Source: Candidatus Gastranaerophilales bacterium
GTDB lineage: Bacteria > Cyanobacteriota > Vampirovibrionia > Gastranaerophilales > Gastranaerophilaceae
NCBI GenBank assembly: GCA_947624685.1
Contig: CANQLJ010000018.1
Span: 1-34,346 of the forward strand
Direction of reading: 5' to 3'
DNA length: 34,346 bases
Below, piece by piece: positions 1 through 34,346 of the stretch. The position numbers and the translations under genes were made by a program. The notes below the pieces were generated by a model, which did no database searches, was not told the origin of the DNA, and was given only the letters and a program-made list of their open reading frames with translations. Numbering within the stretch: position 1 is the first letter of the stretch; the number at the start of each line of letters is the position of its first letter.

Positions 1-227
1 CCTGCGGCATCACGGATACCTTTTTTAATTGCAATAGCGCAGCCTAAAGTATAAGCCCAAGAAGCGTTATCAAACGCAATGGGTTGAATCCCTTTAACTA
101 TTTCATCAACATTTATTCCTTTGGATAGACACAATTCATTAGCTTCATCAAGCGATTTAAAACCATATTCATTTAAAACTTTGGCTAATGATTTTTCGCG
201 TCTGTCTTGTCCTTCAAATTTTGCCAT
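1..227 (-). CDS. GGGtGRT family protein, N-terminal part (cut by window edge)
   Basis: Only the first 75 codons are present; the gene runs off the left edge. The start is the ATG at 227-225, preceded on the minus strand by an AAGGAAA ribosome binding site. The N-terminus begins MAKFEGQDRREKSLAKVLN and continues with a GIQPIAF segment and AIAIKKGIRDAAG. This matches, from memory, the start of the GGGtGRT family (named for a C-terminal Gly-rich motif that lies outside the window). The biochemical role of the family is unknown. It is 30 bases downstream of a NifU-like scaffold gene on the same strand, the arrangement usually seen for this family, so the two probably form one operon and act in a shared Fe-S related process. 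The recognition rests on only 75 residues plus that neighbour. Confidence 0.8.
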   Translation of the reverse strand, partial: MAKFEGQDRREKSLAKVLNEYGFKSLDEANELCLSKGINVDEIVKGIQPIAFDNASWAYTLGCAIAIKKGIRDAA

Positions 228-257
228 AATATATTTCCTTATTTTTTCTATCTATAA

Positions 258-959
258 CTATTCGTGACGTGGGTCAATTGTTTTAACGGCTTCGTTAAAT
301 CTTCCGTATGTGCCGATATTTTTTTCATAGGCTTCTTTGGCGTCAACCCCTTTTTTGATTGCATCCATTACTTTTCCTAAGTTTACAAATTTATAGCCTA
401 TGACTTGATCGTTTTTATCGAGCCCAAGTTCAAGTATATATCCTTCGGTCAATGACAAATATCTTACACCTTTTTGTTTTGTTGAATGAATTGTCCCTAC
501 CATTGAACATAAGCCTTTGCCAAGGTCTTCAAGACCGGCTCCGACGGGCAATCCGCCTTCAGAAAACGCGGTTTGTGTTCTTCCGTAGACGATTTGCAAG
601 AATAATTCTCTCATTGCAACGTTAATAGCATCACATACAAGGTCAGTGTTAAGAGCTTCCAATATAGTTTTTCCCGGGAGAATTTCTCCTGCCATTGCGG
701 CAGAATGAGTCATTCCGGAACATCCTATTGTTTCAACAAGAGCTTCTTGGATAATTCCTTCTTTAACGTTTAAAGTTAATTTGCAAGTACCTTGTTGAGG
801 AGCACAACATCCGCAACCGTGGGTTAAACCGGAAATATCTTTAATTTCTTTACATTTTGTCCATTCTCCTTCTTGAGGAATCGGGGCGGGCGTTCCTTTG
901 ACACCGCGCGCTACACAACATTTTTCTTCAATTTCTGAAGTTACATCTATACGTGTCAT
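258..959 (-). CDS. NifU-like iron-sulfur cluster scaffold protein
   Basis: A 233-residue soluble protein related to the NifU/IscU N-terminal scaffold fold, of the variety that accompanies GGGtGRT proteins. Conserved cysteines are visible: CC near residue 14, a CGCC cluster near 49-52, TIGCSGMTH near 78-86, and further Cys near 109 and 151; the TIGCSG motif is the typical scaffold ligand region. The gene starts at an ATG preceded by a very strong AAAGGAGGT ribosome binding site four bases upstream, so the start is secure. It lies upstream of, and in the same direction as, the GGGtGRT gene. Likely role (family knowledge): transient assembly or storage of an Fe-S cluster. This is not the canonical iscU/sufU; no cysteine desulfurase is in the window. 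Confidence 0.85.
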   Translation of the reverse strand: MTRIDVTSEIEEKCCVARGVKGTPAPIPQEGEWTKCKEIKDISGLTHGCGCCAPQQGTCKLTLNVKEGIIQEALVETIGCSGMTHSAAMAGEILPGKTILEALNTDLVCDAINVAMRELFLQIVYGRTQTAFSEGGLPVGAGLEDLGKGLCSMVGTIHSTKQKGVRYLSLTEGYILELGLDKNDQVIGYKFVNLGKVMDAIKKGVDAKEAYEKNIGTYGRFNEAVKTIDPRHE

Positions 960-985
960 TTGACCTCCTTTTATACTAAAATAAA

Positions 986-1013
986 ATTATAAATTGATTT
1001 TAATATAAACAAA
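986..1013 (-). promoter_or_regulatory. Candidate promoter of the NifU-like gene
   Basis: On the minus strand a TTTGTT box (1013-1008) is followed after 16 bases by a perfect TATAAT (991-986). A start about seven bases further on would give a leader of roughly 20 bases that ends in the AAAGGAGGT ribosome binding site. The promoter fills almost the whole gap after the pilD stop at 1016. Sequence match only. Confidence 0.5.
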
Positions 1014-1015
1014 AT

Positions 1016-2047
1016 TTAATTGCTAATAAATATCCGGCTAATTATTAATTTAATTTCGTTCATATAAAATATGCAAAGCGCTGCACTGATTAACAGTGCC
1101 GGCCCAAAAGGCATCAGATTAAAACCTTCTTGAGGCATTTGTTTACTATCATCAGCCATATTTTTCTTTTTTTCTTTTATATCGTTTATTATATTTTTAA
1201 GCGCAAAAATAAGCATCGCCAATATCAAAATAAGGCTCAAAAAGTAATATATCGGATAATATATCAAATTAAAATAATTTAAAAACAAGACTAAAATTAT
1301 CGAAAATAAAGTAAAACAATAGGATAAAAACAATTTTTTGTTGTGCTTTTTAAGTGCGCTGTGAGCTAAAAAGGGTATTGCACAAATTGCCTGAATTATA
1401 ATACTTAATACAATTACAAAAACAAGGTTTTTTATTCCAAATATCGCCCCTAAACCAAGTGCTATTAAGCTGTCGCCTTCGCCAAACATCCTTACGCCTA
1501 AAAAATATTTTGGAATTTTTGCCATAATTTCAAATATCAAAAATCCAAAAACGGCGCCCAAGATTGATTGGACAAACGTTATATCATTTAACCCCAATAG
1601 TGAATATAAAAGCGCGAAAAATGCTAAGATATAAGCGTGATAGTCAATTATCACGGTTTGAAGAATATCTGTTACAATCATTAAAATAAATGTCGCAAAA
1701 AATATAAACATAAATAATGTTTTATATGTCAAGCTGAAATTAAGATAGCATAACAAAAAACATACCGCACAGAGCGCTTCAACGATTGGGTATTGGATTG
1801 AAATTTTGGTTTTACAATAAGCGCAGCGCCCTTTTAAAAAAATGTACGATAATAACGGTATATTCATATACCATTTTAATTTATTTGAGCACTTCGGGCA
1901 TCTTGAGCGCCCAAAGATAATATCTTCGCCTTTCAATCCTCTTAATATCGCAACATTTAAAAAAGAACCGATGCAGAGCCCAAATAAGACCACATAGAAA
2001 ATTATGAAAATATTTCCAATGTCTGCAAATTGAAAAGTACTATTCAT
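1016..2047 (-). CDS. pilD: Prepilin peptidase / N-methyltransferase (A24 family)
   Basis: Inner-membrane aspartyl protease that cleaves class III signal peptides of type IV pilins and pseudopilins and methylates the new N-terminal residue. Visible features: FGLCIGSFLNV at the N-terminus; two CxxC pairs in the cytoplasmic loop (CPKC and CAYC, around residues 50-80) that bind zinc; a first catalytic Asp in IVTDILQTVIID (about residue 126); and the second in a FGEGDSL motif (GxGD, about residue 190). The C-terminal MPFGPALL motif is normal for the family. At 343 residues it is longer than the usual 250-290, because extra membrane segments lie between the GxGD helix and the MPFGP motif. The start ATG overlaps the stop of the upstream sigma factor gene by 8 bases, so translation is probably coupled. 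A substrate candidate is the prepilin gene at 32376. Confidence 0.93.
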   Translation of the reverse strand: MNSTFQFADIGNIFIIFYVVLFGLCIGSFLNVAILRGLKGEDIIFGRSRCPKCSNKLKWYMNIPLLSYIFLKGRCAYCKTKISIQYPIVEALCAVCFLLCYLNFSLTYKTLFMFIFFATFILMIVTDILQTVIIDYHAYILAFFALLYSLLGLNDITFVQSILGAVFGFLIFEIMAKIPKYFLGVRMFGEGDSLIALGLGAIFGIKNLVFVIVLSIIIQAICAIPFLAHSALKKHNKKLFLSYCFTLFSIILVLFLNYFNLIYYPIYYFLSLILILAMLIFALKNIINDIKEKKKNMADDSKQMPQEGFNLMPFGPALLISAALCIFYMNEIKLIISRIFISN

Positions 2048-2840
2048 AATTTTCTATTCCCTTTCTCGTAATTATTTCAAAAAGCTTTTGCAGAGCCTTT
2101 TTGAGTTTTCTTGACACTTGCATTTGAGAAATATCGAGCTTTTGCGAGATTTCTCTTTGGTTCAATCCTTCATAGTAATTCAAGATAATTAACTGCTGCT
2201 CAATCGGCTCAAGTCTCTTTATGGCAGCATCAAGGATGATTCTGTTCTCATAGCTGTTGAATGCTTGTTTTTGGCTCTCGTCTTCAATTTTTTCGACAAG
2301 TGAGATAGAATTTTCATCCGCCCCGATTATTTGATCGATTGAAATTGTGGTTGTGCGTCTGTCTAAATTATTACATTCTTCAATCTTTTCCTGAGGCATC
2401 TGCAGAGCTTCCGCTATATCTTTATCAGTCGGCGCATAGCCAAGTTTTTCGGTCAATTCCAATGTTAATTTATGAACACGAAAAGATAACTCTTTAATTT
2501 CTCTCGGTGCTCGAATAATTGTCGTTTTGTCTCTTAAATAATGCCTTATTTCGCCTGTTATAAGATATGTTGCATAGGATTTAAAGTTCTTTGATATTTC
2601 GGGATTATATAAATCAATTGCTTTAATGAGGCCTAATGAGCCCACTTGAGTAATATCTTCCACAGGGTCGGTTGAACGTCTGGCCAGTGAGCGCGCAACT
2701 TTTTTTACTATCGGCATACAAGCTAACACCACAAGCTCTTTTAATCTTTTTTTGTCTTTTTCGTCGCTTGTTTTGTTGTACTTTTCAAGCCAAATATTAA
2801 TTTCGTCGGTATCAAAAATATTTTCTTGTTGCTCGCTCAA
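2040..2840 (-). CDS. RNA polymerase sigma factor, SigF/SigB-like (group 3)
   Basis: A 266-residue sigma-70 family factor with regions 2, 3 and 4. Region 2 is seen in DITQVGSLGLIKAIDLYNPE and FKSYATYLITGEIRHYLRD (residues about 62-105), followed by IIRAPREI; region 3 starts around LTEKLGYAPTDKDIAEAL; region 4 has the helix-turn-helix LNQREISQKLDISQMQVSRKLKKAL near the C-terminus. Region 1 is absent, as expected for the flagella/sporulation/stress group (SigF, SigB, FliA). The start is TTG at 2840-2838, one base after the ilvC stop, with GAGG inside the end of ilvC as ribosome binding site; no other in-frame start lies close. It is sandwiched between ilvC and pilD with coupled junctions. In cyanobacteria SigF drives type IV pilus genes (established in Synechocystis), so control of pilin expression is a reasonable inference. 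No anti-sigma or anti-anti-sigma gene is adjacent. Confidence 0.9.
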   Translation of the reverse strand: MSEQQENIFDTDEINIWLEKYNKTSDEKDKKRLKELVVLACMPIVKKVARSLARRSTDPVEDITQVGSLGLIKAIDLYNPEISKNFKSYATYLITGEIRHYLRDKTTIIRAPREIKELSFRVHKLTLELTEKLGYAPTDKDIAEALQMPQEKIEECNNLDRRTTTISIDQIIGADENSISLVEKIEDESQKQAFNSYENRIILDAAIKRLEPIEQQLIILNYYEGLNQREISQKLDISQMQVSRKLKKALQKLFEIITRKGIENYE

Positions 2841-2841
2841 T

Positions 2842-3861
<1,020 letters not shown>

Positions 3862-3871
3862 TTATATATCT

Positions 3872-3899
3872 AGTTTATTATTTTATAAAAAAAGGTCAA
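3872..3899 (-). promoter_or_regulatory. ilvC: Candidate promoter of the ilvC-sigma-pilD operon
   Basis: On the minus strand TTGACC (3899-3894) is separated by 16 bases from TAAACT (3877-3872), about 30 bases upstream of the ilvC ATG. The -35 box is good and the -10 box is weak (four of six). No leader peptide, T-box or other attenuator is visible in this 80-base region. Confidence 0.4.
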
Positions 3900-3973
3900 C
3901 TTTATTAAGGCAATTATTTTTGTTCTTTTGTTTTATTATCCTTGTCAGTTGTTTAAGGTGTGAAAAAAAATTA

Positions 3974-5011
3974 ATGAAACTTTTGAGCAAAAAATACTAT
4001 GGTTACTCAAATTTAAACAAAAATTTTTCATCAAAAAAGCTTCCGCTTGATCGCTCAAGCGTAAAAAACATTGAACAATATGACAAAAGAGAATATCCGC
4101 TCGAACAGTATTTGTCATATTTTACTTATATTCGAGAAAATGACGAATTTAAGGATGTTTTTAAAAAATACATTAAATACAAAAATTCTAACCAAAGACT
4201 CACCAAAGAAAAATTTGACGAGATTTACAAAAATTATCCCATGATGTGCGATATGGCGTATGACGAAACACAAAGCGAAGAAATGCTTTGTGCTTCTCCA
4301 AGTTCGTGCGCTAATGCTGCCGTTACTTTGAAAAATCATTTTGATAAAAAATATGGTATTGATGGCTATAAAATAATAAGTATCGGGACAGAACCTTCTA
4401 TTATATGTGAAATTATGAAATTAATGGGGGCAGATACCGTGATGCTTCCAATATCAGGGCTGAAAAACCCCGACATTTCAAAATACGATTGGAAAAGCGA
4501 TGAGCCTTTTGAAAGCTCTATAAAAGACAATATCTACATTGCGCTTAATTATTTAATTAAAAACGGCGTTATAAATACCTTTGATAAAAAATTTATACTG
4601 GTAGATTTTGCCTATTCCGGCGCCACAATTAAAGTAATGCATAATTTTTTAAAATATTTAATACAGATTGATGAAGATAAAATCATTGATTGCTCTTTAA
4701 TTGACGCCCTTCGAGCACTTCAAAACGAGGAAGAATCTTTTGTTGATGAAGTAGATGTGGATATGATTGAAGAAGATATGATGCACTCTGATATTGCCGA
4801 TTGCTGCAATGTTCCTCATTTTAATATTAATGATTTTTATAACGAAAACGCTTATGGGGACAATTATGTGAGCTCTAAAAATAAAACCGAACAGGAAGTA
4901 TTCGATGAATTTGATAAATACAATAGAACCGACGCATGGGTTTATTTGCTTGCTTCCATGTCGTTTGTACAAAAAATTTTAGATAAAAAAATGCGTCACG
5001 AATTACCATGA
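3974..5011 (+). CDS. Uncharacterised protein with a phosphoribosyltransferase-like motif
   Basis: Predicted soluble protein of 345 residues that I do not recognise. The frame is open further upstream to a TTG at 3920; I prefer the ATG at 3974 because the upstream extension depends on TTG and is hydrophobic and Cys-rich (it ends in an LVSC lipobox-like sequence, so a lipoprotein start cannot be ruled out). The middle has IISIGTEPSIICEIMKLMGA and later FILVDFAYSGATIK; a hydrophobic strand ending in D followed by SGATIK resembles the PRPP-binding loop of type I phosphoribosyltransferases, but the usual acidic pair is only partly present. A very acidic stretch follows (near EEESFVDEVDVDMIEEDMM). 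It stands alone between divergent ilvC and a convergent slipin gene. Function unknown. Confidence 0.75.
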   Translation: MKLLSKKYYGYSNLNKNFSSKKLPLDRSSVKNIEQYDKREYPLEQYLSYFTYIRENDEFKDVFKKYIKYKNSNQRLTKEKFDEIYKNYPMMCDMAYDETQSEEMLCASPSSCANAAVTLKNHFDKKYGIDGYKIISIGTEPSIICEIMKLMGADTVMLPISGLKNPDISKYDWKSDEPFESSIKDNIYIALNYLIKNGVINTFDKKFILVDFAYSGATIKVMHNFLKYLIQIDEDKIIDCSLIDALRALQNEEESFVDEVDVDMIEEDMMHSDIADCCNVPHFNINDFYNENAYGDNYVSSKNKTEQEVFDEFDKYNRTDAWVYLLASMSFVQKILDKKMRHELP

Positions 5012-5017
5012 CGCATT
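4990..5017 (+). terminator. Hairpin overlapping the stop codon
   Basis: AATGCGTCA (4990-4998) pairs perfectly with TGACGCATT (5009-5017) around a 10-base loop. The stop codon TGA (5009-5011) begins the 3' arm, so the structure lies half inside the coding region. Only a short TATT follows, so it may be a weak terminator or an mRNA 3'-end stabiliser. Confidence 0.45.
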
Positions 5018-5139
5018 ATTGCTATAAAATCTGCATATGGAGGAAGGAGTGGAAAAGAGAACAACTTGTAGTATCTAAATACCCAAAAATTTTGCTAAAA
5101 TAACTTAAAATAACATTTTATTAAGTAATATTAAAATGC

Positions 5140-5175
5140 AAAAAGGCTTATCCCACATTGGGTTTAAGCCTTTTT
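5140..5175. terminator. Bidirectional intrinsic terminator between convergent genes
   Basis: AAAAAGGCTTA (5140-5150) pairs with TAAGCCTTTTT (5165-5175); inside it CCCA (5152-5155) pairs with TGGG (5159-5162). The A-run on one side and T-run on the other make it work in both directions: for the plus-strand gene ending at 5011 and for the minus-strand slipin gene ending at 5220. The rest of 5018-5219 holds only a purine-rich GGAGGAAGGAG stretch without a usable reading frame. Confidence 0.85.
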
Positions 5176-5219
5176 AACATGATTTTTAATAATTATTTAC
5201 GTAATTTTTAAAAGTATTT

Positions 5220-6188
5220 TTATTTATTTAGCATCTGTTTAATGCCGTCAATTGATGATAAAATGCCCGTTGCTTCATAAGGCATATAAATCACCTTGTT
5301 GTCTTGGCCTTTTGAGATACCTTCCAATGTTTCTAAATATTTCATCGCAATTAAATACTTATCAGGCTGGCCTTGGTTATTGAAAGCCTCAGCTATTCTT
5401 CTGATTGCTTCTTTTTCGGCATCGGCTTCAACAAGTCTTGCTTGAGCTTCACCTTGTGCTTTTAAAATTTCGGCTTCTTTTAGCCCTTGAGCTTTATTGA
5501 TTGCTGCTTCTTTTTCCCCTTCCGCTTTTAATATTGCCGATTTTTTAAGCCCTTCAGCTTCTAAGATTGCCGCACGTCTGTCACGTTCCGCTTTCATTTG
5601 TTTTTCCATTGATGTTTGAATATCAACGGGCGGGATAATATCTTGTAATTCGACCCTGTTTACCTTAACACCCCATTTATTTGTTGCTTCATCTAAGATA
5701 GAGCGAAGTTCGACGTTGATTTTATCTCTTGAAACAAGCGTTTCATCTAAATCCAGCTGCCCGACTAAATTTCTCAACGTCGTTTGAGTAAGTTTTTCAA
5801 TTGCATCAGGCAGGTTTTGAACTTCATAAACCGCCGATTTAGGATCAACTATCTGGAAATATAAAAGAGCGTTAATGCTAATTGTCGCGTTATCTTTAGT
5901 AATTACCGATTGGCGAGGAAAATCATAGACAGCTTCTCTCATATCTATTCTATGGCGAATAACAGTGCCGCTATAGGTTTGGCCGTCAAAAGTTCTTTGA
6001 ACTGTTTTCCAATACACTCCTCTTTGGGTATCAATAATCGGACAAATCCAATGAAAACCCGCATCGAGCGTTTTATGGTATTTACCTAATCTTTCAACAA
6101 TCACAACTTCCGCTTGTTTAACAATTATTGCGCCTTTTATAATTAAAATAATTGCAAAAACAAATAATACTAAAATTGCGCCGAACAT
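5220..6188 (-). CDS. SPFH/stomatin-like membrane protein (paraslipin)
   Basis: 322-residue membrane-anchored scaffold of the SPFH (stomatin/prohibitin/flotillin/HflK) superfamily. One N-terminal membrane segment (residues about 4-22, GAILVLFVFAIILIIKGAI) is followed by the SPFH core: VVIVERLGKYHKTLDAGFHWICP, VYDFPRQSVITKDNATISINALL, and the VELQDIIPP segment. Then comes a long coiled coil with AEG/AQG repeats roughly 11 residues apart (about 205-260), and a C-terminus containing YLETLEGISKG, typical of the slipin group. The family organises membrane microdomains; a specific function here is not known. The ATG has a strong AAAGGAGG ribosome binding site and follows nfeD by 17 bases, the standard NfeD-slipin operon. 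Confidence 0.93.
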   Translation of the reverse strand: MFGAILVLFVFAIILIIKGAIIVKQAEVVIVERLGKYHKTLDAGFHWICPIIDTQRGVYWKTVQRTFDGQTYSGTVIRHRIDMREAVYDFPRQSVITKDNATISINALLYFQIVDPKSAVYEVQNLPDAIEKLTQTTLRNLVGQLDLDETLVSRDKINVELRSILDEATNKWGVKVNRVELQDIIPPVDIQTSMEKQMKAERDRRAAILEAEGLKKSAILKAEGEKEAAINKAQGLKEAEILKAQGEAQARLVEADAEKEAIRRIAEAFNNQGQPDKYLIAMKYLETLEGISKGQDNKVIYMPYEATGILSSIDGIKQMLNK

Positions 6189-6205
6189 TTTTCCTCCTTT
6201 AAATT

Positions 6206-6625
6206 TTATTGCTTAACAACTTTTAAAATAATACCTTCATGGTCTGTAATTTTAACGTTTTCGCCGTTTTCGATGACATTATCATCGGCACTTCTTGCTT
6301 GCCATCTTTCATCATAAATACTTATAAAGCCGCTGTTTTTGTCGATTCTGTCTACTGCTTTAGCTGTTTTTCCGATGTATTTTGATTTCATGCCCGTTTC
6401 CATTTTAATGTCGCTTGATTTTTTAATCAAAATCGGCCTCAATGTAAATACCAGAATTATTGATAAAAAACAAAAACTCGATATTAAAACGTATATATCG
6501 TTTGTGAAAAACGATAATATCGCGACAAAAACGGACGCCAAAGCAAAATTAAGAAAAAACATCGTAGGCGTGAACATTTCAATGATTAAAAAAACTAATC
6601 CTATCGCTAAAATTGTATACCACAT
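6206..6625 (-). CDS. NfeD family membrane protein
   Basis: 139-residue partner of the slipin downstream. The first ~75 residues form two to four membrane segments (WYTILAIGLVFLIIEMFTPTMFFLNFALASVFVAIL, then YVLISSFCFLSIILVFTLRPIL). After a KSSDIKMETGMKSKYIGKTAKAV linker comes an OB-fold domain with DERWQARS and an ENGENVKITDHEGIILKV ending, both hallmarks of the short NfeD form, which lacks the serine protease domain. The ATG is at 6625-6623; its GGAGGAG ribosome binding site overlaps the 3' arm of a perfect 11-bp hairpin, so translation or read-through may be regulated. Confidence 0.9.
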   Translation of the reverse strand: MWYTILAIGLVFLIIEMFTPTMFFLNFALASVFVAILSFFTNDIYVLISSFCFLSIILVFTLRPILIKKSSDIKMETGMKSKYIGKTAKAVDRIDKNSGFISIYDERWQARSADDNVIENGENVKITDHEGIILKVVKQ

Positions 6626-6664
6626 AAAAACTCCTCCATAATTTTATATTATAGAGGAGTTTTT
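6626..6664 (-). terminator. Terminator-like hairpin sequestering the nfeD ribosome binding site
   Basis: On the minus strand AAAAACTCCTC (6664-6654) and GAGGAGTTTTT (6636-6626) form a perfect 11-bp stem with a 17-base AT-rich loop. The five T residues end directly at the nfeD ATG. It has the form of an intrinsic terminator, and the GGAGGAG that nfeD needs for initiation lies in and next to the 3' arm, so it could act at transcription, at translation, or both. It may also end transcripts of the mutS2-alkD operon. Confidence 0.65.
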
Positions 6665-6690
6665 AAAATAAATCACATTTTTATTGTATT

Positions 6691-6747
6691 TTATACGTAA
6701 TTTTTTATCCAAATGCTTAAAATGAAGTCAAATTCAATTTTATTCAT
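6691..6747 (-). CDS. Candidate 18-residue leader peptide before nfeD
   Basis: A short open frame, MNKIEFDFILSIWIKNYV then TAA, starts at an ATG preceded by AAGGA four bases upstream. It sits 27 bases before the terminator-like hairpin that leads into nfeD, and a TGCTATAAA extended -10 box lies upstream. Position and ribosome binding site suggest a leader peptide; the peptide has four Ile and one Trp but no run of a single amino acid, so which signal it would sense is unclear. Could be chance. Confidence 0.3.
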   Translation of the reverse strand: MNKIEFDFILSIWIKNYV

Positions 6748-6773
6748 AATATCCTTCGCTTTCTTAAATTATC

Positions 6774-6782
6774 TTTATAGCA
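6774..6782 (-). promoter_or_regulatory. Candidate extended -10 promoter of the nfeD-slipin transcript
   Basis: On the minus strand TGC directly precedes TATAAA (6782-6774), the TGN extended -10 form. No good -35 box is seen. A start near 6767 would place the leader ORF 20 bases downstream and the hairpin about 100 bases downstream. Apart from this promoter, the leader ORF and the hairpin, the 217-base gap 6626-6842 shows nothing else. Confidence 0.35.
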
Positions 6783-6842
6783 TATATATAATTTAAAAAA
6801 GTATTTAGTAAAAAAATTGCCCTCAAATTCGTTTTGTTATGG

Positions 6843-7529
6843 TTAAATTGTTACATTTCTTAATATTTTAAGCTCGTCTTTCTGTTCTTTGTTGAGTCTT
6901 AATGATTCCCTGGCTTTTGTTATACCTTTATTATAGACGAAATTATGGATTTTATTGTTTTTTATAAAATTAATCGTTTTATTATAATCTTTTACAAAAC
7001 AAATTGAAAGACACCATGCCGCAGCCATTTTTGCGTAATATTTGTCGTTATTAAATATTTTTATTTTATCAAGTACATAATCAATGTCATAATCGATGTA
7101 ATAAAGCGTCAAAATGACATAATAAAACCTTAGATTAAATTCTCTGTCTGAATTAACATAATCTTTTAAAAAAACTTTAAAATCATCAAGATTATCTTTA
7201 ATTACTTTTAAGTTTGAACAAAAACAATCACAAATTGACCAATTATTTATTTTTTTAATGAATTTTTTTATGTATTTTAATTTTTCACAATAATCAATTT
7301 TAATGTATCCGATAATTAGCCCTTCAATTAGCGTTAGTTCAAAAAATTCATCGTCATTTTCTTTTAAATACGTTTTCCAATTTTCTTTTGAGATATTTTT
7401 AGCAATTTTTCTTAATTTTGGTATTTGAACACCGATTAGGTTATTTATGTTAGGCAGAAGCGAACAGGAAAAATTTTTATATTTTTCATCGCTTAATTTA
7501 AAAAGTTCTTTTTTTATTTTTTCTATCAT
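6843..7529 (-). CDS. DNA alkylation repair protein, AlkD-like
   Basis: 228-residue all-helical protein of the AlkC/AlkD family (HEAT-like repeats that grip DNA and release bulky or positively charged alkylated purines). Family features visible: GVQIPKLRKIAK near residue 32, NNWSICDCFCSNLK near 93-106, DREFNLRFYYVIL near 128-140, MAAAWCLSICFVKD near 170-183, and the C-terminal KARESLRLN segment. Length matches AlkD. The ATG overlaps the mutS2 stop as ATGA, so the two repair proteins are translationally coupled. The sequence is very rich in Lys, Ile and Asn, in line with the local AT content. Confidence 0.85.
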   Translation of the reverse strand: MIEKIKKELFKLSDEKYKNFSCSLLPNINNLIGVQIPKLRKIAKNISKENWKTYLKENDDEFFELTLIEGLIIGYIKIDYCEKLKYIKKFIKKINNWSICDCFCSNLKVIKDNLDDFKVFLKDYVNSDREFNLRFYYVILTLYYIDYDIDYVLDKIKIFNNDKYYAKMAAAWCLSICFVKDYNKTINFIKNNKIHNFVYNKGITKARESLRLNKEQKDELKILRNVTI

Positions 7530-9868
7530 ACCAAATCCACTATAACTACGCCCTCAGAACCTTCATCCATATTGCCGTAGCGAAATTTTGCAACATAGGG
7601 GGATGTTTCAAGATAATTTGCAATCGCTTTTTTTAAAGCGCCCGTACCTAGCCCATGGATTATTGTTATTTGATTTAAGCCTCTTAAATTTGCGCTATCG
7701 AGCTTTTTATCGACATAATCAATCGCTTCATCGGCTCTCATTCCTCTTACATCGAGCCGTGATAATAAATTATCTTCATAATCAAAATTAACGCTGACTT
7801 TTTTAAGATGATTTTGAACCTTTTTATCGGTATAAGCTAAATCATTTAGCTTTACTTTTGATTTTATGTTTCCGATTCGAACAGTGACAAACCCTTTTTT
7901 ATCAGGAAGACTATCTAAAATTACCACTTGATTTAATCTTTTAATTAAGACATTTTGCCCGATTTTAAGGTTATTTATATCGAGATTTTGATACTTTTGG
8001 CTCAATTCATCATCGTTTTTTGAAAACTCTTGTCTTATTGCGTTTTCGATTCGATTTAATCTGTTATAGCTTCGAAGAGCGATTTTGATTGTTTTTTCTT
8101 TTCTTATCTCATCAACCGTCTGTTTAATTTCATCTCTTGCGTTTTCAAGCTCAGATTGAAATTTCTTTTTAAAATTTTGCAGAGATTTTTTCTTTTGCTT
8201 GTTTAATTCTTCAAGTTTTTTATCGTATTCATCTTTAAATTTCTTTGCTTCATCGAGGGCTATTTGAGTGTCATTTTGTTTTTGGATTAAATTAAGATTG
8301 GTTTTTTCAATTTTATTTACGATTTTTAATTCCTCGCTCTGTTCGTTTTTATAGAGTTCTTTTGCTCTTTTGATTATATTTTCGTTTAATCCTATTGTTT
8401 TTGATATATCAATAGCGTTAGATGAGCCCGATAAACCGTAAATTAACTTATATTTAGGTTTTAGAGTAATATTATCAAATAGAACCGTCGCGTTTTCAAA
8501 ATAATTATCGACGAATTTAAGATTTTTTAATTCGCTAAGGTGTGTTGTAACTATACTTTGAATGTTTCTTTCTCTTAAATTTTCTAATATTGCCCAAGAA
8601 AGCTTGCTTGCTTCGTTTGGGTCGGTGCCTGAACCCAATTCATCAAGTAAAATTAAAGAATCCTCGTTTGCGCTATCTATAATATCGGATATATTTTTCA
8701 TATGAGCGCAAAAAGTTGATAAACCTAATTCCAAGTTTTGTTCCGTTGAAATGTCGCAAAAAATGTTTTTATATGGGTAAATATTAGCTCCCAACGCGGG
8801 AATATGCATAGCGGCTTTTGTCATTAAAACCATTAACCCGACGGTTTTTAGGCAGACTGTTTTTCCGCCCGTGTTAGAGCCTGTTATTAAAAGGCAATTA
8901 AAATCTTTTCCCAAAATAAAATCATTTTCAACTATATCAATTCCTTTATTTATAAGCAGAGGGTGGCGCATCGCTTGAATATCGATGATTTTATCGTTGT
9001 TTAATTGGGCGGAAGTTGAATGAGAAAATATTGAATATTTTGCTTTTGCAAAAATTATATCAAGCCTGGTGAGGATTTTTTGGTCTTTAATTAAATCATC
9101 TTTGATTAATCTGAATTTTTCGCTGAATTGAGCTAATATTCTTAAAATTTCATTTTGAATGTCCAGTTCGATTTTTCTTATTTTGTTATTTAAGGGAATG
9201 AGTTTATTCGGTTCTATAAAATAGGTTAAATTTGTGTTTGAAACGTCATGGACGATACCTTGGACTTTGTTTTTTGAACTTGCTTTAATTTGAAAAACAG
9301 GACGATTGTTTCTTGTGGTAACTATATTTTCTTGAAGATGACAAGAAAAATGAGAGTCATTTAAGAGGTTATTTATCTCATTTTTTAAAATTTCTTTATT
9401 ATCTTTTAAGCTCATATTAAGAGCCTTTAGTGTTGGCGTTACGTCGTCTTTTAAATTTAGCTCTTTATCAAAAGAGCTAAATATTTCATCTTCAAGCTCT
9501 TTATTCAAATAGAAATTATCGGCGATTTTATTTAAGTTTTGAGCGTAATCAAATTTTAAAATAAATGTTCTTATTTCTCTTGAAATTTTAAGTATTGTCG
9601 CTAAATTATGCAATTCAAAAGCATCAAAATTATGATTTTTAAAAATTTCTTTAATGTCTTTAATATCGACTAAAATCGGCTTTTGATTGGGGTTGTCATC
9701 AATTAATTTTTTTGCTTCATCAACAAGAGTCAATTCATATTCGATTTTTTTAATGTCATCAAATATATCTAAATTTCTGCATTTTTCTTTAGCTAAAGCG
9801 CTTGTTGAATAAGAGCTTAAGATATTTAATACTTTATCAAATTCGATTTGTTGGTGGTGTTTGTTCAT
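7526..9868 (-). CDS. mutS2: MutS2 family ATPase with C-terminal Smr domain
   Basis: 780-residue MutS2. Order of parts: MutS core helices (1-300); ABC-type ATPase with Walker A GSNTGGKTV (about 330-338), Walker B LILLDELGSGTDP (about 400-412) and VTTHLSELK; a long charged coiled coil (about 500-610); a KOW-like strand region (about 630-690); and an Smr nuclease domain with LDVRGMR (about 705) and HGLGTGAL (about 740). MutS2 does not do mismatch repair; known roles are suppression of recombination and rescue of collided ribosomes. The ATG has no Shine-Dalgarno at the right distance: only 8 bases (AAAAAATA) separate it from the T-run of the gpmI terminator, so expression must come from read-through or from a promoter inside gpmI or the hairpin. 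Confidence 0.95.
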   Translation of the reverse strand: MNKHHQQIEFDKVLNILSSYSTSALAKEKCRNLDIFDDIKKIEYELTLVDEAKKLIDDNPNQKPILVDIKDIKEIFKNHNFDAFELHNLATILKISREIRTFILKFDYAQNLNKIADNFYLNKELEDEIFSSFDKELNLKDDVTPTLKALNMSLKDNKEILKNEINNLLNDSHFSCHLQENIVTTRNNRPVFQIKASSKNKVQGIVHDVSNTNLTYFIEPNKLIPLNNKIRKIELDIQNEILRILAQFSEKFRLIKDDLIKDQKILTRLDIIFAKAKYSIFSHSTSAQLNNDKIIDIQAMRHPLLINKGIDIVENDFILGKDFNCLLITGSNTGGKTVCLKTVGLMVLMTKAAMHIPALGANIYPYKNIFCDISTEQNLELGLSTFCAHMKNISDIIDSANEDSLILLDELGSGTDPNEASKLSWAILENLRERNIQSIVTTHLSELKNLKFVDNYFENATVLFDNITLKPKYKLIYGLSGSSNAIDISKTIGLNENIIKRAKELYKNEQSEELKIVNKIEKTNLNLIQKQNDTQIALDEAKKFKDEYDKKLEELNKQKKKSLQNFKKKFQSELENARDEIKQTVDEIRKEKTIKIALRSYNRLNRIENAIRQEFSKNDDELSQKYQNLDINNLKIGQNVLIKRLNQVVILDSLPDKKGFVTVRIGNIKSKVKLNDLAYTDKKVQNHLKKVSVNFDYEDNLLSRLDVRGMRADEAIDYVDKKLDSANLRGLNQITIIHGLGTGALKKAIANYLETSPYVAKFRYGNMDEGSEGVVIVDLV

Positions 9869-9876
9869 ATTTTTTT

Positions 9877-9919
9877 AAAAAATATTCTTCCTCTCTTTTA
9901 AAAACGAGAGGAAGAATAT
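9877..9919 (-). terminator. Strong intrinsic terminator after gpmI, abutting mutS2
   Basis: On the minus strand ATATTCTTCCTCTC (9919-9906) pairs perfectly over 14 bp with GAGAGGAAGAATAT (9895-9882); the loop is 10 bases and TTTTT follows (9881-9877). The hairpin starts 11 bases after the gpmI stop and its T-run ends 8 bases before the mutS2 start. Confidence 0.88.
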
Positions 9920-9929
9920 CGTATATTCT

Positions 9930-11462
9930 CTATTTTACAAGCGGTTTTCCGCTCATTTCTTCGGGCTGATTTAATCCCAATATCTTTAATATGCTTGGTG
10001 CAATGTCGCATAATGCGCCATCTTTTTGACATAATTCAATATTATCGTTTGAAACAACAATAAAAGGCACCTTATTTGTCGTGTGCGCCGTTTGAGGAGC
10101 GTTTGTTTCTTTATTAAACATCCATTCGGCATTTCCATGATCGGCTGTGATAATGACTGTGACATCATTTTCAAGCGCTTTTTTTGTAATTTTCCCGACA
10201 CAATTATCAACCGCTTCACAAGCTTTAATTGCTGCATCCATTACACCTGTATGACCTACCATATCGGGGTTAGCGAAATTTACCAAAATAAAACCATAAT
10301 CATTATTATCAAGCGCTTTTAATACATTATCACATACTTCATAAGCGCTCATTTCGGGCTTAAGGTCATAGGTTGCAACTTTTGGAGAATTAACAAGCGC
10401 TCTTGTTTCAAGTTTACCTTCTTTTTCAACCCCGCCGTTAAAGAAAAATGTGATATGAGCGTATTTTTCGGTTTCGGCAGTTCTGAATTGCTTTATATTA
10501 TTGTTATCCAGTACATCTCCTAAGATATTGGTCAGCGTTTGGGGTTTGAACGCAACAGGAACTTCCATTGTTTCATCGTATTGCGTCATACAAACGTAAT
10601 AGAGGTTATTTATGACTTTTTTTCTTTCAAAACCCTTAAAATCACTATCTGTGAACGCTCTTGTAATTTCTCGGGCTCTATCCGGTCTGAAATTAAAAAA
10701 TATTATTGCGTCATTATCATCAATTCTATTGTTTTTATTATCTTTTATAACGCATGGTTCAACAAATTCATCCGTTATATTAATTTCATAGGATTTTTTA
10801 ATTGCTTCAATTGCACTATCGGCGCTGTTGCCTGTGCCTAATGTTAAACAATCATATGCCCTTTCAACCCTATCCCATCTTTTATCTCTATCCATTGCCC
10901 AATATCTGCCAATGATGGAAGCCATTTTATTTAGATTGTGGTTTTTAAGTTCAGCCTCAATTTCTGTTATATAGTTAATTGCTGATTTTGGAGCGGTGTC
11001 TCTTCCATCTAAAAACCCATGGATAAAAGCATTAACATCATTTTTTTGCATCAATTCGATTAGAGCTTTAATGTGCTTTAAAGAGCTATGTACGCCCCCG
11101 GGGGACAAAAGGCCATAGATATGAAGTTTAGAATTATTTTTTTTAACATGCTCAATTGCATTTAAAAATTCTTCGTTTTTAAAGAAGCTACCCTCATCTA
11201 TTGCTTTATTAATTCTTGTTAATTCTTGATAGACTATTCTTCCGGCACCGATGTTTAAATGTCCGACTTCGGAATTTCCCATTTGTCCTTCGGGCAAACC
11301 CACATATAACCCGTCAGCATGGATAGTTATATTTGGTCTTGTTTTTAAAAATTCATCATAGTTTGGAGTGTTTGCTTTATATATCGCATTTGATTCAGTG
11401 TCGCTTGAGACTCCCCAACCGTCCAATATACAAAGTAATACCCGTTTTTTAGTATTTGGCAT
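9930..11462 (-). CDS. gpmI: Cofactor-independent phosphoglycerate mutase
   Basis: 510-residue Mn2+-dependent enzyme of the alkaline phosphatase superfamily that interconverts 3- and 2-phosphoglycerate in glycolysis. Visible: CILDGWG (residues 11-17), the catalytic Ser64 in GQMGNSEVGHLNIGAG, HGFLDGRDTAP, IGRYWAMDRDKRWDR, NFRPDRAREITRA, and the C-terminal metal site IITADHGNAE with HTTNKVPF. I place the start at the ATG at 11462 because AAGGAAA lies eight bases upstream and the protein then begins MPNTKKRVLL as in the family; a TTG at 11489 gives nine more residues and is less likely. Followed by a strong terminator. Confidence 0.97.
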   Translation of the reverse strand: MPNTKKRVLLCILDGWGVSSDTESNAIYKANTPNYDEFLKTRPNITIHADGLYVGLPEGQMGNSEVGHLNIGAGRIVYQELTRINKAIDEGSFFKNEEFLNAIEHVKKNNSKLHIYGLLSPGGVHSSLKHIKALIELMQKNDVNAFIHGFLDGRDTAPKSAINYITEIEAELKNHNLNKMASIIGRYWAMDRDKRWDRVERAYDCLTLGTGNSADSAIEAIKKSYEINITDEFVEPCVIKDNKNNRIDDNDAIIFFNFRPDRAREITRAFTDSDFKGFERKKVINNLYYVCMTQYDETMEVPVAFKPQTLTNILGDVLDNNNIKQFRTAETEKYAHITFFFNGGVEKEGKLETRALVNSPKVATYDLKPEMSAYEVCDNVLKALDNNDYGFILVNFANPDMVGHTGVMDAAIKACEAVDNCVGKITKKALENDVTVIITADHGNAEWMFNKETNAPQTAHTTNKVPFIVVSNDNIELCQKDGALCDIAPSILKILGLNQPEEMSGKPLVK

Positions 11463-11567
11463 ATATTTTCCTTTTCTAAAATTTTTCAACGAGATAATTT
11501 TATCATAAAAATCAATGAAATGATTTTAGCCTAAAAAGCATAAAAATACTTTTAAAGAATTATTTAT

Positions 11568-11622
11568 CGGATAAACACCTTTGACTTCAGTAATATATTA
11601 AACTTTACTTTGGTGTTGTCCG
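11568..11622 (+). promoter_or_regulatory. Candidate MATE promoter flanked by inverted repeats
   Basis: TTGACT (11581-11586) and TTTACT (11604-11609) are 17 bases apart on the plus strand. Imperfect inverted arms, CGGATAAACACC (11568-11579) and GGTGTTGTCCG (11612-11622), bracket this promoter, with one bulged base. The arms could be operator half-sites or form a large hairpin in the leader of the divergent gpmI transcript. The remainder of 11463-11650 shows nothing clear. Confidence 0.4.
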
Positions 11623-11650
11623 AAAAAGATGTATGTGCTATTTATAATTT

Positions 11651-13000
11651 ATGGCAGTGAAAGATCTAACCGAAGGCAAACCCTTAAAATTAATACTGTT
11701 ATTTTCGTTTCCTATTTTTTTAGGAAATCTTTTTCAACAATTTTATAATTTAATAGACGCTTTAATTGTGGGAAGAATATTGGGTATAAGTGCTCTAGCT
11801 GCAGTTGGGGCGACTACTCCTTTAATATTTCTTGTAATCAGTTTTATTTTTGCTTCCACACAGGGTTTTAGCGTTGTAACGGCTCAAAAATTCGGCGCAA
11901 AAGATTATGATAGCGTCAGAAAATCAACGACTGCTTCTTTTATTCTTTCATTTTTTCTGACTGTTATTTTGACACTATTATCCGCCCCTTTTGCGTATAA
12001 AATGCTTTCTTTTTTAAATACGCCTCAAGATATTATAAACCTATCCTATGATTATCTGTTTATAATGTTTATAGGTATTTTTGCAACCGTATTTTATAAT
12101 GTTTCATCAAACATAATAAGGGCTCTGGGGGACAGCAAGACACCATTATATTTTCTTATTTTTGCTTCTTTTTTAAATATATTTTTAGATATTTTATTTA
12201 TTTTAAAATTTAACATGGGTATTAAAGGAGCAGGATATGCAACAGTTGTTGCGCAGGGGATTTCAACAATACTCTGTTTAAGTTTTATGTTTGTTAAATT
12301 CCCGATTTTGAGATTGAAAAAAAGTGACTGGTTCGTATCTTATAAATTTTTATATGAACATTTAAGAATCGGAATACCTATGGGGTTTCAGATGTCTGTT
12401 TTAACAATAGGTATAATTGCGCTTCAATATGTTCTAAACGGCTTTGGAACAAACGCAATTGCTGCGTATTCAACAGCCATGCGTGTTGATCAAACATTTT
12501 CTCAAGCGTATCTGGCGCTCGGTGCTACAATGGCGGTGTTCAGTGCACAAAATTTCGGCGCGAAAAAAATGCTAAGAATTAAGCAGGGTGCAAAAGCCGC
12601 TGTAATTATAGCGTTAATTGTAAGTATATTTGCAATAGTTGTTCTCGGGTTATATGCACGTCCGATTACCGCTTTGTTTATGACAAATCCAAACAAGGAA
12701 GTTTTGGATTTATCCGCATTATATCTGCATATTATAATGATATTTTTCTTTTTCTTGGGAGTGTTGCTGATATACAGAAATATCCTTCAGGGAATGGGAA
12801 GTGTTATTGCTCCTTTAGCTTCGGGAGTTGCCGAACTGATAGCAAGAACTGTTTGCGCATTTAGCTTGGGGCATTATTTCGGGTATTTGGGTGTGTGTTT
12901 TGCAACACCTATGGCATGGAGCGTTGCGGCAATTGTTTTATATGTTGGCTATAAGATAAATATAATTAAAAATATCTTAAAAAAGAAGAAAAATGCATAA
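11651..13000 (+). CDS. MATE family multidrug/sodium antiporter
   Basis: 449-residue polytopic inner-membrane exporter of the MATE (NorM/DinF/MepA-type) family, driven by Na+ or H+. The start MAVKDLTEGKPLKLILLFSF is typical of the MepA-like group, followed by FLGNLFQQFYNLIDALIVGR (first membrane helix) and ALAAVGATTPLI. About 12 membrane segments are seen in two six-helix halves, and ALGDSKTPLYF and LQGMGSVIAPL occupy equivalent positions in the two halves. No Shine-Dalgarno precedes the ATG, and a TATAAT lies two bases upstream of it, so the mode of initiation is unclear. The substrate cannot be told from sequence. It precedes nadB by 76 bases with no terminator seen between. Confidence 0.92.
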   Translation: MAVKDLTEGKPLKLILLFSFPIFLGNLFQQFYNLIDALIVGRILGISALAAVGATTPLIFLVISFIFASTQGFSVVTAQKFGAKDYDSVRKSTTASFILSFFLTVILTLLSAPFAYKMLSFLNTPQDIINLSYDYLFIMFIGIFATVFYNVSSNIIRALGDSKTPLYFLIFASFLNIFLDILFILKFNMGIKGAGYATVVAQGISTILCLSFMFVKFPILRLKKSDWFVSYKFLYEHLRIGIPMGFQMSVLTIGIIALQYVLNGFGTNAIAAYSTAMRVDQTFSQAYLALGATMAVFSAQNFGAKKMLRIKQGAKAAVIIALIVSIFAIVVLGLYARPITALFMTNPNKEVLDLSALYLHIIMIFFFFLGVLLIYRNILQGMGSVIAPLASGVAELIARTVCAFSLGHYFGYLGVCFATPMAWSVAAIVLYVGYKINIIKNILKKKKNA

Positions 13001-13076
13001 TTTAATGTAAAAAACTAATTTAGATTAAATTTGGTTTTTGTTTATAGTATTATATGAATATAAGGATAAAATTATA

Positions 13077-14705
13077 ATGAAATATTCTAAATATAATGTT
13101 TTAATAATAGGAAGCGGACTTGCGGGGTTGTTTTTGGCAAATAAATTAGCCACATCCGCTTTAAACCTTTCTGATGGCATAGCGTTAGTTACTAAAACCG
13201 AGCTTTTTTCGGGTTCAAGCTCTATTGCGCAAGGGGGAATTGTCTGTGTGGCGCCTGAAATTAATAAATCGGATTCAATAGAATCTCATATTAAAGACAC
13301 TCTTAAAGCAGGCTGCGGCATAAATAACTTAAACACCGTAAATTTTGTTTCAAGTCAATCGGCCGATGCAATTCAAGAATTGATAAGTTTTGGCGTTGAA
13401 TTCGACAGAAACAAAAGCGACAAAACTTATAATTTCACTCTCGAAGCGGCGCATTGCTGTCCTCGAATCCTCCATTGCAAAGGCGATTCAACAGGAAAAG
13501 AAATTGAAAAGACTCTTGTAGATCGTATCCAAAAACAAGATAACATTGATATTTATTCTGATTCTGTCGCACTTGAGCTTTTAGTCGATTCTAAAAACGT
13601 TTGTAAAGGTGTTGTCATCTTTAATAAAAACACAAATTCTTTTGAAGCTATCTATTCTTCAATAGTAGTAATTGCAACAGGGGGCATCGGACAAATTTAT
13701 AAAGCAACAACAAACCCTCTCACTTCCACAGGCGACGGCATAGCCCTTGCTTATCGCGCGGGAGCGCAAGTTGAAAATATGGAATTTGTTCAATTTCACC
13801 CAAGCGCACTATATGTAAAAGATAAAATTTCAATGCCCTTAGTATCCGAATCCGTTCGAGGAGAAGGAGCGAAGCTTGTTGATATAGAAGGTAATTATTT
13901 TGCAAAAAATTATCATAATTTAGCTGACCTTGCTCCAAGGGATGTTGTAGCTCGAGCTATTAAAACTCAAATGAGCCAAAATAACTTTGAATACGTTAAT
14001 TTAGACATTTCTCAAATCGGTATAGAAAAATTTAAGCAACGTTTTCCCACAATTTGTGCTCTTTGTAATGAAAATAACATTGATATTGATAATGGCTTAA
14101 TCCCTGTAATTCCTGCACAGCACTATTTTATGGGAGGAATTAAGGTTGATATAAATTCTTCAACCGACATAAAAAACCTCTACGCTCTTGGAGAATGCGC
14201 TTCAACCGGGCTCCACGGCGCAAATCGGCTTGCATCTAATTCACTTCTTGAATGTGTAGTTTTTGCAAGAAAACTAGCTAATGACATAATGAATATGAAC
14301 CTTGATGCGCCAAAGAAAAATGACTATAAAATCAAGGTTTCAATTGAAAAATATTTTGACATCGATTTAACAAATGAAAATATATCAGATATTAAACTAT
14401 TATTTAACAGACTCAAAAACGTAATGTCTGATAATGTTTCAATAATAAGAGAGCAAAAAGGCTTAAATAAAGCGCTTTTTGAGATTAATTCAATTGAAGA
14501 AAAGCTTAATGAAGTCGTTTGCCAATTTAATATTGATAAATTTGAGCTTCAAAATGCGCTTTTAGTTGCAAAATTAATTACATCCGCTGCGCTGAATCGC
14601 AAAAACTCCATTGGCGCACACTATAGATCAGATTACCCTGATGCTGAAATAATTGAAAACAAGGAACAAACAGCTAATGACACAAAAGACGAAATTTTGG
14701 CTTGA
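13077..14705 (+). CDS. nadB: L-aspartate oxidase
   Basis: 542-residue FAD enzyme that oxidises aspartate to iminoaspartate, the first step of de novo NAD synthesis; under anaerobic conditions fumarate serves as electron acceptor. Visible: FAD-binding GSGLAGLFLANKLA (residues about 12-25), SGSSSIAQGGIV (about 46-57), HCKGDSTGKEI, EFVQFHPSALY, SESVRGEGAKL, a LAPRDVVARAI active-site segment, and the C-terminal LGECASTGLHGANRLASNSLLE. The start is the ATG at 13077 with AAGGA ten bases upstream; a TTG at 13038 adds 13 residues and lacks a ribosome binding site. Overlaps nadC by 29 bases. The NadA partner is not in this window. Confidence 0.96.
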   Translation: MKYSKYNVLIIGSGLAGLFLANKLATSALNLSDGIALVTKTELFSGSSSIAQGGIVCVAPEINKSDSIESHIKDTLKAGCGINNLNTVNFVSSQSADAIQELISFGVEFDRNKSDKTYNFTLEAAHCCPRILHCKGDSTGKEIEKTLVDRIQKQDNIDIYSDSVALELLVDSKNVCKGVVIFNKNTNSFEAIYSSIVVIATGGIGQIYKATTNPLTSTGDGIALAYRAGAQVENMEFVQFHPSALYVKDKISMPLVSESVRGEGAKLVDIEGNYFAKNYHNLADLAPRDVVARAIKTQMSQNNFEYVNLDISQIGIEKFKQRFPTICALCNENNIDIDNGLIPVIPAQHYFMGGIKVDINSSTDIKNLYALGECASTGLHGANRLASNSLLECVVFARKLANDIMNMNLDAPKKNDYKIKVSIEKYFDIDLTNENISDIKLLFNRLKNVMSDNVSIIREQKGLNKALFEINSIEEKLNEVVCQFNIDKFELQNALLVAKLITSAALNRKNSIGAHYRSDYPDAEIIENKEQTANDTKDEILA

Positions 14706-15555
14706 TAATTTTTTAATTGATGATTATATTTTAAGCGCCCTTAGGGAAGATATGAACTTCGGTGACATCACAACCGATGCTATTTGCGCTGAATTAGAAC
14801 CCAATAAACTAATGAACTTTAACGTATCATTAAACACAAGGCAAGACGGCGTTTTAGCGGGTTGCGATGTATTTAAAAGAGTTTTTTGGCTTTTGGCTGG
14901 GGATTCAGTTAAAGTTGATTTTTATTTTTCAGATGGCGATGAAATAAAAAAAGGCGATGTAATAGCAAAAATCTTTGGAGACGGCAGATATATTTTAAAA
15001 GGCGAAAGGCTTGCTCTTAATTTTATTCAAAAAATGTCCGGAATCGCTACGACCACAAGAAAATATTACGATATAACTTCAAAATACGGCGTTAGAATCG
15101 TGGATACAAGAAAAAACACTCCAAACTTTAGGATTTTTGAAAAATATAGCGTAAAAGTGGGCGCAAACTATGTTCACCGCTATAATCTATCCGATTGTGT
15201 TATGTTAAAAGATAACCATATTGCGCTTTTAGGAACGATAACTAACGCCGTGAATGAAGTTAGAAAACATTTAAGTCACGCTCATAAAATTGAAGTCGAA
15301 TGTGATAATATTGAACAGGTTAAAGAAGCGCTTGAAAATAATGTTGATATAATAATGCTTGATAATATGACCATAGATGAGATGAAAAAATGCGTTTCTT
15401 TGATTAATAAAAAAGCAATTGTTGAAGCCTCCGGGTGTGTCACAATTGATAATTTAGAAGAAATATCAAAGACGGGAGTTGATGTAATATCAACAAGCGC
15501 CATTGTTACAAAAGCGCCGACTTTGGATTTAGGCTTTGATTACAGTTCAATGTAA
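14677..15555 (+). CDS. nadC: Nicotinate-nucleotide diphosphorylase (carboxylating)
   Basis: 292-residue quinolinate phosphoribosyltransferase: converts quinolinate and PRPP to nicotinate mononucleotide with loss of CO2. Visible: LREDMNFGDITTDA (about 17-30), the GERLALNFIQKMSGIATTT helix, IVDTRKNTPNFR (PRPP/quinolinate contacts), GANYVHRYNLSDCVMLKDNHI, and a C-terminal barrel with EVECDNIEQ, IMLDNM and VEASG. HRYNLSD matches the usual HRxGLxD signature with N in place of G. The start is the ATG at 14677 with AAGGA eleven bases upstream, inside nadB, which implies coupling. It ends four bases from the convergent epimerase stop and no terminator is visible. Confidence 0.96.
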   Translation: MTQKTKFWLDNFLIDDYILSALREDMNFGDITTDAICAELEPNKLMNFNVSLNTRQDGVLAGCDVFKRVFWLLAGDSVKVDFYFSDGDEIKKGDVIAKIFGDGRYILKGERLALNFIQKMSGIATTTRKYYDITSKYGVRIVDTRKNTPNFRIFEKYSVKVGANYVHRYNLSDCVMLKDNHIALLGTITNAVNEVRKHLSHAHKIEVECDNIEQVKEALENNVDIIMLDNMTIDEMKKCVSLINKKAIVEASGCVTIDNLEEISKTGVDVISTSAIVTKAPTLDLGFDYSSM

Positions 15556-15559
15556 TTTA

Positions 15560-16453
15560 TTATAATTCATTAAAATAGATTAGTTTAAAATATTTTATGG
15601 TTTCAATTATTCCCTCATGCGGCTTAAAATCATAGCTTAGGTTTAATCCTTGCGGGGTTTTTGGTGTGTAGTCGGGTTTTAAAATTTCGGGGTTTTCAAT
15701 TATAAGCTTTGAATTAGATTTTGTGAGCTTTTTAATTAAATTAACGACGTCCGATTTTAAATAAAGGTTTGGGCTTATTATATCGACGATTTTGTTTTCA
15801 CAATAGTTATCTGCCGCAATTACCATATTTTTTATGGCATCATCAACATATGTAAAATAATTGACACTATCGTGATTTAATATAATATCAGAAAAATTAA
15901 GTGCATTCATAATTGTTTTTGGGACGAATCTAACGTCGTCTTTAGACATATTTTTGCCATAGACACTATCTAATCTTAGAATTATTGCATCCAGCTTATT
16001 ATTTTCAATTAAATCTAAAATTAAATCTTCGCTAAATTTTAACATATCAAAATATTTGAATAATTCATAATTATGATTTTGATAATCGGTGTTTTTTGTT
16101 GTTGTAATAAGGCGGCTACCCAGGGTTTGAGCGAATTTTACAATGTTATTTAAAATATTTATTTGATTAAACATAAATTCATAAGCGTCTTTATGATATT
16201 TTTTTAAATCTCCAAAACCCGAAAAATGGTATATTTTATCAAACGCGACATCAAAAAGCCCTGTTATATCAGAATTTAAGTCAAATTCAATAAAATTAAA
16301 TCTGTCGTTTTTAAGTAATTTATATAGCGTTTGAATTGTTGAAGAAGAAAAATTATCCACTCCAAAAACCAAATTATTCTCGTCTTCAAGAAGATATTGC
16401 GCTAAATTCGATCCTAAAAACCCCGCGGCGCCCGTAATTAAAATCTTATTCAT
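15560..16453 (-). CDS. NAD-dependent sugar-nucleotide epimerase/dehydratase (extended SDR)
   Basis: 297-residue extended short-chain dehydrogenase/reductase. The Rossmann glycine motif is intact (ITGAAGFLGSNLA, residues 5-17), with GVDNF after the second strand and IYHFSGFGD where family members usually have a YHLAA-type motif. The fold matches UDP-glucuronate decarboxylase or GalE-like enzymes. The catalytic region reads YELFKYFDMLKFSED: the FDMLK segment aligns best by spacing with YxxxK and has Phe in place of Tyr, while a true YxxxK (YELFK) is five residues earlier. Activity is therefore uncertain. Ribosome binding site not visible; it begins nine bases after the TOPRIM gene, so probably co-transcribed. 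Substrate not assignable. Confidence 0.8.
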   Translation of the reverse strand: MNKILITGAAGFLGSNLAQYLLEDENNLVFGVDNFSSSTIQTLYKLLKNDRFNFIEFDLNSDITGLFDVAFDKIYHFSGFGDLKKYHKDAYEFMFNQINILNNIVKFAQTLGSRLITTTKNTDYQNHNYELFKYFDMLKFSEDLILDLIENNKLDAIILRLDSVYGKNMSKDDVRFVPKTIMNALNFSDIILNHDSVNYFTYVDDAIKNMVIAADNYCENKIVDIISPNLYLKSDVVNLIKKLTKSNSKLIIENPEILKPDYTPKTPQGLNLSYDFKPHEGIIETIKYFKLIYFNEL

Positions 16454-16462
16454 ATCTAAATT

Positions 16463-17449
16463 TTATTTTAAAATGTTAATTATGTCCACTATTTCACTAT
16501 TTAAAAAATTGTTTCGGCTTAAATCATTTTCTATTGTTTGTTTCAAATTTAAAGCAAACTTGGCCTTTTTAAATTCTCCAAAACCATACTTTTTATATAT
16601 GTTTTCAAGATTAGATACCATTGACAATGAATCGTTAAAATCGTCGATATTACAGTTATAATCGTTTTTGTGAGAATTATTTATCGTTTTTAAAAGTATA
16701 TCTTTTGGAATTAAATCTTCAAATTCCCCGCAATTTAATAAATATAGTTTGTCTATATCTCTTAATTTTGCTTCTATCGCTTCTTTTACGTTGATTCCGT
16801 CTCTATCTAAAAGAATAAAAAAAGGGATTTTTGTATATTCAACCATTTTATAAAACTTCTTTGCGACTTGGTTTTTGCCCCCTGCAGCAAGAAGATAAAA
16901 CCCCAATTTATTTATGTCGAAATTAAAAAGCTTAAAAATTGTCTCAATCAGCGTAAATTCCGTCTGTCCTTCACATAGAATTATCTTTTCAATGGGATAT
17001 AAAAGAGAATATTTGTTTCTCAGTTCATAAATATCTAAAACATCGTCATTTTTAAGATTTTCGACTAATTTTTTAAACCAAATTACGTTTTTGGGTGTTG
17101 TTTTTGTTACATCAATCATATCAGCCATTGCACAATAATTGATTCGATTAGATAGGTATTGATAACTATCTTCATTTTTATAAAAATATTTTTTCTCAAG
17201 TTCAAGCAATATTTGTGCTATTTTTTGATTCAGCTCAAAGTCATTTTCTTTTAATAGAGTATTATTTATTATATCAATTGCAACAAGAGCCTTGTTTTCG
17301 CGCGCAATCGGATTAATCGGGTCAGCTATAAGATATTTATTAATTATATCATTAAAAACTCTTTCATAGCGCACATTTGCGCTTTCAAATCGAGTGAGCC
17401 TATCTATAATTACACTAAAATACTCTTTTTCAATTATTTTATATTTCAT
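16463..17449 (-). CDS. Stand-alone OLD-type TOPRIM domain protein
   Basis: 328-residue protein. An N-terminal helical half of about 160 residues that I do not recognise is followed by a TOPRIM-like domain: IILCEGQTEFTLIETIF supplies the catalytic Glu, LLAAGGKNQVAKKF is the second strand-turn, and FFILLDRDGIN gives the DxD metal pair, followed by YLLNCGEFEDLIP. This order matches the TOPRIM of OLD-family nucleases (COG3593), but the ABC ATPase that normally precedes it is missing and no ATPase gene is adjacent. A role in DNA or RNA cleavage, possibly defence or repair, is inference. The ATG at 17449 is chosen over a TTG at 17464 because a TATTTT box six bases upstream, with TTGCTA 17 bases before that, suggests a leaderless start. 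Divergent from adhE. Confidence 0.7.
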   Translation of the reverse strand: MKYKIIEKEYFSVIIDRLTRFESANVRYERVFNDIINKYLIADPINPIARENKALVAIDIINNTLLKENDFELNQKIAQILLELEKKYFYKNEDSYQYLSNRINYCAMADMIDVTKTTPKNVIWFKKLVENLKNDDVLDIYELRNKYSLLYPIEKIILCEGQTEFTLIETIFKLFNFDINKLGFYLLAAGGKNQVAKKFYKMVEYTKIPFFILLDRDGINVKEAIEAKLRDIDKLYLLNCGEFEDLIPKDILLKTINNSHKNDYNCNIDDFNDSLSMVSNLENIYKKYGFGEFKKAKFALNLKQTIENDLSRNNFLNSEIVDIINILK

Positions 17450-17529
17450 ATTTTGAAAATACAATATTCAAGGTAATTTAGCAAGTCTCATCCAAAACAT
17501 AACCAAATAAAATAAATTTAAGTGTACGA

Positions 17530-17558
17530 TTGACATTTGTTAATTAAAAGTGTAAAAT
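17530..17558 (+). promoter_or_regulatory. adhE: adhE promoter
   Basis: A perfect TTGACA (17530-17535), 17-base spacer and TAAAAT (17553-17558) form the best sigma-70 promoter in the window. TTAATTAA occurs at 17540-17547 inside the spacer and again at 17563-17570 after the -10 box. A single Rex-like half-site TTGTTAA (17537-17543) is present without a matching second half. Confidence 0.75.
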
Positions 17559-17579
17559 GAAATTAATTAAATAGAGATT

Positions 17580-17593
17580 TTTATCACGATAAA
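17580..17593 (+). promoter_or_regulatory. 14-bp palindrome touching the adhE ribosome binding site
   Basis: TTTATC-AC-GATAAA is a perfect inverted repeat with a two-base centre. Its last bases are shared with the AAAGGAG ribosome binding site of adhE. It could be an operator for Rex or another regulator, but it does not match the published Rex consensus that I know (TTGTGAAnnnnTTCACAA). Confidence 0.35.
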
Positions 17594-17604
17594 GGAGATA
17601 TAAA

Positions 17605-20250
17605 ATGGCAGCAACCGAAGAAATGAAAGACAATGGAGTTATTAGCTCGCCCGAACAATTGGACGAATTAATCGACAGAGTTGTTGAAGCTCAAAAAATT
17701 TATGCTACTTTTTCGCAAGAACAAGTGGATAAAATCTTTAAAGCAGCGGCAACGGCAGCAGATAAAGCACGAATCCCTCTTGCTCAAATGGCAAGACAAG
17801 AAACGGGGATGGGCGTTGTGGAAGATAAAATAATCAAAAACCACTATGCAAGCGAATATATTTACAATAAACACAAAAACACTAAAACCTGCGGCGTAAT
17901 TGAAGAAGATAAAGCAAACGGAATAAAAGTCGTTGCCGAACCTTTGGGAGTTTTGGCAGGCGTTGTTCCGACAACAAACCCGACATCGACCGCTATATTT
18001 AAATCATTAATTTCTCTTAAAACAAGAAACGGAATAATCTTCTCCCCGCACCCCAGAGCTAAAAAATCAACAATAGAAGCTGCTCGAATCGTTCTTGAAG
18101 CAGCAGTTAAAGCGGGCGCTCCAAAAGATATCATCGGCTGGATTGAAGTTGACCCTAACGCAGAACCCTCACTAGCTATGGAATTATCGGGCCAATTGAT
18201 GAAACATTCTAAAATTTCTTGTATTTTAGCTACAGGCGGCCCCGGAATGGTAAAAGCCGCTTATTCATCAGGCAACCCCGCTCTTGGTGTCGGCCCCGGT
18301 AATACCGCTGTTGTAATAGATGAAACAGCTGACATTAAAACGGCCGTTTCATCGATATTAATGTCAAAAACATTCGATAACGGCATGATTTGCGCTTCCG
18401 AACAATCGGTAATCATTGTAGATAGTATCTATGAAGAAGTTAAAAAAGAATTTGCATACCGTGGCGCTCATATAATGAACAAAGACGAAATGCAAAAACT
18501 TGTTGATTTTGAATTTATTGATCCGGTTAGAAAAACCGCTCATCCTAAAATCGTAGGACAAAGTGCCCATGATATAGCTAAAATGGCAGGTTTTGACGTT
18601 AATATTAATGCAAAAGTCTTAATCGGCGAAAGACCCGAAGTTAATTGGGAAGATCCTTTCTCAAGAGAAAAATTATCCCCAATCTTAGCTATGTATAAAG
18701 CATCTGATTTTGAAGATGCGACTGAAAAAGCGTATTATCTCGTTTCACGAGGCGGCGCAGGCCACACAAGCGTTTTATATACGGATGAAAGAAAAAAAGA
18801 AAGAATTGAAGCCTATGCAAAGAAAATGCCCGCATGCCGTGTATTAATTAACCAACCTTCAAGCCAAGGCGGGATTGGCGACCTTTATAACTTCCGTTTA
18901 GAACCGTCATTGACATTAGGCTGCGGTTCATGGGGCAAAAACTCGGTATCTGATAACGTTGGAGTCAGAGACTTACTTAACTATAAAAAAGTTGTTGAAA
19001 GGAGAGAAAACATGCTTTGGTTCAAAGTTCCTCAAAAAGTTTATTTCAAACGTGGTGCAACTGATTTAGCTTTAAGAGAATTAACTGGCAGAAAAAAAGC
19101 ATTCATCGTTACGGATAGATTTTTGTTCAATTCGGGCGCTTGTGATCAAGTTACAAAAACATTGGATGAAATAGGTATTGACCACGAAGTATTCTTTGAT
19201 GTTAAACCCGATCCTACATTATCCACTATCGAAGAAGCTTTTGCAATAATGAAACCTTTTGAACCGGATGTTATCATTGCTCTTGGGGGCGGTTCTCCGA
19301 TGGATGCAGCTAAAATCTTATGGCTTAAATATGAACAACCCGATACTGTCTTTGAAGATATTGCAATGCGCTTTATGGATATAAGAAAAAGAATCTGCCA
19401 ATTGCCCGAATTAGGTAAAAAAGCTCTGATGGTAGCAATTCCCACGACATCAGGAACAGGATCTGAAGTAACACCATTTTCAATTATCACCGATGATAAA
19501 ACAGGCGTTAAATACGCTATCGCTGATTATGCGCTAACTCCTAATATGGCAATAGTTGACCCTAACTTTGTTGACGGTATGCCAAAAGGTTTAACTTCCG
19601 CTTCAGGTATTGACGCTCTGGTTCACGCAATAGAAGCTTATGTATCTTGTATGGCAACTAATTTTACAAATTCAAATGCTCTTGAAGCTTGTAAATTGGT
19701 GTTTAAATATCTTCCCCGTTCATATAAAGATGGGGCAAATGATCCTATAGCAAGAGAAAAAATGCACTACGCTGCAACAATTGCCGCTATGGCTTTTGCA
19801 AATTCATTCTTGGGCTTATGCCACTCAATGGCTCATAAATTAGGAGCAATGTTCCATATTCCGCATGGCGTTGCAAACGCATTGTTAATTCGCCAGGTTA
19901 TGAAATATAACGCAACGGATTGCCCTAAAAAACAAGCAACCTTCCCGCAATATAAATACCCTTGCGCTATTGAAAGATACGCTCAAATAGCGGATGAATT
20001 AAAAATTTCAGGTAAAACAAACGAAGAAAAAACCCAAAACCTCATAAAAGCAATAGATGAGCTTATGAAAGAAGTTGAATTACCTAATTCTATTAAAGAT
20101 TTTGGAGTATCCGAGCAAGACTTCTATGCAAAACTTGATGATATGGTAGTTTTGGCGTTTGATGATCAATGTACGGGAGCAAACCCGGTTTATCCTATAA
20201 TGGAAGATATGAAGCAAATGTATATTGATGCATTTAACGGTGTTTATTAA
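17605..20250 (+). CDS. adhE: Bifunctional aldehyde-alcohol dehydrogenase
   Basis: 881-residue fusion that reduces acetyl-CoA to acetaldehyde and then ethanol, regenerating two NAD+. The N-terminal aldehyde dehydrogenase half (about 1-445) shows VVPTTNPTSTAIFK, ATGGPGMVKAAYSSGNPALGVGPGN, and the catalytic Cys263 in FDNGMICASEQS. A linker with VVERRENMLWFKVPQKVYF leads into the iron-type alcohol dehydrogenase half (about 455-881), with ALGGGSPMDAAK, IPTTSGTGSEVTPFSII, and the iron ligands in GIDALVHAIEAYVS, HSMAHKLGAMFHIPHGVANA. Length and order match E. coli AdhE, which forms spirosomes. Start supported by AAAGGAG. Followed by a strong terminator, then rex, whose product senses NADH/NAD+ and is the likely regulator. 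Confidence 0.98.
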   Translation: MAATEEMKDNGVISSPEQLDELIDRVVEAQKIYATFSQEQVDKIFKAAATAADKARIPLAQMARQETGMGVVEDKIIKNHYASEYIYNKHKNTKTCGVIEEDKANGIKVVAEPLGVLAGVVPTTNPTSTAIFKSLISLKTRNGIIFSPHPRAKKSTIEAARIVLEAAVKAGAPKDIIGWIEVDPNAEPSLAMELSGQLMKHSKISCILATGGPGMVKAAYSSGNPALGVGPGNTAVVIDETADIKTAVSSILMSKTFDNGMICASEQSVIIVDSIYEEVKKEFAYRGAHIMNKDEMQKLVDFEFIDPVRKTAHPKIVGQSAHDIAKMAGFDVNINAKVLIGERPEVNWEDPFSREKLSPILAMYKASDFEDATEKAYYLVSRGGAGHTSVLYTDERKKERIEAYAKKMPACRVLINQPSSQGGIGDLYNFRLEPSLTLGCGSWGKNSVSDNVGVRDLLNYKKVVERRENMLWFKVPQKVYFKRGATDLALRELTGRKKAFIVTDRFLFNSGACDQVTKTLDEIGIDHEVFFDVKPDPTLSTIEEAFAIMKPFEPDVIIALGGGSPMDAAKILWLKYEQPDTVFEDIAMRFMDIRKRICQLPELGKKALMVAIPTTSGTGSEVTPFSIITDDKTGVKYAIADYALTPNMAIVDPNFVDGMPKGLTSASGIDALVHAIEAYVSCMATNFTNSNALEACKLVFKYLPRSYKDGANDPIAREKMHYAATIAAMAFANSFLGLCHSMAHKLGAMFHIPHGVANALLIRQVMKYNATDCPKKQATFPQYKYPCAIERYAQIADELKISGKTNEEKTQNLIKAIDELMKEVELPNSIKDFGVSEQDFYAKLDDMVVLAFDDQCTGANPVYPIMEDMKQMYIDAFNGVY

Positions 20251-20260
20251 TAAACAATAA

Positions 20261-20290
20261 AAAAGGGCTGCAAAGTGATGCAGCCCTTTT
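20261..20290 (+). terminator. Intrinsic terminator between adhE and rex
   Basis: AAAAGGGCTGCA (20261-20272) and TGCAGCCCTTTT (20279-20290) form a perfect 12-bp stem around AAGTGA. It starts 10 bases after the adhE stop; rex begins 19 bases after it ends. The symmetrical A/T flanks allow function in both directions, though only the plus strand has a gene to end here. Confidence 0.9.
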
Positions 20291-20309
20291 GATTTTTAAG
20301 GATTTATCC

Positions 20310-20933
20310 ATGAAAGACACTCTCACTCAAAGAACAATTAACCGTTTAACCCAATATCACACAATTTTAAGAGATTATAAAAAGAAAAATATCCGATTTA
20401 TCACATCCAATCAAATCTCAAGTTTTTTAAAAATTGACGAAACCCAAGTCAGAAAAGATTTAAAGCTGATTAACTGCAAAGGAAAATGCAAAGTCGGCTA
20501 TGACGTAATTGAGCTAAAAGACACAATTGAGACCGTCTTGGATTATAAAACAGTAAAGAGAGCTTTTGTAATTGGCGCAGGAAATCTCGGTGTTGCCTTA
20601 TCAAAATATTCTAAATTCAGTGAATTCGGGCTCGATATTGTGGCGCTTTTTGATACGGATGAAGCTAAAATCGGCACTCAAATAAATTCCAAACCCGTGT
20701 ATCACTTGGATAAACTCTCTGAATTAATCAAACAAACCGGCGTTAATATAGCCATTTTAACTATCCCCAACAAAGTCGCCCAAAGCGTGTGCGACAAAAT
20801 CACATCATGCGGGATAAAATATATCTGGAATTTTGCCCCCACAATATTGAGCGTCAAAGACGGCGTTGAAATATGGAATGAAAATTTGATTGCGAGCTTT
20901 TTAAAATTTTGCGCTATATCAAAAATTAAATAA
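20310..20933 (+). CDS. rex: Redox-sensing transcriptional repressor Rex
   Basis: 207-residue repressor that binds DNA at low NADH/NAD+ and lets go when NADH rises, controlling fermentation genes. The N-terminal winged helix shows FITSNQISSFLKIDETQVRKDLKL (about 31-54), and the Rossmann domain has FVIGAGNLGVALSKY (about 87-101) with FDTDEAKIG and a C-terminal IWNFAPTILSV. The usual Gly-rich wing after the recognition helix is here CKGKCKVGYD. The start is the ATG at 20310 with AAGGA eight bases upstream; a TTG at 20289 lies inside the terminator stem and is rejected. Position after adhE fits its role. No room for a normal promoter exists between the terminator and the gene. Confidence 0.95.
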   Translation: MKDTLTQRTINRLTQYHTILRDYKKKNIRFITSNQISSFLKIDETQVRKDLKLINCKGKCKVGYDVIELKDTIETVLDYKTVKRAFVIGAGNLGVALSKYSKFSEFGLDIVALFDTDEAKIGTQINSKPVYHLDKLSELIKQTGVNIAILTIPNKVAQSVCDKITSCGIKYIWNFAPTILSVKDGVEIWNENLIASFLKFCAISKIK

Positions 20934-20941
20934 AAAAATTA

Positions 20942-21080
20942 TTGCATTGAATTTTTTTTGTAATATTATAAAAAAACGACCGGAACTATTTAATTTACAA
21001 TATTTTAGTAAAATTAAATTTTTAAAAAAGTCTTGTATCGTTAGTAAATCTTAAAGCCCCGTTATTTGGGGCTTTTTTTT
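20942..21080 (+). ncRNA. Candidate small RNA or long rex 3' UTR
   Basis: Nine bases after the rex stop there is TTGCAT (20942-20947), a 16-base spacer and TATTAT (20964-20969), and about 105 bases later a strong terminator (21053-21080). No reading frame lies between. The interior can form a hairpin near TAATTTAC (about 20991) and GTAAAATTA (about 21008). An independent small RNA of about 105 nt is possible; a simple 3' UTR is the alternative. Confidence 0.3.
21053..21080 (+). terminator. Intrinsic terminator downstream of rex
   Basis: AAAGCCCC (21053-21060) pairs with GGGGCTTT (21068-21075) around a 7-base loop, and the T-run continues to 21080. Works in the plus direction; the minus strand lacks a T-run, so it does not clearly end the convergent glycosyltransferase gene. 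Confidence 0.9.
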
Positions 21081-21107
21081 ATAAATAAGAGTTTTTATTT
21101 ATATTTT

Positions 21108-22787
21108 TTACTTCCTTTGATAGCTAAATATCATCCAAGAGCCGATTCTATTCTGTTCGCTAAAATAGAGTCTTTTATCTAAATTTGCGCTATTAATTAT
21201 AATCGCGCTTAAATATCCCATTACGATATGGGGTGCAAGGGTTTTAAGCAAAAGGAAATGTTTAACGTCGTTAATGTCGCTGAAAGATAAAAATCTGTCT
21301 TCTTTAATTATTATTGTAAAGTGTTGACCCTTTTTGAGGCTGTTTATTTTTGAGTTATAGAGTTTTTTTATGTTATCTTTAGATGTGTTATTAGTTATAT
21401 ATTTATATAAATAATCATATTTTTCATCCGGATTCATTTTCTCTAAATCATCATCAAAAATCAATTCGGCGCTTGTTTTCCAGTTTTTTTGAGTGAACAA
21501 TTTGTCACCGTCTATACCAAATGTTTCTTGATTTTTTATGTATTTTAAAAAGTGCTTATCTCCATACGGAGCATAGATTATACCGTTGTCATAGCCGCTT
21601 TTTGTTATGTAGTTTGCGATGCAATAAAGAGAATTTGGGTTTGGGTTTTTGTTGTTTGAGATTGTTTTTTTATAAATATTTAAGTTATTGTTGATGACAA
21701 AGGCCGATATTACTATAATAAAAGCCAAACACAGGAATTTTCTTAAAAGAAATATGCTATAAATAAAACAAATTATCATCAATATGGAAATAATCATAAA
21801 ATAGCTGTTGTTGTCGCATAATTTAATCAATTTAAAATAATTTGAACCTAAATATAATAAACCATACAAAATCGTTGTGCCGAAAAGAAAAACGCCTTTT
21901 TTGTTCTTTTGGACAATAAAATATATTAAATAACTGACAAGGAACACAAATATCAAAATTGCAATATTTATGTCATTTGTAAAAACCGTTTTTGATATGA
22001 AATATTTTTGGATATTGTTTGAAAAAAGCTCAAAAGCGTTTAACTTTGGGCTCCAGGCCCAAGGATCATTAAGAAGGGTGTTTTTTGAATAAAATATCTG
22101 AATTAATGTAAAAATCAATTGTGGCAAGTATAATAAAAAGAAATAAAAAAGATTTTTGAGGTAAATTTTATAAATAACGCTTTTTGAATAATATTGTATA
22201 AGAGTTAAAACAATAATACTTGATAATACTATAAATATCGCGCTTGTTTGGCTATAGAGGGCAAATAGGCTAAATATAAAAAATAATCGGATATTTTTAA
22301 TATCTGATTCTTCGGTTATTCTAAGGCCAAAATATAGTGAAATTAAGACAAAAACCATAGCTATTATATAAAACCTTGCAAGGATGGATTGTGCTATCAT
22401 CACTTGACTAAAAGCATAAAGTAAAATTAAAATAAGCCCTAAGGCGCGATTTTTTAAAGTTTTTCCGATGTAATAGAGGGGAATTATTGCAAAGACGCTT
22501 ATAAAAACGCTTAGATACTGTATTACAATATCGGATTTGCCAAAAATCTTCATCCAAAAATGAAGTAAAATGAAATACAAGGGCGGATGATAATCATTTG
22601 TAAGGAGGGTTTTTGTCAGCTGAATTAAATTTTGTTTTGCAATGTCATAAGAAAAAATCTCATCATACGTAAGGCCAAAATTGCTGTCAAGATAAGTTAT
22701 TCTTAGGATTAAGCCTAAAAGAAATATTAAAATAAATAAAAAAATCGAAAAATATTTTATAAGTTTTTTGTTATTAAAAAGCTTCAT
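21108..22787 (-). CDS. Membrane glycosyltransferase, GT39/ArnT-like
   Basis: 559-residue polytopic membrane protein of the GT-C fold (dolichyl-phosphate-mannose mannosyltransferase / ArnT-like). After the first membrane helix comes LTYDEIFSYDIA (about 37-48), where the Asp-Glu pair matches the catalytic acidic residue in the first periplasmic loop, then NDYHPPLYFILLHFWMKIFG, the family HPPLY-type motif. About 10-11 membrane segments fill residues 10-370; a soluble domain of about 190 residues ends the protein. It transfers a sugar from a polyprenyl-phosphate donor to a lipid, glycan or protein outside the membrane; the acceptor is unknown. The ATG has no Shine-Dalgarno. Confidence 0.82.
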   Translation of the reverse strand: MKLFNNKKLIKYFSIFLFILIFLLGLILRITYLDSNFGLTYDEIFSYDIAKQNLIQLTKTLLTNDYHPPLYFILLHFWMKIFGKSDIVIQYLSVFISVFAIIPLYYIGKTLKNRALGLILILLYAFSQVMIAQSILARFYIIAMVFVLISLYFGLRITEESDIKNIRLFFIFSLFALYSQTSAIFIVLSSIIVLTLIQYYSKSVIYKIYLKNLFYFFLLYLPQLIFTLIQIFYSKNTLLNDPWAWSPKLNAFELFSNNIQKYFISKTVFTNDINIAILIFVFLVSYLIYFIVQKNKKGVFLFGTTILYGLLYLGSNYFKLIKLCDNNSYFMIISILMIICFIYSIFLLRKFLCLAFIIVISAFVINNNLNIYKKTISNNKNPNPNSLYCIANYITKSGYDNGIIYAPYGDKHFLKYIKNQETFGIDGDKLFTQKNWKTSAELIFDDDLEKMNPDEKYDYLYKYITNNTSKDNIKKLYNSKINSLKKGQHFTIIIKEDRFLSFSDINDVKHFLLLKTLAPHIVMGYLSAIIINSANLDKRLYFSEQNRIGSWMIFSYQRK

Positions 22788-22848
22788 ATTTAATACTGTT
22801 TCAAAAATTCAAAAATAGCAAAAATTACATATATCTTAATAAAAATAA

Positions 22849-22867
22849 AACCGGAATATATCCGGTT
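22849..22867 (-). terminator. Intrinsic terminator between the rhodanese and glycosyltransferase genes
   Basis: AACCGGA/TCCGGTT (22849-22855 and 22861-22867) form a 7-bp stem with a 5-base loop. On the minus strand it is followed by TTATTTTTATT. It lies 115 bases after the rhodanese stop. The 194-base gap 22788-22981 also has a weak AACCTT/AAGGTT hairpin (22895-22918) and nothing else that I can identify. Confidence 0.7.
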
Positions 22868-22981
22868 ATTTTAATGAGTCTTATATTGCTAGTAAACCTT
22901 GCTTGATTTAATAAGGTTAAATACAATTGTATTATATTATTTATTAAGAAATATGAACATACATTATATAGTTTATTTTAA

Positions 22982-23389
22982 CTATTCGTTATCGGAAGTT
23001 TTAACGGTATCGAAGTCGAGCTTTTCCCATGCTCTGTATCCGCCCCTCAAAAGCATTGTGGGATAACCCTTATGGGCAATCATATAGCAGGCTTTCGGGG
23101 TCAATTTGCAAAGTTCACTATACCCATAGACGATATTAACCTTGTCTTTTTCAAGCATTTTTAGGTTTTCATCAAATTCTTCCATAGGTAAATGTATTGC
23201 ATAGGGTATATGGCCGTCAATATAGTCGTCATAGCGCCTTACATCAATTACATTAATTGCATTTATGTAATTTTTAATCAATTCATCAAGTTCAAAAGGT
23301 GTGATTGTAAAAGAAATTTGTTCCAAGAAAAATTCTTTTGCTTTTGAAGTGTTGAATGTGATTTTATCTTTTGAAATTTTTTCGTTCAT
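22982..23389 (-). CDS. Rhodanese-like domain protein lacking the usual catalytic Cys
   Basis: 135-residue single-domain rhodanese fold. Visible: VIDVRRYDDYIDGHIPYAIHLP (residues 47-68), which is the CH2A-type DVR...GHIxxAxxLP motif, and HKGYPTMLLRGGYRAWEK (about 106-123), the C-terminal G..V..L.GG..AW motif. At the active-site strand the sequence is NIVYGYSELC: the position that normally carries the sulfur-accepting Cys (VYC) is Gly89, with Cys94 five residues later. Sulfurtransferase activity is therefore doubtful; a binding or regulatory role is possible. The ATG has an AAGGAAA site. Lies downstream of the response regulator on the same strand. Confidence 0.85.
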   Translation of the reverse strand: MNEKISKDKITFNTSKAKEFFLEQISFTITPFELDELIKNYINAINVIDVRRYDDYIDGHIPYAIHLPMEEFDENLKMLEKDKVNIVYGYSELCKLTPKACYMIAHKGYPTMLLRGGYRAWEKLDFDTVKTSDNE

Positions 23390-23502
23390 TTATTTTTTCC
23401 TTTCTTTTTATAATATATCTAACCGACTGATAATGATAATATATCTGATTATTTTTAATATAATGCGATACGAATGGTAGTGATAATATATGATAAATTC
23501 AA

Positions 23503-24201
23503 CTATACAATTCCTTCTCGAATCGCTTTAACGGCAGCTTGAGTTCTATCATCCACAACGAGTTTTTGAATGATATTACATACGTGGGCTTTTGAGGTAT
23601 GTTCCGAAATATTCAGTTCGTTGGCTATTTGCTGATTAGATTTACCGTCTACCACAAGCTTTAAAACCTCATATTCCCGAGCAGTCAGATTTGCGTGCGT
23701 TGATTTAAAATTCATTCTGGACACTTGCATATTCGGTATAACGTTTGGATTTAATTCTCTTAAAATCTGAACAACCTTTTTATCAATCCACATAGCGCCC
23801 GATGAAACGGACTTTACAATCATATCAAGAAATTCAGAATTAATATCTTTTAAAATATAACCGTAAATTCCCATTTTCATTGCTTTATTTATAACATGTT
23901 CATTTATATGAGAAGTCAAAATGACAAATTTGACATTTGGTTTTTGCGAAGCTACCTTCTCGATTAAATCAAGACCGTTTATGTCGCCTAATTCTAAATC
24001 AAGAAGAACAACATCGGGGTTTTGAGCAAGAATCTTTGCGATTCCCTCTTTGCCGCTTGAAGCTTCGGCAACGACCACTACCCCTTTTGAATTTTCAAAA
24101 AGAGATTTTATTCCGCAGCGAAAAAGTTTATGGTCATCGACAAGCATCAATCGAACAGTCGCTTTTGCGTTTGTATTTGTTTCATTTATTGTATTTTCCA
24201 T
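23503..24201 (-). CDS. NarL/FixJ-type response regulator (orphan)
   Basis: 232-residue two-component response regulator. Receiver domain about 17-135 with the acidic pair DD (22-23), phospho-acceptor Asp68 in VVLLDLELGD, Thr in VILTSHI and Lys in GYILKD. The C-terminal LuxR-type helix-turn-helix reads LTAREYEVLKLVVDGKSNQQIANELNISEHTSKAHVCNII (split here over about residues 168-207). The start is the ATG at 24201, with GGGAG eight bases upstream; an extension to 24237 has no ribosome binding site. No histidine kinase gene is adjacent, so its partner is elsewhere. Targets unknown. Confidence 0.93.
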   Translation of the reverse strand: MENTINETNTNAKATVRLMLVDDHKLFRCGIKSLFENSKGVVVVAEASSGKEGIAKILAQNPDVVLLDLELGDINGLDLIEKVASQKPNVKFVILTSHINEHVINKAMKMGIYGYILKDINSEFLDMIVKSVSSGAMWIDKKVVQILRELNPNVIPNMQVSRMNFKSTHANLTAREYEVLKLVVDGKSNQQIANELNISEHTSKAHVCNIIQKLVVDDRTQAAVKAIREGIV

Positions 24202-24429
24202 TATATTACTCCCTATATTTACGTTATAAAATACCAATTTAATGCTTTAATTTCATCGTAGCTTTATAAAAAAGCTTGGTAATTATTTTATTTATTTAAA
24301 CTTGAATGTTTCTTTAAATCTTTGCCCTTGAAAATGAATTTTAAGGGTTGTGAAACGATTTTTGCCGTATAATTTTATTAAAAGACAGTTGACTTTTAAA
24401 GTTACATAATATACATTATCGTAACCACT

Positions 24430-24483
24430 CGATATGTCTTAATATCGTTTTTAAACCCCGATATTACAACAAATACGATATCG
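24430..24483. promoter_or_regulatory. Cluster of four CGATAT/ATATCG sites (operator candidate)
   Basis: CGATAT at 24430-24435, ATATCG at 24442-24447, CGATAT at 24459-24464, and the palindrome CGATATCG at 24476-24483. They form inverted pairs (CGATAT-6-ATATCG first) and end two bases before the -35 box of the downstream gene. The arrangement suggests a regulator binding cooperatively. Confidence 0.45.
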
Positions 24484-24485
24484 CT

Positions 24486-24514
24486 TTGCAAAATTAAAAA
24501 TAAAATCATATAAT
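24486..24514 (+). promoter_or_regulatory. Promoter placing the transcription start at the ATG of the FAD oxidoreductase
   Basis: TTGCAA (24486-24491), 17-base spacer, perfect TATAAT (24509-24514). The ATG at 24521 is six bases after the -10 box, where transcription normally begins, so the mRNA would be leaderless. No Shine-Dalgarno is present. Confidence 0.65.
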
Positions 24515-24520
24515 TTATTT

Positions 24521-25849
24521 ATGAAATATCAAAAAATTAAAAATGAATTATACGATGTAGCGATTTTTGGAGGCGGGACTTCGGGATGTGCTTGCGCTTA
24601 TAATTGTTCTAAAATGGGACTTAAGACGCTTCTTGTTGAAAAAAATAATTTTCTTGGCGGATTAATGACAGGGGGACTTGTTATTCCCGTTATGAAATCA
24701 TCCGCAAGCGACATAAATTGTGATTATTATAAAAATTTAGTTGAGGTTTTAAAAAAATATGACGCTCAAATTACATATAAAATTGAAAACAATGAAAAAA
24801 CAAAAAACGACGGCTGGTTTAACCCCGAGGTTCTAAAAATTGCGCTTGATGAAATATTGAATTTTGATAACCTTGATATTTTATTTGAATCAACCCCTAA
24901 GAAAATCTATAAAGAAGTTAGTGAAAGTGACTCTTATATAAAAAATGTGATTTTAAATTGTGATTTATTATCATTACCTATCTATTCGAAATATTATGTT
25001 GATGCTACAGGAAATGCAACATTATCAAAATTATCGGGCTGCGAATTTTTAAAAGATAATGAACAAAAACAAAAAAGTTCATTAAGGTTTATTTTAGATA
25101 ATGTCGATATTAAAAAATTTTCTAAATTTATTTTAGACTATGATGACAATAGGAATGTTACCAATACCTATCGAAACGAAACAGACACTAATAACATTCT
25201 ACATTTTACAACAGCAAGCGTTAAGACTGATAAAAACACATTTAAACTTGATAACTTATTTATAAAAGGTGTTAATGACGGTGTTTTAATCGATTCGGAT
25301 AGAGACTATTTCCAGATATTTTCCGTTGCAGGGTCAATTAATCAAGTAGCATTTAATTGTCCGAGGATTGAAAACTATAAATATAACCCTTATCTTGCTT
25401 CAAGGGAGCTTATTTATGCAAGACGCGCTATAATGAGACTTTATAAGTTTGTAAAACTCTATTTCCCCGGCTTTGAAAATGCGCAAATAGTTAATATTGC
25501 GTCTATTTCAGGCCACAGAGAACAAAGAAGGGTTAAAACAAAGTATATCTTTACAAAAGACGATTTAACTTCATCAAAGACATTTGATAACCCTGTGCTT
25601 GAGGCCAATTACGCAATCGATATTCATAGCGACAAAAATGACGAATTGGCTCAAAAAAAATACACTTATCAATTGCCCCTTGAGTCATTAATGAGCGCCG
25701 ATATTGATAATCTTTTTGTTGTAGGAAAAATTTTAGGAGCGGATTTTGTTTCACATAGTGCTCTTCGCGTTCAAAAAAGCTGTATGTCGATGGGTGAAGC
25801 GGTTGCAAAATATATCGCCAAAAAATTTAAAAACAACATTTCAAAATAG
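24521..25849 (+). CDS. FAD-dependent oxidoreductase (FAD_oxidored family)
   Basis: 442-residue flavoprotein. The N-terminal dinucleotide motif is VAIFGGGTSGCACAYNCSKMG (split: GGGTSG at residues 17-22), followed by LLVEKNNFLGGLMTGGL, typical of the FAD_oxidored (PF12831) family. YYVDATGNATLSKLSGCEF is the second FAD contact, and IASISGHREQRRV plus LFVVGKILGADFVSHSALRVQKSCMSMGEAVAKYIA close the FAD site at the C-terminus. Substrate unknown; family members act on small metabolites or are of unknown role. Monocistronic, probably leaderless, and preceded by an operator-like cluster. It is convergent with mnmE (26 bases apart) without a visible terminator. Confidence 0.85.
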   Translation: MKYQKIKNELYDVAIFGGGTSGCACAYNCSKMGLKTLLVEKNNFLGGLMTGGLVIPVMKSSASDINCDYYKNLVEVLKKYDAQITYKIENNEKTKNDGWFNPEVLKIALDEILNFDNLDILFESTPKKIYKEVSESDSYIKNVILNCDLLSLPIYSKYYVDATGNATLSKLSGCEFLKDNEQKQKSSLRFILDNVDIKKFSKFILDYDDNRNVTNTYRNETDTNNILHFTTASVKTDKNTFKLDNLFIKGVNDGVLIDSDRDYFQIFSVAGSINQVAFNCPRIENYKYNPYLASRELIYARRAIMRLYKFVKLYFPGFENAQIVNIASISGHREQRRVKTKYIFTKDDLTSSKTFDNPVLEANYAIDIHSDKNDELAQKKYTYQLPLESLMSADIDNLFVVGKILGADFVSHSALRVQKSCMSMGEAVAKYIAKKFKNNISK

Positions 25850-25875
25850 CATTTAAAAATAACATTTAAAATAAG

Positions 25876-27201
25876 TCATTTGCCGATACAGAAATTATCA
25901 AAAATGTTATCTAAAATATTATCGGTTAAAACTTCGCCTGTTATCTCATCGAGTGCCAGAATCGCGCTTTTTAAATCCATCGCACACAAATCTGCGTCAT
26001 AGTCAAATTTAGCGGTATTTATGACATTATTTAAAGCTTCTTTTGATTTTATAAGGCAATTTTGCTGGCGTTTGTTAGTCAGATAATCCGTTTGAACAAA
26101 AAAATCGGTTTTTATAATTTCTGTTATTTTATTTTTTAATTCATCAATTCCTGTGCCCATAGTTGAGCTAATATTAATTGCGCCATCGATAACAGCGGGG
26201 TTCAAGTCCGATTTTGTCTTTATATAAATTATTTTTTTATCTTTTGCCATTTCAATTAACTTTGGCTCTATTTCATCTTTATTATTTTCAAAGAGAAAAA
26301 GCACAATTTGAGAATTATCTATGGCGCTAAGCGAATTTTCAATCCCTATTTTTTCAACAACATCGGCTTTATTTTTGTCTCTGATACCTGCCGTATCTAA
26401 AAAATTAATAATGAAACCGTCTAAATTAAGTGTTTCTTTGATTATATCTCTTGTAGTGCCTTCAATTGGGGTAACTATCGCTCTTGTGTAATTTAATAGA
26501 GCGTTAAAAAGTGAGCTTTTACCCACATTGGGTCTGCCTATCAAACAAGCATTTAAACCATCCCTTATAAAATCGTGGCTTTTGGAGTTATTTAAAATAT
26601 TGTTTATCAATTGAATATTATCACTACATTTCGATACGATATAATTTTTATCAATTTCAGCAACGTCGTCAGGAAAATCGATTGAGGCGATTAATTTTGA
26701 ATAAATTTCAACTAAATTATTTTTGATTTTTAAAACGTTTTGTTTTAAATATCCGCCCAGGTTATTTAGAGCACAAGATGCTGCTTTTAAACTTTTTGAT
26801 TCAATAATATCTAATACCGCTTCAGCTTGAGATAGGTCAAGCCTGTGGTTTAAAAAAGCCCGCTTAGTGAATTCTCCCCTTAGAGCCAATCTTGCGCCTT
26901 TTTGAATAATTAAATCGATGATATTATTTACAATTATTGGGTTTGAGTGGGTTTGAATTTCGATAACGTCTTCTCCCGTATAGCTATGGGGGGATAAAAA
27001 GGGCAATAGTATGACTTCATCTAATATCTTGCCATTATTGTCAATTATATGACCATAGTTAATCATTTTGGGTTTAATATCTTTTGTAAATATTTGTTTT
27101 GCAATGTTAAAAGATTTATCGCCCGAAATCCTTACTATAGCGACGGCTCCATAGGCTTGGGGAGTAATTTGAGCGCAAATTGTATCAAAATTGTTTTCCA
27201 T
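25876..27201 (-). CDS. mnmE: tRNA modification GTPase MnmE
   Basis: 441-residue GTPase that, with MnmG, makes 5-carboxymethylaminomethyl-uridine at the wobble position of certain tRNAs. Order: tetrahydrofolate-binding N-domain (DTICAQITPQAYGAVAIVRISG), helical domain, G domain with G1 GRPNVGKSSLFNALL (about 215-229), G2 GTTRD, G3 DTAGIRD, G4 represented by IKTKSDL, and the helical C-terminus ending in FCIGK, where Cys438 is the conserved modification-related residue. No Shine-Dalgarno before the ATG; a TAAAAT box ends seven bases upstream, so it may be leaderless. Divergent from yidC; mnmG is not in the window. Confidence 0.97.
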   Translation of the reverse strand: MENNFDTICAQITPQAYGAVAIVRISGDKSFNIAKQIFTKDIKPKMINYGHIIDNNGKILDEVILLPFLSPHSYTGEDVIEIQTHSNPIIVNNIIDLIIQKGARLALRGEFTKRAFLNHRLDLSQAEAVLDIIESKSLKAASCALNNLGGYLKQNVLKIKNNLVEIYSKLIASIDFPDDVAEIDKNYIVSKCSDNIQLINNILNNSKSHDFIRDGLNACLIGRPNVGKSSLFNALLNYTRAIVTPIEGTTRDIIKETLNLDGFIINFLDTAGIRDKNKADVVEKIGIENSLSAIDNSQIVLFLFENNKDEIEPKLIEMAKDKKIIYIKTKSDLNPAVIDGAINISSTMGTGIDELKNKITEIIKTDFFVQTDYLTNKRQQNCLIKSKEALNNVINTAKFDYDADLCAMDLKSAILALDEITGEVLTDNILDNIFDNFCIGK

Positions 27202-27266
27202 AAGATTTATTTTATCATGTTTATAGTAAAATCATAAATATATTTTTGACAATAAGGAGTTAATTA

Positions 27267-28385
27267 ATGGATTTTGTAGCACTAACAATAGAAATTTTAG
27301 ATAAATTAGCCGATATTGCAGGCTCCTACGGTATGGCGATAGTTATTTTTACCGTCATCATGAGAGCATGCTTGTGGCCCGTGAGCGTAAGTCAGCAGCG
27401 CTCAATGAAAAATATGCAAAACCTTGCTCCTAAATTAAAAATGATTCAGGAAAAATATAAGAGCAATCCTCAATTGATGCAGCAAAAAATGATGGAATTT
27501 TATAAGACAAATAATTTTAACCCGACAGCGGGGTGTTTGCCTATGCTTATTCAAATTCCTATTTTTATTATGTTATATAGCGCTCTTATGAGCCCATCGT
27601 TTATTCAAAGCGCGGGCAATACTCATTTTCTTTTTATAAACAGGCTCGATTCCACTTTGCGCTCAACCGCCGGAGTCTCATTAGACGGTAAATTTTCAAT
27701 CGGAAATACCGCTCAATTTAGCGCGGGAAAAACCGCAAAAGTTTATTTTGAAGATTCTGACCCCATTGAAAACGTAAAAATTAAAAAATCTCAAAAAGCC
27801 ATTGAAATCCAAGGCGATATTGAACCAAATTCCCCTATTGACCTTAAAATGGCGCTTGATAACTTAAATCTTACGTTTGCTCAATTAAATAAAGTTACAA
27901 AAGCGCAATTGAGCGTAATGAATATTTTAACAAAAGAAACAGAAAACATTGAATTCATTCGCCAAGGTGACATTTTGGCCGCAACTGTTGAAACAACGCC
28001 ATCTCAAAACAGTTTGCACTTTGATGTTGTAGTTTTAATTGCGCTATTTGGTATAACAATTTGGCTATCTCAAAAGGTTATGATGGCAGCAAACAAGCCC
28101 AAGGATGAAAATGACCCTCAAGCACAAATCCAAAAGAAAATGGCAACATTTATGCCAATTATGATACTAATGACTTTTATATTTATCCCGATTCCGGCCG
28201 GAGCGTTATTATACCTTGTTACAAGCAATACTTTTCAAATTTTTCAAACCGTTATTATAAATAAGCAGCTTGAACTTGAGGATAAACACAACCAAAAAGT
28301 TCAACAACAAAAACAAGATGTTCAAAATAATTTAATTGATGCTAAAGTTATCGACGCCAAAGTCGTCGAAGATAAAAAAGAATAA
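27267..28385 (+). CDS. yidC: Membrane protein insertase YidC (cyanobacterial-type loop insertion)
   Basis: 372-residue Oxa1/YidC/Alb3 insertase. Core segments: SYGMAIVIFTVIMRACLWPVS (with the conserved hydrophilic-groove Arg), a cytoplasmic coiled-coil loop (QQRSMKNMQNLAPKLKMIQEKYK), then TAGCLPMLIQIPIFIMLYSAL, then a large extracytoplasmic insert of about 120 residues (roughly 120-245), then VVVLIALFGITIWLSQKVMM and FMPIMILMTFIFIPIPAGALLYLVTS. The tail is charged and Gln-rich with VIDAKVV repeats. The insert is absent from Bacillus and E. coli at that loop; as I recall, cyanobacterial YidC has one there. Inserts membrane proteins alone or with Sec. Start supported by AAGGAG. The usual rnpA-yidC neighbours are absent; murA follows. 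Confidence 0.95.
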   Translation: MDFVALTIEILDKLADIAGSYGMAIVIFTVIMRACLWPVSVSQQRSMKNMQNLAPKLKMIQEKYKSNPQLMQQKMMEFYKTNNFNPTAGCLPMLIQIPIFIMLYSALMSPSFIQSAGNTHFLFINRLDSTLRSTAGVSLDGKFSIGNTAQFSAGKTAKVYFEDSDPIENVKIKKSQKAIEIQGDIEPNSPIDLKMALDNLNLTFAQLNKVTKAQLSVMNILTKETENIEFIRQGDILAATVETTPSQNSLHFDVVVLIALFGITIWLSQKVMMAANKPKDENDPQAQIQKKMATFMPIMILMTFIFIPIPAGALLYLVTSNTFQIFQTVIINKQLELEDKHNQKVQQQKQDVQNNLIDAKVIDAKVVEDKKE

Positions 28386-28412
28386 AAATTATATCATCCA
28401 AAAATTTTATTT

Positions 28413-28442
28413 TTGCCATACTTACTTTAAAAGTAGTAAAAT
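28413..28442 (+). promoter_or_regulatory. murA: Candidate murA promoter
   Basis: TTGCCA (28413-28418), 18-base spacer, TAAAAT (28437-28442), followed by a 34-base leader that includes AAAGGTGAT. No terminator is visible after yidC, so murA may also be read from yidC. Confidence 0.45.
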
Positions 28443-28475
28443 TTATAATAAAATCAGTTAGAAAAGGTGATAAAT

Positions 28476-29795
28476 TTGAGCGAAAAGTTAATCATAAAAG
28501 AGGTTAAACCTACCAAGGGAGAAGTGTCGGTAAGCGGCGCTAAAAATTCTGTCTTAAAGCTTATGGCAGCAAGCCTTATATGTTCTGACACTTGTGTCAT
28601 TTATAATGTCCCAAATTTATCCGATGTTGATATAATGCTTCAAGTTTTAAATGAACTCGGCGCAAAAACGAAATACGATAAAATTAACAAAAAAGTCGAA
28701 ATTGATTCAACTAATATCACAAATTGCCATGCTTCAAAAGAATTTGTCTCCAAAATGAGAGCGAGCTTTTGTGTCCTTGGAGCTCTCATCGCAAGGCTCA
28801 ATGAAGCCGATGTGGCACTGCCCGGAGGTTGCAAAATCGGCGAAAGACGGGTCAACTTTCATATCAAAGGTCTTGAATCTCTCGGCTGCACTTGTAATAT
28901 AATAGATGGCTATGTCAAAGCAAAAACGACCAACCTAAAAGGTGCTATAGTTTGTTTTGACGTTCCATCGGTCGGTGCCACGGAAAACATCATGATGGCT
29001 TCGGTTACGGCCAATGGTACAACAATTATTCAAAATGCTGCACAAGAACCCGAAATTGTCGATTTAGCTAATTTTTTAAATGCAATGGGAGCAAATATTG
29101 AAGGTGCTGGTACAAGCCAGATAATAATTAATGGCATTAAGCAATCTCAATTAAAAGGCTGTGAATATACAACACTGCCCGATAGAATCGAAGCAGGCAC
29201 ATATATGAGTATCATCATTGCTTCGGGCGGTGAAGGAATAATCAAAAACATTTTCCCGAATCATTTAACGCTATTTACGGGAAAACTCCTTGAAATGGGT
29301 GCTAACGTTAAATTAATCGATCCTAATACAATTTTTATCAAAGGGTACGAAAGATTAAAAGCAATGAACTTCATCACTCAGCCCTACCCTGGGTTTCCGA
29401 CCGACCTTCAAGCTATTGCTTCGGCGTTATTGTGTACCGCGCAAGGAATAAGCGTCGTAACAGAAAGCTTATATGAAAACAGATTCATGCACGTTAAAGA
29501 ACTCTGGAAAATGGGCGCTAATATTATATTAAACAAAAAGCACGCAATCATTAAAGGGGTCGATTACCTTGGCGGAACAAGCGTTGAAGCAACTGACCTC
29601 AGAGCGGGTGCCGCTATGGTTGTTGCTGCAATGAGTGCCAGAGGCGAAACGGAAATAACAAAACTGGAACATATAGACAGGGGCTATGAAAACTTCGTTG
29701 AAAAGCTTCAAGGACTCAATATTGATGTTGTAAGGGTTAATGACAATTCAAATAAAGAAGATAAAATTGGAGAGTTAAATGTCGCAAAATTATAA
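28476..29795 (+). CDS. murA: UDP-N-acetylglucosamine 1-carboxyvinyltransferase
   Basis: 439-residue first committed enzyme of peptidoglycan synthesis: transfers enolpyruvate from PEP to UDP-GlcNAc. Visible: SGAKNSVLKLMAAS with Lys23-Asn24, the catalytic loop LPGGCKIGERRVNFH with Cys119 (the residue modified by fosfomycin, so the enzyme should be sensitive), DVPSVGATENIMMA, LPDRIEAGTYM, PYPGFPTDLQA, and DLRAGAAMVVAAM. I choose TTG at 28476 as start: AAAGGTGAT, an excellent match to the anti-Shine-Dalgarno, ends six bases upstream, while the alternative GTG at 28467 lies inside that site. Overlaps the next gene by 17 bases. Confidence 0.96.
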   Translation: MSEKLIIKEVKPTKGEVSVSGAKNSVLKLMAASLICSDTCVIYNVPNLSDVDIMLQVLNELGAKTKYDKINKKVEIDSTNITNCHASKEFVSKMRASFCVLGALIARLNEADVALPGGCKIGERRVNFHIKGLESLGCTCNIIDGYVKAKTTNLKGAIVCFDVPSVGATENIMMASVTANGTTIIQNAAQEPEIVDLANFLNAMGANIEGAGTSQIIINGIKQSQLKGCEYTTLPDRIEAGTYMSIIIASGGEGIIKNIFPNHLTLFTGKLLEMGANVKLIDPNTIFIKGYERLKAMNFITQPYPGFPTDLQAIASALLCTAQGISVVTESLYENRFMHVKELWKMGANIILNKKHAIIKGVDYLGGTSVEATDLRAGAAMVVAAMSARGETEITKLEHIDRGYENFVEKLQGLNIDVVRVNDNSNKEDKIGELNVAKL

Positions 29796-30102
29796 AAGAT
29801 GGTATGACCATGACCCGCTGTTGTTGAAGGTTATTAATATTTTAAAAGACTATCAGGAAGAATTAAGGGAGCAGGCTGAAATATTCTTAGATAGCGTTGA
29901 GAAAAAAGTGTCCTCAGAAGCCATCGAAAGGTATTATAATTTGGTTAAACCAATCAATAGCTCCAATCGCTGGTACGATAAAGATCCTGTAATATCAAAG
30001 ACCGTCGAATTGTTAAGAGTCGTTCCTCCGGATATTCAAAAAGCGGTTGCAAGAAATTTTATTGAAACGCTTGAAAAAAACGGCATTAAATTTGATGATT
30101 AA
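29779..30102 (+). CDS. Small protein made of two RWYDxDP repeats
   Basis: 107-residue soluble protein that I do not recognise. It is an internal duplication: KRWYDHDPLLLKVINIL (6-22) recurs as NRWYDKDPVISKTVELL (63-79), and FLDSVEK (36-42) recurs as FIETLEK (94-100), a period of 57-58 residues. Each unit looks like an RWYDxDP cap followed by two helices. The ATG has GGAGAG upstream and lies inside the end of murA, so translation is coupled to murA. A link to cell-wall synthesis is suggested only by this. Its 3' end overlaps the convergent small gene on the other strand by 17 bases. Confidence 0.85.
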   Translation: MSQNYKRWYDHDPLLLKVINILKDYQEELREQAEIFLDSVEKKVSSEAIERYYNLVKPINSSNRWYDKDPVISKTVELLRVVPPDIQKAVARNFIETLEKNGIKFDD

Positions 30103-30271
30103 AAATTGCTTTCGTTTTTTTAAGGGATTTTGATATTTTATAAAAGTCAAAATACGTTTTATCGTAAAAATCCTTGTATATTGTTGATTTTAGGATGTGT
30201 TTTTGGATTTTTAATTGTTCGTTATAATTTAGTTCATTATCAAACTGCGCGCTAATTAAATCATAGAGCAT
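30086..30271 (-). CDS. Mini anti-sigma-like protein lacking zinc ligands
   Basis: 61-residue product starting four bases after the ECF sigma stop. LISAQFDNELNYNEQLKIQKHILKS fits the N-terminal anti-sigma zinc-finger (zf-HC2) pattern LISAYxDGELxxxE....HL..C..C, but where HxxxCxxC is expected it has H25, Ser29 and Tyr32, so the zinc ligands are lost. There is no membrane segment and the sequence stops after about one domain. The position makes it a likely partner or regulator of the sigma factor; this is inference from a short sequence. The ORF overlaps the convergent gene by 17 bases. Confidence 0.6.
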   Translation of the reverse strand: MLYDLISAQFDNELNYNEQLKIQKHILKSTIYKDFYDKTYFDFYKISKSLKKTKAIFNHQI

Positions 30272-30275
30272 TTTT

Positions 30276-30857
30276 TTATTCCTCTTTAGAATATTTTTTA
30301 ATATCTTCTTTAATTATTGCCCTTGCTCGTGCTATTCTTGATTTAACGGTTCCTGGGGTGGTTTTTGTTATATTTGATATTTCTTCATAACTTAATCCTT
30401 GAATTTCTCTTAAGGTTATGGGGATTTTATAGTGCAGGGGAAGATTTTGGATAGATGTTTTTATAATAAAATCAAGTTCGCTGTTTAAAATATTTTCTTG
30501 CGGATTTGATGCGTAATCAACAATATCAAGGGTTTTATTTTCTTCTTTTGATTCAATATTTATAATATTATTTTGTTTTTTATTTTTTCTTAAATAATCA
30601 TAATAACAGTTAATAATTATCTGATTAAGCCAGGTTTTATAGTATTTTGGGTTTTTTAATTGATTAATTTTTTTGCTCAATTTAACTAAAATTTCTTGTG
30701 TGAGGTCATTTATGTCGTAATTATTATTTATATCATTTTTCTTTAGATAAAATAATGTTGCTTTAATATTTGGTATGCTTGATTTAATAAGTTTTTCAAG
30801 CGAGATTTTATCGTTTTTTTGAGCTTTTAAAATAAGATTAAAATTATTTTCATCCAT
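30276..30857 (-). CDS. ECF-type RNA polymerase sigma factor
   Basis: 193-residue sigma factor with only regions 2 and 4. Region 2: YDINDLTQEILVKLSKKI (about 49-66) followed by KTWLNQIIINCYYDYLRK, the -10 recognising helix. Region 4: LPLHYKIPITLREIQGLSYEEIS and NITKTTPGTVKSRIARARAIIKE (about 140-184), a normal ECF helix-turn-helix. The linker is Asn- and Lys-rich. The ATG has no clear ribosome binding site. Forms an operon with the 61-residue anti-sigma-like protein. Controlled genes unknown; no ECF-type GAAC promoter is obvious upstream. Confidence 0.9.
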   Translation of the reverse strand: MDENNFNLILKAQKNDKISLEKLIKSSIPNIKATLFYLKKNDINNNYDINDLTQEILVKLSKKINQLKNPKYYKTWLNQIIINCYYDYLRKNKKQNNIINIESKEENKTLDIVDYASNPQENILNSELDFIIKTSIQNLPLHYKIPITLREIQGLSYEEISNITKTTPGTVKSRIARARAIIKEDIKKYSKEE

Positions 30858-30934
30858 ATTTTAAGACTATTAAATTTAATCATATTTAGCTATAATCATA
30901 ATATTATTACTCTTTTGGCGGATTTATTTAATTT

Positions 30935-31441
30935 ATGGAAAAAAGATTAAATTTAAAAAATATTTTGCTAAATTCAAAAGAAAACATCGTTTTTGTAAAA
31001 TTCGATTGCGATATGGATAATTTTTTAGATAGTTGCGCTTCTATAATTATTGACAACAAAAAAATTATCTGCTTTCTTGAAAACAACAAGACCGATAGAG
31101 AAAATATCTTGTGTCTAAAAAAACTCAAACAAATTACGACGATGTTTGACACAATCTTAATTGTTAAATCAAGGTTTGATTATTTAAAACTCTGTTTACT
31201 TGATGGGATTTTGCTTGATTACAATAGCGCTTCATTATCCGATATTAAAAAATGGACAGACAAAAAGACGCTTTTTGGTTTTGCGTCAGATGAATTTATG
31301 GATTATAAAAAAATATTTGACGATAATAAAAATATCGAATTTGATTTTTATATCGCAAATGATAAAATAATTGATGATATAAAACAAAAAAATTACCTTA
31401 CGGGTTCTATCATATACAATGAAAACGGAATTAAACAATGA
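30935..31441 (+). CDS. ThiE/TenI-like TIM-barrel protein, probably degenerate
   Basis: 168-residue protein. The centre ILIVKSRFDYLKLCLLDGILLDYNSASLSDIKKW resembles the thiamine-phosphate synthase/TenI motif (ND..DIA...ADGVHLGQ.D), with LFGFASDEFMDY in place of the GxSxH element and a final FDFYIA strand. Key phosphate and pyrimidine-binding residues are not conserved, and it is about 40 residues shorter than ThiE, so thiamine synthesis is unlikely. It overlaps the NUDIX gene by four bases (ATGA). No good ribosome binding site; ATTTAATTT precedes the ATG. Confidence 0.6.
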   Translation: MEKRLNLKNILLNSKENIVFVKFDCDMDNFLDSCASIIIDNKKIICFLENNKTDRENILCLKKLKQITTMFDTILIVKSRFDYLKLCLLDGILLDYNSASLSDIKKWTDKKTLFGFASDEFMDYKKIFDDNKNIEFDFYIANDKIIDDIKQKNYLTGSIIYNENGIKQ

Positions 31442-32028
31442 ATATAATTTCTCACACAAAATTTCTTGATTTTAAAAGTGCACCCTCGCCAAATAACTCT
31501 CCATGGTATTACGTTAAAAGGACAAATGATAAACAAGGCTCTGATAGCGCGGTTGTGATTTGTCCGATTGTTAAAATCGATGGCGATTATAATTTTTTAT
31601 TTTTAAAAACAGTTAGACCCCCGATAACTGCCGAAAATAAAGCAAAATATTGTCTGGAATTTCCCGCCGGGCTTATCGCTGATATTGATAAAGACGAAGA
31701 TATTTTATCATGTGCTAAAAAAGAACTTATGGAAGAAGCGGGACTTGAGGCCGATAAAATATTTCTTGAACTTCAAAATTGCTCAACAAGCTCAGGCTTA
31801 TCAAGTGAAACAATCGGTTTTGTAACAACAATAATTGAGGAAGCAAAAATCATTAACAAACCCGTCTCGGATGGCGGAATAATAGTTGATAGGTTTTATG
31901 TTAAAACAAGTGAAATTTATCAATTTTTATCATCATTAAATAATAGCGAATATTCTATTGCAACAGCGACGATCAGCGCGATTTATCTCGGGCTTAATCG
32001 GTTAAATTTATCAAATTTAAAATATTGA
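31438..32028 (+). CDS. NUDIX hydrolase, ADP-ribose pyrophosphatase-like
   Basis: 196-residue NUDIX protein. The NUDIX box reads FPAGLIADIDKDEDILSCAKKELMEEAGL (in pieces: FPAGLI, DEDILSCAKKE, LMEEAGL), matching GX5EX7REUXEEXGU with Lys for the first Arg and a few extra residues between the Gly and the first Glu, as in ADP-ribose pyrophosphatases. FLKTVRPP before it and SSGLSSETIGFVTT after it are typical of NudF-like members (substrate-contact Arg; loop closing over the site). Probably hydrolyses ADP-ribose or a similar nucleotide. Coupled to the upstream ThiE-like gene through an ATGA overlap; convergent with the XRE gene. Confidence 0.9.
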   Translation: MNIISHTKFLDFKSAPSPNNSPWYYVKRTNDKQGSDSAVVICPIVKIDGDYNFLFLKTVRPPITAENKAKYCLEFPAGLIADIDKDEDILSCAKKELMEEAGLEADKIFLELQNCSTSSGLSSETIGFVTTIIEEAKIINKPVSDGGIIVDRFYVKTSEIYQFLSSLNNSEYSIATATISAIYLGLNRLNLSNLKY

Positions 32029-32050
32029 ATAAGACTTTTTGGCGTTTTGG

Positions 32051-32269
32051 CTAATTAATCATAACAAGCGAACAAATGTCGGTTTTTAAAAATGATGCAA
32101 GCTCATAGATTTTAATTAAAGACATATTCGCTTTGCCTCTTTCGATGTTTGCGATGTAGTTTTGAGACACTCCCATAATCTCGGCTAATTGCTCTTGGGT
32201 TAAGTCTTTTTTTATTCTTTCAATTTTGACATTTTTGCCAAATTGCTTTAAAATTTTCTCCTTATCCAT
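32051..32269 (-). CDS. XRE-family helix-turn-helix regulator
   Basis: 72-residue stand-alone HTH_3 (Cro/CI) DNA-binding protein: IKKDLTQEQLAEIMGVSQNYIANIERGKANMSLIKIYELASFLKTDI is the five-helix domain (in order from about residue 18 to 65), including the recognition helix SQNYIANIERG. There is no effector domain. The ATG lies in the edge of a 14-bp perfect palindrome, which points to autorepression. No Shine-Dalgarno; a TATACT box ends seven bases before the ATG, so it may be leaderless. Divergent from the pilin-collar gene; likely controls both. Confidence 0.9.
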   Translation of the reverse strand: MDKEKILKQFGKNVKIERIKKDLTQEQLAEIMGVSQNYIANIERGKANMSLIKIYELASFLKTDICSLVMIN

Positions 32270-32281
32270 ACTTATAAGTAT
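32268..32281. promoter_or_regulatory. 14-bp palindrome at the XRE start (operator candidate)
   Basis: ATACTTATAAGTAT is a perfect palindrome covering the first bases of the XRE gene. The half-site TATAAGT recurs at 32312-32318, on the -10 box of the plus-strand promoter, and ATAAGT again near 32333-32338. Small XRE repressors usually bind such palindromes near their own promoter. Confidence 0.5.
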
Positions 32282-32288
32282 ATAAATA

Positions 32289-32317
32289 TTGACATATAAA
32301 TATAATAGTGCTATAAG
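32289..32317 (+). promoter_or_regulatory. Promoter of the pilin-collar gene
   Basis: Perfect TTGACA (32289-32294), 17-base spacer, TATAAG (32312-32317). A start near 32324 gives a leader of about 50 bases ending in CTGAGGAATAAAATG. The -10 box coincides with a TATAAGT half-site of the putative XRE operator. Confidence 0.7.
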
Positions 32318-32375
32318 TTATAATATATAATAAATAAGTTATATTTATCAAAATACAAATTAACTGAGGAATAAA

Positions 32376-32759
32376 ATGTTTTATAAAGCAAATAAGCTTG
32401 TTTTATTGTGTGGTTTTTCGCTTGTCGAAATAATTGTGGGTCTGATTGTGATAAGTTCGGTTTTAGCTGCAATTGCTCCCGTTATTACTAAAAAAATATC
32501 AAAAAATACAACAACAATTTCCGCTTCATCATCTAATACAGGCGCATCATTACCTGTAGGGACAATTGTTGTGTATCTTGGGCAGACAGCACCAGATGGG
32601 TGGTTAATGTGTGACGGAAACGCATTTAATGTAATTAAATACCCAAAATTATATCAACATTTAAAATCCAACCATACCCCCGATATGAGAGGGTATACCT
32701 TAAAAGGAGCAACGCAAGCTGAAATTAACGAAGCAAACGGGGTTGAAACAGATGAATAG
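32376..32759 (+). CDS. Type IV prepilin fused to a phage-tail-collar domain
   Basis: 127 residues in two parts. Residues 1-40 are a class III signal: short basic leader, then CG|FSLVEIIVGLIVISSVLAA with cleavage expected after Gly13, Glu at mature position 5, and a hydrophobic helix. A Ser/Thr/Asn-rich linker (about 41-58) leads to a tail-collar-like domain: LPVGTIVVYLGQTAPDGWLMCDG (59-81 in pieces), a KYPKLYQHLK segment, and TPDMRGYTLKG (101-111), corresponding to the collar motifs PVGTI, P.GWL.CDG, YP.L and PDLRG.FL.G. Such a product would be an inner-membrane-anchored or pilus-incorporated minor pilin that displays a collar-like head. Processing by the PilD at 1016-2047 is expected. A ribosome binding site (GAGGA) precedes the ATG. 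Confidence 0.85.
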   Translation: MFYKANKLVLLCGFSLVEIIVGLIVISSVLAAIAPVITKKISKNTTTISASSSNTGASLPVGTIVVYLGQTAPDGWLMCDGNAFNVIKYPKLYQHLKSNHTPDMRGYTLKGATQAEINEANGVETDE

Positions 32760-32789
32760 AATGGAAAGCACAATAGGAAAAAAGTTTTT

Positions 32790-33293
32790 ATGAAAAAATT
32801 TGTTAAATTTTTTGTATATTTTTTGACAATGTTAAGTTTTATTACCAAATCTTCTATAGCAGGTGTTGATTGTTGGGAGGAGTATGGTTTAACTTCAACT
32901 CCCGGTACCTCAGCACTTAGACAGCAATTAAGTCTGCAAGGAATTGATTATTATTTAGTTAGCACTCAAATTAGAACCGTAAAAGCCGATTCGGGAACAT
33001 ATTTTACCGCTCCATATACAATATACCATCCTCCCTTAGTTGGTGTATCGGGGAAAATAACCGATGAATCAAAACCGGTAGAGTCGTTTCCGTTTGAACC
33101 TCTCAATAGTGCTATGTTTTTACAATCTTTTACTCAATCGCATTCTTACGGATGGAACGTTGCTCACATACAATTAAGTGCAGCAAATTACACAGCCTTC
33201 TTCGTTCATACCTTTTGTGCCATAACCTCTGGCGGTGATGGGGGTTCGGGGGATGCTAAGGCTGCTGTTAATTATATAATTAAAGCCGAATAA
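32790..33293 (+). CDS. Secreted protein of unknown function, partner of the pilin-collar gene
   Basis: 167 residues with a clear Sec signal peptide: MKKFVKFFVYFLTMLSFIT, cleavage probably after SIA at residue 24. The mature part has two cysteines (Cys28 and one near residue 142) that could form a disulfide, and is rich in Ser, Thr, Tyr and aromatic residues. The C-terminus, GGDGGSGDAKAAVNYIIKAE, ends in the NYIIKA pattern often seen at the end of tail-fibre/collar proteins (my recollection). AGGAAA about ten bases upstream supports the ATG. Follows the pilin-collar gene by 30 bases and is closed by a terminator, so the two form one operon. Function unknown. Confidence 0.75.
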   Translation: MKKFVKFFVYFLTMLSFITKSSIAGVDCWEEYGLTSTPGTSALRQQLSLQGIDYYLVSTQIRTVKADSGTYFTAPYTIYHPPLVGVSGKITDESKPVESFPFEPLNSAMFLQSFTQSHSYGWNVAHIQLSAANYTAFFVHTFCAITSGGDGGSGDAKAAVNYIIKAE

Positions 33294-33324
33294 AAACATT
33301 ATAAAAATTCATGTTATTTTTGCT

Positions 33325-33354
33325 ATGGGGATTGATTATATCCCCATCTTTTTT
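33325..33354 (+). terminator. Intrinsic terminator of the pilin-collar operon
   Basis: ATGGGGAT (33325-33332) pairs with ATCCCCAT (33340-33347) around a 7-base loop, followed by CTTTTTT. Works on the plus strand only; lies 20 bases from the convergent lepA stop. Confidence 0.88.
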
Positions 33355-33373
33355 AAATTTATTCTTTTATTTT

Positions 33374-34346
33374 TTATTCTTCATTAAGGCTCAAGACCGC
33401 CATAAACGCTTCTTGAGGGATTTCGACGCGGCCGATGGATTTCATTCTCTTTTTACCTCGTTTTTGTTTTTCAAGGAGCTTTCTTTTTCTTGTAATATCT
33501 CCGCCATAGCACTTATCAAGGACTGATTTTCTTAATGCCTTGATGTTTGTTCTTGCAATGATTCTACCCCCGATTGCGGCTTGTATAGCAACTTCAAAAA
33601 GTTGCCTTGGGATAATGTCTTTTAATTTGTTTGTTAATTTTTGACCTATATTATAAGCGCTATCCTTATGGCAAATGACGGAAAGTGCGTCAACAACAGA
33701 ACCTGCCAATAATATATCCATTTTTACAAGGTCAGATTTTTTATAGTCACAAAATTCATAATCCAAGGAAGCATAGCCTTTTGAGCGGGATTTTAACTGG
33801 TCATAAAATTCGCTTATAACCTCTGATAATGGTATTTGATATTCAAGATTCACTCTTATATCATCGATATATTGCATATTAATAAATATTCCGCGCTTAT
33901 CCTGACACAGCTCCATCAATGTCCCAACGTAATCGTTTGGCGTAAAAATATTCACCCGAACATAAGGTTCTTCAATGTAATCTCGATATTGACTGTCGGG
34001 AAGCTCTGATGGGTTATCAATTTCAACCACCGTTCCGTCGGTCTTATGGACTTTATAGATAACGGAAGGTGCTGTGGTAATTAGCGAGAGATTGTATTCT
34101 CTTTCTAACCTTTCTTGCGCAATTTCCATATGAAGCATCCCTAAAAATCCGCATCTAAAACCAAAACCCAAGGCATTTGATGTTTCAGGTTCATAGGTAA
34201 TGGAGCTATCGGATAATTTTAATTTTTCAAGAGCGTCTTTTAATTCGTGATAATCTTCGTTATTAACAGGATACAGCCCCGAAAATACCATCGGTTTTGC
34301 TTCAAATTCCCTTCCTGTTGCAAAAAATTTTATTTTATCACCAAGC
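33374..34346 (-). CDS. lepA: Elongation factor 4 (LepA), C-terminal part
   Basis: The frame is open to the right window edge, so about 323 C-terminal residues of an approximately 600-residue GTPase are present. It begins near [19 protein letters not shown] and contains [57 protein letters not shown], and the LepA-specific C-terminal domain with [18 protein letters not shown] and [10 protein letters not shown], ending in [12 protein letters not shown]. The GTPase domain is outside the window. LepA acts on ribosomes, promoting back-translocation in vitro and affecting initiation or assembly in vivo. Confidence 0.97.

Follow-up and report, generated by a model that had tools for sequence, protein, structure and literature searches.

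In the window (the whole stretch of DNA that was analysed, 34,346 nucleotides), the hairpin in front of nfeD is probably the terminator of the mutS2-alkD operon and, on read-through RNA, a mask over the nfeD Shine-Dalgarno sequence (SD), wrapped around nfeD's own promoter. That nfeD RNA starts at this promoter, and that RNA from upstream ends at the hairpin or goes untranslated, we infer from the sequence and its predicted folds. The layout of hairpin plus promoter is a known kind of arrangement and not a new leader-peptide switch, and we are most likely dealing with an unusually clean, species-specific hairpin that combines a terminator, a read-through SD mask and an embedded promoter.

The hairpin between alkD and nfeD

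The host genome of the window comprises 2.0 Mb in 92 contigs, and the named genomes closest to it are metagenome-assembled ones of Candidatus Gastranaerophilales. The minus-strand gene series of the window runs gpmI, mutS2, an alkD-like gene, nfeD and slipin, with 217 nt between the alkD stop and nfeD. The relevant features are as follows.

7526..9868, minus strand: mutS2 (MutS_V, MSSS, Smr)
6843..7529, minus strand: alkD-like DNA alkylation repair protein, the gene upstream of nfeD (PF08713)
6774..6782, minus strand: extended -10-like box TGCTATAAA, a possible but unsupported distal promoter
6691..6747, minus strand: 18-codon ORF MNKIEFDFILSIWIKNYV, ATG to TAA, with AAGGA at 6756-6752 and no counterpart in relatives
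6676-6671, minus strand: weak -35 GTGATT, three of six matches, 17-nt spacer to TATAAT
6625..6665, minus strand: hairpin, with 5' arm 6665-6648, 5-nt loop 6647-6643 and 3' arm 6642-6625
6648..6653, minus strand: perfect TATAAT within the hairpin, the putative -10 box of nfeD, 22 nt from the ATG
6641..6642, minus strand: predicted transcription start, 6-7 nt past the -10; mRNA 5'-ATTATGGAGGAGTTTTTATG, without the 5' arm
6637-6633, minus strand: nfeD SD GGAGG, within the 3' arm of the hairpin, 7 nt from the ATG
6206..6625, minus strand: nfeD, NfeD-like C-terminal domain (PF01957)
5220..6188, minus strand: slipin / stomatin-like, Band_7 (PF01145)

Convergent with slipin lies an ORF of 363 aa (3920-5011, plus strand) without a Pfam match, the 3' end of which overlaps a 12-bp terminator-like hairpin (4990-5017). 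The gpmI stop is followed by a long hairpin, ATATTCTTCCTCTC/GAGAGGAAGAATAT (9882-9919, minus strand), and the 13 nt between the end of this hairpin and the mutS2 ATG leave no space for a promoter; mutS2 would depend either on read-through from upstream or on a start within or before that hairpin.

The hairpin before nfeD had been described in an earlier sequence-only reading as a perfect 11-bp stem. It is real but larger, with 18 consecutive pairs, one of them G-U, and a G-C core of CTCCTC/GAGGAG. As that reading had stated, the 3' arm carries the nfeD ribosome binding site and the T5/U5 run finishes at the nfeD ATG (6625). A 71-nt piece containing the hairpin folds with a dG of -23.4 kcal/mol (z -6.9), which none of 200 shuffles equalled, and in 412 kb of the same genome, where a simple rule devised for the present analysis predicted 391 gene starts, no other start has so strong a fold in its preceding 50 nt. 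The hairpin was missing from the list returned by a simple scan, and an Rfam search gave no RNA family above the gathering threshold. A G-C core stem followed immediately by U5 is the form of an intrinsic terminator, and the alkD-nfeD gap holds no other strong fold, which supports the fallback suggestion that the hairpin terminates the mutS2-alkD operon. The terminator-like, RBS-masking character that had been ascribed to it is supported as well. We propose that it serves as the mutS2-alkD terminator and as an SD mask on longer RNAs; its strength as a terminator is uncertain, as the run counts only five Us and these are paired to an A-run.

A putative nfeD promoter inside the hairpin

The perfect TATAAT at 6653-6648, inside the hairpin, had been passed over by the sequence-only reading. 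Such a box ends 6-32 nt before the nfeD ATG at 11 of 23 genus loci (window included), against 1.9 expected from shuffles (300 runs, maximum 8), and at several further genus loci it lies slightly farther from the ATG. It is present also at loci directly behind alkD (L046, L048). A promoter close to the ATG of nfeD is thus common to the genus, and the TATAAT of the window, albeit with a weak -35, sits at the genus-typical position.

Because the box lies inside the hairpin, the nfeD mRNA would begin in the loop or the 3' arm and lack the 5' arm; from the position of the -10 we place the putative start at 6641/6642. The sequence-only reading had held that a transcription start between hairpin and nfeD would speak against its proposal, and this objection now applies in a modified, predicted form, with the start inside the hairpin. 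The predicted probability that the nfeD SD is unpaired is 0.57 for RNA from 6641/6642 and 0.0002 for RNAs starting upstream of 6665. Taken together with the terminator form and the lack of a second strong fold in the gap, these values indicate that mutS2-alkD RNA should either end at the hairpin or stay mute for nfeD. The extended -10 proposed earlier is present in the sequence (TGCTATAAA, 6782-6774), and RNA from this box would, according to the predicted fold, carry a masked nfeD SD.

We therefore suggest a model in which nfeD-slipin would be transcribed from its own sigma-70-type promoter with the -10 TATAAT at 6653-6648, and in which a single hairpin would cover both the -10 and the SD along with the predicted start between them. 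Whether it arrives from mutS2-alkD or starts at some other point upstream of 6665, RNA would fold the hairpin and either terminate at the U-run or, if read through, keep the nfeD SD in the stem and leave it untranslated, whereas RNA from the embedded promoter would begin in the loop or 3' arm, lack the 5' arm and expose the SD. The net effect of the element would be to insulate nfeD from its upstream operon.

Comparison with genus relatives

The comparison set consisted of 22 genus relatives with NfeD proteins 41-56% identical to that of the window. The hairpin was found in none of them (0/22); the same pre-nfeD region gives folds of -0.8 to -9.4 in the relatives and -22.0 in the window. Likewise, the 18-codon ORF has no counterpart in the 22 relatives. 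In nine relatives alkD is directly upstream of nfeD with a gap of 41-68 nt, compared with 217 nt in the window, placing ORF and hairpin of the window in species-specific sequence, and when the gap was searched as DNA across the genus, it returned scattered AT-rich matches only. As the hairpin is confined to the window species in this comparison with 22 relatives, selection on it is unproven, and the palindrome may have arisen around a promoter by evolutionary accident.

At two relative loci (L038, L049) a separate terminator-like hairpin is followed by TATAAT and then nfeD, as judged by eye; terminator and promoter are thus separate there and fused in the window. Four others (L052, L054, L056, L057) form a subgroup with TTGCAA-like / TAGACT promoter-like boxes upstream of nfeD, where some 8-10 nt separate the end of the boxes from the ATG and a clear SD is lacking; judging from these boxes, nfeD may be nearly leaderless at these loci.

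Alternative explanations

A simpler account, which we regard as unlikely but deserving of weight, is that the hairpin is only the intrinsic terminator of mutS2-alkD, situated beside nfeD in a compact genome, and that SD masking is incidental and without regulatory effect. Stems of at least 12 pairs are about ten times commoner in this genome than in shuffles (8.7 vs 0.9 per 100 kb), as terminators predict, and a similar hairpin follows gpmI just ahead of mutS2. However, termination needs no SD in the 3' arm, and strong SD-masking folds are in excess in the genome: across 805 kb (about 770 kb of stretches from the same genome plus the window), nine of 420 SD-bearing genes have an SD-masking fold of -16 kcal/mol or lower, against 1.25 expected from 20 shuffles (maximum 3), although some of these folds are gene overlaps within coding sequence, so that the excess is not all regulatory.

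The sequence-only reading had favoured the layout of attenuation, in which ribosomes on the 18-codon ORF would set whether the terminator and RBS mask forms. A promoter-like box, an SD, the ORF and the hairpin do follow one another in a way that fits this idea, the ORF with its own AAGGA is present as described, and the peptide has no run of a single amino acid, as had been noted. Yet the comparison of upstream regions that had been suggested, with lack of conservation counting against the proposal, detected neither ORF nor hairpin in the 22 relatives. Only 4 nt separate the AAGGA from the start codon of the ORF, and in shuffled versions of the 217-nt gap an ATG ORF of at least 18 codons with an SD of at least 4 bases arises in 2.35% of cases, or in 6.15% with any start codon; since these criteria were chosen after the fact, the ORF is not clearly beyond chance. 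Its stop lies 25 nt short of the stem, and a genus-typical promoter lies downstream of it. When the leader was folded with the 3' arm blocked, no alternative pairing of the 5' arm that could act as an antiterminator was found: the G-C part of the 5' arm remained unpaired, and the best match that the leader offers to the arm amounts to six A-U/G-U pairs. A conserved leader ORF with a usable SD and regulatory codons was not found among the window and its relatives. We therefore rejected leader-ORF attenuation, which we hold to be very improbable, on the grounds of missing conservation, missing antiterminator and distance between ORF and stem, and the ORF is probably not a functional leader.

Repression of nfeD by a dimeric regulator bound to the palindrome over the -10 appears equally far-fetched: the dyad is centred on the promoter, but the exact form AACTCCTC-N5..30-GAGGAGTT is found once in the genome, on which ground a repeat element or operator was rejected, the stem, with its wobble pair, is fully paired in minus-strand RNA only, and the T-run fits an RNA function.

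Relation to known systems

The combined reading of terminator, SD mask and embedded promoter has its closest likeness in phage T4. The RBS of T4 gene e (lysozyme), soc, 49 and I-TevI is hidden in early read-through RNAs, and that of gene e is freed in RNAs from late promoters just upstream; in this established case, a late promoter lies in the DNA encoding the 5' strand of the hairpin (PMC3014915). As in gene e, nfeD is preceded by a stable hairpin whose 3' arm includes the SD and which is predicted to mask it in longer RNAs. The putative -10, at its genus-typical place but with a weak -35, falls within the DNA for the 5' arm, and RNA from the predicted start would lack that arm. Unlike gene e, nfeD is chromosomal, has a sigma-70-type box and no known temporal switch, its hairpin is also terminator-like, and the case is a prediction from sequence and folds.

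The nearest known short-ORF system is Salmonella mgtQ-mgtB, in which translation of a short intergenic ORF that overlaps alternative stem-loops controls an RBS-masking structure (PMC8092293). Both loci have a short ORF upstream of an SD-masking stem, whereas the ORF before nfeD is 25 nt from the stem and unconserved and no alternative stem was found.

In IS10 and IS50, RNA folding hides the transposase RBS in transcripts that enter from outside. The protection proposed for nfeD is of this type, in that only longer RNAs would form the stem that guards against transcription from outside, although there is no mobile element at the nfeD locus.

A literature search found no transcription study for the Gastranaerophilales gut lineage. 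If confirmed, the arrangement would be a chromosomal, non-phage case, from uncultured gut bacteria, of a promoter-spanning hairpin that silences read-through RNA, and a warning against inferring operons or leader peptides where gene order and hairpins are the only evidence.

SD-masking hairpins elsewhere

In the 40% of the genome sampled, the fused layout, with the SD in the 3' arm and UUUUU before the AUG, occurs ahead of nfeD, a ferritin-like gene and a gene for 88 aa. The two further hairpins are as follows.

L103:4406-4468, plus strand: hairpin with 3'-arm SD, then TTTTTATG, preceding the ferritin-like gene
L094:12218-12280, plus strand: hairpin with 3'-arm SD, then TTTTTATG, preceding the 88-aa gene

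It is doubtful that hairpins fusing terminator and SD, in some cases around a promoter, serve this lineage as a general guard against translation of downstream genes on read-through RNA. No excess of SD masks was seen in 200 kb each of two relatives, the mask of the ferritin-like gene is absent in five relatives, and across the genome TATAAT shows no association with SD masking (17/58 vs 108/362 genes); such general use is therefore possible, though not established. One relative (G008) carries a comparable hairpin that masks the SD of an rpiB-like gene, the function of which was assigned from sequence; the loop of this hairpin is AT-rich and resembles a -10 box.

L120, offset 10419 of the reverse complement, minus strand: SD-masking hairpin of G008, preceding the rpiB-like gene
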